Source: Salsipaludibacter albus
Lineage (GTDB): Bacteria > Actinomycetota > Nitriliruptoria > Nitriliruptorales > Nitriliruptoraceae
Reading direction: 5' to 3'
DNA length: 64,000 nt
NCBI RefSeq assembly: GCF_019798055.1
Contig: NZ_JAHOPH010000006.1
Span: forward strand, 1-64,000
Every line of letters begins with the position of its first letter. Position 1 is the stretch's first letter. The notes below the pieces were generated by a model. That model was not told the DNA's origin, did not search any database, and worked only from the letters and a program-made list of their open reading frames with translations. Made by a program: the position numbers and the translations under genes. Below are positions 1-64,000 of the stretch, in pieces.

Positions 1-1014
1 GGCCAGTGGTGCCCGGCCGCGCGCCTGCCAGCGGCGGGACACCGGCCACCCCGTGGCGCGACGCGCCCGGTGACGGTGGTTGGCGGCGACCGCGTCGAGG
101 ATCGACGGGGCGCCCGCCGCCACCATGGCGGCGTCCACGACGTCCTGGTGCCGCCGCCGGGTCTGGGCAGAGCCACCGTCCGGGGGCACCTCGTCGGCCA
201 GCTGCCGGCCGAGCTGGCGCAGGTCGGCGACGATCCGGTCACCGGCGGCCCGGTGGTCACCGACCGACGCCGCCAACTGCTCGCGCAGGACGTCGATGCT
301 GGCGGGGTCGTGCACGGACGTCGCGATGACCTCCGCCCCCTCCAGGCCGGCATCCGCGAGCAGCCGGCGGAGGTCACCGACCACCCGGTCCCGACCGGAC
401 GCGTCCAGTCGGTCGACCCGGTTCACGACCACGGTCAGCACCCCGCCGTGGGCGCGGAGCGGCACCAGCAGGTCCTGGTGCACCGATGCGTCGGCGTACT
501 TCTCCGGATCGACGACCCAGACCAGGCGATCGGCGACGGCGACCATGGCCGCCGCTCGCTCGCGATGGGCGGTCCGGACCGAGTCGTGGTCGGGCAGGTC
601 GAGCAGGACGAGCGAGTCGAGCTCGGGATGCGCCGACACGGCGACGTGCTGCCAGCTGTCGAGCCCGAGGTGGACCATGAGCTCGCTGACCGGGTCCGCG
701 CTGACCACGGCGGCCAGCGGCACGCCCGTCGTCGGACGGGTCACGCCGACCGTGGCCAGGTCGACCTCGAGCAGGGCGTTGAACAACGAGGACTTGCCGA
801 CCCCGGTCGGTCCGGCCAGCGCGACCACGGTGTGCCGGCCGGACACCGTCAACCGCCCCCGCGCCCGCCCGAGCACCTCGGCCAGGGCCCCGCGTCGCGC
901 CGGTGGGAGGCGTTCACCTGCCACCTCCGCCAGCGAGCGCGCGGCGATCAGGCGCCGTCGCAGGTCGCCGCCGGTCGGGTCGGTCTGGTCACTGAGGCGT
1001 GCCGTCTCGGTCAC
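1..1014 (-). CDS. GTPase, 3' end cut by window edge
   Basis: This is the N-terminal 338 codons of a P-loop GTPase that runs off the left edge. It starts at a GTG that overlaps the stop of the preceding GTPase gene by 4 bp (GTGA), so the two are translationally coupled. A G1/Walker A motif GPTGVGKSS sits near residues 68-76, a G3-like LLDLPDHD follows, and NRVD serves as the G4 guanine-specificity motif. The tail is rich in arginine. The pair resembles the adjacent YfjP-type/dynamin-like GTPases of other actinobacteria. Its cellular role cannot be read from the sequence; membrane or ribosome-associated functions are both possible. Confidence 0.8.
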   Translation of the reverse strand, partial: MTETARLSDQTDPTGGDLRRRLIAARSLAEVAGERLPPARRGALAEVLGRARGRLTVSGRHTVVALAGPTGVGKSSLFNALLEVDLATVGVTRPTTGVPLAAVVSADPVSELMVHLGLDSWQHVAVSAHPELDSLVLLDLPDHDSVRTAHRERAAAMVAVADRLVWVVDPEKYADASVHQDLLVPLRAHGGVLTVVVNRVDRLDASGRDRVVGDLRRLLADAGLEGAEVIATSVHDPASIDVLREQLAASVGDHRAAGDRIVADLRQLGRQLADEVPPDGGSAQTRRRHQDVVDAAMVAAGAPSILDAVAANHRHRARRATGWPVSRRWQARGRAPLA

Positions 1015-2789
1015 AGGCCGGCCTCCCGCCGGGCCACGTCCAGTTCCACCTGCTCGGCCCCCAGGCGCGCGGGCCACGTCGGGTCCAGCGCGAGGTCGTC
1101 CAGGGCCGTGCGGAAGCCTGCCGCCTCGGCCGTCGTGAGGGCACGGACCCGGCGGACCAGCGCGTCACGCGCCTGGGCCGTCATGGACCGGACCGCCTGG
1201 TCACCGAGGATCGCCTCGAGCAGTCGTTGGGCGACCACCGACGTCCCACCCGCGACGCCCACCTCGGCCCCGGTCAGCCCGCCGGTCGAGGCGAACACGG
1301 CCACCATCAGGGCGGCGGCGGCGCCATTGAGGCCGAGCGCCACCATGCGCGCCGAGTTGCGCTTGTCGCCGGCCTGGTCACGGACCAGGTCGACGACCTC
1401 GTCCTGCCAGTCCCGCACCAGTTCGCGCGCGGCCGTCGACAGGCCCGACGGGGTCGCCAACCCCGGGTCGACCAGGTCCGCACCGGCGCCGGCACGCCAG
1501 GCGCGGACCGTGTCGCGGCGGGCGCGCTGGAGGGCGTCCACGACCACGGCGGCCAGGCCGTCCTCGACCGCCTCGGTCAGCTGCTCCTCGGGGCGGCGGC
1601 CACGACGGAACATCGCCTGCACGCGGTCGCGGAGCCGACCGACCCCGCTCTCGAGCCACCGCAGGAGGTCGCCGGCACCGACGAAGTCGTGCCACCGGGC
1701 CAGCACCTCGCCCCGCAGGACCCGACCGTCGTCGATGGCGTCGAGGATCGTGGCGACGGCATGGTCGTGGGCGACGTCGCAGCGTCGCGCGAGCTCCTGG
1801 GCGGCGCCCACCTGGTCCTCGACCGCGTCCTCGACGATCCCGACCCGGTCGGCGACGCTGGCCAGCGCCCCACGCAAGGTGGCGTCGGCGACCTCGCGAC
1901 GAGCGCGCTCGTCGCCTGCCACCGCCTCGAGGTGCTCGACCACGGCCTCCACCGCACTCGCGGGGAGCAGCCCGTCGGCGGTCGGGGCCACCGCCGGGAC
2001 CACGAGGAGGGCGGCCCGGTCCAGGCCAGCCTCGTCCAGCAGTCGTCGGAGGTGGTCCACGACCTCGCGCCGCTCGGGCGCTTCCACCCGGTCCAGCACC
2101 ACCGCGACCGAGGTGCCACGTCGGGCAGCGGTGCGCAGCAGTTCCCACGGCACCGCGTCGGCGTAGCGGGCGGGGGTGGTGACGAACAGCCACAGGTCTG
2201 CGGCACCCAGCAGTTGGCGGGCGAGCAGTCGGTTCGCGGTGTCGACCGAGTCGATGTCGGGCGCGTCCAGCAGCGCCAGTCCCGACGACAGGGCCTGGCT
2301 GGGGACCAGCGACAGCACGTCCGGCGCCGGAGGATCCGACGAGCCGACGACGGATCCGGACGGCAGCACCGCCCGACGCAGGCCCGGCAGGATCCGGTCG
2401 CCACGGAAGGCCGCGAGGTCGGCCGGGTGGTGCACCAGCACCGGCGCACGGGTCGTCGGTCGCAGCACACCGGTGCGGCTGACGGCGTCCCCGACCAGGC
2501 TGTTCACCAGCGTGGACTTGCCGGCCCCGGTCGAGCCACCCACGACGGCCAGCAGGGGTGCCCCGCGGTCGAGCAGGCGGGGCAGCAGGTGGTCGCGGAA
2601 CTGGTCAGCGAGCTGGCGCTGGACCTCCCGTCCGGTCTCGGCGGACGGCAGGGGCAGCGGGAGGCGGACCTCCGCGACGGTCCCGGCCAGCGTGGTGGCC
2701 GCCCCGACGAGACCGTCGGGGGCGGCAGGATCGGGCGTCGCGGGCGCGGGGACGTGCTCCGGGGAGGAGCCGGGGGTGGGATCGGACAT
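1011..2789 (-). CDS. dynamin-like GTPase with hydrophobic C-terminal region
   Basis: The 592-residue protein has a proline-rich N-terminus, a Walker A motif GGSTGAGKST near residues 84-93, and LLDAPDID in the G3 position with an Asp-rich variant instead of DxxG. The middle is helical and Arg/Asp rich. A stretch near residues 480-530 is hydrophobic and Gly/Ala rich and could insert into membrane. This layout (G domain, long helical stalk, membrane-active patch) is what dynamin-family or YfjP-family bacterial GTPases look like. It is the first gene of a two-gene unit with the GTPase downstream, which suggests a hetero-oligomeric pair. Start: ATG; the SD is weak. Confidence 0.8.
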   Translation of the reverse strand: MSDPTPGSSPEHVPAPATPDPAAPDGLVGAATTLAGTVAEVRLPLPLPSAETGREVQRQLADQFRDHLLPRLLDRGAPLLAVVGGSTGAGKSTLVNSLVGDAVSRTGVLRPTTRAPVLVHHPADLAAFRGDRILPGLRRAVLPSGSVVGSSDPPAPDVLSLVPSQALSSGLALLDAPDIDSVDTANRLLARQLLGAADLWLFVTTPARYADAVPWELLRTAARRGTSVAVVLDRVEAPERREVVDHLRRLLDEAGLDRAALLVVPAVAPTADGLLPASAVEAVVEHLEAVAGDERARREVADATLRGALASVADRVGIVEDAVEDQVGAAQELARRCDVAHDHAVATILDAIDDGRVLRGEVLARWHDFVGAGDLLRWLESGVGRLRDRVQAMFRRGRRPEEQLTEAVEDGLAAVVVDALQRARRDTVRAWRAGAGADLVDPGLATPSGLSTAARELVRDWQDEVVDLVRDQAGDKRNSARMVALGLNGAAAALMVAVFASTGGLTGAEVGVAGGTSVVAQRLLEAILGDQAVRSMTAQARDALVRRVRALTTAEAAGFRTALDDLALDPTWPARLGAEQVELDVARREAGL

Positions 2790-2903
2790 GCGCCCAGCCT
2801 AGGAGTCCACGGGAACGGTCCGGGGGACCCACCACCACCCCCCGGACGCCGCATCGCGAGGGCGCGGGGGCAGGCGTGGGTGGTTCGTCGTCGCGGCGGG
2901 GGC

Positions 2904-3632
2904 TCAGGCCGCCCCGAGCCGACGGAACAGCTCGTTGTCGATCGGTTCGCGCAGCGAGCGCTTGATCTCGGCGAACGACGGCCACTGGGCCAGGGTGGTC
3001 ACGGCGTCCCACAGTTCGACGGCCTGCTCGTCGCTGGGCGTGGTCGAGATGACCGGGCCGAAGAAGGCCGGGCCGTCCGGCGGATCGAAGGACAGGATCG
3101 GCGTCCCGACGTCGCCCCCGGTGCGCTCCATGGCCTCGTCGGTGGACGCTCGCAGCTCCTTGTCGAAGCGCTGCTCCTCGCTGGCATCGGCGAGGCTGGT
3201 CGGCAGTCCGACCTCCTCGAGGATCTCCGGAAGCTGGTCGACGACCGCCTGCTGGTGGTCGCTGACCGTGTCCCAGAAGGCGTCGCCCTCGACCGGTCCG
3301 TCGACGTCGGGTGCCGACTCCCACAGGCGGGTGCCCATCGCCTCGTAGAGCGGTCCGACGACCTCCTCGCCGTGGGTGTCGCGTGCCGCCGCGGCGACAC
3401 GCAGGAGCTTGGTGCCCACCACGTGGCTGTCGTGCACGGCGCCGTCCTCGTCCTCGTTGAGGATCGCCAGCGAGATGAAGCGCCAGTGGGCGGTCACGTC
3501 GGTCTGGCGCAGGACCTGGCGGAACCACTTGGACGTCTGCCAGCAGAACGGGCACACCGGGTCGAAGAAGAACTCGACGTGGCGCGCGGTGTCCGTGTCG
3601 TCGGGGGTGCGGGTGGTGCCGGGGGTGGCCAC
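2904..3632 (-). CDS. DsbA-family oxidoreductase, Rv2466c (mycothiol-dependent nitroreductase) type
   Basis: A 242-residue thioredoxin-fold protein with the redox motif CPFC at residues 27-30, followed by the aromatic Trp typical of this family, and a late GTPIL segment with the cis-proline. The pattern FFDPVCPFCW, then SLAILNED, then FFGPVIS matches the Rv2466c group, which reduces nitro compounds using mycothiol. Cytoplasmic: no signal peptide. I chose the GTG at 3632, which has an upstream AGGAT, over an upstream TTG at 3671 that would add 13 poorly conserved residues. The gene implies that this organism makes mycothiol (inference). Confidence 0.85.
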   Translation of the reverse strand: MATPGTTRTPDDTDTARHVEFFFDPVCPFCWQTSKWFRQVLRQTDVTAHWRFISLAILNEDEDGAVHDSHVVGTKLLRVAAAARDTHGEEVVGPLYEAMGTRLWESAPDVDGPVEGDAFWDTVSDHQQAVVDQLPEILEEVGLPTSLADASEEQRFDKELRASTDEAMERTGGDVGTPILSFDPPDGPAFFGPVISTTPSDEQAVELWDAVTTLAQWPSFAEIKRSLREPIDNELFRRLGAA

Positions 3633-3749
3633 GGGGGATCCTGGGTCGAGAATGGTTGTCGCTTCATGCAACGGGGGTGGCCGCCCCTTCCTTCCCCCGC
3701 ACTCGTCCGATCGGCCCCCGACCCGGGGGAGCGCGGGGAGGGTGGCCCG

Positions 3750-4916
3750 TCAGGCGTCGCCGAGCTGGCGACCCAGCACGTCGGCCAGTCGGTCGTGGTC
3801 GCGGTCCGACGTGTAGGCGTGGGTCGAGATGCGCAGCACCAGCCGACCGTGGTCGGGAGTCACCTTGGCCTCGATCCCCCTGGTCCACAGGCCCCGCTCG
3901 ATCGCGCGACGCCCCGCGTCGTCGGCGGGCCCCGCCGAGTCCGGCAGCACCACCGCACGCATCCAGCCGGCCCCGGGCAGCACCTCGCCACCGACCGCCT
4001 CGGCCACCGCCTCCGCACCGGCGCGCGCCCGGGCCTCGAGCTCGTCGGCCCGGGCCAGGATCGCGACGGCCTGCGCGACCACCTGCTCGGCCACCAGGAC
4101 CGGCCCCGGATCGACGGTCCCCTGCCACCGGGAGTTGCCCGGGAACGGCTCGTCGTCGAACCACGACGACACCACCGAGCCCAGCCGGTCGTGGTGTCGT
4201 TCGGCGACGACCAGGGCCGCGAGGGCGGGTGGGGCACAGGCCCACTTGTGGAGGTTGCCGGTCCAGGCGTCGGCACCGACGTCGGCACGGTCCGGCGCGA
4301 CCTGCCCGGGCACGTGGGCGCCGTCCACCACGACCACCGCGCCACGGGCGTGGGCAGCGGCGACCACGTCGTGCACGGGCAGTGGCGTGGCGGTCGCGGA
4401 CACGAACTGGTCGACCACCACGCCGGTGGGACCGTCCTGGCCGACCCGGTCGAGCGCTGCCGCGACCATCGTGGGAAGGGCCTCGGGGATCGCCGGGTCG
4501 GTCGCCAGCACCTCGATCGTCGCCCCGGTGGCGGCTGCTCGTCGGACGAGGTTGGCCGCGACCGAGGGGTAGGCGACGTCGGTGCACACGATCGTGGTGT
4601 CCGGGTCCCATGGCAGCACCCGCAGCGCGACGTCCATCCCGACGGTCGCGTTGGGCACCAGCGTGGTGTCCTCGGGTCGGGCCCCGACCAGCCCGGCGAC
4701 CGCCGCCACGGCCCGCGCGTGGTGGTCGAACCACTCGCGGTCGTAGCCGCGCATCGGGTTGGCGGCCACGTCTCGTCGGGCGGCCTCCACCGCCTCCAGG
4801 GTCGCCGTCGTGATCCCGCCGAACGACCCGTGGTTGGTGTGCACGACGTCGTCGTCCAGCGCCCACGCCGCCGTCGAGCCGAACAGGTGCCCCACCTCCG
4901 GGTCCTGCTCGCTCAC
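3750..4916 (-). CDS. PLP-dependent aminotransferase class V (isopenicillin-N-epimerase-like)
   Basis: A 388-residue fold-type I PLP enzyme. The N-terminal HTNHGSFGG segment, DGAH at 198-201 (Asp and His that hold the cofactor ring) and GNLHKW with the Schiff-base lysine at about 224 are the marks of the class V group that includes isopenicillin N epimerases and cysteine desulfurase-like enzymes. Substrate is not predictable; racemase, desulfurase and lyase activities all occur in this clade. The GTG start overlaps the stop of the upstream mutase gene by 4 bp, so it is co-translated with it. No iron-sulfur assembly genes are nearby, which argues against a SUF-type desulfurase. Confidence 0.85.
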
Positions 4917-6505
4917 ATCGTGTCCCGGGGGACGTAGTCACCCCACTCGCCCCGCAGCACGTCGCAGACCTCCTGCAGGGTCGCGCGGTACTGCAGGGCG
5001 TCACGCATCGGCGGCAGCAGGTTGTCGTCACCACGGGCGGCGTCGCGGACCGCGTCGAGCGCGTCGGCGACCCGGTCGGCGTCGCGGTCGGACTTGACCT
5101 GGTCGATGCGTGCGACCTGCTCGTCACGGATGGCCTCGTCGACCCGCTGCAGGTCGGGCTGGGGGTCCTCGTCGGAGGTGAACCGGTTGACCCCGACGAC
5201 CACCTGTTCCCCGTCCTCGATGGCCTTCGCGATCGCGTAGGCGGAGCGCTCGATCTCGCCCTTCTGGAAGCCCTCCTCGATGGCCGCGACCGCTCCCCCG
5301 TAGCGATCGATCCGCTCGAGGTAGTCGTCCACCTCGGCCTCGATCCGGTCGGTCATCGCCTCGACGAGGTAGCTGCCCGCCAGCGGGTCGACGCTGCTGG
5401 CGACGTCGGTCTCGTGGGCGATCACCTGCTGCGTGCGCAGCGCGAGCCGGGCCGACTCCTCGGTCGGCAGGGCCAGCGCCTCGTCGTAGCTGTTGGTGTG
5501 CAGCGACTGGGTCCCGCCCAGCGTGGCCGCCAGTGCCTGGATCGCGACCCGGACGAGGTTGACCTCGGGCTGCTGGGCGGTCAGCTGGACACCGGCGGTC
5601 TGGGTGTGGAACCGCAGCATCATCGACTTGTCGTCGGTCGCACCGAACCGGTCGCGCATCAGCCGTGCCCAGATCCGGCGTGCGGCCCGGAACTTGGCGA
5701 CCTCCTCGAGCAGCGTCGTGCGTGACACGAAGAAGAAGCTCAGCCGGGGCGCGAAGGCGTCGACGTCCAGGCCGGCGGCCAGCGCCGCCTCGACGTAGGC
5801 GATGCCGTCGGCGATCGTGAACGCCAGCTCCTGGACCGGCGTCGCCCCGGCCTCGCCGATGTGGTAGCCCGAGATCGAGATCGTGTTGAACCGCGGGAGG
5901 CGCTCGGCGCAGTAGCCGAAGGTGTCGGCGACCAGTCGCAGCGAGGGCTTGGGCGGGTAGATGTAGGTCCCGCGGGCGATGTACTCCTTGAGGACGTCGT
6001 TCTGGATGGTGCCGCGCAGCGCCGACGCGTCGACGCCCTGCTCCTCCCCGGCGATCTCGTACATCAGCAGCAGCAGGGCCGCAGGTGCGTTGATCGTCAT
6101 CGAGGTCGAGACCTCGTCCAGCGGGATGTCGTCGAACAGCGTCTTCATGTCCTCGACGGTGTCGATCGCCACGCCGACCTTGCCGACCTCGCCCTCGGCG
6201 ATCTCGGCCGACGAGTCGTAGCCCATCTGGGTCGGCAGGTCGAAGGCCACCGACAGGCCCGTGGTGCCCTGGGCGAGCAGGTACTTGTAGCGCGCGTTGG
6301 ACTCCGCGGCGGTGGAGAACCCGGCGTACTGGCGCATCGTCCAGTGACGGCCCCGGTACATCGTCGGGTACGGCCCGCGGGTGTAGGGAAACTCGCCCGG
6401 CGCGCCCAGGTCCGTCACCGGGTCGAACCCGTCGAGGTCCTCGGGCCCGTAGACCGTCTCGATCGGGAAGCCGCTGACGGTCCTGGCCTCGTCCTGGCTG
6501 CTCAT
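4913..6505 (-). CDS. methylmalonyl-CoA mutase family protein, large subunit (catalytic domain only)
   Basis: The product of about 530 residues carries the TIM-barrel substrate domain of B12-dependent acyl-CoA mutases. Diagnostic stretches are [44 protein letters not shown] and [11 protein letters not shown]. It has no B12-binding (DxHxxG) domain, so it must pair with a separate small subunit of about 140 residues, which is not in this window. The Tyr of TMYRGR and the Arg of PSLRL match the residues that favour methylmalonyl-CoA over isobutyryl-CoA, by family knowledge; the substrate remains unproven. I prefer the ATG at 6505, preceded by CGGAG at good spacing, over the ATG at 6523. Confidence 0.9.
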
Positions 6506-6662
6506 CGGCACGCACTCCGTCATCGTCGGGATGGGGCCAGCCTAGGTCCTGCCCGGACCCCGGACCCGTCGCCTGGCGGCGGTGCCGGGTGGGCCCCACG
6601 GCCACTGGTCCGCGTGGCCATGAGGCCTATCGTCGCGTGTGACCGGACAGACAGGAGCCACC

Positions 6663-6911
6663 ATGTCGACCCCCGACGTCCCCGGCTTCGGCGAGGGCCT
6701 GGAGAACCAGGTCCCGCTGGAGCAAGCCCCCGACGAGTCATCCGACGAGGATGGCGAGCACGACCCACCCGTCGACGACCCCGACACCTCCGACCACGAC
6801 GAGCGCGAGCCGTCCGAGGCGGAGGTGCTCCACGACGACCCGCCCGCCGACGAGGCCGACGACGTCGACGAGGGCGGCGCGAGCGAGGATCCCGCCGGCC
6901 CCCCCGCCTAG
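6663..6911 (+). CDS. small acidic, disordered hypothetical protein
   Basis: An 82-residue protein of very low complexity: Asp, Glu and Pro make up most of it, with no hydrophobic segment and no cysteine. AGGAG at 6653-6657 stands 5 nt before the ATG, which is why I place the start here and not at the GTG 24 nt upstream. It lies alone between two minus-strand genes, with its 3' end 31 bp from the dienelactone hydrolase stop. I do not recognise a family. It is likely an intrinsically disordered cytoplasmic polypeptide. Confidence 0.6.
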
Positions 6912-6942
6912 GCACCTGTCCTGCGGGCCGCGGGCCCGTGTG

Positions 6943-7641
6943 TCAGCCGAGGTGCTCGTGGAGGAAGGCGACGGTGTCGCCCCACGTCTGCTCGGCGAGG
7001 TCGGCGTCGTAGGTGCCGAACGCGTCGCCGTCGTTGAAGAAGGCGTGGCCCGCGCCCTCGTGGATGCGGATGTCCACGCTCGGGCTGGCGGAGTCCTGCA
7101 GCTTGGCCTCGAGGTCACGGACCTGCTCCGGCGGTGCGAAGTCGTCCTCGCTGCCGAAGTGGCCCAGGATCGGTGCCGTCACGTCGCCCAGGTCGACCTG
7201 GTCGTAGCCACCGACGCCGTAGTAGGGCACGGCGGCCCCGATCCGGTCGCCCTGCTGCGCCGCCAGCACCAGCACGAACCCCCCGCCCATGCAGAAGCCG
7301 ACCGCGCCGACGGTGTCACTGGTGACCGCGCCGTGGCCCTCGAGGAAGTCCACCGCCCCGGCCAGGTCCGTGGCGGCCTCGTCCACGGGCAGGTCCTGCA
7401 TCATCTGGCCGGCCTCGTCGGCGTCGTGGGTCGTGGCACCGCCGTACAGGTCCGGGGCCAGCGCGACGAAGCCCTCCTCGGCGAACCGGTCACAGACGTC
7501 CTTGACATGGTCGGTCAGTCCCCACCACTCCTGGATCACGACCAAGCCGGGGCCGGCGCCGGACTCGGGCGTGGCCAGGTAGCCGTGGGCGCTCCCGCCG
7601 TTGCTGGGGAAGGTCACGTTCTGGTGGGGATTGTCGGCCAT
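6943..7641 (-). CDS. dienelactone hydrolase family protein
   Basis: A 232-residue alpha/beta hydrolase. The nucleophile elbow GFCMGGG places the catalytic Cys at about 117, followed by Asp at about 166 in FGSEDDF and His at about 199 in EGAGHAF. The QEWWGL segment near residue 37 provides the glutamate that is characteristic of dienelactone hydrolases. These enzymes open lactone rings in chloroaromatic degradation, but most actinobacterial paralogs are of unknown substrate. The ATG chosen has AGGAGG 6 nt upstream; a longer frame of 30 more residues lacks support. No signal peptide. Confidence 0.9.
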
Positions 7642-7761
7642 GGGGCCCTCCTGGGGCTCGTTGCGTGGACGGTCGGGTGCGGGGGGGACGTGGTCAAGGT
7701 CTGTCCTCGAGCGTAGGTCCCGCCCGATCACCGACCCCCGCCCGTTCGTGCGTCCGGTCGG

Positions 7762-9087
7762 TCACCAGGCGAACTCGGCGAGGTCGACGACCCGTGACTC
7801 GCGACGCGCGAGGTCCCCGGCGAAGGCCAGCCGGTGGGACACCAGGCTCTCGGCCAGGCCCGACGGGATCTCGCCGCGGCCGTCGTGCAGCGCGGTCAGG
7901 ACGGCGCGCACCATCCCGGCGTCGCCGCCACCGTGGCCACCGGCGGCCGTCTCGTCGCCGTGCGTGTGCGTGTCGATCGTGCGCATCCGTCCCGAGCGGA
8001 AGTCGGTGACCTCGAGGTGACGTCCGTCGCCCACGACCTGGCCGTGGGTGGCGAAGACCCGGGTGCGGCGCCCCTCGGACGGCGTGAAGGCGGTCAGCGT
8101 GAACGCGACCGTGGCGCCGCGTGCGAACTCGATCGTGACGACCTGGTGGTCCACGACGTCGTTGTCGAGGTCGTAGACACAGCGTCCCCAGGGCCCGTCC
8201 CGCAGCGCCGACTCGACCCGCTCGGGCGTCGGGTCGATGCCGCCGACCGCGATCCGGGCGAAGTAGTGGGCGCTGGCGTCGGCCGGGTCCAGGCCGCGCC
8301 GGTACAGCCGGGCCGCCGAGTACGGGCAGTCCGGCTCCACCTCGCAGTCCACGCACCGGTCGGCGGCCCCGTCGGGACGGTGCTCGGCCCGGAAGTGGCC
8401 GCGGCTGCCGAACGACGACACGCGGACGGGCTCGTCGCCCACCACGGCGTGGAGCCAGTCCAGGTCGTGGCAGGACTTCGCGAGGAGCAGGAACGACGAC
8501 GTGTCCCGTCGGCGCCAGTTGCCACGCACGAACGAGTGGGCGAAGTGCTCCCAGCCGATCGGCTCGAGGTGCTGGACGGCCATGACCTCGCCGAGGTCAC
8601 CCGTCGCCAACAGGTCGAGCAGCGTGTGGGTGTAGGCCGTGAAGCGCATGACGTGGCACACGGCCACGGTGACCCCGGTGCGGTCGGCGGCGGCCACGAT
8701 GGCGGCGATCCCCTCGGCAGTCGGGGCCAGCGGCTTCTCGACCAGCAGGTCGTAGCCGAGGTCGGCCAGGGCGACCACCGGGTCGACGTGGTCGCGGTCC
8801 TGGGTCGCCACGATCGCGAGGTCGGCGAGTCGCGGCCGGTCGACCAGGTCCTGCCAGGACGCCAGCCGGGCGTCGGCGGGGAGGTGGAGCCGATCACCGA
8901 CGTCGTCACGCACCTGCGCTCGCGGCTCCGCGATCGCGACCACCTCGGCAGGGACCCCGACCGTGCCGACCAAGTCGGCGTAGGCAGCTCCGCGCGCCCC
9001 GGCCCCCACCACGACGACCCGCAGCGGACGATCCAGCCCCCGCCCCCGCCCGTCCGCCAGGTTCACGAACCCCTCGGTGCCGCCCAC
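7762..9087 (-). CDS. Gfo/Idh/MocA family NAD(P)-dependent oxidoreductase
   Basis: The 441-residue protein has an N-terminal Rossmann fold with VVVVGAGARG at about 24-33, then the family EKPL motif (LLVEKPLAP) that supplies the catalytic lysine, and a C-terminal beta-sheet domain. A cysteine set CVDCEVEPDC in the middle may bind a metal; this occurs in one branch of the family. Substrates are usually sugars or inositols. Its GTG start lies directly after the TAG stop of the upstream secreted-protein gene, so the two are probably expressed together. The substrate cannot be assigned. Confidence 0.85.
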   Translation of the reverse strand: MGGTEGFVNLADGRGRGLDRPLRVVVVGAGARGAAYADLVGTVGVPAEVVAIAEPRAQVRDDVGDRLHLPADARLASWQDLVDRPRLADLAIVATQDRDHVDPVVALADLGYDLLVEKPLAPTAEGIAAIVAAADRTGVTVAVCHVMRFTAYTHTLLDLLATGDLGEVMAVQHLEPIGWEHFAHSFVRGNWRRRDTSSFLLLAKSCHDLDWLHAVVGDEPVRVSSFGSRGHFRAEHRPDGAADRCVDCEVEPDCPYSAARLYRRGLDPADASAHYFARIAVGGIDPTPERVESALRDGPWGRCVYDLDNDVVDHQVVTIEFARGATVAFTLTAFTPSEGRRTRVFATHGQVVGDGRHLEVTDFRSGRMRTIDTHTHGDETAAGGHGGGDAGMVRAVLTALHDGRGEIPSGLAESLVSHRLAFAGDLARRESRVVDLAEFAW

Positions 9088-11001
9088 CTATTGGTAGGAG
9101 ATGAAGTGCGGGGTCGGCTCGACCTCGGCGGTGTCCTCGGGCGAGCGGATCTCGGGCACGTCCTCGTCGTAGAAGTTCTTCCAGCCCCACCACAGCTCGT
9201 CGGGCCCCGCACCGGTGATGGATGCGTAGGTCGCGTCCTTGTCGTCCTGGGCACCCTGCCCGTCGACGTGCACCATCGTGGCCACCTCCGGGTGGAACCG
9301 CAGGTCCTCGCGGTCCGACAGCATCGACAGCCGGAAGTTGTGGACGATCAGCAGCTTCTGGGGAAGGACCTCGTCGCGCACCAGTTCGGCCAGCCAGTCG
9401 GCGACCTCGTTGACCTCGGCCGTCTCGACGGTGCCGATCTGCTGGAGGTGGACCTCGTCGGGCTCCAGGCGCCACTCGGGGTCCAGCGCGAGCCCCACGT
9501 TGGGACGACGCAACAGGTCCTCGAGGGTCTGGGCCTGGGTGAGGAAGTCGGTGCGCCCCGGCTGGAGGTCGAGCACGACGTACAGCCCGGCCTCGGTGGC
9601 CGCGTCGACCCACTCGGTGACCAGGTCGAGGTCCTCGGGGCGCGAGTAGTCACCGTCGTCGCCGGCGTCCGCGGCGGCGATGGTCGTGATCAGCTCGAAG
9701 GCGGGCTGCACCTGGCTGTCACCGAACAGGCCCTCGTACTCGGCCGCCAACTCCTCGACGAACGCGATCGAGCCCTCGACGTCGCGCTCCCCCAGCACGC
9801 CCAGCGCCGGCCCCGAGGGGTTGCCGTACGTCGCGATGAACGTGCGGTCGGGGAACAGGACCAGCCCGCCCCCGTTGAGCTCGGGCGCGTCGGCCGCGAT
9901 GGTGAACAGGGCCGGCCAGTCCGGCTCGACCGTGGACATCGGGATGCCGTCCGGCCACTGGTCGTCGGCCACGGCCAGCAGGGTGGTCTCGGCCTGGGCC
10001 GTGACGTCGCGCACACGGTCGTCGGTGCGCGGGTCGGCGGAGCCCCAGCCGACCGCCTCGATCCCGAGGACCGCCAGGGTGGTGCGCAGGTCGGCCGGCA
10101 CGTCAACCAGTTCGTCGTCCGTGTCGTCGTCGGTGTCGTCGTCTGGGGCGGAGGATGCGGCCTCGGTCGCCGCGTCCTCGCTCGGGTCGGCGCTGGGCTC
10201 GTCCTCGGCCTCGGCACCCTCGTCGTCGGCACCCTCGTCGTCCGGCGCGGTGCGCACGACGACGACCAGGCCCGGGGCGGGCTCCGGCGACGGAGCAGCC
10301 TCGGCGTCGGCCACCATCGCCTCGATGGCCTCGGGGAGGGTGACGTTCGCTGGTGCCGAGGTCGCCCCGTCCCCGGAGTCCTCGACGGTGACGGCGTGGA
10401 CGGTCGCGGACGTCTCGGGCGGCGTGCCGACGGCCACGACGTGGGCCGTCGACCAGCCGGCCAGCAGCTCGGTCGGGCTGGCCGCCGCGTCGGCGGTCGG
10501 CTCGCTCGACGGAGCGGCCGACCCCCCGGAAGGACCCGCCGACGGGCTGGCGGTGCTGGTCTCGTCGGATCCACTGGCGCCGTCGGCCGTCGACGCGTCG
10601 AGGAACAGCAGGGGGGCGTGCAGCGACTCGGCCAGCTCGACGGCCTCGTCTGCCTCCGGGCCGGTCGAACTCGACGACGTCACCACCACCGGGGCGGTGG
10701 CGACCAACGTGGCCGCGGCCGACGTGCCCAGGCTCGCCACGTCGGTGGCGGAGAGCGCCACCACGCCGGGCTCGAGTTCGGCGAGGGCCGGCGGCGCCCA
10801 CCCGGATGCAGTGGGCTCCGACGCGTCGGCCTCGGCCGGGTCGGCGCCCTCATCGGAGGACTGGTCGGCCCCCAGCAGCTCGGAGGGGCCGTCCTGGTCG
10901 AGGTTCGTCGCGCCCCACACCAGTGCCCCCGCCACCAGGACGGCAGCGAGCAGCACGAGGACTTCTCGCGCTCCCGGACCGGAGCGCCGACTTCGCGCCA
11001 T
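9088..11001 (-). CDS. large secreted or membrane-anchored protein of unknown function
   Basis: A 637-residue protein with a basic start (MARSRRSG) and one membrane segment at about residues 13-31, so it is anchored or exported. Residues 35-330 are acidic and Ser/Ala/Asp rich, including a run of alternating Asp and Thr (DDDTDDDTDDE), and look disordered apart from a Val/Ala-rich module. The C-terminal 270 residues are ordered and contain GLYVVLDLQPGR, VGLALDPEWR, LLIVHNFRLSM and DELWWGWKNF, which looks like a TIM-barrel hydrolase. I do not know the family. It sits between a small membrane protein gene and a Gfo/Idh gene in one tight unit. Confidence 0.75.
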   Translation of the reverse strand: MARSRRSGPGAREVLVLLAAVLVAGALVWGATNLDQDGPSELLGADQSSDEGADPAEADASEPTASGWAPPALAELEPGVVALSATDVASLGTSAAATLVATAPVVVTSSSSTGPEADEAVELAESLHAPLLFLDASTADGASGSDETSTASPSAGPSGGSAAPSSEPTADAAASPTELLAGWSTAHVVAVGTPPETSATVHAVTVEDSGDGATSAPANVTLPEAIEAMVADAEAAPSPEPAPGLVVVVRTAPDDEGADDEGAEAEDEPSADPSEDAATEAASSAPDDDTDDDTDDELVDVPADLRTTLAVLGIEAVGWGSADPRTDDRVRDVTAQAETTLLAVADDQWPDGIPMSTVEPDWPALFTIAADAPELNGGGLVLFPDRTFIATYGNPSGPALGVLGERDVEGSIAFVEELAAEYEGLFGDSQVQPAFELITTIAAADAGDDGDYSRPEDLDLVTEWVDAATEAGLYVVLDLQPGRTDFLTQAQTLEDLLRRPNVGLALDPEWRLEPDEVHLQQIGTVETAEVNEVADWLAELVRDEVLPQKLLIVHNFRLSMLSDREDLRFHPEVATMVHVDGQGAQDDKDATYASITGAGPDELWWGWKNFYDEDVPEIRSPEDTAEVEPTPHFISYQ

Positions 11002-11004
11002 CGA

Positions 11005-11196
11005 TCAGGCCGTGCGGTCAGCCGCGACGTCGGCCTCGTGCTCGGCGACGCTCGGGTGCTCCTGGTCCTTGCGGAGGTACTGCCACGCGACGATTCCCAG
11101 TCCGACCACGGCCAGCGGGATCCGCAGCGGCGCAGGCGTGTAGCGCCACACGCGGCGGACCAGCGGCGCAGCCGCGATCATCTTGGCGATGTCCAT
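11005..11196 (-). CDS. small single-pass membrane protein
   Basis: A 63-residue protein with a basic juxtamembrane part (RRVWRYTPAPLR), one hydrophobic segment (IPLAVVGLGIVAWQYL) and an acidic tail. GAGGG stands 6 nt before the ATG. Its stop lies 3 bp upstream of the start of the 637-residue secreted protein, so the two are likely cotranscribed. No family recognised. Confidence 0.55.
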   Translation of the reverse strand: MDIAKMIAAAPLVRRVWRYTPAPLRIPLAVVGLGIVAWQYLRKDQEHPSVAEHEADVAADRTA

Positions 11197-11313
11197 GGAA
11201 GGCCCTCGGGTGCACGTTCGGCGACGTCGGTCAGGGTACTGGCGTGCCCGACCGGCCGACCCCCACCCTCCGGTCGTGCGGCGGGTTCGACAGCGACGGT
11301 GCGCGTGTCGCGA

Positions 11314-12062
11314 TCAGGCGCTGCGGCGGTTGCGGAACTTCGCCTTGGCGTAGTCGGCGTTCATCATCGCGATGAAGTCGATCGAGATCTCCTTCGGGCA
11401 CGCCGTCTCGCACTCGCCCATGTTGGTGCAGGAACCGAAGTACGACTCCATGACCTCGACCATCGACTCGGTGCGCTCGTCCCGCTCGGCCTGTCCCTGG
11501 GGGAGCAGGTTCAGGTGGGCCAGCTTGGCGGAGGTGAACAACTGGGCGGCACCGTTGGGGCACGCCGCCACGCAGGCACCACACCCGATGCAGGCCGCGG
11601 CGTCCATCGCCAGGTCGGCCGTCTCCTTGGGGATCGGGGTGAGGTTGGCGTCCTGGGCCTGGCCGGTGTCGACCGTGACGTAGCCGCCGGACTGGATGAT
11701 CTCGTCGAAGGGCGAGCGGTCCACGACCAGGTCGCGGATGATCGGGAACCCACTGGCCCGCCAGGGCTCGATGACGATCTCGTCGCCGTCCGAGAAGGTG
11801 CGCATGTGGAGCTGGCAGGTGGCCGTGCCACGCTGCGGTCCGTGCGGGATCCCGTTGATCATCACGCCGCACGTGCCACAGATGCCCTCACGGCAGTCGT
11901 GGGAGAACTCGATCGGCTCGTCGCCGTCGTCGGTCAGGCGCTCGTTGACGATGTCGAGCATCTCCAGGAAGGACGCGTCCTCGGAGATGTCGGTGGCCTC
12001 GTAGGTGACGAACTTGCCCGGCGCGTCCGGCCCGGCCTGTCGCCACACCTGCAGCGTGAGGT

Positions 12063-12066
<4 letters not shown>
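11314..12066 (-). CDS. sdhB: succinate dehydrogenase iron-sulfur subunit
   Basis: The 250-residue electron-transfer subunit of complex [12 protein letters not shown] holds the N-terminal [2Fe-2S] cluster, [12 protein letters not shown] the [4Fe-4S] cluster and [12 protein letters not shown] contributes to the [3Fe-4S] cluster. It passes electrons from SdhA to the SdhC haem/quinone site at the inner face of the membrane. The start is a GTG with AGGAG 6 nt upstream, inside the 3' end of sdhA (GTGA overlap), not the longer frame that begins in sdhA. It is the last gene of sdhCAB. Confidence 0.95.
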
Positions 12067-13982
<1,916 letters not shown>

Positions 13983-14039
13983 GCCTTGCGTCCTTGCCGT
14001 CTGGTGGCCCGCTGGGAGCCGGGGGCGAGAGGGGTCCGG

Positions 14040-14783
14040 TCAGCCGACGATGCCCAGCTGGACCGCGATCGGGAAGCTGAGGTTGCCGCCGATGACGACG
14101 ACCGTGAAGCCGACGGCCAGGGCACGCCGGTAGGAGTTGAACGTGCGGTTGTTCCACCCCATCGTCTGGAACATGCTCCAGATGCCGTGGTAGATGTGGA
14201 CTCCCAGGGCCAGGTTCGCGACGAGGTAGAAGGCCGCGACGGCCGGTCGTGACAGCGACGCGACCAGGTTGGCGTAGGCGTCGCCCCGCTCCCAGGCCGG
14301 GTTGACGGCCTCGACGCCCCAGGTCAGGTCGGCCAGGTGGTAGCCGATGAACAGCAGCACGATCACGCCGGTCCAGCGCATGGTGCGGGCCGCGAAGTCG
14401 GCGGCGACGTAGTCACGCCGCGACTGGTAGTTCGTGCCGCGCGCCCGACGGTTCATCACGGTCAGGGCGTACGCGGCGTGGACGTGGACGACCAGTGCGG
14501 CGATCAGCGACAGCCGCAGGATCCACAGCATCACCGTGTGGGGCAGGATCGGGTACAGCAGGCCCTCGCGCAGCCATTCCGAGTAGGTGTCGAACGACTC
14601 GGCGCCGAAGTACATCTTCAGGTTGCCGACCATGTGGGCGAAGATGTAGCCCAGTCCCACGATCCCCGAGATCGCCATCGCGTACTTCTTGCCCAGCGCG
14701 GTGCCGTAGAGCTGGACGATCCAGGGCCGGTTGCGACCGGACTGGCCGGTCGGGGTCGACGTCGTCGGCGCGGCCGTGGCCAT
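14040..14783 (-). CDS. sdhC: succinate dehydrogenase cytochrome b subunit (single-polypeptide anchor)
   Basis: A 247-residue membrane anchor with five hydrophobic segments. Histidines inside helices (for example HMVGNLKMY, HVHAAYAL, GYHLADL, GVHIYHGIW) are candidate haem ligands, as in the di-haem b558-type subunit, which needs no separate SdhD. AGGAGG at 14790-14795 is 6 nt before the ATG, so a 91-residue longer frame is rejected. First gene of the sdhCAB operon, which faces away from the glutamate dehydrogenase gene across a 275-bp gap. Confidence 0.92.
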   Translation of the reverse strand: MATAAPTTSTPTGQSGRNRPWIVQLYGTALGKKYAMAISGIVGLGYIFAHMVGNLKMYFGAESFDTYSEWLREGLLYPILPHTVMLWILRLSLIAALVVHVHAAYALTVMNRRARGTNYQSRRDYVAADFAARTMRWTGVIVLLFIGYHLADLTWGVEAVNPAWERGDAYANLVASLSRPAVAAFYLVANLALGVHIYHGIWSMFQTMGWNNRTFNSYRRALAVGFTVVVIGGNLSFPIAVQLGIVG

Positions 14784-15058
14784 CACGATCCTCCTGCGGT
14801 CGTGCGCCCGGGAGGGGCCCGACGCGTGGGTCGTGGCCGGGCTGGGCGCTCGTCGGTGCTGCGCGACGACGATACCAGCGGCCCCGTGGCCCCATCCCGG
14901 ACCGGGCGGGCCACCACCCCTGCCCGACAGGCTCGCGACCGAGTTCCCGGACGAGCCCCCGGCCGACCCCGTGGCGGGGGTGCGACCGGTCGCCCGACGG
15001 GCCGCGCCGCGCCCGCCCGGTTGGTTGACTGGGACCACATCGACCGAAAACACCATCC
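14784..15058. promoter_or_regulatory. divergent intergenic region between sdhCAB and gdh
   Basis: The 275 bp must hold the promoters of both sdhCAB (leftward) and gdh (rightward). TTGACT at 15025-15030 is a possible -35 for gdh, but no good -10 follows at 17 bp. No palindromic operator or riboswitch-like structure is apparent. Confidence 0.35.
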
Positions 15059-16318
15059 ATGGACCTGCGCGATGACCTGACCCCGTTCGAGGCCGTCAAC
15101 TACTTCTTCCACAAGGCCGCCGACATCGACAAGTTGTCGGACGCGGCGATCGCCGTCCTGACGGGGACCTACCGCGAGCTGCGGGTGCAGGTGCCGGTCC
15201 GGCGCGACGACGGGAGCCTGTCGGTGCACATCGGCTACCGGGTCCAGCACAACGGCGCGCGGGGCCCGTACAAGGGTGGGGTGCGCTTCCACCCAAGCGC
15301 GGACCTCGAGGAGGTGCGGGCGCTGGCCTCGCTGATGACGTGGAAGACCGCCCTGGTCGGCGTCCCGTTCGGCGGCGCCAAGGGCGGGGTGCAGGTGGAC
15401 CCCACCGGGTTCTCCCAGACCGAGCTCGAACGTCTCTCCCGTCGCTACTTCGGCCAGATCGCCCACATCATCGGTCCCAACCGCGACATCCCGGCACCGG
15501 ACATGAACACCAACGCCCAGGTGATGAGCTGGTTCATGGACGAGTACGGCCGCCGCCGGGGACACACGACCCAGATCGTGACCGGCAAGCCGCTGGCGCT
15601 CGGCGGCTCGGAGGGCCGCGAGGCCGCGACCGGCCGTGGCGTGGTGCAGGTGATGGACAGGGCGGTCGAGGTGCGGGAGCTGGGCGTCCCGCGTGACTTG
15701 ACCCTCGCGATCCAGGGCTTCGGCAACGTGGGATCGTGGGCAGCCCGGCTCGCCGACGAGAAGGGCTACCGGATCGTGGCGGTGTCGGACATGTACGGCG
15801 CCGTGCACCACCCGGACGGCCTCGACGTGCCGGCCCTGGTCGCCCACGTCAACGAGTCCGGGTCCGTGACGGACTTCGCCGGCAGCGAGCCCATGGACCC
15901 CGCTGCCCTGCTGACCGCCGACGTCGACGTGCTCGTCCCGGCCGCCGTCGGGGAGGTGATCACCCACCACAACGCCGACGACGTCCGCGCCTCGATCATC
16001 GTCGAGGCCGCGAACAACCCGGTCACGCCGGTGGCCGACGCCGCCCTGACCGAGCGCGACGTGCTGATCGTGCCCGACATCCTGGCCAACGCAGGCGGGG
16101 TCACGGTGTCGTACTACGAATGGGTCCAGAACAACCAGGAGCTGTACTGGGACGAGACCGAGGTGAACGGCCGGCTCGAGCGCAAGCTCGAGAAGGCCTT
16201 CGACGACACCTGGAAGTTCTACACCGAGACGGGCGAGGCGGCGTCGATGCGCGAGGCGGCGTTCGCCCTGGCGGTCAACCGGGTCGTCGAGGCGGCCAGC
16301 CTGCGTGGCTACCTGTAG
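15059..16318 (+). CDS. gdhA: Glu/Leu/Phe/Val dehydrogenase family, glutamate dehydrogenase
   Basis: A 419-residue enzyme that interconverts glutamate and 2-oxoglutarate plus ammonia. GPYKGGVRFH and the catalytic lysine in GGAKGGV lie in the substrate domain, PAPDMNT follows, and the Rossmann motif GFGNVGSW opens the cofactor domain at about residue 220. Its length matches the 420-residue hexameric GDH group rather than the long bacterial NAD-GDH. No SD is seen before the ATG; the transcript may be leaderless or the start weak. It stands alone. The cofactor (NAD or NADP) is not determined. Confidence 0.9.
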   Translation: MDLRDDLTPFEAVNYFFHKAADIDKLSDAAIAVLTGTYRELRVQVPVRRDDGSLSVHIGYRVQHNGARGPYKGGVRFHPSADLEEVRALASLMTWKTALVGVPFGGAKGGVQVDPTGFSQTELERLSRRYFGQIAHIIGPNRDIPAPDMNTNAQVMSWFMDEYGRRRGHTTQIVTGKPLALGGSEGREAATGRGVVQVMDRAVEVRELGVPRDLTLAIQGFGNVGSWAARLADEKGYRIVAVSDMYGAVHHPDGLDVPALVAHVNESGSVTDFAGSEPMDPAALLTADVDVLVPAAVGEVITHHNADDVRASIIVEAANNPVTPVADAALTERDVLIVPDILANAGGVTVSYYEWVQNNQELYWDETEVNGRLERKLEKAFDDTWKFYTETGEAASMREAAFALAVNRVVEAASLRGYL

Positions 16319-16357
16319 GACCGTCGGCGCGTCCTCCTCCGCGGTCCTGTGCGGTGC

Positions 16358-17263
16358 TCAGCCCGGGAAGGTGCCGGCACGACCCAGCAGGGCGGGTGGC
16401 TGCTCCTCCCCCAGCCGCGCGGTGATCCAGGCGGCCGGCACGGTCAGCGCATCGACGTCGAGGCCGGTGTCGAAGCCCGACCGGGCCAAGCCGTACACGA
16501 GGTCCTCGGTCGCGATGTTGCCGGTGGCGGCCGGGGCGAACGGGCAGCCACCGAACCCCCCGCTGGACGCGTCCAGGGCCGCCACTCCCGACTCGGCGGC
16601 CGCGATCGCGTTGGCGTAGCCCGTGTTCCGGGTGTTGTGGAAATGGGCGCGCAGGGCGATGTCGGTACGCGAGCGGACGGCGTCGACGAGGCGGCGGACG
16701 TCGGCCGGGACCCCGACGCCGATCGTGTCGGCCAGGGCCAACTCGTCCGGGTCGCCCTCCAGGACCGGGTCGACGACGGCCAGGACGTCGTCGGTGGACA
16801 CCTCGCCGGCGAACGGGCACCCGAAGGCAGCCGACACGGTCACCGTGGTGCGCAGTCCCACGTCGTGCGCCCGCGCCATCATCCGGCGGGTCGCGGCGAC
16901 GACGTCGGCCACCCCGGCGCCCTGGTTGCGTCGCGAGAACTCCTCGGTCGTGATGACGACGAGGTTGACCTCGTCCACCTCCGCCGCGATCGCCCGCTCG
17001 AGGCCCCGTTCGTTGAGGACCAGGCCGATGTGCGACACCGGCGAACCGTCGTCTGCCCGGCGGACGACGCCCGCCATCACCTCCTCGGCCCCGGCCATCT
17101 GTGGCACCCGGCCGGGGTGGACGAAGCTCACGGTCTCCAGTCGCCTGATCCCGGCGGCCACGAGTCGCCCGACGAAGTCGACCCTCGTCGGCGGGTCCAG
17201 GACGACGTCCTCGTTCTGCAACCCGTCGCGTGGCCCCACCTCGACGATCTCGATGGTGTCCAT
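16358..17263 (-). CDS. hydroxymethylglutaryl-CoA lyase family protein
   Basis: A 301-residue TIM-barrel retro-aldolase of the DRE-TIM superfamily. EVGPRDGLQNE near residue 8 brings the catalytic Arg-Asp, HFHNTRNTGYAN the metal-binding histidines, and GGFGGCPFAPAATGN the loop with the catalytic cysteine. HMG-CoA lyase gives acetyl-CoA and acetoacetate; relatives cleave other 3-hydroxyacyl-CoAs such as citramalyl-CoA. It has AGGAGG before the ATG and is divergent from a GntR/CoA-transferase/HyuAB operon, sharing a regulatory gap with twin boxes. In this context it probably cleaves the CoA ester formed by the neighbouring CoA-transferase (inference). Confidence 0.88.
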   Translation of the reverse strand: MDTIEIVEVGPRDGLQNEDVVLDPPTRVDFVGRLVAAGIRRLETVSFVHPGRVPQMAGAEEVMAGVVRRADDGSPVSHIGLVLNERGLERAIAAEVDEVNLVVITTEEFSRRNQGAGVADVVAATRRMMARAHDVGLRTTVTVSAAFGCPFAGEVSTDDVLAVVDPVLEGDPDELALADTIGVGVPADVRRLVDAVRSRTDIALRAHFHNTRNTGYANAIAAAESGVAALDASSGGFGGCPFAPAATGNIATEDLVYGLARSGFDTGLDVDALTVPAAWITARLGEEQPPALLGRAGTFPG

Positions 17264-17278
17264 GCCGACCTCCTGACT

Positions 17279-17289
17279 ATTGCATGCAC
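17279..17289. promoter_or_regulatory. TGCATGCA box 1 (candidate GntR operator)
   Basis: The 11-mer ATTGCATGCAC with the palindromic core TGCATGCA lies 16 bp before the start codon of the HMG-CoA-lyase-like gene, next to its SD. An identical 11-mer occurs 73 bp away before the GntR gene. FCD-type GntR regulators bind short palindromes of this kind and often control their own operon. Confidence 0.5.
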
Positions 17290-17307
17290 TTTACTGTTCG
17301 CGAACTG

Positions 17308-17335
17308 CTGACAGGTCGATTCACGGTGCTAATGT
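17308..17335 (+). promoter_or_regulatory. candidate promoter of the GntR/CoA-transferase operon
   Basis: CTGACA at 17308-17313 (-35) and TAATGT at 17330-17335 (-10) are separated by 16 bp and lie 49 bp before the GTG start of the GntR gene. They stand between the two TGCATGCA boxes, so the downstream box would act as a roadblock site just after the transcription start. Confidence 0.35.
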
Positions 17336-17351
17336 CGACCTCACCACGAGG

Positions 17352-17362
17352 ATTGCATGCAC
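17352..17362. promoter_or_regulatory. TGCATGCA box 2 (candidate GntR operator)
   Basis: Second identical copy of ATTGCATGCAC, 22 bp before the GTG start of the GntR regulator gene and just upstream of its AGGAGG. Two perfect copies of an 11-mer within a 120-bp divergent gap are very unlikely by chance. Confidence 0.5.
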
Positions 17363-17383
17363 GTTGGCCGAGGAGGCAGTCGG

Positions 17384-18112
17384 GTGACCACGACGTCGAC
17401 CGAGCGTGGATCGGTGGCCGACGCGATCCGCGCCCTGGTCGTGACCCGCGAGTTCCAGCCGGGCGACCGGTTGGCCGAGGCGGACCTCGCCGCGCGGCTG
17501 GACGTCAGCCGCACCCCGGTCCGCGAGGCCCTCCGGCAGCTCGCCGCCGACGGCATGGTCGAGCACGTCCCGAACAAGGGCGCCCGGGTCGTGGCCCTGT
17601 CCCCCGCCGAGCTCGAGCACGTCTTCGAACTGCGTGCACGCGTCGAGGGGACGGCGGCCAGCGCGGCAGCAGTCGGTGCCACCGGGGCCGAGCTGGACCG
17701 CCTCGACGAGCTCGCCGAGGAGATCGCCCGGCATGGCCTCCCCGGACCGGACCAGGCCCTCGACCGGGTCTACGGGTGCAACGCCGACTTCCACCTCCTG
17801 CTGGCCGAGTCCAGCCGCTCCAGCGTGATCGCCGCCAGCGTCCGCCAGTTGTTCCACACCGCCGCGACCGTGCGCACCTACCAGGGGTTCGACGAGGCAT
17901 CGGTGCGACGCAGCGTGGCCCACCATCGGGAGATCGTGGCCGCACTGCGGGCACGGGACGGTGAATGGGCTCGCAGCACGATGCACAGCCATCTCGCCAA
18001 CGCCCGTGCCGCCCTGTTGGGACCCCGACCGGTCGCTCACTCCCACGACACCGTCGACGCCCCACGCGACGACGGCGCCGACGACCCCGCCCCGACGAGG
18101 CCCCCATCGTGA
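17384..18112 (+). CDS. GntR family transcriptional regulator (FadR/FCD type)
   Basis: A 242-residue regulator. The N-terminal winged helix-turn-helix has the GntR signature GDRLAEADLAARLDVSRTPV, where SRTPVREALR is the recognition helix. The C-terminal all-helical FCD domain carries the usual metal/ligand residues (a Asp/His pattern with DFHLLL and HREIVAAL). Members sense small organic acids. The GTG at 17384 has AGGAGG 7 nt upstream and is preferred over an ATG 27 bp earlier. It overlaps the CoA-transferase gene by 4 bp (GTGA) and probably regulates both this operon and the divergent lyase gene through the TGCATGCA boxes. Confidence 0.88.
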   Translation: MTTTSTERGSVADAIRALVVTREFQPGDRLAEADLAARLDVSRTPVREALRQLAADGMVEHVPNKGARVVALSPAELEHVFELRARVEGTAASAAAVGATGAELDRLDELAEEIARHGLPGPDQALDRVYGCNADFHLLLAESSRSSVIAASVRQLFHTAATVRTYQGFDEASVRRSVAHHREIVAALRARDGEWARSTMHSHLANARAALLGPRPVAHSHDTVDAPRDDGADDPAPTRPPS

Positions 18113-19335
18113 CCATCACCGAACCTGCCGCACCGGACGCCGAGACCCTGCCGCTGTCGGACCTGCGTGTCCTCGAACTCGGCCAACTCCTGGCCGGACC
18201 GTTCTGCGGGCAGTTGCTCGGCGACTTCGGCGCCGACGTCATCAAGCTGGAGGACCCGGGTCGTGGGGACCCCATGCGCCAGTGGGGGCGCGAGAAGCCC
18301 CACGGCCACTCACTGTGGTGGCCGGTCGTCGCCCGCAACAAGCGCTCCGTGACCATCGACCTGCGCACCGAGCAGGGCCAGGACCTGGTCCGGCGACTCG
18401 CCGCCGAGTCCGACGTCCTGCTGGAGAACTTCCGCCCCGGGACCCTCGAGCGGTGGGGCCTGTCCCCCGAGGACCTGTGGGAGGTCAACCCACGCCTGGT
18501 CGTGACCCGCGTCACCGGGTTCGGCCAGACGGGTCCGTACGCACCCCGGGCGGGCTTCGGGTCCATCGGCGAGGCGATGGGTGGCATCCGCCACGTGATC
18601 GGCGAGCCCGACCGCCCACCGGCGCGGGCCGGGATCTCGCTGGGGGACTCCCTGGCCGCGACCTTCGCGGCGCTGGGCACGCTGGTCGCCCTGCACCACC
18701 GGGAACGCTCCGGCCGGGGCCAGGTCGTCGACTCGGCGATCTACGAGGCCGTGCTCGCCATGATGGAGTCCCTGGTCCCCGAGTGGTCCGTCGCGGGCTA
18801 CGAGCGTCAACGGACCGGGTCCGTGCTCCCCAACGTCGCCCCGTCGAACGCCTACCCCACTCGCGACGGCGAGATGGTCCTGGTCGCCGCCAACCAGGAC
18901 TCGGTGTTCACCCGTCTCGCCGAGGTCATGGGCCAGCCCGGACTGGCGGCCGACGAGCGCTACGCCACCCACGGTGCCCGGGGCGCGAACATGGCCGAGC
19001 TCGACGACCTGGTGGCCTCCTGGACCTCGACGCTGGACGCCGACGACCTGCTCGAGCGGCTCCACGACGGCGGCGTCCCGGCCGGCCGGATCTTCCGCGC
19101 CAAGGACATGCTGTCGGACCCGCACTTCGCGGCCCGCGAGGCGATCGTGAACGTCGCCCATCCCGAGTTCGACCAGCTTCCCATGCAGAACGTCGTCCCG
19201 CGGCTGTCGGCCACCCCCGGCCGTGTCCGTGGGGTGGGCCCCGACCTGGGCGAGCACACCGACGAGGTCCTGACCGACCTGCTGGGCATGTCGCGCGACC
19301 AGGTCCGGGCGCTCCACGAGGCGGGCGTGGTCTGA
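18109..19335 (+). CDS. class III CoA-transferase (CaiB/BaiF family)
   Basis: A 408-residue enzyme that moves CoA between carboxylic acids. The start region DLRVLELGQLLAGPFCGQLL, GADVIKLEDPGRGDP and the NKRSVTIDL segment are family hallmarks, and the catalytic Asp is expected in the GDSLAA region near residue 180. Relatives include succinyl-CoA:glutarate/HMG and succinyl-CoA:citramalate transferases. The GTG start overlaps the GntR stop by 4 bp; longer in-frame extensions are not needed. Placed between a regulator and HyuAB, it likely activates the acid released by these enzymes so that the divergent lyase can cut it. Confidence 0.9.
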   Translation: MTITEPAAPDAETLPLSDLRVLELGQLLAGPFCGQLLGDFGADVIKLEDPGRGDPMRQWGREKPHGHSLWWPVVARNKRSVTIDLRTEQGQDLVRRLAAESDVLLENFRPGTLERWGLSPEDLWEVNPRLVVTRVTGFGQTGPYAPRAGFGSIGEAMGGIRHVIGEPDRPPARAGISLGDSLAATFAALGTLVALHHRERSGRGQVVDSAIYEAVLAMMESLVPEWSVAGYERQRTGSVLPNVAPSNAYPTRDGEMVLVAANQDSVFTRLAEVMGQPGLAADERYATHGARGANMAELDDLVASWTSTLDADDLLERLHDGGVPAGRIFRAKDMLSDPHFAAREAIVNVAHPEFDQLPMQNVVPRLSATPGRVRGVGPDLGEHTDEVLTDLLGMSRDQVRALHEAGVV

Positions 19336-19392
19336 GCCCGTCCCCCGGTCCCCCACGACCACCACCTGACCCACCAACGAAAAGGCACCACG

Positions 19393-21492
19393 ATGGCATA
19401 CCGGCTCGGCGTCGACGTCGGTGGCACGTTCACCGACGTCCTCCTCATCGACACCGACAGTGGGCAGACGTGGCGGCACAAGACCGCCTCCACGCCAGCG
19501 GACCAGTCGGAGGGGGTGCTGCGTGGCATGACGGCGGTCTGTACCGACGCCGGCGTGGGACTCGGTGACCTCGACGAGGTCCTCCACGGCACCACCGTCG
19601 CGACCAACGCGATCCTCGAGCAGAAGGGCGCCACGGTCGGCCTGGTGACCACCAAGGGGTTCCGACAGGTCCTGCAGATCGCTCGGTCGTTCGTGCCGGG
19701 CGGACTGGCCGGCTGGATCATCTGGCCCAAGCCGGAACCCCTGGCCGCCCTGGAACACACCGTCGAGGCGACCGAGCGGGTGGCCACCGACGGCACGATC
19801 GTCACCGAGCTGGACCTGGACGACCTCCGGCCGCGACTCGAACGGCTGCGCGACCGTGGGGTCGACGCGCTGTGCGTGTCGCTCATCAACAGTTTCGCCA
19901 ACGGCGACCACGAGGAACGCATCGGCGAACTCGCCGCCGACGTGTTCGGGCCCGACGTGTCGATCTCGTTGTCGTCGCGGGTCCTGCCCGAACTGCGCGA
20001 GTACGAGCGGACCGTCACCACGGTCGCCAACGGCTACGTGCAACCACAGGTCAGCCGCTACGTCGCCAACCTCGCCGCCAGCCTGGCCGACGGCGGCCTC
20101 GACGGCCCGCTGTACATCCTGCGGTCTGACGGCGGGCTCGCATCGGCCGACGCGGCCACCGACCACCCGGTGAGCCTGCTGCTGTCGGGACCGGCCGGCG
20201 GAGTCACCGGCGCGGCATGGGCCGCCGCCGGGGCCGGCCACGACGACTTCCTGACCTTCGACATGGGCGGCACCAGCACCGACGTGGCACTGGTCCAGTC
20301 GGGCGAGCCACGGATCGGTCGCCAGACGCGGGTCGGCGACATGGAGGTGCGATCGGCCTCCGTCGACGTGCAGACGGTCGGGGCCGGTGGGGGATCGATC
20401 GCCCACGTGCCCGAGCTGACCCGGGCCCTGCGGGTCGGACCGCAGTCGGCGGGTGCGGACCCGGGACCGGCCGCCTACGGGACGGGGGGTGAACACCCGA
20501 CGGTCACCGACGCCAACGTCGTCCTGGGCTACCTGCCGACGGAACTCGCCGGCGGCGAGATCGCCCTGGACGTGGAGGCCGCCCGCCGGGCCGTCCAGAC
20601 CATCGCGGACGCGACCGACCTCGGCAGCGTCGAGGCGGCGGCCGAGGGCATCGTCGACATCGTCAACGAGAACATGTTCGGGGCCCTCCGGAAGGTCTCG
20701 GTGCAGCAGGGCATCGACCCGCGGGACTACGCCCTGGTCGCGTTCGGCGGCGCCGGTCCCCTCCACGCCAACGCACTCGGCAGGCTGATGGGTTCGTGGC
20801 CGGTGATCATCCCCCCGAGCCCGGGCGTGTTGTGCGCCTACGGGGACGCCACAACGGGACTGCGCGACGAGGCCGCTCAGACCCTGGTCCGCCAGTTCCA
20901 CCAGACCTCCGACGACGAACTCGCCGAGGTGTTCGACCGACTCGCCGACCAGGCACGCGGGACCCTGCTCGAGGAGGGGGTGGCAGCCGAGGACGTCGAA
21001 CTCGTCCACAGCGCCGACGTGCGCTACCACGGCCAGGGGTTCGAGATCCCCGTGACCGTGGACGACCGCGACGGCGGCCTGGACGCGATCGCGACCCGCT
21101 TCGACACGGAGCACGAACGGCTCTTCGGGTTCCTGCTCGACGGCAACGACCACGAACTGGTGACGGTCCGGGTCACGGCCCGCGGGCCACGTCCGGACGT
21201 GGCCGCCGAGCGGCTGGCCGACGGCGACGACCCGGTCGTGGCCAAGCGGGCCGACACGACGATCCGGGTCGAGGGCGCCGAGACCACGGCGGCCGTCTAC
21301 GAACGCCAGGGGCTGGCCGCCGGCATGCGGATCGAGGGCCCGGCCATCATCACCGAGATGGACTCCACCACGCTCGTCCTGCCCGACCACGTCGCCGAGG
21401 TCCACGCCTCCGGCTCCCTGCTGATCACGCCGGTGGACCACGACCCGGGCGAGGCCGACACCGCCGCACCCACGACCGACCAGGAGGCCTGA
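19393..21492 (+). CDS. hydantoinase/oxoprolinase family protein, HyuA-type subunit
   Basis: A 699-residue ATP-dependent subunit with the actin-like ASKHA fold. LGVDVGGTFTDV at the start and FDMGGTSTDVAL at about residue 290 are the two phosphate-binding loops, HGTTVATNAILE follows the first, and AFGGAGPLHA lies near residue 450. The family covers 5-oxoprolinase, N-methylhydantoinase and the acetone and acetophenone carboxylases. The segment LAGWIIWPKPEPLA resembles acetophenone-carboxylase-like members more than true hydantoinases (recalled, not searched). It needs the HyuB partner encoded 2 bp downstream. Confidence 0.9.
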   Translation: MAYRLGVDVGGTFTDVLLIDTDSGQTWRHKTASTPADQSEGVLRGMTAVCTDAGVGLGDLDEVLHGTTVATNAILEQKGATVGLVTTKGFRQVLQIARSFVPGGLAGWIIWPKPEPLAALEHTVEATERVATDGTIVTELDLDDLRPRLERLRDRGVDALCVSLINSFANGDHEERIGELAADVFGPDVSISLSSRVLPELREYERTVTTVANGYVQPQVSRYVANLAASLADGGLDGPLYILRSDGGLASADAATDHPVSLLLSGPAGGVTGAAWAAAGAGHDDFLTFDMGGTSTDVALVQSGEPRIGRQTRVGDMEVRSASVDVQTVGAGGGSIAHVPELTRALRVGPQSAGADPGPAAYGTGGEHPTVTDANVVLGYLPTELAGGEIALDVEAARRAVQTIADATDLGSVEAAAEGIVDIVNENMFGALRKVSVQQGIDPRDYALVAFGGAGPLHANALGRLMGSWPVIIPPSPGVLCAYGDATTGLRDEAAQTLVRQFHQTSDDELAEVFDRLADQARGTLLEEGVAAEDVELVHSADVRYHGQGFEIPVTVDDRDGGLDAIATRFDTEHERLFGFLLDGNDHELVTVRVTARGPRPDVAAERLADGDDPVVAKRADTTIRVEGAETTAAVYERQGLAAGMRIEGPAIITEMDSTTLVLPDHVAEVHASGSLLITPVDHDPGEADTAAPTTDQEA

Positions 21493-21494
21493 TC

Positions 21495-23369
21495 ATGGCA
21501 ACCATCATCGAGACCACCACCGACCCGGTCGAGTCCGTCGACGTCGACGTCGTCACCCTGGACCTGGTCGAGAACGCCCTGCGCAACGCGCGTTACGAGA
21601 TGGACGAGGTCCTGTTCCGCACCGCGCTGTCCCCCGGCATCCGCGAGCAGCACGACGAGTTCCCCCTGATCGGCGACCCCGAGGGCAAGATGGTCGTGGG
21701 CCAGTTCGGGCTGTCGATCCCCGACTTCCTGGACAACTACGACGGCGAGATCCGCGAGGGCGACGTCCTGCTGACGTCCGACCCCTACGCCTGCGGCGCG
21801 GCGATCAGCCACGCCAACGACTGGCTGGTCGTCATGCCGATCTACCACGGCGGCCGGGTCGTGGGGTGGGCGTCGATGTTCGGGCACATGTCCGACGTGG
21901 GGGGCAAGGTGCCGGCGTCGATGCCCACCGACGCCCGCACGATCTACGAAGAAGGCGTGATCATCCCGCCCTTCAAGCTGTATCGCGAGGGCGAGCTCGC
22001 CGAGGAGTCGCTCGAGCTCATCCTGCGCCAGGTCCGCAAGCCGGACTGGAACCGCGCCGACCTCAACGGCATCGTCGCGGCCTGTCGCACGGCCGGGCGC
22101 CGCATCACCGAACTGTGCGACCGCTTCGGGGTCGAGACCTACCTGTCGGCGCTGGACGACCTGCTGCAGCGCAACCACGACGCGATGAAGGCACTGCTGG
22201 AACTGGTCTTCGAGGAGGGCAAGACCATCTCGTTCACGGACTACATCTGTGACGACGGGGTGGGCTACGGCCCGTACGAACTGAAGCTGTCGCTGACGCG
22301 CGAGGGCGAGAAGGTCACGCTGGACTTCACCGGATCGTCGCCCCAGGCGCGTGGGCCGATCAACTACTACATCAACGCCAACCTCATGAAGATGTTCTTC
22401 GGCATCTACATGATCACCGTCGCGGACCCACAGATCCTGTGGAACGACGGCTTCTACCCGCTGATCGACGTCGTCATCCCGGAGGACTCCTTCTGGAAGC
22501 CGAAGTTCCCGGCCGCGCTGTCGGGTCGCAACCACGGCATCGGCCGGGTGTTCGACCTGCTCGGGGGCCTGCTGGGACAGACCAACCCCGACCTGCTGAA
22601 CGCGGCCGGGTTCTCCTCGTCGCCGCACTTCATGTTCGACGGGACCTACACCTCCGGCGAGGAGGCCGGCGAGACCTTCCAGCTGTACTCGATCGGGTTC
22701 GGCGGCATCCCGGGCCGGCCGATGGGCGACGGGCCCGACGGGCACTCGCTGTGGCCGTCGTTCAAGAACATCCCCAGCGAGTACCTCGAGTCCTACTACC
22801 CGCTGCGCATCGAGGTGTGGGAGACCGTCCCGGACTCCGGCGGCGCCGGGCTGCACCGGGGAGGCAACGGCGTGGACGTGGCGTACCGGTTCCTGGAGGA
22901 CGGCGAGATCGCGATCCACGACGACCGCTGGCTGACCTACCCGTGGGGGGTCCTGGGAGGTGAACCCGGTGCACGAGGCACCAAGTGGCTGGAGCGTGCC
23001 GACGGCACGACGGAGGTGCTGCCCAGCAAGTGCCACGGAGTGCCGGTGCGCACGGGCGACCTCCTGCACTTCGTGACCTGGGGCGGCGGTGGCTGGGGCG
23101 ACCCGCTGGAGCGGGACCCGGACCTGGTCGGCCTGGAGGTGCTGCGAGGGCTCGTGACCGTGGACGGTGCCCGGCGCTACGGCGTCGTGTGCGACGACGA
23201 GGGTGAGGTCGACGCCGACGCCACGGCGGCGTTGCGCGACGAACTGCGCGCGGACCGCGACGACGACCTGCCGGTGTTCGACATGGGCCCGCCCATGGAG
23301 GAGATCCTGGCCAACGCCCAGGAGGAGACGGGCCTGCCCGCCCCGCGGCCACCCGTCGCGGCCCCGTGA
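21495..23369 (+). CDS. hydantoinase/oxoprolinase family protein, HyuB-type subunit
   Basis: The 624-residue partner of HyuA. TLDLVENALRNARYEMDEV near residue 20 is the family entry motif, SDPYACGAAISHANDW holds metal-binding residues, and GSSPQARGPIN is the conserved loop before the C-terminal half. The last third ends with WGGGGWGDPLERDP, the usual HyuB closing motif. It is somewhat longer than common HyuB (550-590 residues), in line with acetophenone-carboxylase-like forms. AGGAGG lies inside the last codons of hyuA. With HyuA it would use ATP to open a cyclic amide or to carboxylate a ketone. Confidence 0.9.
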   Translation: MATIIETTTDPVESVDVDVVTLDLVENALRNARYEMDEVLFRTALSPGIREQHDEFPLIGDPEGKMVVGQFGLSIPDFLDNYDGEIREGDVLLTSDPYACGAAISHANDWLVVMPIYHGGRVVGWASMFGHMSDVGGKVPASMPTDARTIYEEGVIIPPFKLYREGELAEESLELILRQVRKPDWNRADLNGIVAACRTAGRRITELCDRFGVETYLSALDDLLQRNHDAMKALLELVFEEGKTISFTDYICDDGVGYGPYELKLSLTREGEKVTLDFTGSSPQARGPINYYINANLMKMFFGIYMITVADPQILWNDGFYPLIDVVIPEDSFWKPKFPAALSGRNHGIGRVFDLLGGLLGQTNPDLLNAAGFSSSPHFMFDGTYTSGEEAGETFQLYSIGFGGIPGRPMGDGPDGHSLWPSFKNIPSEYLESYYPLRIEVWETVPDSGGAGLHRGGNGVDVAYRFLEDGEIAIHDDRWLTYPWGVLGGEPGARGTKWLERADGTTEVLPSKCHGVPVRTGDLLHFVTWGGGGWGDPLERDPDLVGLEVLRGLVTVDGARRYGVVCDDEGEVDADATAALRDELRADRDDDLPVFDMGPPMEEILANAQEETGLPAPRPPVAAP

Positions 23370-24103
23370 GCGACGAGCCAGCCGAAGGCCCGTGGTCCGA
23401 CCGTCGGTCGGACCACGGTGCCGGCCACGACCGGTCGGGATGGGACACCACGCTGACCCCGGGTCGGCGGCCCGCGCTGCTGCTCGTCGACCTCGTCCGT
23501 GCCTACTTCGACGACGGAGGCGTGTTCGAACTGCCGTCGCGCGACGCCCTTTCGTCGTCGGCCAGCCTGCTGGCCGTGGCACGGGAAGTGGGCACACCCG
23601 TCGTCCACACCGGCGTGCGCTTCCGGCCCGACGGGTCGGACGGGGGCGTGTTCTTCCGCAAGGTGGGCGGGCTGGTCCATTTCGCCGGTGACGGCGAGCC
23701 CGGGCCCGAGGACCCCGCGGCATGGTGTCCCGAGGTCAGGCCGCGCCCCGAGGAGGTCACGGTCGTCAAGCAGATGCCCAGCGCATTCTTCGGGACGTCG
23801 CTGGCGGGCACGCTCACCGCCCTGGGGGTCGACACGGTGGTCGTGGGCGGGGTGTCGACGTCCGGGTGCGTGCGCGCCTCGGTCGTCGACGCGATGTCCC
23901 ACGGCTTCGTCCCGCTGGTGGTCTCCGACGCCTGTGGTGACCGAACCGCGGGCATCCACGAGGCGAACCTGTCGGACCTCGCGGCCAAGTACGCCGAGGT
24001 CGTGGACGAGGCCACCGCGATCGCCTACCTGCGACGGACGGGCCGGGGCACACCGGCAGACGACGGCTCCTCCGGGGCCGGCGAGGTCCCCGGACCGGGC
24101 TGA
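23366..24103 (+). CDS. isochorismatase-fold cysteine amidohydrolase
   Basis: A 245-residue hydrolase; residues 1-30 are a disordered, charged extension. The catalytic triad is visible: Asp in LLLVDLVRAYF, Lys in VVKQMPSAFFG and the nucleophile Cys in VGGVSTSGCVRAS with the cis-peptide before it. The layout is that of N-carbamoylsarcosine amidase and similar amidases rather than nicotinamidase (no DxHxxxH zinc site). Its GTG start overlaps hyuB by 4 bp (GTGA). N-carbamoyl amino acids made by a hydantoinase, or a simple amide, are natural candidate substrates. Confidence 0.85.
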   Translation: MSDEPAEGPWSDRRSDHGAGHDRSGWDTTLTPGRRPALLLVDLVRAYFDDGGVFELPSRDALSSSASLLAVAREVGTPVVHTGVRFRPDGSDGGVFFRKVGGLVHFAGDGEPGPEDPAAWCPEVRPRPEEVTVVKQMPSAFFGTSLAGTLTALGVDTVVVGGVSTSGCVRASVVDAMSHGFVPLVVSDACGDRTAGIHEANLSDLAAKYAEVVDEATAIAYLRRTGRGTPADDGSSGAGEVPGPG

Positions 24104-24143
24104 CGTCCGTGCCGTCGGTCCGGTTCCCGCCGGTGCCGTGGGT

Positions 24144-24512
24144 TCAGCCGCCGAACATCCGGTGGACGGCACGGCCCACGGCGCTGGGCTGGCGTGGCTC
24201 CCATCCCTCGGGCAGGTGCTCCGGGGCCACCTCGGCGACGGCGGCGAGCACGTCCTCGCTGCTGGGGTTGACCAGCGCCCGGTCGCCGACCAGCACGGTC
24301 GGCACGGTCTCGGTCCCGTCGGCCACCGATCGCACGGTCGCGGCGGCGTCGGGGTCCTCCCAGATGTTGCGGCGACGGTGGTCGAGCCCGGCCCGGTCGA
24401 GCGCGCGCAGCAGCCCGGAACTGAATCCGCATGCGGGACGCCAGAAGACGGTGACCGGCGACTCGTCCGTCGAACGGGTCGTGGGATCGGGCGTGGCGTC
24501 GGCAGGCGGCAT
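24144..24512 (-). CDS. monothiol glutaredoxin-like protein with CGFS motif
   Basis: A 122-residue thioredoxin-fold protein. FWRPACGFSSG has a single active-site cysteine (CGFS), and TVPTVLVGDRALVNPS carries the cis-proline loop. The second part, NIWEDPDAA, is typical of actinobacterial mycoredoxin-like proteins, most of which have CxxC. A 30-residue C-terminal extension follows the fold. The change to CGFS suggests iron-sulfur binding or thiol-disulfide exchange by a monothiol route instead of dithiol reduction. It lies convergent to the amidase gene, 40 bp away. Confidence 0.8.
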   Translation of the reverse strand: MPPADATPDPTTRSTDESPVTVFWRPACGFSSGLLRALDRAGLDHRRRNIWEDPDAAATVRSVADGTETVPTVLVGDRALVNPSSEDVLAAVAEVAPEHLPEGWEPRQPSAVGRAVHRMFGG

Positions 24513-24635
24513 GGACGGCTCCTGTGCGGTCGGCGCGGCTCCCTCGTCACAACCGCTGGGGGCCGGCCGTTCATTCCCCGCGTCGCGTCGCTGGGAGCGA
24601 CGTGTCCCGACCGCCGTTGCCTGGCCACCCGGGCC

Positions 24636-25211
24636 TCACCCGAGGTATGCCTGCAGGCGGGGCCCGACCAGCGCCACGAGGTCGTCGACCGAGGCGGCCT
24701 CGAGGTCGGGGAAGCGGACGACGTAGCGCAGGACGGCGATGCCGATCAGGTGCGACGCGGCCAACGTCATCCGCAGCTCCGCGCCCTCACCGTCGAGTTC
24801 GCCGGCCAGCCGCCGGACCATGACCGTGCCGAAGAAGTCGCGCAGCACGGCAGCCCCCCGGTCGGTGGCGAAGGCGCCCCGGAGCATGGTCAGCAAGCCG
24901 TCGCGGGTCGTCGGGTCCTCCCAGACCTCGAAGAACGCGGCGGCCAGGCGCTCGCCCGCGCCGTCGACACCGGGCCCGATGATCCGCTCGGCGAACGCGG
25001 CCGGGGGCATCGGCAACCGGACCGCGGCCGCGAACAGGTCCTCCTTGGTCCCGAAGTAGTGGTGCACCAGTGCCGGGTCCACGTCGGCCGTGGCCGCGAT
25101 CGCCCGGATCGTCGCCCCGTGGTAGCCACGCTCGGCGAACGTGGCCCGGGCCGCCGCGAGCACCTCTCCCCGCGTGTCGTTGTCCCCGGGTCGGCGACCG
25201 GCCCGCGCCAT
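24636..25211 (-). CDS. TetR family transcriptional regulator
   Basis: A 191-residue regulator with the TetR helix-turn-helix AERGYHGATIRAIAATADVD and VHHYFGTKEDLFAAA at residues 20-60, and a helical ligand-binding C-terminus of the TetR_C type. Its ATG shares one base with the stop of the upstream ABC ATPase gene (TGATG), so it is the last gene of the exporter operon and likely its repressor. The probable operator is the 22-bp palindrome before the permease gene. Similar arrangement to CecR with the YbhFSR exporter in E. coli. Confidence 0.88.
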   Translation of the reverse strand: MARAGRRPGDNDTRGEVLAAARATFAERGYHGATIRAIAATADVDPALVHHYFGTKEDLFAAAVRLPMPPAAFAERIIGPGVDGAGERLAAAFFEVWEDPTTRDGLLTMLRGAFATDRGAAVLRDFFGTVMVRRLAGELDGEGAELRMTLAASHLIGIAVLRYVVRFPDLEAASVDDLVALVGPRLQAYLG

Positions 25212-26071
25212 CAGGCTGCCGCCCGGTCGTGGCCCACGGCGGCGATGAACGCCTCCTCGAGGGTGGCCGGGACCTCCTCGAGGGTGGCGTCGGGCCCCAG
25301 CACCGCACGCACCGACGTCGGCGACGTCGCGATCACGCGCACGCGACGACCGGCGGGCAGCGCCACCAGCCCGGCCCCCTCCAGTCGGGCCAGTGCCGCC
25401 GCGACGTCGTCGGCCACGACCTCGACCACCATGTCGTCCCCGACCACCTCCGCGACGGTGCCGGCGGCCACCACGCGACCACGCGACAGCACCACCAGGC
25501 GATCGCACTGCTCCGCCTCGTCCATGTAGTGGGTGGTGACCAGCACGCCCGCACCGTCGTCGACCGTGTCGTGGATGGTGTCCCACAACTCGGACCGTCC
25601 GAGCGGTCCCACCCCGGAGGTCGGCTCGTCCAGCACGAGCAGGCGTGGCGCGTGGCCCAGTGCGGCCGCGAACGCGACCCGGCGGCGCACGCCGAGCGAC
25701 AGGTCCCCCACCACGGTGTCGACCGCGGCGCACAGGTCGTCGTCCAGCCGCGCCGGCGCGACCCCGAAGGCGGCCGCCTGGAACGCGAGGTTCTCCTGGA
25801 CCGTCAGGTCCGCGTACAGCCCGAGCCCCTGGGGCACGTAGCCCAGGTGGCGGCGCGCGGCGGGTGACGGCGGGCCCCCGAGCAGCTCGACGTGTCCCGC
25901 GGTCGGCGGGAGCAGGCCGAGCAGCATCCGGATCAGGGTGGTCTTGCCGGCCCCGTTGGCCCCGAGCAGCCCGACCACCTCGCCGGACGCCACGTCCAGG
26001 TCCACACCGTCGACGGCCCGGGTGTCCCCGAAGTCCCGTCGCAGGCCCACCACTCGCGCCAGCGCCGTCAC
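25211..26071 (-). CDS. ABC transporter ATP-binding protein (second ATPase, altered signature)
   Basis: A 286-residue nucleotide-binding protein of the ABC-2 exporter type. LLGANGAGKTT is Walker A; LLVLDEPTSGVGPLGR covers Walker B and D-loop; VTTHYMDEAE is the H-loop. The signature reads LSLGVRRR where LSGGQ is normal, so ATP hydrolysis at the site it completes may be weak. The last 70 residues form the extra domain found in drug/daunorubicin-type ATPases. The GTG overlaps the first ATPase gene by 4 bp. It pairs with that ATPase as a heterodimer, comparable to the fused halves of YbhF. Confidence 0.88.
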   Translation of the reverse strand: MTALARVVGLRRDFGDTRAVDGVDLDVASGEVVGLLGANGAGKTTLIRMLLGLLPPTAGHVELLGGPPSPAARRHLGYVPQGLGLYADLTVQENLAFQAAAFGVAPARLDDDLCAAVDTVVGDLSLGVRRRVAFAAALGHAPRLLVLDEPTSGVGPLGRSELWDTIHDTVDDGAGVLVTTHYMDEAEQCDRLVVLSRGRVVAAGTVAEVVGDDMVVEVVADDVAAALARLEGAGLVALPAGRRVRVIATSPTSVRAVLGPDATLEEVPATLEEAFIAAVGHDRAAA

Positions 26072-26886
26072 GATCCTGCCTCCCGGCGGGCGATCGCCGC
26101 CGCCATCACCACGTCGTCCAGGTCCGGCTCCAGTTCGTGCTCGGGTCGCGCCCCGGTCGAGGTGTCCCGGTCCCAGGTACGCCAGCCCCGCCCACGACGC
26201 CACGACGGCCGGCGTGGGTCGCGCCGGTCGGTGGACACCAGGCGGCCCGGGAACGACGAGGTGATCTCGCGGGCCGTGCCGGTGACCAGCACCCGGCCGT
26301 GGTCCAGCACCACCACGTGGTCCGCGCGCTGGGCCTCGTCGAGGTAGGCGGTCGTGACCACGATGGCCGCGCCCTCCCCGGCGGCACGGGCCAGCAGGCG
26401 CCACACGTCGGCACGGCTGATCGGGTCGAGCCCGGTGGTCGGCTCGTCCAGCACGAGCAGGTCCGGGCGCGGCAGCATCGCCATCGCCACGGCGAGCTTC
26501 TGGCGCATCCCACCCGACAGGTCGCCGGCCAGGCGGTCCGTGACCTCGGCGAGGTCCGTGACGGCCACCAGCTCTCGCGTGCGACCGTCGAGGTCGGCGC
26601 CACGCCCACGGCTGGCCGCGACGAAGGCCAGGTTCTCGGCCACGGTCAGGTCACGCCACGTCCCGGCGGACTCGGGCTGGTAGCCCAGTCGGGCGCGGCC
26701 GGGCCGCCGCACCCTGCCGCCGTCGACCGGGACCAGGCCCACGAGGACCCGGGCCAGCGTGGACTTGCCGGCACCGTCGGGACCGATCACCGCCTCGACG
26801 CGTCCGGGAGCGACCGTGCAGTCGACCCCGTCGAGGGCGATCGTGTCCCCGAAGCGGACCTGGACGCCGTCCAGGCCCCAGCTCAC
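26068..26886 (-). CDS. ABC transporter ATP-binding protein (first ATPase)
   Basis: A 272-residue ATPase with Walker A IGPDGAGKST (Asp instead of Asn), canonical signature LSGGMRQKLAVAM, Walker B LLVLDEPTTGLD and H-loop VTTAYLDEA, in which the usual His is replaced by Ala-Tyr. The C-terminal 50 residues are Arg and acidic rich. The two ATPase halves therefore each carry departures in different motifs, which fits an asymmetric heterodimer. It starts at a GTG overlapping the permease stop by 4 bp; the long frame reaching 28197 is not coding upstream of this point. Confidence 0.88.
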   Translation of the reverse strand: MSWGLDGVQVRFGDTIALDGVDCTVAPGRVEAVIGPDGAGKSTLARVLVGLVPVDGGRVRRPGRARLGYQPESAGTWRDLTVAENLAFVAASRGRGADLDGRTRELVAVTDLAEVTDRLAGDLSGGMRQKLAVAMAMLPRPDLLVLDEPTTGLDPISRADVWRLLARAAGEGAAIVVTTAYLDEAQRADHVVVLDHGRVLVTGTAREITSSFPGRLVSTDRRDPRRPSWRRGRGWRTWDRDTSTGARPEHELEPDLDDVVMAAAIARREAGS

Positions 26887-27959
26887 GACGTCACCTCCGC
26901 CGGCACGTCCTGTCGGCGGGCAGGGTCGAGGTCGGTGTCCCCCGGCCCGGCAGGTCGCAGCTCGGTGTTGAAGCGCCACACGGCCAGCGTCGACACGACC
27001 ACGGCCATCAGGGCCAGCACGCCCAGCGGCAACGCCAGCGCGGACAGCGGGGCGTCCTTGAGCATGACGCCACGTGCGAGGACGTTGAACCAGGTCAGGG
27101 GCAGGAGGTAGCCGATCCATCGCACCCCGGCCGCCATCGAGCTCAGCGGGAAGATCAGCCCCGACAGCAACACCTGCGGCAGCACGGTCATCAAGGCCAG
27201 CTGGATGGCCTGGCCCTGGTTGTCCGACACCGTGGAGATGAGCACGCCGATCCCCAGCGCCGTGAACAGGAACAGCAGCGACCCGATCGCCAGCCACGCC
27301 GGGTTGCCGTTGAACGGCACGCCGAACAGCCAGCTGCCCACCCCCAGCACGACCACCAGGTCGACGCTCGCCACCACGAAGTAGGGCGCGACCTTGCCGA
27401 CGAACACGTCGGAGGCGCGAAGCGGCATCACCGCGAGCTGCTCGAGCGTGCCGGCCTGGCGCTCGCGCACGACGCCCAGGGAGGTGATGAGCGACCCGAC
27501 GAAGACCAGGATCAGCCCGCCCAACCCCGGCACCAGCACGGCCGAGGTCTCCAGGTCCGGGTTGAACTCCACGACCACGTCGATCGACGGACCGCCGGCG
27601 GCGGCGATGCCCGCGAACGCCTGCTGGGAGGCCTGGGCCGTGAACAGCTCGGAGCCGTCCACGTGGGCGGTGGGCGTGCCGCCCTCGAGCGCGATCGCCA
27701 CGTCGGCGTCCCCACGTCGCAGGACGTCGACCGGGTCGTCGTCGGTCGCTGCCAGCACGGTGAACGGCTCGGGCAGCTGCTGGGCGGCACTCGCCACCTG
27801 GTCGCCGACCGGGACCACCCGGATCTCGGCCACGTCGAACCGGGCCGCGTAGCCGAACACCACCAGCAGCAGGACGGGGAGCACGACCATCATCGCCAGC
27901 GTGCGCCGGTCCCGACGAACCTGTCGCATCTCCTTGAGGACCATCGCCCACATGCGCAC
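26883..27959 (-). CDS. ABC-2 family exporter permease
   Basis: A 358-residue permease with the ABC-2 architecture: one membrane helix at about residues 22-42, a long extracytoplasmic domain to about residue 165, then five helices. RDRRTLAMMVVLPVLLLVVFGYA and WLNP-type segments (LPLTWFNVLARG) match YbhR/YhhJ-like permeases. It is the only permease in the operon, so it would form a homodimer, or a second permease is encoded elsewhere. First gene of the unit permease - ATPase - ATPase - TetR. Likely exports a hydrophobic toxic compound. Start GTG, with nearby in-frame ATG alternatives. Confidence 0.88.
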   Translation of the reverse strand: MRMWAMVLKEMRQVRRDRRTLAMMVVLPVLLLVVFGYAARFDVAEIRVVPVGDQVASAAQQLPEPFTVLAATDDDPVDVLRRGDADVAIALEGGTPTAHVDGSELFTAQASQQAFAGIAAAGGPSIDVVVEFNPDLETSAVLVPGLGGLILVFVGSLITSLGVVRERQAGTLEQLAVMPLRASDVFVGKVAPYFVVASVDLVVVLGVGSWLFGVPFNGNPAWLAIGSLLFLFTALGIGVLISTVSDNQGQAIQLALMTVLPQVLLSGLIFPLSSMAAGVRWIGYLLPLTWFNVLARGVMLKDAPLSALALPLGVLALMAVVVSTLAVWRFNTELRPAGPGDTDLDPARRQDVPAEVTS

Positions 27960-27991
27960 CCCACTCCCGGGTCCTCATTTCACCCGGCGTT

Positions 27992-28013
27992 GAATTCATC
28001 CGTGGTTGAATTC
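27992..28013. promoter_or_regulatory. 22-bp palindromic operator upstream of the ABC exporter
   Basis: GAATTCA (27992-27998) and TGAATTC (28007-28013) form a perfect 7-bp inverted repeat with an 8-bp spacer, and the same stretch also reads as two direct GTTGAATTC copies 16 bp apart. It lies 33-54 bp before the permease start. Size and position fit a TetR-family operator, and the TetR gene ends this operon. The block is notably AT-rich against the 70% GC background. Confidence 0.55.
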
Positions 28014-28039
28014 TACGGCCACACCCCACCGTGTCAAGC

Positions 28040-28092
28040 GTCGGTTGGGGAGTTGCGCCCCGCCAGCAGTGCAGAATCCGACAACCGACCTG
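28040..28092. repeat. tandem hairpin repeat A, copy 1
   Basis: A 53-bp unit bounded by the inverted repeat GTCGGTTG ... CAACCGAC (perfect 8 bp), with an internal GGGG ... CCCC pair. A second copy with 4 mismatches follows 73 bp later. It lies between trpS and the ABC permease gene, both leftward. Confidence 0.7.
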
Positions 28093-28112
28093 GGCACGTC
28101 CGTCGTCTGGAC

Positions 28113-28165
28113 GTCGGTTGGGGAGTTCCGCCCCGCCAGGAGTGCAGCATCCGACAATCGACCTG
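28113..28165. repeat. tandem hairpin repeat A, copy 2
   Basis: Second 53-bp unit; the terminal inverted repeat is GTCGGTTG ... CAATCGAC (one mismatch). The spacer between the copies, 28096-28114, itself forms ACGTCC ... GGACGT with a 7-nt loop. The copy begins 45 bp beyond the trpS stop, so the array may terminate trpS transcription or act as attenuator ahead of the exporter genes. Confidence 0.7.
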
Positions 28166-28209
28166 CTCGGGCACGGCCGAGCGTGCGGCCGGCCCAAGGG
28201 GGAGGGAGC

Positions 28210-29211
28210 TCAGGCGGGGAGGAAGCCCATCGCGTCCTTGGCGGCCGCCAGGCGTGGCGCACTGACCTCGCGGGCCTTGGCGGCCCCGTCGGCCAGGATG
28301 CGCTGCATCTCGCCCGGGTCCGCGGCCAGCTCGGCGTGGCGCTCCTGCATCGGACGCAGCAGTTCGACGACGGCCTCGGCGACCGCGCCCTTGAAGGTGC
28401 CGTAGCCGGCGTCGGCGTACTCCTCGACGAGGTCGTCGATCGACCGACCGGTCGCGGCCGACATGACCTCGAGCAGGTTGGAGATGCCGGCCTTGTCGGC
28501 GCGGTCGTAGGCGACGTCGCGGCCCGAGTCCGTCTGTGCGGACCGGACCTTCTTCAGGATCCGGTCCGGGTCGTCCTGGAGGTTGATCCGGCCCTTGTCG
28601 GAGTCGGCCGAGGCCGACATCTTCGCGGTCGGGTCCTGCAGGTCCATCACCCGCGCCGCGGCTTCGGGGAAGATCGCTCGGGGCAGCACGAACACGTCGC
28701 CGTAGCGATGGTTGAACCGCCCCCCGATGTCGCGGGCGATCTCGATGTGGTGACGCTGGTCCTCGCCGACCGGGACCTCGTCGGCGTCGTAGAGCAGGAT
28801 GTCGGACGTCTGGAGCACGGGATAGGTCAGCAGCCCCGCGGTGACCTGCGCGTGCTTGCCGGTGACCCGCTCCGACTTCTCCCGGTACTGGGGCATCTTC
28901 TGGAGCTCGCCGACCCCGGTCACGGACGAGAACAGCCAGGTCATCTCGGCATGGACGTCACCGAGGTGCGACTGGACGAACAGCGTGGACCGGTCCGGGT
29001 CCACCCCGGCGGCCACGAACTCCATGGCGAGCCCCAGGGTCCGGTCGGCGAGGATGGCCGGGTCGTGGCCCATCGTGATCGCGTGCAGGTCGACGACGCA
29101 GTACGTGACGTCGGCGGTGTCCTGCATCCGGACCCAGTTCACCAGTGCCCCGAGGTGGTTGCCGAGGTGCAGACCGCCGGTCGGCTGCATACCGGAGAAG
29201 ACACGAGTCAT
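28210..29211 (-). CDS. trpS: tryptophan--tRNA ligase
   Basis: A 333-residue class I aminoacyl-tRNA synthetase. SGMQPTGGLHLGNHLG carries the HIGH-type motif, DLHAIT follows, GEDQRHHIEIARDI is the tryptophanyl signature and KMSAS is the KMSKS-type loop at about residue 195. Length is normal for bacterial TrpRS. The ATG at 29211 is placed by homology, since the extra 11 residues of the longer frame are not conserved. Monocistronic; the 3' side carries the tandem repeats A. Confidence 0.96.
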   Translation of the reverse strand: MTRVFSGMQPTGGLHLGNHLGALVNWVRMQDTADVTYCVVDLHAITMGHDPAILADRTLGLAMEFVAAGVDPDRSTLFVQSHLGDVHAEMTWLFSSVTGVGELQKMPQYREKSERVTGKHAQVTAGLLTYPVLQTSDILLYDADEVPVGEDQRHHIEIARDIGGRFNHRYGDVFVLPRAIFPEAAARVMDLQDPTAKMSASADSDKGRINLQDDPDRILKKVRSAQTDSGRDVAYDRADKAGISNLLEVMSAATGRSIDDLVEEYADAGYGTFKGAVAEAVVELLRPMQERHAELAADPGEMQRILADGAAKAREVSAPRLAAAKDAMGFLPA

Positions 29212-29460
29212 GGACGACGACCTTGCTCGGGGGTGGGCTGGCATTCAACCACGCGCGCAGCATCGCGACCAACCGGCCACCGGGCGACCGCGTCGGGCCT
29301 GGCGGGCAGTCCGGTGGTCGAGCAGGGCTCCTGAGACGCACGTCGGTGCAACGCGGGCCCACCACGGCGGTCCTCGGGACGAAGGGTCTGAGGTTCCGGC
29401 GCCTGTGGCGAATCGGGTCGCGGTAGCGTTGCCGGCACATTGCCGGCCGGTTGACGACGG

Positions 29461-30621
29461 GTGAACGTGCACGACAGGACCAGCGTCCCGCCCGCCATGC
29501 GATCGGCCGATCCCGGACTGCCGACGTGGCTGCGCGGTGTCCTGGTCGGGTTCCTCCTGTACGGCTTCCTGGTGGGGGTGTCCCTGCTGGAGTCGGGCAT
29601 CGAGACGTTCGGGTCCGGCTTCCAGGACGGCCTGATCGAGTCGGTCAGCAACCCGATCGCCGGACTGTGCGCCGGGATCCTGACCACCGTGCTGGTGCAG
29701 TCCTCCTCGGTGTCCACGGCCACGATCGTCGGGCTGGTCGGGTCCGGGACGCTGTCGGTCGAGGCCGCCGTCCCCATGGTCATGGGGGCCAACATCGGCA
29801 CCACGGTCACCAACACCCTGGCGTCGCTCGGCCACGTCCGGCGGGTCGACGAGTTCCGCCGTGCGTTCGCCGGCGCGACCGTGCACGACGTCTTCAACGT
29901 GATGGCCGTGGCACTGCTGCTGCCACTCGAGCTCGCCACCGGGATCCTGTCCCGCGCGGCGACCTCGCTGGCCGACGTCCTGGTCGGGATGGGCGTGCAG
30001 GGCGGGAGCACGTCCAGCCCCGTCAAGCAGGCCGTCGGCGCACCGGCCGACGCGCTGACCGACCTGCTGTCCCGGGTGCTGTCCGGCATCCCGCTCGCGA
30101 TCGTGCTGGTGGTGCTCGCGCTGTCGATCGTGTTCGTCTGCCTGACGTTCATCACCCGCAACATGCGCCAACTGGTCGCGGCCCGGGTCGAGTCGGCGAT
30201 GAACCGGTTGATCGGCCGGGGCGGCGGGATCATGGGCATCGTGGTCGGCCTCGTCGTGACGGTGCTGGTGCAGTCCAGCTCGATCACCACCTCGATCCTG
30301 GTCCCGCTGCTGGGCGCCGGGGTCCTGACCCTGGCCAACGCCTTCCCGATCACGCTCGGGGCCAACGTCGGCACCACCGTGACCGCCCTGCTGGCCTCGT
30401 TGGCGGTCGACCAGGAGGCCGGGCTCGTGATCGCCCTGGTCCACACCCTGTTCAACATCGCGGGCATCCTGCTGATCTATCCCGTCGAGCGCGTTCGCCG
30501 GCTGCCACTGGGCACGGCCGAGTGGTTGGCGAAGGAAGCCGTGGACCACCGCAGCATGATCGTGGCCTACATCATCGGACTGTTCGTCGTGCTTCCGACC
30601 CTCGGGCTGGTGCTGCTGTGA
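29461..30621 (+). CDS. Na/Pi cotransporter family protein
   Basis: A 386-residue inner-membrane phosphate carrier with two inverted halves. The repeated signature VLVQSSSVSTATI (near residue 80) and VLVQSSSITTSIL (near 270), each followed by GANIGTTVT or GANVGTTVT, is the hallmark of PF02690 (NptA/PNaS). About eight hydrophobic segments are visible. It lies 43 bp before a PhoU-domain gene, which in many bacteria is either fused to or next to this transporter and controls phosphate uptake. Several GTG/ATG starts are possible within the first 13 codons. Confidence 0.92.
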   Translation: MNVHDRTSVPPAMRSADPGLPTWLRGVLVGFLLYGFLVGVSLLESGIETFGSGFQDGLIESVSNPIAGLCAGILTTVLVQSSSVSTATIVGLVGSGTLSVEAAVPMVMGANIGTTVTNTLASLGHVRRVDEFRRAFAGATVHDVFNVMAVALLLPLELATGILSRAATSLADVLVGMGVQGGSTSSPVKQAVGAPADALTDLLSRVLSGIPLAIVLVVLALSIVFVCLTFITRNMRQLVAARVESAMNRLIGRGGGIMGIVVGLVVTVLVQSSSITTSILVPLLGAGVLTLANAFPITLGANVGTTVTALLASLAVDQEAGLVIALVHTLFNIAGILLIYPVERVRRLPLGTAEWLAKEAVDHRSMIVAYIIGLFVVLPTLGLVLL

Positions 30622-30664
30622 CCCCCGACCGGCCCGGCCGACGCTGAGCGAGAAAGGCACTCCC

Positions 30665-31345
30665 ATGCACCTCTTCGGATCGCGAGGCGATGCCGACGGC
30701 CTCGACACGGTGGAAGCCCAGCTGTCGGCGATGCTGGCCGACGACGCCACCTCGCTGGGGCTGGCGCGGGCTGCCCTGTTCGAGGGCGCCTCGGTCGGCG
30801 AGGTCCGTCCCCGCCTCAAGGAGACCGACCAGCGGGTCAACGCCGGCGAGCAGGAGGTGCGACGGGCGCTGGTCGTCCACATCGCCGTCGCCGGGGCCGC
30901 GGACTCGCCTGCACTGCTGACCTACATGAGCATCGTGAAGGACGTCGAGCGGATCGGTGACTACGCCAAGAACCTCATGGACCTGGCCCGCATGGGGGTG
31001 GACTTCTCCCGGGTGGAGGACCGCGCCGACCTGCTCGGGGTCTACGACGCCGCGGCGGCCGTGGTACCCGACGCCGCCGAGGCCTTCGCCGCGCGCGACG
31101 CCGCGGGGGCCCGGACCGTCCTGGCCCGGTGTGAGGAGTTGCTGGCGGTGTGCAACCGCGCCGTCGAGGCTGCGGCGGCGTCGGACCGCCCCGGCCACGT
31201 CGAGGTGCCCCGGGCGCTGCTGCACCGCTATCTCAAGCGGGTGGTGGCCCACAGCACGAACCTGCTCTCGGCCGTGCTGATGCCGGTCGACCGGCTGGAC
31301 TACTTCGACGAGGACGAGCGCGAGCCGGACGTCGACCCGGCCTGA
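30665..31345 (+). CDS. PhoU domain-containing protein
   Basis: A 226-residue all-helical cytoplasmic protein. SIVKDVERIGDYAKNLMDLA near residue 90 is the metal-binding E/DxxxD-type motif of the PhoU fold, and YLKRVVAHSTNLLSAV gives the second repeat. AAAGG stands 8 nt before the ATG. It is encoded with the Na/Pi cotransporter and probably modulates its activity by phosphate status. A strong terminator follows directly, so the two genes form a closed operon. Confidence 0.88.
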   Translation: MHLFGSRGDADGLDTVEAQLSAMLADDATSLGLARAALFEGASVGEVRPRLKETDQRVNAGEQEVRRALVVHIAVAGAADSPALLTYMSIVKDVERIGDYAKNLMDLARMGVDFSRVEDRADLLGVYDAAAAVVPDAAEAFAARDAAGARTVLARCEELLAVCNRAVEAAAASDRPGHVEVPRALLHRYLKRVVAHSTNLLSAVLMPVDRLDYFDEDEREPDVDPA

Positions 31346-31346
31346 G

Positions 31347-31390
31347 CACCCGACGGTGCCCGACCCCCCGAGGGTCGGGCACCGTGGGTG
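31347..31390 (+). terminator. strong hairpin terminator after the phosphate operon
   Basis: CGGTGCCCGACCC (31354-31366) pairs perfectly with GGGTCGGGCACCG (31372-31384) around a 5-nt loop, and CACCC/GGGTG extends it from outside. It starts 2 bp after the PhoU stop codon. The U tract is poor, as usual in high-GC actinobacteria. Confidence 0.85.
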
Positions 31391-31494
31391 TCTCGGTGGC
31401 CGGCGGCACGTCGTCGACGGGTCGGACCCGTCGGGACGGCTCGGCCGACCACCGGTGACGGGAGTCGCCCCCCGGTGACTCCCGAACCTGTGGG

Positions 31495-32229
31495 TCAGGT
31501 GGTCTGCAGCATCGATTCCTCGACCGTCGGCACGTCGCTGGGCGTGTCCTGGTCGGAGGAGTCGTCCCGGGGGGCGTCGCCGTCGTCGGACCCACCGCGC
31601 CAGTCACCGGGGGCGTGATCGCCCGGGCCGTGGCCGCCGGGGCCGAGGCCCCAGCCACGCTCGCCGAGCGCCTCGCCGGCCCACTCGCGCAGGGCGTCGA
31701 GCGCCTCGCGCTGCTCGTCGGTCAACTCGTCGAGCATGCCCGGCCCGGGCCGTTGCCCACCGGCGAAGAGGTCGGCCAGGGCGTCGGCCTGCTCCTGGGT
31801 GAGCGCCTCCTCCTCGACCGCCTGGTCGAGCCGGTCGCCCATTCGCTCGGCGATCTCGGCCTTGTGCTCCTCGAGCGTGGCGGCGAAGTCCTCGGTCCAG
31901 CGCTCACGGATGCGGTCGATGGCATCGGCCACCTCGTCGGCCTCGAGCCCGAGCTCGTCGGCCAGCTCCTCGGCGAAGTCGTCCGACAACTGGTCGACCA
32001 TCGGGCCGAAGTGACCGGGTCCGCGGTGCCGACCCGGTGCGACCGACTCCTCGGAGGCGTCCCGGTCCGACGGCTCGGCCGACGGCGCCACACCGGGTTC
32101 GGCCTGCTCGGACTCGGTGGCCGTCGCGGCGGCTGGCGGGTCGGCGATCTCCTGGGCGATGACGGGCACGACGGCCAGGCCCAGGGCGCCGGCGGTCGCG
32201 AGGGCGACGGTGGTCCGGGGGTGTCTCAC
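31495..32229 (-). CDS. secreted acidic protein with DUF2680-like helical region
   Basis: The 244-residue protein has a signal peptide (TTVALATAGALGLAVVPVIAQ), then a Pro/Ala/Glu-rich linker and a helical acidic block at about residues 80-165 with repeated ELADELGLEADEVADAI and LTQEQADALADLFAGG units. Such repeats occur in secreted YckD/DUF2680-like and Spy-like proteins that bind metals or prevent aggregation. The C-terminus is Gly/His/Asp rich and could bind calcium or other metals. No enzyme motif is seen. GTG start with AGGAG 9 nt upstream; the longer ATG start 33 bp upstream would spoil the signal peptide. Confidence 0.7.
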   Translation of the reverse strand: MRHPRTTVALATAGALGLAVVPVIAQEIADPPAAATATESEQAEPGVAPSAEPSDRDASEESVAPGRHRGPGHFGPMVDQLSDDFAEELADELGLEADEVADAIDRIRERWTEDFAATLEEHKAEIAERMGDRLDQAVEEEALTQEQADALADLFAGGQRPGPGMLDELTDEQREALDALREWAGEALGERGWGLGPGGHGPGDHAPGDWRGGSDDGDAPRDDSSDQDTPSDVPTVEESMLQTT

Positions 32230-32331
32230 GTCAGCGGTCTCCTGCTCGGTGGGTCGGTGCACGTGACGGTGGCCCGCGTCCCTGTGAACGGCCTGAGGAC
32301 TCCCTGAGAGTTGATCGGCCGTCCGCAGTCC

Positions 32332-33717
32332 CTACTCGCCGGCGATCTCCACGCCGGACAGCTCCTCAACCAGGGCGACGTAGGCGTCGACGTCGAACTT
32401 GCGCTCCAGGCCCGACCGGGTCATCGTGCGGACCTTGCCGAAGACCGGGCGTTCCTGCCAGGCGCGGTCGTGCAGCCCGTAGCACCATGCCACCCCGACC
32501 GCGGAGTTGGGGTCGCGCCCGTCCAGCAGGAAGCGGTCGTTGATCTCGCGCGTCACCCGGAAGCCGTACTCCGGCGTGTTGGTCCACCGCAGGATCTGCT
32601 TGCCCCAGTACATCCGCATGTAGTTGTGCATGTAGCCCGTCTCGCGCAACTCGACCTGCGCGGCGTTCCAGGCCCGGTCGTGGGTCGCGGCGTCGACCAG
32701 CTCGCCCCGCGTGTAGGTCACCTCGCGGTCGTCGTCCCGGTGCTCGGCCAGGGTGGTGCGCGCCCAGTCCGGCAGGGCCGAGAACGAGTCGTGGTCGTCG
32801 GTGAACCAGCAGTAGTTGTGCGACAGCTCGCGGCGGACCACCAGCTCCTCGACGAAGTCGTCGACGTCGGCGGTCGGGGCGTCGGCCCCGCGGGCGGCCA
32901 GGACGGCATCCAGCGGCGACAGGTGCCCGAAGTGCAGGTAGGGCGAGAGGTACGACACCTGCATGTCGGCCGGCTGGTTGCGCCCGTCGGAGTACCCGTC
33001 GAGCCGCTCCTCCACGAACCGGCGCAGCACGGCCGCCGCCTGCTCCTCGCCGCCGTGGAGCCGGTCGACCGGTCCGACGTCGGTGTCACAGTCCAGGTCC
33101 GCGACGACGCGGGCCGGATCACCGACGTCGATCGTGTCGGTGCTGCCCTCCCAGGCGTGGTCGACCGACGTGGTGAGCAGCTCGACGGTGAAGTCGTCGA
33201 GGTGCTCGTGGATCCGGGGTCGGATGGTGCGGGCCGCGTACTGGCGCTTGTCGGTCACGACGTCGACCGGGACGACCAGGTTCGTGTCGACCTCGACGGC
33301 CTCGACGTCGAGGTGCCGGCCCAGGCGGGTGCGCCACCGACGCGCCTCGACCAGGTAGCCCCGGTCCACGACCACGCTGGCGGCCGCCGACGCGGCGTCC
33401 AGGGCGACCTCCAGCGGCTCGCCGTGGCGCACCGCGAAGCCGATATCGCGACGGGCGAGGTTGGTGGCCACGTCGGCCAGGCCCTCGGCCAGGAAGGTGA
33501 ACGACCGGGCGGTGGCCGAGGGATAGTCGTCCCACAGCCCGAACACCACGAGCAGCGGGAGGTCGAGGTCGTTGGCCCGCTGGACCGCGTACTCCAGGGC
33601 GTGGTTGGACCGGGTCCGGGCGGCGGCCTGCATCCAGTACAGCACGTGGTCGCCGTCGCGCGGCTCGTGGTCGTTGAGCCGTCGCAGGCGTCGGTCGTCG
33701 ATCAGCGAGGTGGCCAC
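32332..33717 (-). CDS. phr: class II cyclobutane pyrimidine dimer photolyase
   Basis: A 461-residue flavoprotein that repairs UV dimers with light. The N-terminal alpha/beta domain (DHVLYWMQAAARTRSNHAL) and the FAD-binding C-terminal domain with ELVVRRELSHNYCWF, YMHNYMRMYWGKQI and LDGRDPNSAVGVAWCYG are class II signatures, distinct from the common class I PhrB. It ends with RPVFGKVRTMTRSGL. GGAAGG stands 5 nt before the GTG at 33717, so I prefer it to the GTG two codons earlier. It stands alone, divergent from the glycerophosphodiesterase leader. Confidence 0.92.
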   Translation of the reverse strand: MATSLIDDRRLRRLNDHEPRDGDHVLYWMQAAARTRSNHALEYAVQRANDLDLPLLVVFGLWDDYPSATARSFTFLAEGLADVATNLARRDIGFAVRHGEPLEVALDAASAAASVVVDRGYLVEARRWRTRLGRHLDVEAVEVDTNLVVPVDVVTDKRQYAARTIRPRIHEHLDDFTVELLTTSVDHAWEGSTDTIDVGDPARVVADLDCDTDVGPVDRLHGGEEQAAAVLRRFVEERLDGYSDGRNQPADMQVSYLSPYLHFGHLSPLDAVLAARGADAPTADVDDFVEELVVRRELSHNYCWFTDDHDSFSALPDWARTTLAEHRDDDREVTYTRGELVDAATHDRAWNAAQVELRETGYMHNYMRMYWGKQILRWTNTPEYGFRVTREINDRFLLDGRDPNSAVGVAWCYGLHDRAWQERPVFGKVRTMTRSGLERKFDVDAYVALVEELSGVEIAGE

Positions 33718-33853
33718 GGTCACCTTCCGGCGAGGGGAGCGTTCACGCTATCCCCACCCCGCGGGCACCGACCCACCGATCGACGTGGCTGGGGACGACG
33801 ACGCAGGGCCCCGGCTTCGGCCACACTCGGTGGAGGACCCGAAGAGGAGGATC

Positions 33854-33916
33854 GTGGCCGACCGACCGGCACTCGACCGTCACCCGGGGCGACGCCTGCC
33901 GCGGACCGCCTCGTGA
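33854..33916 (+). CDS. 20-codon leader peptide upstream of the glycerophosphodiesterase
   Basis: A perfect AGGAGG stands 3 nt before a GTG that opens a 20-residue frame rich in Arg and Pro (VADRPALDRHPGRRLPRTAS). Its TGA overlaps the GTG start of the next gene (GTGA), while that start has no SD of its own. This suggests that ribosomes must translate the leader first. No homologs are claimed; it might be an artefact of a 1-bp indel, but the phosphodiesterase start is normal in length. Confidence 0.4.
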   Translation: MADRPALDRHPGRRLPRTAS

Positions 33917-34686
33917 CGGCGCCCGGCTGGGCACCGACCGGCCGCGCGATCGGGCTGGCCCACCGGGGCTTCACCACCGAGGGCCTCGAGAACTCGATGG
34001 CGGCCTTCGCCGCGGCGGTCGAGCTGGGCTTCACACACGTCGAGACCGACGTCCATGCGACCGCCGACGGCGTGCTGATGGCCTTCCACGACGACACCCT
34101 GGACCGGGTCACCGACCGGGAGGGCCGGATCGCCGACCTGCCCCACGCCGACGTGGCCGCGGCCCGGATCGGTGGTCGCGAGCCGATCCCGACGCTCGAG
34201 GAGGTGCTGCACACCTGGCCCGACCTCCACCTCAACATCGACGTGAAGGCCGACCACGCCGTGGGCCCGACGGTCGAGGTGATCGACCGGCTCGGGGTGC
34301 ACGACCGCGTGTGCATCGCCTCGTTCGACGATCGGCGGCGTCGGGCGGTGCTGGACGGCCTCTCGGCGCGCGTGGCCTCCTCCGCGGGCACCGCCACGGT
34401 CCGGGCGTTCCTGCTCGGCCACCTCCTGCCGGGATCGCGGCTGGTGCGTCGCGCACTCACCGACGTCGACCTGCTCCAGGTGCCGGAACGGGCCGGCCGC
34501 GTGCGCGTCGTCACCCCCGCCACGGTCGAGGCCGCCCACGACGCCGGCGTGGCCGTGCACGTGTGGACCGTCAACGACCGCGCGGACATGGAACGGCTGC
34601 TCGACTGGGGCGTCGACGGGATCGTGTCGGACCGGGCCGACGTGCTCCGGGACGTCCTGGCCGAGCGCGGCCACTGGCCGGGGTGA
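33913..34686 (+). CDS. glycerophosphodiester phosphodiesterase
   Basis: A 257-residue TIM-barrel hydrolase that frees glycerol 3-phosphate from deacylated phospholipids. LAHRGFTTEGLENSM gives the catalytic His and the Glu-Asn pair; ETDVHATADGVLMAFHDDTLDRVT brings the metal-binding Glu/Asp and second catalytic His. VWTVND near residue 220 closes the active site. No signal peptide, so cytoplasmic. The GTG start has no SD and overlaps the end of a 20-codon leader frame. Convergent with the MATE gene, 11 bp apart. Confidence 0.93.
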   Translation: MTAPGWAPTGRAIGLAHRGFTTEGLENSMAAFAAAVELGFTHVETDVHATADGVLMAFHDDTLDRVTDREGRIADLPHADVAAARIGGREPIPTLEEVLHTWPDLHLNIDVKADHAVGPTVEVIDRLGVHDRVCIASFDDRRRRAVLDGLSARVASSAGTATVRAFLLGHLLPGSRLVRRALTDVDLLQVPERAGRVRVVTPATVEAAHDAGVAVHVWTVNDRADMERLLDWGVDGIVSDRADVLRDVLAERGHWPG

Positions 34687-34697
34687 CCCAGCCGGGG

Positions 34698-36113
34698 TCA
34701 GCCGGGCTCGGGCAGTCCGGTCCCGGCCGGGGCGATCCGCAGATCGCTCGGAAGCCAGGCGTCGGAGCGGGCCCGGACCAACAGGGGCAGGCCCCGCAGC
34801 AGCATCACGACCTCGTAGGAGATCCACAGCCACAGCAGTCCGGCACCCAGGCTGACCCCGACCTGTGCCATGATCGCCCCCAGGACGGCACCGGCGACGG
34901 TCCACGAACGGATGAATCGATAGTCCTCGGCGCCCATCAACAGGCCGTCCAGGACGAACACCAGGCTGTGCAACGGCATCGCGACGGCCGGCAACCACCA
35001 CGCCGTGGCGACCAGCGCCACGACCGCCTGGTCGCCGGTGAACACCGCGACGAACCAGGGCTGCCCGACCAGGAGGACGACCCCCAGCACGACCCCGACG
35101 CCCACGGCCCAGCGCAGGGCATCGGTCACGGTCGCCCGGACCAACCGGGGCTCCCGGGCGCCCAGCGCGGTCGACAGCATGGTCTGGGACGCGACCGCGA
35201 GTCCGTCGAGCAGGAAGGACAGGAGGAGGTAGACCTGCCAGATCACCTGGTGGGCGGCGGCGACGTCCGCACCGGCCCGGGCTGCCGCGGCGGTGATCAC
35301 CGCGATGCCGCCGACCAGTCCGGCGGTGCGCAGGAACAGGTCACGGGACACCACCGCGAGGGCCGCCACCTGGGCCCGGTCGGGCAGCCCGTGGCCCAGC
35401 AGGTCCAGCCCCAGCCGTCGCGTCGCCATCACGGCCAGCCAGGCCGCGGTGATGACCTCGGCCACGACGGTCGCACTGGCGATCCCGACCAGGTCCCACC
35501 CCAGCCCGAACACCAGGACGACGTTCAGGGCGAGGTTGACGAGGTTGGCGACCAGCACCACCAGCAGTGGACGGCGCGTGTCACCGGCCCCGCGGAACGC
35601 GCCGTGGCCGACGAATCCCAGCAGCATGAACGGGATGCCGATCGCACGGACCCGCAGGTAGGCCGCCGTCGGCTCGACCAGCTCCTCGACGGCCCCGGCG
35701 AACCGCACCAGGGGCGTGGCGAACACGAACGCGACCACCCCCGCGAGCAGGCCCAGGGCCAGGGCCACCACGGCGGCGTGGGCCACGCGACGCCCGGCGG
35801 CCTCGCGGTCGCCCCGTCCGAGTGCCCGGGCGACGGTGGAGGTGGTCCCGAACACCAGGAAGTTGAACACCCACGTGACCGCGGCCAGCAGCGAGGTGGC
35901 CAGTCCCAGCGCGCCCAGCTCGACCGTGCCGATCCGCCCGGCGATGGCGGTGTCGACCACGCCCAGGATCGGCTCGGCCAGCAGGGTCAGCGTGGCCGGG
36001 ATCGCCAGCTGCAGCAGGCGTCGACGACGTTGCCGCGAGGTCGTGGGCAGCGCGGTCGGGGGCCCGTCCGCGGCGGGACGCTCCGATGTCCCCGGGTCGG
36101 GGTGCTCAGGCAT
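34698..36113 (-). CDS. MATE family efflux transporter (DinF-like)
   Basis: A 471-residue transporter with twelve hydrophobic segments in two halves, beginning after a charged 35-residue N-terminus. AIPATLTLLAEPILGVVDTA and the GHGAFRGAGDT loop are family landmarks (DinF/NorM group), and these carriers expel cationic drugs by Na+ or H+ antiport. The ATG lies 8 bp inside the 3' end of the upstream CGNR-regulator gene, so the two are translationally coupled. That coupling makes the CGNR protein a candidate regulator or sensor of this pump. Confidence 0.92.
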   Translation of the reverse strand: MPEHPDPGTSERPAADGPPTALPTTSRQRRRRLLQLAIPATLTLLAEPILGVVDTAIAGRIGTVELGALGLATSLLAAVTWVFNFLVFGTTSTVARALGRGDREAAGRRVAHAAVVALALGLLAGVVAFVFATPLVRFAGAVEELVEPTAAYLRVRAIGIPFMLLGFVGHGAFRGAGDTRRPLLVVLVANLVNLALNVVLVFGLGWDLVGIASATVVAEVITAAWLAVMATRRLGLDLLGHGLPDRAQVAALAVVSRDLFLRTAGLVGGIAVITAAAARAGADVAAAHQVIWQVYLLLSFLLDGLAVASQTMLSTALGAREPRLVRATVTDALRWAVGVGVVLGVVLLVGQPWFVAVFTGDQAVVALVATAWWLPAVAMPLHSLVFVLDGLLMGAEDYRFIRSWTVAGAVLGAIMAQVGVSLGAGLLWLWISYEVVMLLRGLPLLVRARSDAWLPSDLRIAPAGTGLPEPG

Positions 36114-36642
36114 CCTGCCGGGCCCGGTGGGCGGCCACGTGGTGGCGGGTCGAGCAGGTGGTGGTGCAGAAGCGTCGACGTGCGTTGCGCGACGTGTCCA
36201 CGAACACGCGGTCACAGTCGTGGGCGTCGCAGGTCCCCAGCCGCAGCCGGCCCCCGTCGCACAGCACTGCCGCCAGCCCCATCAGGCAGTTCGCCCGCAG
36301 GCGCACCACCGTCGAGGCACGATCGGGTTCCACGTGCAGGTGCGGTCCACGGTCGCCGTGGGTGGAGATCCGGGGTGCCATGGGCGTGCCGGCCAGCAGG
36401 TCGTTGAGGAGCGCGATCGCCGTGTCGAGGTCCGGGGTGCCGAACACCGGGTGGAGGTCGGTGGCCAGGGCGCGGAACTCGTCGACCGAGCCGTCCGGGA
36501 CCTCCAGGGCGAGGTCGTGCTCGGCCAGGAGTCGCTGCACGTCGGACTCGTCGGCCGCGCCGGCATCCGCGTCCGTGACGAGCAGGTTGACCAGGTCGGC
36601 CGCCTGCTCGCCCGCCGCGTTCGCGTAACGATCGAAGTCCAT
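36106..36642 (-). CDS. CGNR zinc-finger / ABATE domain protein
   Basis: A 178-residue protein. The first 120 residues are the ABATE (stress-induced transcription regulator) domain; the C-terminus has the CGNR zinc finger CDRVFVDTSRNARRRFCTTTC, in which cysteines and the Arg-rich loop give the DNA-binding finger. Members are found widely in actinobacteria and are thought to be transcriptional regulators. It lies immediately upstream of, and overlaps, the MATE efflux gene by 8 bp. The effector is unknown. Confidence 0.85.
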   Translation of the reverse strand: MDFDRYANAAGEQAADLVNLLVTDADAGAADESDVQRLLAEHDLALEVPDGSVDEFRALATDLHPVFGTPDLDTAIALLNDLLAGTPMAPRISTHGDRGPHLHVEPDRASTVVRLRANCLMGLAAVLCDGGRLRLGTCDAHDCDRVFVDTSRNARRRFCTTTCSTRHHVAAHRARQDA

Positions 36643-36769
36643 GTCAGCCCTTGCGTCGCCGCAAGGATACGTATGGACTCAGTCGATCACAACCCTTACA
36701 CCGACCAGCCGTGGGACCGTGCCCGTGGCGGGGCGGGCGAACGGTCGCCGCACCGCCGGTGGTGCGAGG

Positions 36770-37261
36770 TCACTCCTGGGCGTCCAGTCGCTCGGCGACC
36801 TCCGGGGGGAAGCCGCCGGTCGCGATCGGGCCCCAGCGATCAGGCATGATCCGCAGCAGGGACTTGCCCTGCCGGACCATCGCCTCGCGGTACTCGTCCC
36901 AGTCGTCGTGCTCGCCGGCGATGCACCGGAAGTACTCCACCAGTCCCTCGACCGCGTCCTCATCGGGCGTGTCCAGGACCTCCGCCGTGCCGTCCACCTG
37001 CACCCAGGCGTCGCCGAAGTCGTCGGACAGGAACACGACCGAGACCTCGGGGTTCGCACGGGCGTTGGCGGTCTTCGCCCGCTGTGGATAGGTCGCGACG
37101 ACGATCCGGCCGTCGGTGTCGACCCCGGCCGTGACCGGGGACGCCTGCGGCCGACCGTCGGACTGGCGGGCCGTGATCACGATCGCGTGGTGACGATCGG
37201 CGAGGAACTCCAGCAGTTCGTCGTGACTCGGCCGGTCGGTGGTGGCGACGGAGCGGGGCAT
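36770..37261 (-). CDS. PPOX-class F420-dependent oxidoreductase
   Basis: A 163-residue split-barrel flavin/F420 protein. The IVITARQSDGRPQASPVTAG strand and the VVATYPQRAKTANARAN segment are typical of F420-dependent biliverdin-reductase-like enzymes (Rv2074 group). ARANPEVSVVFL is the dimer-interface motif. GAGGA is 7 nt before the ATG. It points to F420 being made by this organism, supporting the actinobacterial assignment. Substrate unknown. Confidence 0.88.
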   Translation of the reverse strand: MPRSVATTDRPSHDELLEFLADRHHAIVITARQSDGRPQASPVTAGVDTDGRIVVATYPQRAKTANARANPEVSVVFLSDDFGDAWVQVDGTAEVLDTPDEDAVEGLVEYFRCIAGEHDDWDEYREAMVRQGKSLLRIMPDRWGPIATGGFPPEVAERLDAQE

Positions 37262-37309
37262 CGAGGATCCTCGGTCGAATCGGGGTGATCGGGGCCGTCG
37301 AGCAGCCGG

Positions 37310-38299
37310 TCAGAGCATGTCGGCGACGGCCTCGCGCTCCTCCTGCAGTTCGGCGACCGTGGCGTCCAGGCGCTGCTGGGCGGCGTCGCTCAACTCGATG
37401 CCCTGGACGATCTCGTAGGTCCCGGCGCCGTCGGTCCGGACCGGGAAGCCCGAGATGATCCCCTCCGGCACGCCGTACGAGCCGTCGGACGGCACCGCCA
37501 TCGACACCCAGTCGCCGTCGGCGGTCGCCTCGCCACCGGCCCAGTTGGCGACGTGGTCGACCAGGGCGTTGGCGGCCGACGCGGCCGAGGAGGCACCGCG
37601 GGCGTCGATGATCGCCTTGCCGCGCTGCTGCACGGTCGGGATGAACTCGTCGGTGAACCACGCGTCGTCGCCGATGACCTCGGGCGCCGGCGTGCCGCCG
37701 ATCAGGGCGTTCTCGTAGTCGGGGACCATCGTGGGCGAGTGGTTGCCCCAGATCGCGAGGTTGGTGACCTCCTGGACCGGGACGCCGGCCTTCTGGGCGA
37801 GCTGGGTCGCGGCGCGGTTCTGGTCAAGTCGCACCATCGCCGTGAAGCGCTCCAAGGGCACGCCCTCGGCGTTGGCCGAGGCGATCAGCGCGTTGGTGTT
37901 GGCCGGGTTGCCCACCACGGCGACCTTGACGTCGTCGGCCGCGTTGGCGGCGATCGCGGCGCCCTGTCCCGTGAAGATCCTGCCGTTGTCGGCCAGCAGG
38001 TCGGCGCGCTCCATGCCCGGTCCGCGGGGCTTCGCGCCCACCAGGCACGCCATGTTGACGTCGGTGAAGCCCTCGTCGGCGTCCGCCGTGCGCACCATGT
38101 CGGTCAACAGGGGGAAGGCACAGTCGTCGAGTTCCATCGCCACACCCTCCAGGGCGCCCAGCGCGGGCTCGATCTCGATCAGGTTGAGGGCGACGGGCTG
38201 GTCGGGGCCGAACATCTGCCCCGAGGCGATCCGGAACAGCAGGGCGTACCCGATCTGGCCGGCGGCACCGGTCACGGCGACACGGACGGGGGCGGACAT
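37310..38299 (-). CDS. mdh: malate dehydrogenase
   Basis: A 329-residue NAD-dependent enzyme of the TCA cycle (malate to oxaloacetate). [19 protein letters not shown] is the Rossmann start; [15 protein letters not shown] is the mobile loop with substrate-binding Arg residues, [11 protein letters not shown] the NAD site, and [15 protein letters not shown] supplies the catalytic His. These mark the actinobacterial/cytosolic-type MDH group. AAGGAG lies 6 nt before the ATG. A lipoprotein gene and folD lie upstream in the same direction. Confidence 0.95.
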
Positions 38300-38399
38300 G
38301 GGAGCTCCTTGGCTCAACGAAGACGTTGCCTCCAGCCTAGGTGCCGGCCGCGCCTCGGCCCCCCGCCGTCGTCCCCCGAACGGCCACGCCCGTCCCGGG

Positions 38400-39008
38400 T
38401 CAGGAGTCGGCGACGGTGCCGTCGAGGATCGAGCGTGGGCCGAGCTCGCCGGACAACTCGACGGTGGTGGCGAGGTAGACCGCCTCCTCGGTGCAGATGT
38501 CGACGTCGGGCTCGCGCCCGGTGAGGACGGTCAGCGTGACCGCCTCGTCGGTCTCGTCCACCTCGACGTGGTCCAGGCCGTAGCAGTCCTGGTTGCCGCC
38601 CCACCACGTGACGGTCAAGGCGGTCTGGTCGTCGTTGGGCTGGACCTCGACCCATGGCACGCCCGTGACGTCGACCAGGCCCTCGCGGGGCTCGACGACC
38701 TGCGGCTCGACGTCGGCCGGCGGCGCGGCCGGGTCGGCCGACGGGATGTCGGCACACTCGGTCGCACCTTCCAGGCAGGTGTCGGCGAACCCGCCACCGT
38801 CGGGCAGCGCGCTCGGTGGCACCGTGACCATGTCCTCGCAGTCGGGCTCGCCCTCGGCGCACATCCCCGCGACCTCCGGTGGCGCACTCTGGACGGTCGG
38901 CACGGGGCTCGGCGCGGCCGCGGGATCGTCGGCGGCCTGCTCGGTCGCGCAGCCGGCCAGGGCCAGCACGGGCAGGGCCAGCAGGAGGACGAGGCGACGG
39001 ACGGTCAT
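38400..39008 (-). CDS. putative lipoprotein of unknown function
   Basis: A 202-residue protein with a lipoprotein signal: [19 protein letters not shown], Cys at about residue 20. Residues 20-105 are a Pro/Asp-rich tail with several spaced cysteines ([22 protein letters not shown]), followed by a small beta-rich domain that begins at [17 protein letters not shown]. The four-cysteine linker could form disulfides outside the cell. It has no recognised enzymatic motif. It lies between folD and mdh, both in the same direction. Confidence 0.75.
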
Positions 39009-39114
39009 GCGGGGACTCCTCGGTCATGTGCCCGGTCGACCCGGGTCGTCGGTCGTGGGACGCCTGGGCGACCGCGACGGTTGCGCGGCCGGTCGGGGGG
39101 GTCGACCGTCCGGC

Positions 39115-39981
39115 TCAGGCACGGCCACCGCGACGGGCGCGGGCAGCCTCGAGGGTGTTCTGCATCAGCATCGTCACGGTCATCGGACCGACGCCACCGG
39201 GCACGGGCGTGATCGCCGAGGCGACCTCCGACACACCGTCGAAGTCGACGTCGCCGACCAGCGAGCCGTCGTCGTCGCGGTTGGTGCCGACGTCGATGAC
39301 GACCGCGCCGGGCGCCACCATGTCGGCGGTGATGAGCCCCGTGCGACCGGCGGCGGCGACCACCACGTCGGCCTCGCGACAGACCTCGCCGAGGTCCCGC
39401 GTCCGCGAGTGGGCGATCGTCACCGTGGCGTCGTGGCCCTTGAGGGTGAGCATGTTGGCCAGCGGGCGTCCAACGAGGTTGGAGCGCCCGACGATCGTGA
39501 TCCGCGCACCGGCGGTTTCGACCCCTGCCTCCTCGAGCAGCAGCAGCACGCCGTAGGGCGTGCAGGAGAAGAAGGTGGGGTCGCCGACGGCCAGTCGACC
39601 GGCCGTGTAGGGGTTGAGGGCGTCGACGTCCTTGGCCGGGTCGATCAGCTCCTGGACACGACCCGGGTCGAGGTGGTCGGGCAACGGCAGCTGGACCAGG
39701 ATCCCGTCGATGGCCTCGTCGGCGTTGAGCTCGGCGACGACCGACTCGAGCTCGTCCTGGCTCGTGTCGGCCGGCAGCTCGACCTGCCGCGAGAGCATCC
39801 CCAGCTGCTCGGACGCACGGTGCTTCATCCCGACGTACACCGTCGACGCCGGGTCGTCGCCGACGATCACGGCGGCCAGCCCGGGCGTCACCCCCTCATC
39901 GGCCAGTGCGGTGACCTCCTCGGCGATGCGCTCCCGCACCCGTGCCGCGAGCGCCTTGCCATCGATGATCCGTGCCGCCAC
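39115..39981 (-). CDS. folD: bifunctional methylenetetrahydrofolate dehydrogenase/cyclohydrolase
   Basis: A 288-residue enzyme that converts 5,10-methylene-THF into 10-formyl-THF in two steps. VYVGMKHRASEQLG holds the catalytic Tyr and Lys; GILVQLPLPDHLD is the folate-site motif, DALNPYTAG and ITIVGRSNLVGRPLA the NADP loop, and TPVPGGVGPMTVTMLMQNT the C-terminal hallmark. The GTG start has AGGAG 7 nt upstream. It follows purH and purN, which both consume 10-formyl-THF, so the three form a functional formyl-transfer unit. Confidence 0.96.
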   Translation of the reverse strand: MAARIIDGKALAARVRERIAEEVTALADEGVTPGLAAVIVGDDPASTVYVGMKHRASEQLGMLSRQVELPADTSQDELESVVAELNADEAIDGILVQLPLPDHLDPGRVQELIDPAKDVDALNPYTAGRLAVGDPTFFSCTPYGVLLLLEEAGVETAGARITIVGRSNLVGRPLANMLTLKGHDATVTIAHSRTRDLGEVCREADVVVAAAGRTGLITADMVAPGAVVIDVGTNRDDDGSLVGDVDFDGVSEVASAITPVPGGVGPMTVTMLMQNTLEAARARRGGRA

Positions 39982-40063
39982 GCCGTTGCTCCTGGTCGGG
40001 TCCCGGGGCACCACCGGATCCTAGGACCTCCCCCGCACCGGGTCAGTCGCCCGCCCGGAGCCG

Positions 40064-41611
40064 TCAGTGGCGGAAGTGGCGGCGACCGGTCAGGACCATG
40101 ACGAGGTCGTGCTCGTCGGCCGCACCCACCACCTCGTCGTCGCGGACCGAGCCGCCGGGCTGGACGATGCCGGCGATCCCTGCCGCGGCGGCGACGTCGA
40201 TGTTGTCGCGGAAGGGGAAGAACGCGTCAGAGGCCAGCACGGCCCCGACGTGGCGATCGCCGGACTTCTCGACGGCCAGGCGGACGGCGTCGACCCGACT
40301 CATCTGGCCGGCGCCCACGCCGACAACCGCGCGGTCCTTCACCAGCACGATCGCGTTGGACTTGACGTGCTTGGCTACGGTCCAGGCGAACCGCAGGTCG
40401 GCGAGCATCACGTCGTCGGGTCGCGCCGCGCTCGCCACCTCCCAGTCGGCGAACGGCTCCGCGCCGACGTCACCGTCCTGGACCAGCAGGCCACCGTCGA
40501 TCGCCCGCAGGGTCCGGGTCGCGATGGGCGGGCTGACCGGCGCCTCGAGGATCCGCAGGTTCTTCTTGGCCGTGAGGACCTCCAGCGCACCGTCGGCGTA
40601 CCCGGGGGCGATGACGACCTCGGTGAACACCTCGGCGACCTGGGCGGCGGTGGTGGCATCGATCGGCCGGTTCGCGGCGACGATCCCCCCGAAGGCCGAC
40701 ACCGGGTCCCCGGCCAGCGCGCGCTCGTGCGCGGTCGGGAGGTCGTCGGCGACCGCGAGTCCGGCGGGGTTGGTGTGCTTGATGATCGCGACACAGGGCT
40801 CGTCGAAGTCACACGCCATGGCCCACGCCGCGTCCGTGTCAACGTAGTTGTTGTACGACAGCTCCTTGCCGTGCAGCTGTCGCGCCGCGCCCAGCCCGAC
40901 GGGCTCGGTCTGCGCGTCGACGTAGAACGCGGCCCCCTGGTGCGGGTTCTCCCCGTAGCGCAGCGGCGGCCCGAGCCGCTCGAGGGCCACGTGGAGCTGC
41001 TCGGGGTGGTCCTCGTCACGCCGGAACCAGTTGCTGATCGCCGCGTCGTAGGTGGCGACGTGCCCGAACGCCTTGGTGGCCAGGACCCGGCGGGCCGCGG
41101 CGGGCAGCCCGTCGTGGCGATCGAGCAGCTCGACCAGCGGCGCGTAGTCGTCGGGGTCGACGACGATCCCGACCCCGGCGAAGTTCTTCGCGGCGGCGCG
41201 CAGCATCGTGGGCCCGCCGATGTCGATCATCTCGATGATGTCGTCGTCGGGAGCGCCGGACGCGACCGCGTCGTCGAACGGGTAGAGGTTGGACACCACC
41301 AGGTCGATGGGTGCGACGCCCAGCTCGTCGAGCTCGTCGAGGTGGGCGGGCCTGGACCGGTCGGCCAGCAGCCCGGCGTGGATCTTCGGGTGCAGCGTCT
41401 TGACCCGCCCGTCGAGGCACTCGGGGAAGCCGGTGACGTCGGCGACCTCGGTGACGGGCACGTCGGCGTCCCGGATGACCCCGGCGGTCGAGCCGGTGGA
41501 CACGATCTCCACGCCGTGGCGGTGCAGTCCGCGGGCGAGCTCGACGAGCCCGGTCTTGTCGTAGACGCTGACGAGGGCGCGGCGGACGGCGGTGACGTCG
41601 GTGGCAGGCAT
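40064..41611 (-). CDS. purH: bifunctional AICAR formyltransferase/IMP cyclohydrolase
   Basis: A 515-residue enzyme catalysing the last two steps of IMP synthesis. The N-terminal IMP cyclohydrolase domain (SVYDKTGLVELA, STGSTAGVIRD, GRVKTLHPKIHAG) is followed by the AICARFT domain with RYGENPHQGAA, KELSYNNYVDTDAA and IIKHTNPAGLA with the catalytic Lys-His. The C-terminal SDAFFPFRDN motif and ending GRRHFRH are as usual. Between purN (47 bp upstream) and folD. Confidence 0.97.
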   Translation of the reverse strand: MPATDVTAVRRALVSVYDKTGLVELARGLHRHGVEIVSTGSTAGVIRDADVPVTEVADVTGFPECLDGRVKTLHPKIHAGLLADRSRPAHLDELDELGVAPIDLVVSNLYPFDDAVASGAPDDDIIEMIDIGGPTMLRAAAKNFAGVGIVVDPDDYAPLVELLDRHDGLPAAARRVLATKAFGHVATYDAAISNWFRRDEDHPEQLHVALERLGPPLRYGENPHQGAAFYVDAQTEPVGLGAARQLHGKELSYNNYVDTDAAWAMACDFDEPCVAIIKHTNPAGLAVADDLPTAHERALAGDPVSAFGGIVAANRPIDATTAAQVAEVFTEVVIAPGYADGALEVLTAKKNLRILEAPVSPPIATRTLRAIDGGLLVQDGDVGAEPFADWEVASAARPDDVMLADLRFAWTVAKHVKSNAIVLVKDRAVVGVGAGQMSRVDAVRLAVEKSGDRHVGAVLASDAFFPFRDNIDVAAAAGIAGIVQPGGSVRDDEVVGAADEHDLVMVLTGRRHFRH

Positions 41612-41658
41612 GGCGACTCCGATCGGGGCGGGGATCGCGGGGCTGGCGCGGGCGCCGG

Positions 41659-42288
41659 TCAGCCCGGACGGGCCGACGGGGTACGGACGTGGCGCCCGTC
41701 GACGACCAACTCGTCGCGACACAGCGCGCCCACGCACGCGGGCAGGAGGCGGTGCTCGACGGCCTGGATGCGGGCATGGAGGCTGTCGACGTCGTCGTCC
41801 GGCGCGACCCGGACAGCCTCCTGGGCGATGATCGGGCCGTGGTCGACCAGCTCGTCGACGAGGTGGACCGTGCACCCGGTGACGGTGACGCCGTAGGCCA
41901 GCGCGTCATCGACCGCGTGGGCACCGCGGAAGGCGGGCAGCAGGGACGGGTGGACGTTGACGACCCGGTCGGGCCAGCGGGACAGGAACGTCGTGGTCAG
42001 CAGCCGCATGAACCCGGCCAGCACGACGACGTCGGGTCGATGGGCGGCGACCGCGTCGGCCAGCGCGGTCTCCCACGACTGGCGGTCGGGGTGGTCGTCC
42101 AGTGCCCGGGACTCGGTGGCGATCCCGGCGGCACGGGCCCGGTCCAGCCCGGTCGCGCCGGGTCGGTCCGAGGCGACCAGCACCACCTCGCCACCGAAGT
42201 CGTCCTGGGCGGCGACGGCGTCGAGCAGGGCCTGGAGGTTGGTCCCGGACCCGGACACGAGCACGGCGATCCGCGCGGGCGTGGACAC
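41659..42288 (-). CDS. purN: phosphoribosylglycinamide formyltransferase
   Basis: A 209-residue GAR transformylase using 10-formyl-THF. IAVLVSGSGTNLQALLDA is the phosphate-binding start, AGFMRLLTTTFL precedes VNVHPSLLPAFRGAHAV, which supplies the catalytic Asn-His, and VDHGPIIAQEAV gives the Asp. It is the first of three codirectional folate-dependent genes purN-purH-folD. The start is supported by homology. Confidence 0.95.
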   Translation of the reverse strand: MSTPARIAVLVSGSGTNLQALLDAVAAQDDFGGEVVLVASDRPGATGLDRARAAGIATESRALDDHPDRQSWETALADAVAAHRPDVVVLAGFMRLLTTTFLSRWPDRVVNVHPSLLPAFRGAHAVDDALAYGVTVTGCTVHLVDELVDHGPIIAQEAVRVAPDDDVDSLHARIQAVEHRLLPACVGALCRDELVVDGRHVRTPSARPG

Positions 42289-42397
42289 GGTGCAGGTGGT
42301 CCTTGGTCGACGGCTGCTCGCCGGTCGAGCCTAGGGCCTGCGCCGCGCCCCGTGCGCCGGCCGTGGCGGTCCTCACCGGGTCGCCCGGCCGGCGCGA

Positions 42398-42826
42398 TCA
42401 GCCGTCGACGGGACGATCGCGGGCGGCGAGCCGGGCGGCGGCGTCGGCCTCCTCGGACGGGGTCGTCGGCGTGAAGCCGCGCTCCAGGCCCATCCAGGTG
42501 GTCTTGGCCCAGCCGTAGCCGACGATCGGCACGAACAGGTTGGCGACGATGCCCACGATCAGCAGGACGGTCCACGGCACGTCGGGCCAGGTCACGAGGA
42601 TGCCGCCCACGGTGACGACGAAGAACACGACCAGCACCAGCGCCATGATCACGATCATCGAGCCCAGCCAGTACCCGTCCTCGCGCTCGAACTGCAGGCC
42701 ACAGGTCGGGCACGTCTCCACGATGTCGGTGACGTTGCGGAACAGGCCACCACCACCGCACCGGGGACAGTGCCCCCGCAGCCCACGCGCGAACGCGGTG
42801 ACGCGGGGTGGGTGCGGTTCGGCCAT
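42398..42826 (-). CDS. DUF983 family membrane protein
   Basis: A 142-residue protein. CPRCGGGGLF near residue 20 and CPTCGLQFEREDGYWLGS near residue 39 are the two CxxC knuckles of the DUF983 zinc ribbon, followed by two hydrophobic segments (about 58-78 and 85-105). GGGAG is 6 nt before the ATG. Members are often near quinol oxidase or cytochrome genes in other phyla, which is not the case here. Function unknown. Confidence 0.85.
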   Translation of the reverse strand: MAEPHPPRVTAFARGLRGHCPRCGGGGLFRNVTDIVETCPTCGLQFEREDGYWLGSMIVIMALVLVVFFVVTVGGILVTWPDVPWTVLLIVGIVANLFVPIVGYGWAKTTWMGLERGFTPTTPSEEADAAARLAARDRPVDG

Positions 42827-42921
42827 CTCGGACTCCCTGCGGGGCCCCGGACGCTATCGCCCGCTGCCCGTTCCCGGCACCCCCGGACGGCGTCCGGGCG
42901 ACGGCTACGGTCGCCGGCGTC

Positions 42922-43006
42922 GCGGGTGTGCTGGAACTGGCAGACAGAGGGGCCTTAAAAGCCCTCGGGCCTCGCGCCCGTGTGGGTTCGAATCCCACCA
43001 CCCGCA
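42922..43006 (+). tRNA. tRNA-Leu (anticodon TAA)
   Basis: An 85-nt class II tRNA. The acceptor GCGGGTG (42922-42928) pairs with CACCCGC (42999-43005), discriminator A at 43006. The anticodon stem-loop GGGGC-CTTAAAA-GCCCT places TAA at 42956-42958. A long variable arm (GGGC...GCCC) and the T arm GTGGG-TTCGAAT-CCCAC complete the cloverleaf. CCA is not encoded. Confidence 0.97.
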
Positions 43007-43033
43007 CGAGCAGTTCGCTCCACCGCAGTCGGA

Positions 43034-43210
43034 TCAGCGGCGGCTGCGCAGGACCACCAGCACGCCCGCCACGGCGACGAGTGGACCCAGCAGGGCCCAC
43101 AGCGGCTCGCCGGTCATGGAGCTGCCACCGATCCACCCGATCCCCTGGCCGGTCCAGACCAGCCCGACCAGGACCAGCAGGACACCGAGCACGAGACGCA
43201 TGCGGTTCAC
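43034..43210 (-). CDS. small two-helix membrane protein
   Basis: A 58-residue protein with two hydrophobic segments (LVLGVLLVLVGLVWTGQGIGW and ALLGPLVAVAGVLVVL) joined by GGSSMTGEPLW, a loop I recall in many actinobacterial small membrane proteins of unknown role. The GTG at 43210 overlaps the stop of the NUDIX-epimerase gene by 4 bp and has GGAGG 4 nt upstream; the ATG at 43201 is the alternative. Too short for most gene lists. Confidence 0.6.
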   Translation of the reverse strand: MNRMRLVLGVLLVLVGLVWTGQGIGWIGGSSMTGEPLWALLGPLVAVAGVLVVLRSRR

Positions 43211-44775
43211 GGGGCCTCCGGGGCGGCATCGGGGCCGGGCGGCGTCACGGTCGGGCTGGTCCGGGTCGTGGCGCCCTGGTCGGGAGTCCCGGCGTCCGAG
43301 GCCACCCCGTCGTCGGGGACCAGTCGCACGAGCGGACCGTCGACGAACAGGTCGGCCGGGACCTCGACGCCGACCTCGGCCCACAGCTGGGGCGGGATGC
43401 CGAGGTCGGCCAGGTAGAGGTCGCCGACGTAGGGCTGGACGATCCGAGGCAGCAGCCCGGTCTTGGGGAGGCCGATCGTGACGGTCACGTCCGCGGTGAC
43501 CCCCGGCCCGCGCAGCCCGACGTCGCCACCCAGTCCGGACGGCAGGTCGACCGCCACCACGGGGCGGTCGTGGCGCCGCAGCCACTCCCCCAGGACCTCG
43601 GGCCCGTCGCGCAGGGGCGGACTGGCCCCGATGCCGACCATGGCGTCCACCACCACGTCCCCCGGGTCCAGCGCGGCGGGGTCGACGTCGGCGACCTCGA
43701 GCACGGGGACGTCGAGGCGGTCGAGGAGGCTGACCTGTCCCGGGACGGCGACCCGCGCCTCCCGGCCCACCACGACGACCCGCACGTCACAGCCGGCCGC
43801 GACCAGCAGCCGGGCCGCGACCAGTCCGGCGGCACCGTTGCCACCCGACCCCGCCAGCACCACCACGTCGGCCCCGCCCAGGCTGGCGGGGGCGAGCAGG
43901 CGCCGCACCGCGTGCGCGACGCCCCGGCCGGCCTGCTCCGACATCGCCTCCAGCGGCCAACCGGCAGCCTGCGCCGCAGCGTCCAATGCCCGCACGGTCG
44001 CGACGTCGACCGTGGGGACGGTGGACATGGCGCGGCTGGGCAGGTCCCCGTCGAGCATCCGCCGTGGCGCGGTGCGCGGGATGGACTCCCACGGCCGCTC
44101 GTGGTGGTCCTCGTCCAGGTCCGCAGGGTCGACCCCACGACGCCAGCCCGGCACGACCACCTCGAGCAGTTGGGCCACGGTGATGGCCGTCGCACCCCAC
44201 AGGAGGTCTCCGCTGGGCAGCTCCCAGGCCCAGGTGGCGCCGCCGGCCGACAGGGGCACGGCGCGCCACGAGGCGTCGTCGACCAGGTGGCGCAACGGCA
44301 CCCGCAGGATCTTGTCGACCTCCCACGGATTGCGGTCCAGGGGATGCGGGGAGGTCCATCGCGCCAGCACCGGCGCGACCCAGAAGCGCGACGGCGGGAT
44401 GTAGAAGACCGGCCCGGGACCGACCACCTGGGCGGTCGCGGGGTCGAGGTCGACCTCCTCGTTCGCCTCGCGCAGGGCGGCCTCGACGATCGTCTCGCCG
44501 TCGTCGACCCGTCCGCCCGGGAACGACACCTGCCCGGGGTGCGAGCGCATGTCGGCGCGGCGACGGGTCAGGACGAGCTCTGGTCCGTTGTCGGTGTCGG
44601 CCACGAGGACCAGCACGGCCCCGACCTTCGCCGACGGCGGCACGGTGACGTCGTCGGCCGGGATCGAGGCCAGGGCAGCGGCCGCCCGGTCCCAGAACCG
44701 CTCCGGGTCGGCCAGCGCCGCGGTCACGTGGGCCGGCTCCGTGGACGACCCGACCTTGCCGGCGTCGCTGGTCAT
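43207..44775 (-). CDS. fusion of NUDIX hydrolase (CoA-diphosphatase type) and NAD(P)H-hydrate epimerase
   Basis: A 522-residue fusion. Residues 1-230 are a NUDIX hydrolase: RRRADMRSHPGQVSFPGGR is the CoA-diphosphatase (NudL-type) lead-in and GGRVDDGETIVEAALREANEEVDL contains the NUDIX box. Residues 255-480 are a YjeF_N-type epimerase: SEQAGRGVAHAV, VVLAGSGGNGAAGLVAARLL and VVAVDLPSGLGGD. YjeF_N enzymes epimerise damaged NADHX. The C-terminal 40 residues are disordered. Both halves are cofactor-repair or clean-up activities; no NnrD dehydratase domain is present. The next small gene overlaps it by 4 bp. Confidence 0.85.
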   Translation of the reverse strand: MTSDAGKVGSSTEPAHVTAALADPERFWDRAAAALASIPADDVTVPPSAKVGAVLVLVADTDNGPELVLTRRRADMRSHPGQVSFPGGRVDDGETIVEAALREANEEVDLDPATAQVVGPGPVFYIPPSRFWVAPVLARWTSPHPLDRNPWEVDKILRVPLRHLVDDASWRAVPLSAGGATWAWELPSGDLLWGATAITVAQLLEVVVPGWRRGVDPADLDEDHHERPWESIPRTAPRRMLDGDLPSRAMSTVPTVDVATVRALDAAAQAAGWPLEAMSEQAGRGVAHAVRRLLAPASLGGADVVVLAGSGGNGAAGLVAARLLVAAGCDVRVVVVGREARVAVPGQVSLLDRLDVPVLEVADVDPAALDPGDVVVDAMVGIGASPPLRDGPEVLGEWLRRHDRPVVAVDLPSGLGGDVGLRGPGVTADVTVTIGLPKTGLLPRIVQPYVGDLYLADLGIPPQLWAEVGVEVPADLFVDGPLVRLVPDDGVASDAGTPDQGATTRTSPTVTPPGPDAAPEAP

Positions 44776-44872
44776 GCCGACCCGCCGCAGCGACGTCGCA
44801 TGGTTCCTCCCGTGCTGGCTCGACCCCGCGCCACGCTACTGCCCCGACCGGTCGACCTCGCTCGACCTCCCC

Positions 44873-44909
44873 ATGGCGTTCGACCCCGACGGCGCGCGGA
44901 CCGAACGCC
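44873..44909. repeat. tandem hairpin repeat B, copy 1
   Basis: A 37-bp unit whose GGCGTTCG ... CGAACGCC ends form a perfect 8-bp stem. A second copy with 3 mismatches begins 62 bp later. It lies between the ppx stop and the NUDIX-fusion start, both genes leftward. Confidence 0.65.
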
Positions 44910-44934
44910 TACCAGCGGGAGCCAGCGAGCCCCG

Positions 44935-44971
44935 ATGGCGTTCCACCCCGACAGCACGCGGACCGAACGCC
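44935..44971. repeat. tandem hairpin repeat B, copy 2
   Basis: Second 37-bp unit, stem GGCGTTCC ... CGAACGCC (7 of 8 pairs). It starts 50 bp beyond the ppx stop. The copy-to-copy spacing and place relative to neighbouring genes mirror repeat pair A at 28 kb, though the sequences differ. Confidence 0.65.
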
Positions 44972-45020
44972 ACGCAGGGCCGCGGAGCGGGACCGGGCGC
45001 TGCGGAGCGGGGCGGGTGGG

Positions 45021-45950
45021 TCAGTCCACGGCGCCGGCGGCGACGCCGTCGAGGACGTCGGCGATCGACACGGTGACGCGCTCGACGCCCAGCAGGTCCA
45101 CGAGGGTCGCGAGGACCAGGGCGCCGGCGGCGATCACGTCGGCGCGACCCGGTGCGAGCGGTCCGAGCTCCAGGCGGGCCTGGCTGGATCGACCGAGCAG
45201 CTCGAGGGCCAGCTCGGTCACCCGCTCGGCCGGCAGGACGTGTCCGTGCAGTTCGTCGAGGTCGTCGGTGCCGCGGTCGAGCGCAGCCAGCGTCGTGGCG
45301 GTCCCGGCCACGGCCACCAGGTCGGCGACCGCGGAGCTCGCGGTCGCCAGCGGCACGTCGATGGCGGCCAGGCCCGAGGCCAGCGTCTCGCCCGCATCAC
45401 GTCGCGCGGCGGCGACCTGGGCAGCCGTCGGCGGATCGGCGTGCAGGTGGCGTTCGGTGAGGCGGACCGACCCCAGTTGGCACGACACCGGTCGGGGTGG
45501 TGGTCCGTCGACGACCAGCTCGGTCGAGCCGCCACCGATGTCGACCATCAGCGTGGGGCGGGCGAGGTCGAGCGCGCTGGTGGCGCCGACGAAGGAGGCC
45601 GTGGCCTCCTGTTCGCCCGCGAGCACCCGCGCATCGACCCCGGCGACCTCGCGGATCCCGTCGAAGAACCGCTCGCGGTCGTCGGCGTCACGCACCGCGG
45701 AGGTGGCGATGACGACGACGCGGTCGTCGGGCACGCCCGCCTCGCGCCACCGGTCGGCGTAGCGCGCCACGACCTCCAGGCAGTGGGCCAGGCGGTCGTC
45801 GTCCAGGTGTCCGGTCGCGTCGACGCCACGTCCCAGCCGGGTGATCTCGGCGTCGCGGTGGACGTCACGACCGTCGGGCGACAGCCACAGCCTGGTCGAG
45901 TTCGACCCGCAGTCGACGACGGCGGGGTGCCGGGGAAGGTCAGGCGTCAT
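45021..45950 (-). CDS. ppx: Ppx/GppA family exopolyphosphatase
   Basis: A 309-residue ASKHA-fold phosphatase. VDCGSNSTRLWL is the first phosphate-binding motif, VVIATSAVRDADDRERF the second, LAGEQEATASFVGA the third and LMVDIGGGSTELV the central nucleotide motif. It corresponds by context to mycobacterial Ppx2 (Rv1026): DUF501 and FtsB/enolase genes are upstream in the same order. Substrate: polyphosphate or (p)ppGpp-type guanosine phosphates. ATG start overlaps DUF501 by 4 bp. Confidence 0.93.
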   Translation of the reverse strand: MTPDLPRHPAVVDCGSNSTRLWLSPDGRDVHRDAEITRLGRGVDATGHLDDDRLAHCLEVVARYADRWREAGVPDDRVVVIATSAVRDADDRERFFDGIREVAGVDARVLAGEQEATASFVGATSALDLARPTLMVDIGGGSTELVVDGPPPRPVSCQLGSVRLTERHLHADPPTAAQVAAARRDAGETLASGLAAIDVPLATASSAVADLVAVAGTATTLAALDRGTDDLDELHGHVLPAERVTELALELLGRSSQARLELGPLAPGRADVIAAGALVLATLVDLLGVERVTVSIADVLDGVAAGAVD

Positions 45951-46660
45951 CGTCGGTCCGCCACTGGGTCGGGCTCCGCTGCCTCGGCCCGGCGGAGCTG
46001 GGCCACCACCGGATGGTCGTCGAGGTCCTCGGGGGTCACGCACGGTCCCTGGCACGGCACGGGCCGGGCTGCCTCGACCGTCCAGCACCCGACCGGCGAG
46101 TCGTTGGTCGCCAGCTCGTGGCCGGCGTGGACGTGCAGGCACTTGACGTACTTCGGGGACCCACCCGCGTACGGGTCGCCGGGCAGTTCACCACCGAGCT
46201 CGTCGCGGAAGTCGCGGTAGCGCTCCTGCGCGGCGGCGTGCTCGGTGGCGAAGTCGACGTCGTCGGGTCGGTCACCGTCGAGTCGCTCGTTGATCCCGAC
46301 CATGGAGCGATCGGCCTCGAGCTGACCGATCCGCGACCGCAGGGCGGGACAGGTCTGCCAGAAGACGGTCGGGAAGGGGGTGCCGTCGGGCAGGCGCGGG
46401 TCGACGCGGACGACCGTCGGCAGGCCCCAGGCACAACGGTGGACGACCGCAGAGCGGCCGCGCGCGGGGCGACCGATCTGGACCGACACGACCGCGCGCT
46501 CGTCGGCATCGGCGAACGGCCGGGAGGCGGCGCGGTCGTAGGAGGCCGCAGGATCGGGGACGACGGGGTCGTCCGGGGAGGCGCCCGGGGCGATGAGCCC
46601 GTCGTCGCGACCCAACTCGCCCAGGGCGTGGTCGGCATCACGCCGTGGTCCATCAGACAC
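45947..46660 (-). CDS. DUF501 domain protein
   Basis: A 237-residue protein. VSVQIGRPARGRSAVVHRC near residue 60 and FPTVFWQTCPALRSRIGQLE near residue 95 are the DUF501 core, followed by CLHVHAGHELA with conserved Cys-His and a C-terminal GPCVTPED. The spacing of these cysteines and histidines could bind metal. Syntenic with Rv1025, directly before ppx2. Function unknown. GTG start. Confidence 0.9.
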   Translation of the reverse strand: MSDGPRRDADHALGELGRDDGLIAPGASPDDPVVPDPAASYDRAASRPFADADERAVVSVQIGRPARGRSAVVHRCAWGLPTVVRVDPRLPDGTPFPTVFWQTCPALRSRIGQLEADRSMVGINERLDGDRPDDVDFATEHAAAQERYRDFRDELGGELPGDPYAGGSPKYVKCLHVHAGHELATNDSPVGCWTVEAARPVPCQGPCVTPEDLDDHPVVAQLRRAEAAEPDPVADRR

Positions 46661-46707
46661 GAACGGGGGCCCGCCGTCGGCAGGCCCGGGGTCGTCGGTC
46701 GGGGAGG

Positions 46708-47094
46708 TCAGCGACCGCGGCGCTGGCGGCGCGCCTCACCCTGGATCATCTGCGACTTGTGCATGAAGCGACGCAGACGCTTGTTGAAGTCCTTGTCCAG
46801 CTTGGAGCGGAGGTTGACGGACTCCTCTTCCTGCCAGTCCGGGTCGGCACGCTTGATCGACAGGTCGACCTTGCCGTCCTCCTTGACGTCCAGGACGCGG
46901 ACGTCGACCTCGTCACCCTCGGCCAGGTAGGCGTAGATGTTCTCGACGAAGTCGGTGTCGACCTCCGAGACGTGGACCAGTCCGGTGACCGGGCCGTTCT
47001 CGGTGTCGATCTCGACGAACGCCCCGTACTCCTCGAGGCGGACGACCTTGCCCTTGATGATGTTTCCCTGCAGTGGGATCAACTCCTTCGGCAC
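46708..47094 (-). CDS. S1 RNA-binding domain protein
   Basis: A 128-residue protein whose first 75 residues are one S1 domain (IIKGKVVRLEEYGAFVEIDT, VTGLVHVSEV, GDEVDVRVLDVKEDGKVDLSI). The basic C-terminal tail ending RRFMHKSQMIQGEARRQRRGR should bind RNA or ribosomes. It resembles the YugI/general-stress-protein-13 type. I chose the GTG at 47094 because upstream codons show no conservation; the exact start is uncertain as no SD is visible. It lies between the FtsB and DUF501 genes, where mycobacteria have no such gene. Confidence 0.8.
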   Translation of the reverse strand: MPKELIPLQGNIIKGKVVRLEEYGAFVEIDTENGPVTGLVHVSEVDTDFVENIYAYLAEGDEVDVRVLDVKEDGKVDLSIKRADPDWQEEESVNLRSKLDKDFNKRLRRFMHKSQMIQGEARRQRRGR

Positions 47095-47355
47095 CGGGGG
47101 CCGCCGCCGCGCGGGCGACTCGGTGCAGTCCGTCGGGGGCACGTGGGCCACCACGACATGCTTGGTGTGGATGGTGGAGGTGGCGGTCGTGCTGGCTCGC
47201 GACCGAGCGCCGTGTCGACGGCAGGTCGGTGACGAACCCGGTCCGCCGGGCGCGACACGGATGCGCACATCCATCGACAACGGTATGCGCTGGCCCCCCG
47301 ATCGGCAACACGCCCCACAGGCCGGCACACCTGCCCCGGATCGTGCACGGTGGTC

Positions 47356-47367
47356 GTGGCCGGCCAC
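47356..47367. terminator. possible terminator palindrome after ftsB
   Basis: GTGGCCGGCCAC is a perfect 12-bp palindrome, 19 bp beyond the FtsB stop. It could end the eno-ftsB transcript, but has no loop of normal size and no U tract, so the call is tentative. Confidence 0.25.
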
Positions 47368-47385
47368 CGCCGGGACCCGTTCCCG

Positions 47386-47930
47386 CTAGCGCCGGATGGC
47401 GTCGACCAGTCGGCGCCACCACGGCTGGTCCCCGGTGGGCGCCTCCAGGGCGTCGGCCTCGTCGCCGTCGGCGGGTTCGGGTGGGACCAGCGAGTAGGCG
47501 ACCTGGCCCGGCATGGCGTAGCCCAGCTGCGAGCGTGCGAGCACCTCGATGTGCTCGGGGTCACTGAGGTCGTTGGCGCGTCGGTCCAGGTCCGAGGTCA
47601 CCCGGTCCAGCGCGGCGAGTTGCTCGGTGGCGGTCTCGAGCCGGTCGTGGCCGGCGAGGAAGGCCTGCAGCGGTCCCGACACGACGACGATCGCCAGGAG
47701 CACGATCACGCCCAGGCCGATCACGAACGGACGGTCGCCGGCCAGTGCACGCCGGGCTCGGTCCGCGCCGACGTGGGCCGCGTCGTCGACACGACGGGCC
47801 ACGTGCTGGACCGCCAGGGGTGCGACGTCCTCGCGTCCGCGCACCCGGCGCTTGGAGGCGGAGCGGATGTAGCGCAACTTCTCGAGCCGGCCGCTGGGCC
47901 GGGTCGAGGGCGGAGCGGGGGCAACCGACA

Positions 47931-47931
<1 letters not shown>
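47386..47931 (-). CDS. septum formation initiator (FtsB/DivIC family)
   Basis: A 181-residue bitopic division protein. A basic cytoplasmic N-terminus of about 65 residues is followed by one membrane helix (FVIGLGVIVLLAIVVVSGPL), then a coiled coil (LETATEQLAALDRVTSDLDRRA) and the conserved DPEHIEVLARSQLGYAMPGQ motif. It pairs with FtsL and FtsQ in the divisome. The ATG shares one base with the enolase stop (TGATG), with GGGAG 6 nt upstream. Same place as Rv1024 next to eno. Confidence 0.92.
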
Positions 47932-49325
<1,394 letters not shown>

Positions 49326-49405
49326 TCAAGAACAACAATGGCAACAAGAATGTACAGGAGATCCCGCACGCTGCGACGCACCCGGTAAATCTCTTGAGTG
49401 GAACT

Positions 49406-49795
49406 TCAGCCTTGGAGTTCGCGGGCCCAACGCTCGTCGGGCGGATCCAACTCCCAGACCCGGCGAGCCACCGCGGTCGTCGCGACACCCAGCACGGCCC
49501 CGACCAGGCCGCCGCGTGCGCGGCGCCGAGGCGGTGCCAGTGCACCCCCGACGAGGGCACCCAGCAACGCTCCCGCACCCACGACCACGCCGTCGGACAC
49601 CGGCATCGGCGCGACGTCCGCCACGTCGCGGTCCCACCCGGCCAACGGGTCGGTCCCGGCAGGGAGGTCGTCGTCGCCCAGGTCCGGCGGGCGGACCGAG
49701 GTGTCCAGCGCTGCGCCGCACTGCGGGCAGAAGGTCAGGGGCGGCTCGCGGTCGTCGACCTCGGCCTGGCAGTCGGGACAGGTGCGCGTGGACAC
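49406..49795 (-). CDS. zinc-ribbon protein with glycine-rich hydrophobic region
   Basis: A 129-residue protein. CPDCQAEVDD and CPQCGAALD form a four-cysteine zinc ribbon at residues 6-28. Residues 68-110 have Gly-zipper hydrophobic segments (VVVGAGALLGALVGGALAP, GLVGAVLGVATTAVA) that could sit in the membrane. AGGAG is 6 nt before the GTG. It lies between mazG and eno, a spot that in mycobacteria holds lpqU. Function unknown. Confidence 0.7.
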   Translation of the reverse strand: MSTRTCPDCQAEVDDREPPLTFCPQCGAALDTSVRPPDLGDDDLPAGTDPLAGWDRDVADVAPMPVSDGVVVGAGALLGALVGGALAPPRRRARGGLVGAVLGVATTAVARRVWELDPPDERWARELQG

Positions 49796-49924
49796 GGCGT
49801 GCTCCTCGCTCGGCGGAGGCGAGCGTACGAGTCGGGCTGGTCGATGTCGGCGTCGAACGGACCTCGGGTGGGGGTCGGTCGGGCGACTGCTCGTCCGGGC
49901 CGATCCTGCCCCGTCGAGCGTCGT

Positions 49925-51151
49925 TCACCACCCGGCCGCGGCCGCCTCGTCCAGCGCCTGCTGCCAGTCGGCGGTGGTCACCAGCGGCCGATCTGCCGCG
50001 GCCGCCCGACGCTGCGCGGCCTCGACACGTCCGACCAGCACGTCGACGTGGGCGCGCAGGGCGGCATCGACGTCCACACCGTGGGCCGCCGCTGCCACGA
50101 CCAGGGCCAGCCCCGCCTCGCCGACGAGTTCCTCGACGGTCTCGTCTGCCTGCGAATCGTCCACGTCGGCGTCCGAATCGTCCACGTCGTTCGACAGCCG
50201 TTCGGTGGCGGCATGCAGCAGTGCCTGCGCCTGTGCGACATCGGGGCGCCACCCCAGCCGGCCCAGCCGTCCGGTGACCTTGGCCGCCAGGGCCAGTGCC
50301 GGCATGGCACGGACCACCCCGTCGAACGGCCCCTCGCGCTCGGGCTTCTCCTCGGCCTTGATCGCGTCCCAGTTCGCCCGGACCTCGTCGGCGTCGACCA
50401 CCTCGGCGTCGCCGAACACGTGGGGGTGTCGTCGCCGGAGCTTCTCGGCGATGCCGGTCGCGACGTCGTCGACGTCGAAGGCATTGCGGTCCTGGCCCAG
50501 CCGGGCGTGGAACACGACCTGCATGAGGACGTCGCCGAGTTCCTCGGCGAGGTCGTCGTCGTCCTCACGGGCGATCGCGTCCAGCAGCTCCCACGTCTCC
50601 TCGACCAGGTGCGTGGCGAGCGACTGGTGGTCCTGCTCCAGGTCCCAGGGACATCCGTCGTCCGGGTCCAGGAGACGGTCCATCACCGCCACGAGGTCCA
50701 GCAGGGCGAGCCCACGTGGGGCTCCGACCAGGAAGACGTACTCCACCTCGACGTCGGCCTCGCGTGCGGCCGCGAGCCCGACCTCCCGGCCGAACTTCGG
50801 GTCGTCCGGGTCCAGCAGGCAGGCCACGTCGCCACGGTCCCTGGCCAGCTCCAGCAGCCCCCGTGCCAGCGCCGCGTCGGGCGTGGGCGGTGCGGCCAGC
50901 AGGTCGCGACCGGTCAGCGCTGGTTTCGCGGCCTGGGGCTCGAAGGCCTCGACGACGAATCCGGCCGCCCGCAGTGCGGGAACGGCCGGATTGGTGTCCG
51001 GGTCACGGGCCACCACGCGCTCGGCGGCCTGCAACACCTCCCACGCCGCCGCCGGGAACAGGCCCGGCAGGGACGCGGCGGTCTCGACGAGGGCCAGGTG
51101 GGGACGAGGAGCCGTCATCGACTCCCCACGACCCGCGCCCTCGTCGGTCAC
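49925..51151 (-). CDS. mazG: nucleoside triphosphate pyrophosphohydrolase MazG with N-terminal methylase-like domain
   Basis: A 408-residue protein. Residues 15-155 look like a degenerate tetrapyrrole-methylase (YabN-type) domain. The MazG fold follows: DRLLDPDDGCPWDLEQDHQSL is the entry motif and VEETWELLDAIAREDDDDLAEELGDVLMQVVFHA carries the EExxE...ExxD magnesium site, repeated weakly in the C-terminal half. It hydrolyses abnormal NTPs. An acidic insert (DVDDSDADVDDSQ) near residue 330 is not usual. Start GTG overlaps the PpiC gene by 4 bp. Syntenic with Rv1021. Confidence 0.92.
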   Translation of the reverse strand: MTDEGAGRGESMTAPRPHLALVETAASLPGLFPAAAWEVLQAAERVVARDPDTNPAVPALRAAGFVVEAFEPQAAKPALTGRDLLAAPPTPDAALARGLLELARDRGDVACLLDPDDPKFGREVGLAAAREADVEVEYVFLVGAPRGLALLDLVAVMDRLLDPDDGCPWDLEQDHQSLATHLVEETWELLDAIAREDDDDLAEELGDVLMQVVFHARLGQDRNAFDVDDVATGIAEKLRRRHPHVFGDAEVVDADEVRANWDAIKAEEKPEREGPFDGVVRAMPALALAAKVTGRLGRLGWRPDVAQAQALLHAATERLSNDVDDSDADVDDSQADETVEELVGEAGLALVVAAAAHGVDVDAALRAHVDVLVGRVEAAQRRAAAADRPLVTTADWQQALDEAAAAGW

Positions 51152-52281
51152 GACGTCGGGGTCGGGACCGGCGTGGCCGCGGGGGCCTCGGTCGCGGGCG
51201 CCTCGGTCGCGGGGACCTCGGTCCCGGCGGGAGCCTCGGAGCCGGCCGGGGCCGGCGGTGCGGACGAGTCACCCACGGCGTCCTCGGCCACGACGGCACG
51301 AGCCTCCGGGTCCCAGGCGCCGTAGCGCGGGGCCACGTCGACCTCGGCATCGGTGAAGGCCGTGTTGTACTCCTCGATGATGGGCTGCAGGGCCGCCTGG
51401 CCCTCCTCGGAGTCCAGCGCGATCTGGGCGCGCAGGTCCTCCTCGATGCCCTCCATGTCGGGCTCGGTCCGGTCCTCGACCAGGATCACGTGCCAGCCGA
51501 ACTGCGACTGGACCGGCTCGGTGGGCACGCCGATCTCGGCGGTCGCGGCGGCGCTGGCGAACTCCGGGACGAAGTTGGACAGCGGCACGTCCTCGCCCAG
51601 CGAACCACCCTCCGCGCCAGAGGCGTCGGTGCTGACCTCGGCGGCCACGTCGGCGAAGGACTCGCCCCCGTCGATCCGCTCCTTGGCGGCGATGGCCTCT
51701 TCCTCGGTCTCCACCAGGATGTGCGACACCGTGGCGGTGACACCCTCGCCGGTCTGGCCCATCTGGTCGATGCGCTCCTGGACCTGCTCGTCGGTGACGT
51801 CGACCTCGTCGGCGACACCGCGGGCGATCTCGTCGAGGAGGTACTGGGGACCGACGTAGACCTCGGCGTAGGTCTCGGGGTCGAGGCCAGCGGCGTCGGC
51901 CTGGGTCTCGAGCTCCTCGCCGCCCTCGGCGATGATCTCGTCGATCGCCTCGTCGTCCAGCTCGACGTCGCGCTCGGCGGCGAACTGGGTGATGATCTCG
52001 CCCTGGATCAGTTGGGTCAGCGTCTGGCGCCGAGCCTCGATGTCCTGTTCAGGGTCGGTGCTGGCGGACGGGGCGGCCGAGGGGGCGGCGCTGGGGCCGG
52101 CCTGGGCCGCGATGGCGCCATCGGACACCTCCAGGAAGAGCTCGTTGGAGATCTTCTCGCCGTTCACGGTGGCGGCGGCGTCGGACTCGACGGTGTCACC
52201 GGTCGACGACGAGGAACAGGCACTGGCGGCCAGCGCAAGGATGGCGAGGCTCGCCAGGGCAGAGTGGATGCGGCGGTGCAC
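51148..52281 (-). CDS. PpiC-type peptidyl-prolyl isomerase lipoprotein (SurA/PrsA-like)
   Basis: A 377-residue exported foldase. The signal peptide ends with a lipobox (LAILALAASAC, Cys at about 22). A SurA-type N-terminal chaperone region (VNGEKISNELFLEV) spans to about residue 180, then the parvulin domain: SHILVETEEEAIAAKERI, GGSLGEDVPLSNFVPEF and GWHVILVEDR. The C-terminus is an Ala/Pro-rich repetitive tail (ATEAPATEAPAATP). AGGAG is 7 nt before the GTG. Helps extracytoplasmic proteins to fold. First gene of the unit with mazG. Confidence 0.92.
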   Translation of the reverse strand: MHRRIHSALASLAILALAASACSSSSTGDTVESDAAATVNGEKISNELFLEVSDGAIAAQAGPSAAPSAAPSASTDPEQDIEARRQTLTQLIQGEIITQFAAERDVELDDEAIDEIIAEGGEELETQADAAGLDPETYAEVYVGPQYLLDEIARGVADEVDVTDEQVQERIDQMGQTGEGVTATVSHILVETEEEAIAAKERIDGGESFADVAAEVSTDASGAEGGSLGEDVPLSNFVPEFASAAATAEIGVPTEPVQSQFGWHVILVEDRTEPDMEGIEEDLRAQIALDSEEGQAALQPIIEEYNTAFTDAEVDVAPRYGAWDPEARAVVAEDAVGDSSAPPAPAGSEAPAGTEVPATEAPATEAPAATPVPTPTS

Positions 52282-52483
52282 GACGGAACTCCTCAGGGGC
52301 CCAACCAAGTCCTCGAATGGGTGGCGGGCCGTGGACGATTCGTCTCCCACCACGGTTCGGGGGGCGATGGGAGCGACCAACGATGGTATCGACGGTCGTG
52401 GACGGTCGATGACGGGTGACGTCGGCCGGCCAGCCGGGGCCGCTCGGCGCCACCGACGGTGGTGCCGGGACGACGACTCGAGG

Positions 52484-52843
52484 TCAGCCGTCGTCGCCGG
52501 TGAGGCTGTCGATGTGGCCCAGCTGGCGACCGCCCAGGACGTGGAGGTGCAGGTGGTCGACCATCTGGCCACCGCCGCGACCGATGTTGGTGGTCACCCG
52601 GTAGCCGTCGGCCGTCCCCTCGGCCTCGGCGACCTGCCGGGCGAGCGAGAACACGGCGGCCAACTCGTCCCCGTCGTCGTCGGACAGTTCGTGGGCCGAC
52701 GTGAGGTGGCGACGGGGCACGACCAGGACGTGGACGGGGGCACGCGGGTTGATGTCGCGGAAGGCCACCGCGACCTCGTTCTCGCCGACCCGGTCCGACG
52801 GCAGGTCACCGGCGATGATCGAGCAGAACAGGCAGTCGGCCAT
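52484..52843 (-). CDS. HIT family nucleotide hydrolase/transferase
   Basis: A 119-residue histidine-triad protein of the Hint/PKCI group. CLFCSIIAGDLPS at the start, INPRAPVHVLVVPRRH in the middle and the triad in GQMVDHLHLHVLGGR are decisive. These enzymes cleave AMP-N or acyl-AMP bonds. GGGAGGG is 5 nt before the ATG; the longer frame adds 11 residues without support. It stands apart from its neighbours. Confidence 0.95.
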   Translation of the reverse strand: MADCLFCSIIAGDLPSDRVGENEVAVAFRDINPRAPVHVLVVPRRHLTSAHELSDDDGDELAAVFSLARQVAEAEGTADGYRVTTNIGRGGGQMVDHLHLHVLGGRQLGHIDSLTGDDG

Positions 52844-52903
52844 GGCCACCCTCCCGAGGGTCAGGTCGTGGATCACGCGTGGGGTCGCGTCCGGTGCGCC
52901 AGT

Positions 52904-53713
52904 CTAGGGATCGGTCGAGTCGTCCCGGCCGTCCGCCTCGGCCAGCTCCAGCAGGAGGGGCGCGTGGTCGGAGGGCTTCGCACCCTTGCGGAAGTCGCGG
53001 TCGATGCCGGCCGAGGCGATCCGGCCGACGAGGTCGTCCGACACCAGGAACAGGTCGATGCGCAGGCCACGGCCCCGGTGGAACGCACCGGCCCGGTAGT
53101 CCCACCAGGTGAACGCCTGGCCCTCGGGCTGGAGGTGCCGGACCGCGTCGACGTAGCCGAGGTCGAGCATGGCCGCCAGGCGGGACCGCTCCTGCGGGCT
53201 CACGTGGGTTCCGCCCGCGAACGCGGCGGGGTCCCACACGTCAACGTCGGCCGGGGCGATGTTGACGTCGCCCCCCAGGACGACCGGCCCGAGTTGCCGG
53301 ACCTCGGCCAGTCGGGCGGCCATGGCGTCGAGGAAGTCGAGCTTGTGGGCGAAGGCCGGGTCATCGGGGTGGCGCCCGTTGACGACGTACACGCTGATGA
53401 ACCGGATGCCGTCGAGCACCACCTCGACCCACCGGGCCTGGTCCTGCACCGGCGAGCCGGCCAGGCCGACGACCGCGTCGGCCGCCTCGACCGGCGCATC
53501 CGAGCGCGCCAGGACGGCGACCCCGGCCCAGCGCCCACCGGAGTGGTCGACCGCGGTGTAGCCGGCGGCGGCCAGCTCGAGGTGGGGGAACTGCTCGGGC
53601 GCGGCCTTGGTCTCCTGCAGGAGGACGACGTCGGGCGCGTGTTCGGCCAGCAGTTCGTCGACGCGGGGCATGCGGGCACGGAGGGAGTTGACGTTCCACG
53701 TGACGACACGCAT
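52904..53713 (-). CDS. xth: exodeoxyribonuclease III
   Basis: A 269-residue AP endonuclease/3'-5' exonuclease of base excision repair. VVTWNVNSLRARM, LLQETKA (metal-binding Glu), YVVNGRHPDD, VLGGDVNIAPADVDVWDP and RIDLFLVSDDL, with a final SDHAPLLLEL, give all conserved active-site motifs of the EEP fold. The ATG at 53713 is fixed by the conserved N-terminus MRVVTWNVNSL. It diverges from the ArgE-type gene across about 195 bp. Confidence 0.95.
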   Translation of the reverse strand: MRVVTWNVNSLRARMPRVDELLAEHAPDVVLLQETKAAPEQFPHLELAAAGYTAVDHSGGRWAGVAVLARSDAPVEAADAVVGLAGSPVQDQARWVEVVLDGIRFISVYVVNGRHPDDPAFAHKLDFLDAMAARLAEVRQLGPVVLGGDVNIAPADVDVWDPAAFAGGTHVSPQERSRLAAMLDLGYVDAVRHLQPEGQAFTWWDYRAGAFHRGRGLRIDLFLVSDDLVGRIASAGIDRDFRKGAKPSDHAPLLLELAEADGRDDSTDP

Positions 53714-53907
53714 GGCGACTCGCAGGCAGGGCGGGCGTGGGGCGTGCGCACAGGTCCGGCCGGCCGGTCCGGCACGCGGACCCGACGCTACCGTCGCCAC
53801 CGGTCGGCGCCGCCGGTCGGGCGACGTGCTCGACCCCACCGCGGCCCATCCCGAGCACGTGCACTCCCCGTCAGACCCCGTCGATCGTCCACGAGCCGAG
53901 GCCCTGC

Positions 53908-55092
53908 ATGTTCGACCCCGTCCCGATCGGCGACAACGACGACGTGAGCGGCGTGCTCGACCACCTCGCGACGCTGGTCGGCAGCGACAGCACGTCCGGG
54001 GGCTCGAACATGGCGGTCGTCGACCATGCGCGCGACGTCCTGGAGCCCGGCGCGACCGACGTCCACGTGCAGGCCCACCCGGACGGCGACCGCGCCAACC
54101 TCCTGGTCCGCTTCGGTCCGGACGCACCGGACGGCGTGATGTTGTCGGCCCACACCGACTGCGTGCCGGTCACGGGGCAGGACTGGGACAGCGACCCGTT
54201 CGAACTGGTCACGGTCGGCGACCGGGTCGTCGGTCGGGGGACCACCGACATGAAGGGCTTCATCGCCTGCGTGCTGGACGCCGCGGACGAGCTGGCAACG
54301 GCCGACCTGGCCGTGCCGGTGTTCGTCGCCCTGTCGTGGGACGAAGAGCTCGGTGCGCTGGGCGCGGAGCCACTGGCCGAGCACCTCGCCGGCCTCGACC
54401 GACCGCCCAGCCGTGCCGTCATCGGCGAGCCCACCAGCATGGGGATCGTCAACGCCCACAAGTCGGTGCGGGCCTACACCTACACCTTCCACGGACTGGG
54501 TGGGCACTCCTCCCAGCCCGACGGTGGCGCCAACGCGCTGCGGGCACTGGTGCGGCTTGGGGCCTACGTCGACGACGTCGCCGCCGAGCAGCGAGCGGTG
54601 ACCGACGACCGGTTCGAGCCGCCGTTCACGACGTTCAACCTCGCGATGGCGTCCGCCGGGACGGCGATCAACATCATCCCCGACCGGGCCGAGCTGACCT
54701 TCGAGTACCGCGCCCTGCCGGAGGTCGACGGTCCCGACCTGGCCGACCGGATCGAGGCGTACGCCCGCGACGAACTGCTGGCCGACCTTCGCCGGACCCA
54801 TCCGGAAGCGCGTCTGGACGTGGTGTCGCCCGGCGTGCTGCCGGCGTTGCACGCCGAACGGGACGGCGATGCCGAACGGCTGGTGCGCAACGTCCTCGGC
54901 ACGGGCTCGCCAGCCGAGACCGCACCGTTCGGGACGGACGCGGCGCGGTTCCAGGCCGTCGGGATCTCCTCGGTCGTGTGTGGGCCGGGCGACATCGCGA
55001 TCGCGCACCGGCCCAACGAGTCCGTCGAGGTGTCCCAGCTGGCCGCCGGGCGACGGTTCGTCAGCGACCTCGTCGCGACCCTGTCGAACTGA
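53908..55092 (+). CDS. M20 family metallopeptidase, acetylornithine deacetylase type
   Basis: A 394-residue zinc hydrolase. MLSAHTDCVPVTGQDWDSDPF gives the first metal His and Asp, GRGTTDMKGFIACVL the bridging Asp, SWDEELGALGAE the catalytic and metal Glu pair, and GEPTSMGIVNAHKS is typical of the ArgE/AcyI group. The dimerisation domain follows (YTFHGLGGHSSQP). The C-terminal CGPGDIAIAHRPNE provides the last metal His. GAGG lies 6 nt before the ATG. Substrate could be N-acetylornithine, but no arg genes are near; other N-acylated amino acids are possible. Confidence 0.88.
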   Translation: MFDPVPIGDNDDVSGVLDHLATLVGSDSTSGGSNMAVVDHARDVLEPGATDVHVQAHPDGDRANLLVRFGPDAPDGVMLSAHTDCVPVTGQDWDSDPFELVTVGDRVVGRGTTDMKGFIACVLDAADELATADLAVPVFVALSWDEELGALGAEPLAEHLAGLDRPPSRAVIGEPTSMGIVNAHKSVRAYTYTFHGLGGHSSQPDGGANALRALVRLGAYVDDVAAEQRAVTDDRFEPPFTTFNLAMASAGTAINIIPDRAELTFEYRALPEVDGPDLADRIEAYARDELLADLRRTHPEARLDVVSPGVLPALHAERDGDAERLVRNVLGTGSPAETAPFGTDAARFQAVGISSVVCGPGDIAIAHRPNESVEVSQLAAGRRFVSDLVATLSN

Positions 55093-55103
55093 GGGAGGCC
55101 GAG

Positions 55104-55325
55104 GTGGACCGCGAGGTCGGCGTGGTGGTCGCCGCGATCGGGGCTGGGGTGGTCCTGTTGGGCCTGGTGATCTGGTCCGGGGCCCTGTCCTGGTTCGGGC
55201 GCCTCCCCGGCGACATCCGGATCGAGGGCGACTCCACCCGCGTGTTCATCCCGATCACCTCGATGGTCATCGCCTCGGTGGTCCTCACCATCGTGGTCAA
55301 CCTGGTCGGTCGCTTCCTCCGCTGA
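55104..55325 (+). CDS. DUF2905 family small membrane protein
   Basis: A 73-residue protein with two membrane segments (VGVVVAAIGAGVVLLGLVIW and TSMVIASVVLTIVVNLVG) around the conserved GRLPGDIRIEGDSTRVFIPI core of DUF2905. GTG start with GGGAGG 8 nt upstream, 11 bp after the ArgE-type stop, so probably in one operon. It ends 29 bp inside the convergent DHFR-like gene. Function unknown. Confidence 0.85.
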   Translation: MDREVGVVVAAIGAGVVLLGLVIWSGALSWFGRLPGDIRIEGDSTRVFIPITSMVIASVVLTIVVNLVGRFLR

Positions 55326-55974
55326 GGTCCCCGCGCCAGAACAGCAGGTGGGTGACGCCGCTGGGACTCGGCACGCGGTCGAGGTGGAACCGGTCGAGCA
55401 GGTCGTCTGGCCGTTCCCACAGCGTCTTGCCCGTCCCGATCGTGATCGGCACCTGTGCGACGTGGAGCGTGTCGACGAGGTCCGCCTCGAGGAACGCCCG
55501 GATCGTGGTGACCCCGCCACCGAGGCGGACGTCGAGGCCGTCCGCCGCCTCACGTGCCCGGCGCAGTGCCTCGGCTGGTGAGGTGTCGAGGAAGTGGAAG
55601 GTGGTGTCGCCGAGCGTGAACGTCGGGCGCTCGTGGTGGGTCAGGACGAACACGGGAGTCCGGAACGGCGGGTCGTCGCCCCACCACCCCTGCCAGTCGT
55701 GGTCCTCCCACGGGCCGCGCTGGGGTCCGAACTTGTTGCGCCCCATGATCTCCGCGCCGATGCCGTGGGTGAAGTCCCGGGTGAAGTAGTCGTCGAGCCC
55801 CCGGGTGCCGCCCGGGTCGGTGCGGTTGGGCCAGCTCGCGGTCGCGCCGGCCCACGAGAACAACTGGGAGGGGTCCACGTCCTCCCCGAACGGACGCTCC
55901 AGGCTCTGGTCGTGGCCCGCCGCCACGCCGTCCGCCGAGACGCTGAAGTTCTGCACCCTGAGCAACTGTTCCAT
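55297..55974 (-). CDS. dihydrofolate reductase family protein (RibD C-terminal-like)
   Basis: A 225-residue protein of the RibD-C/DHFR-like fold: VQNFSVSADGVAAGHDQSLERPFG at the start, IMGRNKFGPQRGPW in the middle, PVFVLTHHERP, VRLGGGVTTIRAFLEADLVDTL with the NADPH-binding Gly motif, and the closing VTHLLFW. Such proteins are common stand-alone reductases in actinobacteria; the substrate is unknown. GGGAG 6 nt before the ATG. Its 3' end overlaps the DUF2905 gene by 29 bp on the opposite strand. Confidence 0.88.
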   Translation of the reverse strand: MEQLLRVQNFSVSADGVAAGHDQSLERPFGEDVDPSQLFSWAGATASWPNRTDPGGTRGLDDYFTRDFTHGIGAEIMGRNKFGPQRGPWEDHDWQGWWGDDPPFRTPVFVLTHHERPTFTLGDTTFHFLDTSPAEALRRAREAADGLDVRLGGGVTTIRAFLEADLVDTLHVAQVPITIGTGKTLWERPDDLLDRFHLDRVPSPSGVTHLLFWRGDLSGGSDRPG

Positions 55975-56344
55975 CTCGAGCTCCCGTTGTCCGGTTCGCA
56001 CACGACGCACGAACCCGTCACTCGATCTTTCCAGACTCGTGCACTCCGAACAACCGCTCGCCTGCCAAGGAGACTCCGAGAATGCACGCCCGGACTCCTG
56101 ACAGCGGGAAGCATGGCCGGTCTCGTGGCCGTCCTCAGACCTACCGATCCGCTGCGATGACAAGCACGGGTGTCGGACTGGTGGGCACGTGGCACCTGTG
56201 GGCGATTGGGGTGGATGCCGGATCGGCTGCCCTGGTGCCGCCGGGGTTCGGGTCATCGGTGAATCTCCGCCCGTCTCGATCGGCGTTCCTGTGGTGCTGA
56301 CCGGGTGGACGGGTCTCACGTCCGCGTCTGGGCCCGCGGAGGTG
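55975..56344. other. 370-bp gap with a possible fossil of a nucleotide-sugar dehydrogenase
   Basis: No intact gene. On the plus strand at about 56160-56270 the frame GLVGTWHL and, in another frame, GAAGVRVIGESPP resemble the N-terminal dinucleotide fold of UDP-glucose/GDP-mannose dehydrogenases, separated by a frameshift. The match is short and may be chance. Promoter of the DHFR-like gene should lie near 56000. Confidence 0.25.
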
Positions 56345-57454
56345 TCACGGGGCTGGTGTTGGCACGAGGGGGCGTACTGCCGGTGGGGCGATGATTCGGG
56401 TCGCCACGAACGGTGACGTCATGGCCCGCAGCAGGGCGCTGTAGTCAGGCTGGAAGGCCACCTCGGTTCCGACCGGCAGGACGTGGTCGGTGGACGCCAC
56501 GAGGTGGTCGCTGCTGCATGCAAGGAGCTCCACTCCCGGCGGTGGGACCAGTCCGTCGGCATCGACGTCCTGGCGACCGATTGCCAGGATCGACTGGACG
56601 ACCGTGGTGGTGTGTCCGTTCGCGCCAGCGACCGAGGAGGGCTGACCGAAGGCAGCCTGGGCGATCCGGCCCCATGGCAGGCTCGGCTTGGTCCGCGACT
56701 CGATGACCTCGGCGACGATGGTGAAGGCGTCCGTGTGAAGCCCCGGGATCGGCCGGCGGTGCAGCGTCTCGCGTCCCAGGAGGATGGCCTCCCCCAGGCG
56801 CAGGTTGGTGACACGGCCGACATCGGTGCCTCCCAGCGCCCACTCGAGCGCGGCCGAGTTGCCTCCCGACACGAGGTCGAGCGGTCGCCCGATGTCCTTC
56901 TCCACGGCTGCGGCCAGCTGTGACAGTTGCCCCATGTTCACGTCATCCGGGACGACCCCGCTGCGGCAGGCGAGGTTCGTCCCGATGCCACGCAGGACGA
57001 TGTTGGGCAGGCGCTCGGCCACGTCCACGAGTCCGGGCAGGTCACCCGGCATGACGCCCTCGCGCAGGTCCCCGAGTTCGACCATCAGCACGACCCCGTG
57101 AACGCGTCCCTGGGCCTGGGCGGCAGCCGAGAGCAGCGCGAGCGTCGCCGGCTCGGTCGCCAGGCTGGTGTCGGCGTGATGCACGACCCGATCCACCTGG
57201 CTCGCCATCGGCGAGCGCAGCAGGGTCATCGGCCCGGGGACACCGGCTCGGCGCATCGCCTCGATGGATTCGATGCGGGCATCTCCCAGGCCGGCCACAC
57301 CTGCGTCCGTGAGCACGCCGGCGATCGCCGGATCGCCCAGGAATGCCTTGGTGACCCCGGTCACCGCGATGCCGCGCCGTGACAGCCGCTCGGTCAGCGT
57401 GGTGGCGTTGTGACCCACCTTGGCGAGGTCGACCTCGATGCGTGGTGCGGTCAT
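56345..57454 (-). CDS. alanine/ornithine racemase-like PLP enzyme (fold type III)
   Basis: A 369-residue protein of the alanine racemase N-terminal barrel family. RIEVDLAKVGHNATTLTERL and the lysine in VTGVTKAFLGDPAIA (candidate PLP Lys) match the YhfX/ornithine-racemase type; HGVVLMVELGDLREGVMPGDL, SGGNSAALEWAL and LRLGEAILLGRET are further landmarks. It lacks the usual second Tyr-bearing C-terminal domain motif of true alanine racemase. Its ATG overlaps the upstream DUF1611 stop by 4 bp (ATGA), so the two are produced together. Substrate is unknown; the partner suggests D-amino acid metabolism. Confidence 0.82.
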   Translation of the reverse strand: MTAPRIEVDLAKVGHNATTLTERLSRRGIAVTGVTKAFLGDPAIAGVLTDAGVAGLGDARIESIEAMRRAGVPGPMTLLRSPMASQVDRVVHHADTSLATEPATLALLSAAAQAQGRVHGVVLMVELGDLREGVMPGDLPGLVDVAERLPNIVLRGIGTNLACRSGVVPDDVNMGQLSQLAAAVEKDIGRPLDLVSGGNSAALEWALGGTDVGRVTNLRLGEAILLGRETLHRRPIPGLHTDAFTIVAEVIESRTKPSLPWGRIAQAAFGQPSSVAGANGHTTTVVQSILAIGRQDVDADGLVPPPGVELLACSSDHLVASTDHVLPVGTEVAFQPDYSALLRAMTSPFVATRIIAPPAVRPLVPTPAP

Positions 57455-58584
57455 CCCACGGCGACCGGGACAAGGCCAGCCACCTCGGGGAAGGCCTGGA
57501 TGACCATGTCGACGAGTCGCTCCGGCGACCGTGTGAGTGCGTCGGTGGCAGGCAGGTCGAAGGTCGCCTCGTACAGCGCGATCGCTGCCGACACCTGGGC
57601 ATCCGACATGCCTTCGTGGTTGATCGTCAGCCCGATCACGCGGGTGGCGGCAAAGGTCTCGATCAGGTCGACCTCGTCTGCGGGGGTCGGCATCGCGAAG
57701 GCCGGGAAGTCCGTCCGCACGGTCCGGCCCGGCGCGTGCTGGAGCACCACCGCATGGGGCATCGAGCCGCGCAGGATGAAGGCGGAACTCGAGTAGGCGG
57801 GGTGGCTCAGGGCCCCTTGTCCCTCGATGACGATCACGTCGGGGTGGCTGTCCTCCCACGCATCGACCACGGCGGCCTCCATCTCGCCGGCACCGAACTG
57901 GGCCGGCACCGCGTCCAGCGCGATCCCGTGCGCTCCCTGCATGAGGCCGGTCTGGCCGGTACCGACCAGGACGGCCCGCACGCCACGGGAGGTGAGGGCG
58001 TCGACCAGGATCGTGGCCGTCGTGCGCTTGCCGATGGCGCAGTCCGTACCCAGGACCGCGATGCGGGGACAGGCCACGTCCATGATGCGGCCGGTGAAGG
58101 TCTTCAGGTCCTGCGTGGCCTTGGGACGCCGCACATCGATGATGGTGACGTCGTTGATCGCGGCGGCGGCCGCGAACTCGGCATCGTCATTGAGGAACTC
58201 GTGCAGGCCGTTCACCAGGCCCATGCCGCGGCTCATGGCGTCCAGCAGCAGGACCCGCTCGTGGGACGCCAGCCTGCCACTGCTCGGTGCGATCCCGAAC
58301 ACCAGGACGTCGGGACGCCCCCCACCCACCCGGACCGCGTCGTCGAGGTCGGACACGACGGGGATGCCGTTGGGCCTGCCGTCCAGCACCATCCCGGCGT
58401 CGCGTCCGGCGTGGTGGCTGTCGATGACCGACCGGACCTCGTAGGTCTCGCTCCGGCGCACCAGGCCGTTGGCAGTCTTGCCGTCGACCAAGCCGAAGTT
58501 GGCCTCGCAGTAGACCACCGCCGTCGGGCGGTCACCAACACCGGGTGAACGACGGCGGGCAGGAGAATCGGAGAATGGGGACAT
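57451..58584 (-). CDS. DUF1611 P-loop protein (DgcN-like)
   Basis: A 377-residue protein. An N-terminal Rossmann-like part holds GIAPSSGRL and GLVNGLHEFL; the C-terminal P-loop domain starts VLGTDCAIGKRTTATILVDAL (Walker-like) and has VIEGQGALSHPAY. This is DUF1611, in which DgcN is an N-acetyltransferase of a D-glutamate catabolic route paired with a dipeptide-epimerase-like DgcA; here the partner is a racemase-fold enzyme instead. ATG at 58584 has GAGG 9 nt upstream and is preferred to GTG at 58590. Likely produces an activated or acylated amino acid for its partner (inference). Confidence 0.85.
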   Translation of the reverse strand: MSPFSDSPARRRSPGVGDRPTAVVYCEANFGLVDGKTANGLVRRSETYEVRSVIDSHHAGRDAGMVLDGRPNGIPVVSDLDDAVRVGGGRPDVLVFGIAPSSGRLASHERVLLLDAMSRGMGLVNGLHEFLNDDAEFAAAAAINDVTIIDVRRPKATQDLKTFTGRIMDVACPRIAVLGTDCAIGKRTTATILVDALTSRGVRAVLVGTGQTGLMQGAHGIALDAVPAQFGAGEMEAAVVDAWEDSHPDVIVIEGQGALSHPAYSSSAFILRGSMPHAVVLQHAPGRTVRTDFPAFAMPTPADEVDLIETFAATRVIGLTINHEGMSDAQVSAAIALYEATFDLPATDALTRSPERLVDMVIQAFPEVAGLVPVAVG

Positions 58585-59315
58585 CGTCACACCTCGGGCC
58601 TGTTGGGCTCAGAGGAGGCGACTGGCGCTCGGGAAGGCCCGATCCGGGCCGAGGTCCACGAGGCGTCCCCGCTAAGTCACTCCCCACCGTACAGCCCCGC
58701 GAGACGGACCGGCCCAGCTCCACGGCCGCCCGCACCCAGCCGCGCCAACACCCGGCCAGACTCGTTGGTCCTGCGCCGGGAACGACTGCCACCTCGGACA
58801 CGCCGGAACTCGGATCGCGCACCCGGTTTCGACTCGTCCATCGGGGTGTCGAGAGCGGGGCGCGGTCACCGAAATCTCGAGTGCGAGTGGCTCCGAGTCC
58901 TTCCCCAAGATGCGATCGGCCGTCTGACCGGATCGATCAGCATGATCCCCAAGCAGACCGGTGGGTACCTGCGCCGTTGCGACGTCGCACGCGGGTTGAC
59001 TTGAGTGTCAAGGTGGCGCTGGGTCGACAGCCGGGCCGCATGCGCAGTCACGCCCGCCATGCCGATCCCACACCGGACAGGGACTCGATCGGGGGCGGTA
59101 TCCCGCAGCTCCCGACACTCTCGAGGACGCCGGTGAGCCCGTGGGAGATCCGTCCGCTCTCGGCACTCTGGTGAGCGGATCGAAATCATGGTGACCGCCC
59201 GATGTCGCCACCTGGCGGTCGCCGGTGCCGGCGATCGTGTGCGGGTCCCGTGCGTGGGCGCACGACAAGAGCACACGACACTGTTCCGGACTGGCTGAGC
59301 CGATGACGGAGGGAT
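58585..59315. other. 730-bp gap without a supported gene
   Basis: Open frames exist on both strands but they lack SD signals, recognisable motifs and normal third-position GC bias. No tRNA, hairpin array or IS end seen. The region begins a stretch of gene decay that runs to about 60600. Confidence 0.4.
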
Positions 59316-60118
59316 TCAGCCGAACGGTCGCAGGACGGTCACCGACCCGTTGACGCCGTCGGACACGGTCACCAGCACGCGTGCCGCACCGAGATCCTCC
59401 CCGGCGACCAAGTCCGCCGGGACGGTGGCGGTGGTGTCGGTCGTCTCGCCGACCACCGACCGCCAGGTCCGGCCGTCCGCGGTGGCATACACGGCGTACA
59501 CGAACTCGGCCCCCTCGTCCGCGGCCGCTTCCCACGTGAGCACGACCGGGCCGCCGGCCGTGGCGCCGCCCGTGTCCGGCTCCGTGATCGTTACCGTCGG
59601 GATGGCCCCCGACGCCTCGGCGACCGCGGCAAGGGCACCGTCGACGTCGACCTCGAGCGCCGCGGCCGGGACAGCCGGTGTGTCGAGGAAGATCGTGAAG
59701 TTGGACATGTCGCCGTCGCTGAACCCGACAACTCCCCCGTGGCCTCGGCCAGCACGATGCCGTCGGCGTCCACGAGGCGGGCGGTGACCGACCCGGGCAC
59801 GACCGGGGGGCGCCGGGCCGCCGGCAGGACCTTGGCGGGGTTCAGGGTGACCCGGCCGCTGCTGTCGTCGCGGACGCCCGACACCTGGGTCACCTGCACG
59901 TACCCGCGCGGCAGGGGGTCCCTAGCCACGGTCGGCCCGTCGGCGGTGCTTGGCGTCCCCGACGGGTCGTCGGCCGTGGTCGTCGTGCCGCTCGACCCGC
60001 CCGACGGCTCGGTCGGGTCCGTGCCGTCCCGGCAGCCCGTCAGCGCCACGGTGGCGGCGAGCGCCACCGCGGGCAGCCACCGTCGTGCGGGCAGACGGGC
60101 TACTGGGCGACCTTCCAT
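59316..60118 (-). pseudogene. frameshifted lipoprotein gene with Ig/PKD-like domain
   Basis: Reading leftward from the ATG at 60118, a lipoprotein signal (VALAATVALTGC, Cys at about 28) and a Thr/Ser/Asp linker lead into DADGIVLAEATGELSG. The frame then breaks at about 59723-59727 and continues in another frame as FSDGDMSNFTIFLDTPAV to the stop at 59316. The second part contains a beta-sandwich domain (VVLTWEAAADEGAEFVYAV, DGRTWRSVVGE) of the kind found at the C-terminus of secreted metallopeptidases. A single missing base would restore one 266-residue protein, so this is a recent loss or a sequencing error. Confidence 0.7.
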
Positions 60119-60242
60119 GCCTTGCGGAACTCGTTGATCGCCGAACCCGGTTCGGCCCCGGCAGCATAGGCCTCGGCCGCAACACCGGGTCGAGACCTTC
60201 CCAAGCCTGACACCACCCGCGGGGACGGGTCGTCCCGCGACG

Positions 60243-60607
60243 TCACGCGTGCTCGTCGAGGTCGCGTTCCTACCAGGTGCCCGGCCTGCCGCCGAGGTCG
60301 GCTGGCCGTGGCGACGCCGCGTCCCGCGACGTGCGCTGCGACGCGACAGCCCAGCTCGGCGACGCCGGGTTGCACGAACGCCAGGTTGAACCGTCCCAGG
60401 ATCGAACCGTCGTCGGCCACCAGGGCGTGGAAGGCGCCCTCACCCACCGCCTGCGCGGCCAGGCGCTCGCCGTACCGTTGGTCGAACTGCGAGGAGAACG
60501 CCTCGCCCCGGTCCGAGATCGACGTCGCGAACCCCTCCCCGGTTCGTCGTCTCGAACGCCAGCACCGCTGCAGCATGGTCGGCACCGATGCGCTGCAGGT
60601 CGGGCAT
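60243..60607 (-). pseudogene. eroded GNAT acetyltransferase
   Basis: Starting at the ATG at 60607 (TGATG overlap with the SnoaL gene stop) the frame MPDLQRIGADHAAAVLAFE fits the start of a ribosomal-protein-type GNAT enzyme. It then shifts frame into FATSISDRGEAFSSQ and the intact core HALVADDGSILGRFNLAF with GCRVAAHVAGRGVATA (acetyl-CoA site). After that about 45 residues are missing, and the family end LGGRPGTW is followed by an in-frame TAG and ERDLDEHA. At least one frameshift, one internal deletion and one stop are present. Confidence 0.75.
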
Positions 60608-60996
60608 CAGGCGTCCTCAGTGGCGGCCGCGTGATAGGTCACGATCTCGGCGATCTTCGCGGCTCGGCCATGGCTGGTGTAGGTGACCACATGGACGAAC
60701 CGCCGGGTGGAGGTCGCGCCTTCCGCGCACACCTGCTTTCCGTGACTCAACAGGTGTCGGATGCGCAGTTGGGAGACGTGATCCTCCGCCCACCCTTCCA
60801 CCAGGCAGCGGACCTCGTCGATCCCGGAGTGAACACGACTGCCGGCGACGTCCCATCGGACGTCGTCATCCAGTTGCGAACACACCGTGTCGACATCCGC
60901 CTCGGCGAGCGAGATCAGCCAATCACGAACCTGCGCCTTCCGAGGCGCGTTGCCACAGTCGGCATCGACGTTCACTTCCAGTCGCGGTGAGCTCAC
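60607..60996 (-). CDS. SnoaL-like (NTF2-fold) protein
   Basis: A 129-residue protein of the cone-shaped alpha+beta-barrel type: helix VRDWLISLAEADVDTVCSQL, strand DDDVRWDVAGS, HSGIDEVRCLVEGW, and FVHVVTYTSHGRAAKIAEIVTYH at the end. AGGAG is 5 nt before the GTG start. Such proteins act as isomerases, hydrolases or ligand binders; active-site residues do not allow a choice. It precedes the GNAT pseudogene with a TGATG overlap. Confidence 0.7.
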   Translation of the reverse strand: MSSPRLEVNVDADCGNAPRKAQVRDWLISLAEADVDTVCSQLDDDVRWDVAGSRVHSGIDEVRCLVEGWAEDHVSQLRIRHLLSHGKQVCAEGATSTRRFVHVVTYTSHGRAAKIAEIVTYHAAATEDA

Positions 60997-61166
60997 GGCA
61001 ACTCCTTGGTCTCCGATCGCACAGGGAAGACGATCGCGACGTCGTCAACTCATCGAAGCACGACCTCCCCGGGACGACGAGAGCGAAGGACATGAGACGT
61101 CGGAGGCGCTTCCGTCGGAAGCGTCAGCGGAGGGATCACCGGTCTGCCCAGAGGGCTGGGTGGCGC

Positions 61167-61808
61167 CTACCTCCCGTCGACTTCCCTGGTCACGACCCAG
61201 CGATGCTTGCCGATCTGGCGGTCGCGGACGAACCCGAGCTGTTCGTAGGTGGACAGCGCGCCATGGAAGAGGAAGCCGGCGGGCACGGATCCGGCGGCCT
61301 CGGGGTACCCCTCGACGACGCCACCGCCGAGCGTGGCGATCAGGTCGACGGCCCCGGCGATGGCCGCGGTCGAGACCCCGGCACGGCGGTGGCCCTTGCC
61401 GACGTAGCAGCAAGCGATCCGCCAGTCCGGCTCGGTGGTCACGCTCTTCTCCCAGGCCACGCGGTTCTTGATCCGTGGCACCTCGTCGGGGTGCCCGAAC
61501 TGGGCCCAGCCCACGCACTCGTCACCATCGAAGACCAGCGCCGCGTGGGCATCACCCGTGCGCACGCGCTCGTGCTTGCGATCGCGGTTCTGTCGTGCCG
61601 TGGTGTCCCCGGTGCTCCCTTCGGCGTGGAAGCCCATACACCAGCAGCCACCGAAGATGCCGCCGTTGGCCTCCACCAGGGCGGCGAAGGCGGACCAGGT
61701 CGACTCGTCGAGCGCCTCGATCGTGTAGGTCGGTCGGTCCTGCCCCGGGGGCGCCGACGCCCCGGACGGCCCGTGCGCCTCCGACGGGGAGCCGATGGGA
61801 TCCTGCAT
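61167..61808 (-). CDS. GNAT family N-acetyltransferase
   Basis: A 213-residue protein. The segment GGIFGGCWCMGFH near residue 50 is typical of a GNAT subgroup with a Cys-rich lead-in, and CVGWAQFGHPDEV, ACCYVGKGHRRAGVSTAAI (acetyl-CoA pyrophosphate loop) and the GAVDLIATLGGGVVEGYP segment complete the fold. Substrate unknown. The ATG has GAGGAG 9 nt upstream and lies 3 bp after the aldo/keto reductase stop, so the two are cotranscribed. Confidence 0.88.
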   Translation of the reverse strand: MQDPIGSPSEAHGPSGASAPPGQDRPTYTIEALDESTWSAFAALVEANGGIFGGCWCMGFHAEGSTGDTTARQNRDRKHERVRTGDAHAALVFDGDECVGWAQFGHPDEVPRIKNRVAWEKSVTTEPDWRIACCYVGKGHRRAGVSTAAIAGAVDLIATLGGGVVEGYPEAAGSVPAGFLFHGALSTYEQLGFVRDRQIGKHRWVVTREVDGR

Positions 61809-61811
61809 CGC

Positions 61812-62642
61812 TCAGCTCTCCTCGTGGGTGCGGGGGTCGCCGTCGAACAGACGACCGTCCTGCCGCCCCAGTGCGGTGATGGCCGCCACCTCGTCGTCGG
61901 TGAGGGAGAAGTCTCCGACGGCGAGGTTCTCGGCCTGGCGCTCGGGTGACCCGGACTTGGGGATCGGCAGGACGCCCAGGTGCAGGTGCCAGCGCAGCAC
62001 GACCTGTGCCGGCGTCACGCCGTGGGAATCCGCGGCCTCACGGATCGGCGGCTCGTCGAAGACCGCCCGCTTGGCCAGCGGTGACCACGCCTCGGTCCGG
62101 ATGCCGAGCTCGTCGTGGACGGCGCGCAGGTCCTGCTGGGGGAAGTACGGGTGCAACTCGACCTGGTTGACCAGCGGGACCACGCCGGTGTCGTCGATGA
62201 TCTCCCGGAGGTGCTGGGCGGTGAAGTTGGACACGCCGATGTCACGGACCAGGCCCTGCTCGCGCAGGTCGACGAGCGCCTGCCATGCCTCGCGGTACAA
62301 CCCCACCGAGGGGTTGGGCCAGTGGATGAGGTGCAGGTCGAGGCGGTCCAGTCCGAGCCGGTCGAGCGATGCACGGGTCGACGCGATGGCGTCGTCGTGG
62401 GCGTGGTGTCGACCCGGGATCTTGCTGCAGACCACCACCTCGTCACGATCCACCGCGGCCTCCCGCAGGGCCTCGCCGACCTCTTCCTCGTTGCCGTAGT
62501 TGACGGCGGTGTCGACGAGTCGATAGCCCATCTCCAACGCGGAAACCATGGCGGCCACGCCATCCCTGCCGTCCAGGCCGTAGGTGCCCAGGCCGATCCC
62601 GGGCAGGTCGATGCGGTCGGGTGAACTCGTGTGAGGTGTCAT
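61812..62642 (-). CDS. aldo/keto reductase
   Basis: A 276-residue NADPH-dependent TIM-barrel reductase of the 2,5-diketo-gluconate reductase-like group. GLGTYGLDG, RLVDTAVNYGNEEEVG (catalytic Asp and Tyr), VVVCSKIPG (catalytic Lys) and DLHLIHWPNP (catalytic His) form the tetrad; IPKSGSPERQAENL is the NADP-binding loop. DIGVSNFTAQHL and NQVELHPYF are also as expected. It reduces carbonyl compounds; the specific substrate is not known. Confidence 0.94.
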   Translation of the reverse strand: MTPHTSSPDRIDLPGIGLGTYGLDGRDGVAAMVSALEMGYRLVDTAVNYGNEEEVGEALREAAVDRDEVVVCSKIPGRHHAHDDAIASTRASLDRLGLDRLDLHLIHWPNPSVGLYREAWQALVDLREQGLVRDIGVSNFTAQHLREIIDDTGVVPLVNQVELHPYFPQQDLRAVHDELGIRTEAWSPLAKRAVFDEPPIREAADSHGVTPAQVVLRWHLHLGVLPIPKSGSPERQAENLAVGDFSLTDDEVAAITALGRQDGRLFDGDPRTHEES

Positions 62643-62783
62643 GGTCGAAACCTACCGATGCCTGGTCCATCCACCCCCCGACGTCCGACCAACGATGGAC
62701 CCCCCGCACCGACGTCGAGGTGAGACGTTCCATGGGTGGGAACTCGTGGCGAATCGCGTTCGTGACGTTTCCGGGCCTGGCGC

Positions 62784-63539
62784 TCAGGGCCGAGCGCTGT
62801 CCGGGATCCCGTCGAGCCGCGTGACGCCGGGCCGAGTCCACTGGGGCGTCGGTCGGCCGTGCTCCTCGGGTCCCGGAGTCCCGTGCCGGTCCGTGAGCAA
62901 CACGGCGTGGGTCGGGTGCTGTGGCCACCCGGCCGGCGAGTCCTCCCACACCTCGCGACGTCCGTGGGCGGTCATGTCGAGCAGCCCGAACGACGGGCTC
63001 AACACCTCGTCACCGCGACCGGTCGTCCAGTAGGTCAGGAAGATCCCGTCGTCGCGACGCAGGTAACAGGAGATCCGCCCGGGAACGCCGACCGTGGGAT
63101 CGTCGAGGTGGGCGTTGGAGTACCAGGGCACGGTGTAGCCCATGAAGTCCCGGAAGGCGGAGATCTCGTCGTACGGACCGTCGACGAGGACGGCGAAGGT
63201 GATCCCGTTGCCGTTGAGGTAGGCCGCGTCGGCGGCGGCACCCATGTTCCAGACGTTGCGCGTACAGCCGGGACATTGTTCCTCCCATGGCCGTCCGTCG
63301 TGGAACATGTGGCTGTAGGTGACCAGCTCGTCACGCTCGTCGAACACCTCGACGAAGGCAACGTGACCGTCGGGCCCGACCACCGTGGCGTCGGGAGGCA
63401 CCTCGGTCATCGGCAGCCGCCGTCGTGCGGCGGCGATCGCGTCACCCTCGCGGGTGTGCGCCTTCTCGCGTGCGCGGAGCTCGAGCAGGTGCTGCTCGAA
63501 GTCGTCCTGGCTGGTGACGGGCGACGCCGGCGTGGTCAT
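62784..63539 (-). CDS. DUF899 family thioredoxin-like protein
   Basis: A 251-residue protein. LRAREKAHTREGDAIAAARRRLPM at the start, FHDGRPWEEQCPGCTRNVWNM with a CxxC motif, and HLDDPTVGVPGRISCYLRRDDGIFLTYWTTGRG are the DUF899 landmarks. The family adopts a thioredoxin-like fold and is predicted to act in redox or dithiol chemistry; role unknown. It ends with a proline-rich tail. ATG at 63539 has AGGA 7 nt upstream. Confidence 0.86.
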   Translation of the reverse strand: MTTPASPVTSQDDFEQHLLELRAREKAHTREGDAIAAARRRLPMTEVPPDATVVGPDGHVAFVEVFDERDELVTYSHMFHDGRPWEEQCPGCTRNVWNMGAAADAAYLNGNGITFAVLVDGPYDEISAFRDFMGYTVPWYSNAHLDDPTVGVPGRISCYLRRDDGIFLTYWTTGRGDEVLSPSFGLLDMTAHGRREVWEDSPAGWPQHPTHAVLLTDRHGTPGPEEHGRPTPQWTRPGVTRLDGIPDSARP

Positions 63540-63751
63540 GGGCTCGTCCTGGGCTCGGTGCGTGTCCACCACGGACGGCGGTCCACGGCGGTCACGAGGG
63601 TCGACGTCGCCGAGGTGTCCGACTCATCGGTGCGGCGCCGCATGTCCGACGGTACGGACGGCTGCCCGTACGAGCGGGCCCATGTCACCCTGGCCCTCTC
63701 CTCGATCGTCTGTAGGGCAGGAGGACTGAACGTCGAGCGAAGGATCGGACG

Positions 63752-64000
63752 ATGACGATCACCACGCCGGACACGCACGAGGGGGACGGTCGATCCACGA
63801 CAGGCCACCCTCCACCGAGGCAGTCCGAGGTGGCTGGGGCGTCGGGGACCACGCCGGGGGTCGGTACCGCTCCCGCCGGAGGTGCGGGGCCGGTTCGGGC
63901 ATGCACCCCGTGCTCCCACCGTTGGAGCGGTGGGCACAGGACCGCGGCGTGGTGGCGGCGGTCGCCATCGGTTTCGTCGTGGGCGCCGGATGGGGCATCG
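63752..64000 (+). CDS. partial membrane protein, possibly frameshifted, cut by the right edge
   Basis: GAAGGA is 7 nt before the ATG at 63752, and the first 49 codons read as a plausible disordered N-terminus (MTITTPDTHEGDGRSTTG). In another frame, from the ATG at 63901, MHPVLPPLERWAQDRGVVAA and a membrane segment (VAIGFVVGAGWG) run off the edge. A 1-bp indel near 63895 would join the two. Alternatively only the second part is real. Too little is visible to name a family. Confidence 0.35.
   Translation, partial: MTITTPDTHEGDGRSTTGHPPPRQSEVAGASGTTPGVGTAPAGGAGPVRACTPCSHRWSGGHRTAAWWRRSPSVSSWAPDGAS

Follow-up and report, generated by a model that had tools for sequence, protein, structure and literature searches.

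A CoA-diphosphatase-type NUDIX domain fused to a YjeF_N domain that lacks key epimerase residues in most members of one actinomycetotal class

The window, by which we mean the whole analysed stretch of 64,000 nucleotides from Salsipaludibacter albus (contig NZ_JAHOPH010000006.1), holds on its minus strand a single gene for a NUDIX domain and a YjeF_N domain. The open frame extends from an ATG at 44775 to a stop codon finishing at 43207 and encodes 522 amino acids; coordinates and length had been given correctly in a preliminary description. A Pfam scan of the protein places NUDIX at residues 53-164 (E = 2.1e-15; 57.4 bits against a cut-off of 21.1) and YjeF_N at residues 277-440 (E = 4.2e-31; 108.6 bits against a cut-off of 24.9). 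The features of the locus are as follows.

43207..44775, minus strand: NUDIX-YjeF_N fusion gene, 522 amino acids (from the open frame, Pfam and the starts of relatives)
44284..44619, minus strand: NUDIX domain, CoA-diphosphatase type (place of the PF00293 match)
44041..44112, minus strand: linker, about residues 222-245, with a conserved P-W (from the alignment of fusions)
43456..43947, minus strand: YjeF_N domain (Pfam match and aligned residues)
45021..45986, minus strand: Ppx/GppA phosphatase, the upstream neighbour (stretch scanned, start provisional)
44875-44909 and 44937-44971, minus strand: a 35-bp repeat that resembles a hairpin, present twice in the interval from ppx to the fusion gene (GGCGTTCG...GAACGCC)

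The position of the start codon deserves a comment. In four of seven relatives (L020, L021, L023 and L035) a GTG or ATG is found seven codons ahead of the residue that aligns with residue 25 of the window protein, and the window itself has a GTG at 44727 (residue 17), eight codons before residue 25. Judging from this comparison, translation may begin at GTG 44727, which would give a protein of about 506 amino acids. Just upstream, on the same strand, a nine-codon open frame (MRRRCGGSA, 44772-44801) stands right after a GGAGGA, and its TGA overlaps the ATG at 44775; this frame is not evident in the inspected upstream sequence of the congener. The 35-bp repeat has eight matches in the genome at up to three mismatches, none being obtained with a reversed control pattern, and it looks like a dispersed element of the REP type.

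The distribution of the fusion was studied with a profile, A1, built from 14 fusions, in 66 genomes of the class. Both domains occur together in 50 of these genomes, 49 times as a single A1 row and once (G409) as two rows, yet with one frame of 426 amino acids holding both domains. Note that the 49 include a fusion with an in-frame TGA (G032), and that 35 of the 36 fusions tabulated below are encoded in a single frame. Five class genomes possess NUDIX only (G029, G031, G036, G396 and G410), seven yielded partial matches that end at most 38 bases from a contig end (G011, G018, G020, G034, G039, G406 and G411; the one in G034 could equally be a solo protein), and among the A1 matches of the remaining four (G026, G407, G413 and G414) the fusion is absent. 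The P and W of the linker are invariant in the 14-row alignment (columns P204/W205), where they correspond to P228 and W229 in the window protein. We have thus rejected a frameshift or assembly artefact, the first of which the preliminary description had raised as the possible origin of the merged frame: the joining of both domains in 50 of 66 class genomes and the invariant P-W of the linker exclude it, and the presence of NUDIX and YjeF_N in one frame is established, as a fusion that is old within its class.

The neighbourhood is conserved as well. In 27 of the 29 loci examined, among them all five NUDIX-only loci, an upstream ppx is encoded on the same strand, separated from the gene by anything between less than 0.1 and about 3 kb. 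Beyond ppx, in the window as elsewhere, follow DUF501, an S1 gene, divIC and eno, as far as the fetched stretch extends, and eno is within reach in ten of the 29 loci. The agreement in gene order with respect to ppx lends support to the orthology of the NUDIX-only genes and the fusion genes.

Outside the class, the phylum sample comprised 396 genomes, of which at least 39 belong to the class and thus at most 357 do not; the four best candidates per genome were scored, and 45 genomes gave no match. Among the matches listed (at least 118.6 bits) no two-domain row came from outside the class, in line with the earlier statement that the architecture is unusual. The best non-class row among these matches scored 149.4 bits and was NUDIX only, as compared with at least 418.6 bits for the two-domain rows, and no NUDIX row listed there extended past model position 246 of 450, the row that got so far running through stops. 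Of 72,556 plasmid records 63 matched, none with 80% query coverage, and viral contigs contained 14 weak Nudix relatives. A partial search of genome contigs from other phyla, based on peptide patterns specific to the window protein so that near relatives may be masked, returned 11 loci. The window YjeF_N matches nine of them, eight with a dehydratase domain and one (L010) as YjeF_N alone, and no row was obtained for L013 and L014.

In the titles and abstract openings of the open-licence papers retrieved, no description of a NUDIX-YjeF_N fusion was found. The available part of a gene fusion survey (PMC4921024) gave no match for YjeF or epimerase, the word YjeF is absent from the accessible portion of a review of the Nudix clan (PMC5389931), and YjeF_N, according to the text available from PMC5938422, is known to be fused to the dehydratase and, in plants, to a B6 oxidase. 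The fusion is widespread in one class and without a description in the literature searched; with respect to the wide occurrence of an already described fusion, which the preliminary description had considered, the first half applies within this class and the second does not.

The NUDIX half has its Nudix box at residues 88-110, preceded within residues 69-88 by a T-x-R...G-x3-FPGG motif. It shares the box with the Nudix CoA diphosphatases DR1184, NUDT7 and NudL and resembles them in the upstream T-x-R...HPGQ-x-S-FPGG motif, and its best PDB match is the CoA pyrophosphatase 1nqy (4.3e-16), which we take to be DR1184. The CoA-diphosphatase flavour assigned to this half from the sequence is borne out by this closest solved relative. 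The core GX5EX7REUXEE is intact in all 40 class sequences, the window protein (Ala at U) included, where U was read loosely as L, I, V, M, F, A, C or T and G032 was left out of the count. We take the upstream motif of the NudL/NUDT7 type (UPF0035) to be T-x-R-[SA]-x3-R-x3-G-x3-FPGG. The corresponding framework T-x-R...G-x3-F-x-G-G is found in 38 of the 40 sequences, 34 of which differ from this motif by an Arg at the Ser/Ala position. A further difference from the known enzymes is the C-terminal YjeF_N domain, and with 80.1 bits against 134 the NUDIX half lies below the NCBIfam cut-off for CoA pyrophosphatase, for which reason we term it CoA-diphosphatase-type and not NudL. The genome of the window has 11 NUDIX matches. 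A search of it with profile A1, at E values up to 1e-20, retrieved the fusion and Nnr only, and the other ten NUDIX matches are consequently less similar to that of the fusion than this level.

The YjeF_N half scores 106 bits with the NCBIfam model yjeF_nterm (TIGR00197; cut-off 88.6) and matches TM0922 (2ax3) most closely in the PDB. With the NAD(P)HX epimerase of Nnr (TM0922, E. coli YjeF, NAXE/AIBP) it shares the domain, the fold at low model confidence, and the residues Asp377 (VVDA), DLPSG (410-414) and Lys438, and NGAAG (313-317) takes the place of NGGDG. In order to place these residues we aligned 90 YjeF_N domains: 36 fusions, 35 Nnr controls (27 from the class and eight gammaproteobacterial) and 19 solo proteins. 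The 36 fusions were drawn from the 50 two-domain genomes, with G032 included and the other 14 left out, and loci repeating a genome already represented were used once.

As evidenced by this alignment, the Asp of NGGDG occurs in none of the 36 fusions, in all 35 Nnr proteins and in a single solo protein (L087), which by its residues and its place in the tree is a cut Nnr. The catalytic Lys (K192 of E. coli YjeF) is retained in 33 of 35 Nnr proteins and in all 19 solo proteins, but in only five of the fusions: those of the window (G000), its congener (G001), G002, G005 and G025. Asp377 is present in 36 of 36 fusions, as are two residues (P and G) of the DLPSG motif, and the domain is highly divergent in families f3-f5. 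For 22 genomes both an Nnr and a fusion were tabulated; 18 of them have the Lys in Nnr only, three in both and one (G001) in the fusion only. In the accessible text of PMC5938422, the exchange of the catalytic Lys of E. coli YjeF for Ala removes at least 95% of the epimerase activity. Loss of the NGGDG Asp alone is no proof of inactivity, since the Asp-less solo proteins keep the Lys (18 of 18, with L087 set aside). The Thr of GTG is distributed like the Asp (35 Nnr, one solo, no fusion). Since GFS stands at this site in mouse AIBP, we do not count the loss of the Thr as evidence of inactivity.

The dehydratase NnrD had been described as missing. This holds for the fusion protein, in which the Pfam scan gives no PF01256 domain, and unlike the epimerase of Nnr the fused YjeF_N thus has no dehydratase attached; it does not hold for the genome, where the one PF01256 (Carb_kinase) match lies on contig C23 in a frame of 531 amino acids with an ordinary YjeF_N domain that retains Asp, Thr and Lys. 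The genome thus does have the dehydratase, the fusion is a second YjeF_N in it, and the idea that the fusion might be the sole epimerase was rejected. The preliminary description had further proposed a combined cofactor-repair enzyme. In such an enzyme NUDIX would clear damaged CoA or nucleotides and YjeF_N would epimerise NAD(P)HX, and in the genus of the window it could serve as a backup or replacement of the Nnr epimerase. The retained Lys438, Asp377 and DLPSG, which the congener has as well, and the score above the NCBIfam epimerase cut-off speak for it, as does the congener, in which the fusion is the only one of two PF03853 matches with the Lys, its Nnr (L084) having a Met at this position. 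This Met may stem from an error in the draft sequence or reflect a swap of roles. The two domains also evolve at a similar rate in the pair from this genus (dN/dS 0.37 and 0.39). On the other side stand the absence of the Asp from 36 and of the Lys from 31 of the 36 fusions, as against 0 and 2 of the 35 Nnr proteins, the complete Nnr in the same genome and the NUDIX-only orthologues nested among the fusions, so that we consider a bifunctional enzyme unlikely. For the genus of the window, which keeps K438, epimerase activity would be possible, if rather doubtful, on the basis of the residues.

The history of the fusion was addressed with two trees; G032 was kept in the YjeF_N table and tree and left out of the NUDIX tree. 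In the unrooted YjeF_N tree the fused domains form one clade (support 100/99), which points to a single origin of the fusion and argues against gains on several occasions. The NUDIX-only orthologues, in turn, are nested among the fusions in the NUDIX tree (45 rows; root support 80/69), where no fewer than three changes between the two states are needed to account for the branches with good support. On the simplest reading this suggests that YjeF_N was lost at least three times.

Such losses raise the question whether YjeF_N is a decaying passenger without function. Consistent with decay, dN/dS is higher for YjeF_N than for NUDIX in four of six pairs and about equal in two, the fusion of G032 has an in-frame stop, and the divergence in f3-f5 is very large. 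Nevertheless, by a simple Nei-Gojobori count dN/dS of YjeF_N is 0.15-0.39 in all six pairs, and for the four pairs made up of Lys-less members alone the range is 0.15-0.24. These values imply purifying selection and hence a domain kept for something. With Asp377 and two residues of DLPSG (P, G) conserved throughout, and one frame in 35 of 36 fusions, a mere passenger heading for loss is very improbable.

A different origin might be sought in the solo YjeF_N proteins, a group that spans the phylum (L050-L054, L095-L104), mostly has NGGGG and GY in place of GT, keeps the Lys and possibly has a separate activity, as its residues hint. The fused domain could derive from this group together with a non-epimerase activity, for example one linked to B6 or a flavoenzyme, that the Lys-less members would have lost. 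The fusion of G002 has the solo signature at three sites (Gly, Tyr, Lys), and loss of the NGGDG Asp is common to both groups. The solo frame of G025 (L052) directly follows a gene for a pyridine-nucleotide-disulphide oxidoreductase, its first start codon lying 120 bases on, and in G006 (L051) such a gene lies within 1.5 kb of the solo YjeF_N. A second, B6-linked function of the epimerase has been proposed in the available part of PMC5938422. The unrooted tree does not put the fusions within the solo group, however, and 31 of the 36 have lost the Lys that the solo proteins keep; we thus deem a solo-group origin with such an activity quite improbable.

The reading that we prefer, with a probability of about 0.6, is that of a CoA-diphosphatase-type Nudix hydrolase with a mostly non-catalytic accessory YjeF_N domain similar to that of EDC3. 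The NUDIX domain would be the working enzyme and probably cleaves CoA or its derivatives into 3',5'-ADP and a 4'-phosphopantetheine product, a substrate suggested by the resemblance to the known enzymes. YjeF_N, which retains conserved pieces of the nucleotide pocket while the epimerase residues are gone in most members, would most likely dimerise the enzyme, bind a nucleotide, or both, and thereby tune the NUDIX half. Repair of NAD(P)HX would be left to the separate Nnr, in a presumed division of labour.

Human EDC3 provides the analogy. In a profile alignment its YjeF-N domain shows the same two losses as most fusions, NGGDG being replaced by KGAQG and LGLP not being followed by a Lys, and in the accessible portion of PMC8984151 it is a dimerisation domain of a protein that activates the Nudix decapping enzyme Dcp2. 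Unlike the fusion, EDC3 (3d3k) is found in eukaryotes, is a protein distinct from its Nudix enzyme and also contains LSm and FDF parts. The Pfam scan of the fusion protein yields NUDIX and YjeF_N only above cut-off, with no LSm domain, and the likeness is confined to YjeF_N, where sequence similarity to the window protein is weak (2.7e-4). A one-chain bacterial counterpart of Dcp2-Edc3, in which a dead YjeF_N dimerises a CoA-type Nudix enzyme whose substrate is RNA capped with dephospho-CoA or NAD, or in which the sensing of pyridine nucleotides sets CoA turnover, can be imagined as a distant speculation. A YjeF_N domain with a partner other than the dehydratase is also known from plants, where the epimerase of an epimerase-PPOX fusion is listed as biochemically validated (available text of PMC5938422); the plant partner is an oxidase of B6 salvage, whereas here it is a Nudix domain.

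A structure model of the fusion protein, built on 16 alignment rows, is poor, with a mean pLDDT of 54.3, and at this confidence its best PDB matches are yeast YNL200c, TM0922, mouse AIBP and human EDC3, in agreement with the sequence comparison; no Nudix structure is among the best 50 PDB matches listed for it. The class offers a natural series on one Nudix enzyme, from a Lys-bearing through a Lys-less to an absent YjeF_N, which allows to test whether this domain has a role other than epimerisation, a point raised for E. coli YjeF (PMC5938422, in the part available) and seen in EDC3. With 31 of the 36 tabulated members lacking the catalytic Lys, automatic annotation may mislabel these fusions as NAD(P)H-hydrate epimerases.

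Finally, the 3' end of the fusion gene overlaps a small hydrophobic open frame (43034-43231, minus strand) of which the congener has a copy (L115) with 66% identity. At E = 1e-4 none of the other 28 loci gave a match to it, and it has no Pfam match. Directly downstream, on the opposite strand, lies a tRNA-Leu(TAA) (42922-43007, plus strand). ARAGORN also calls a tRNA-Arg at 40344-40424 (plus strand), which falls within the purH frame and is probably false.
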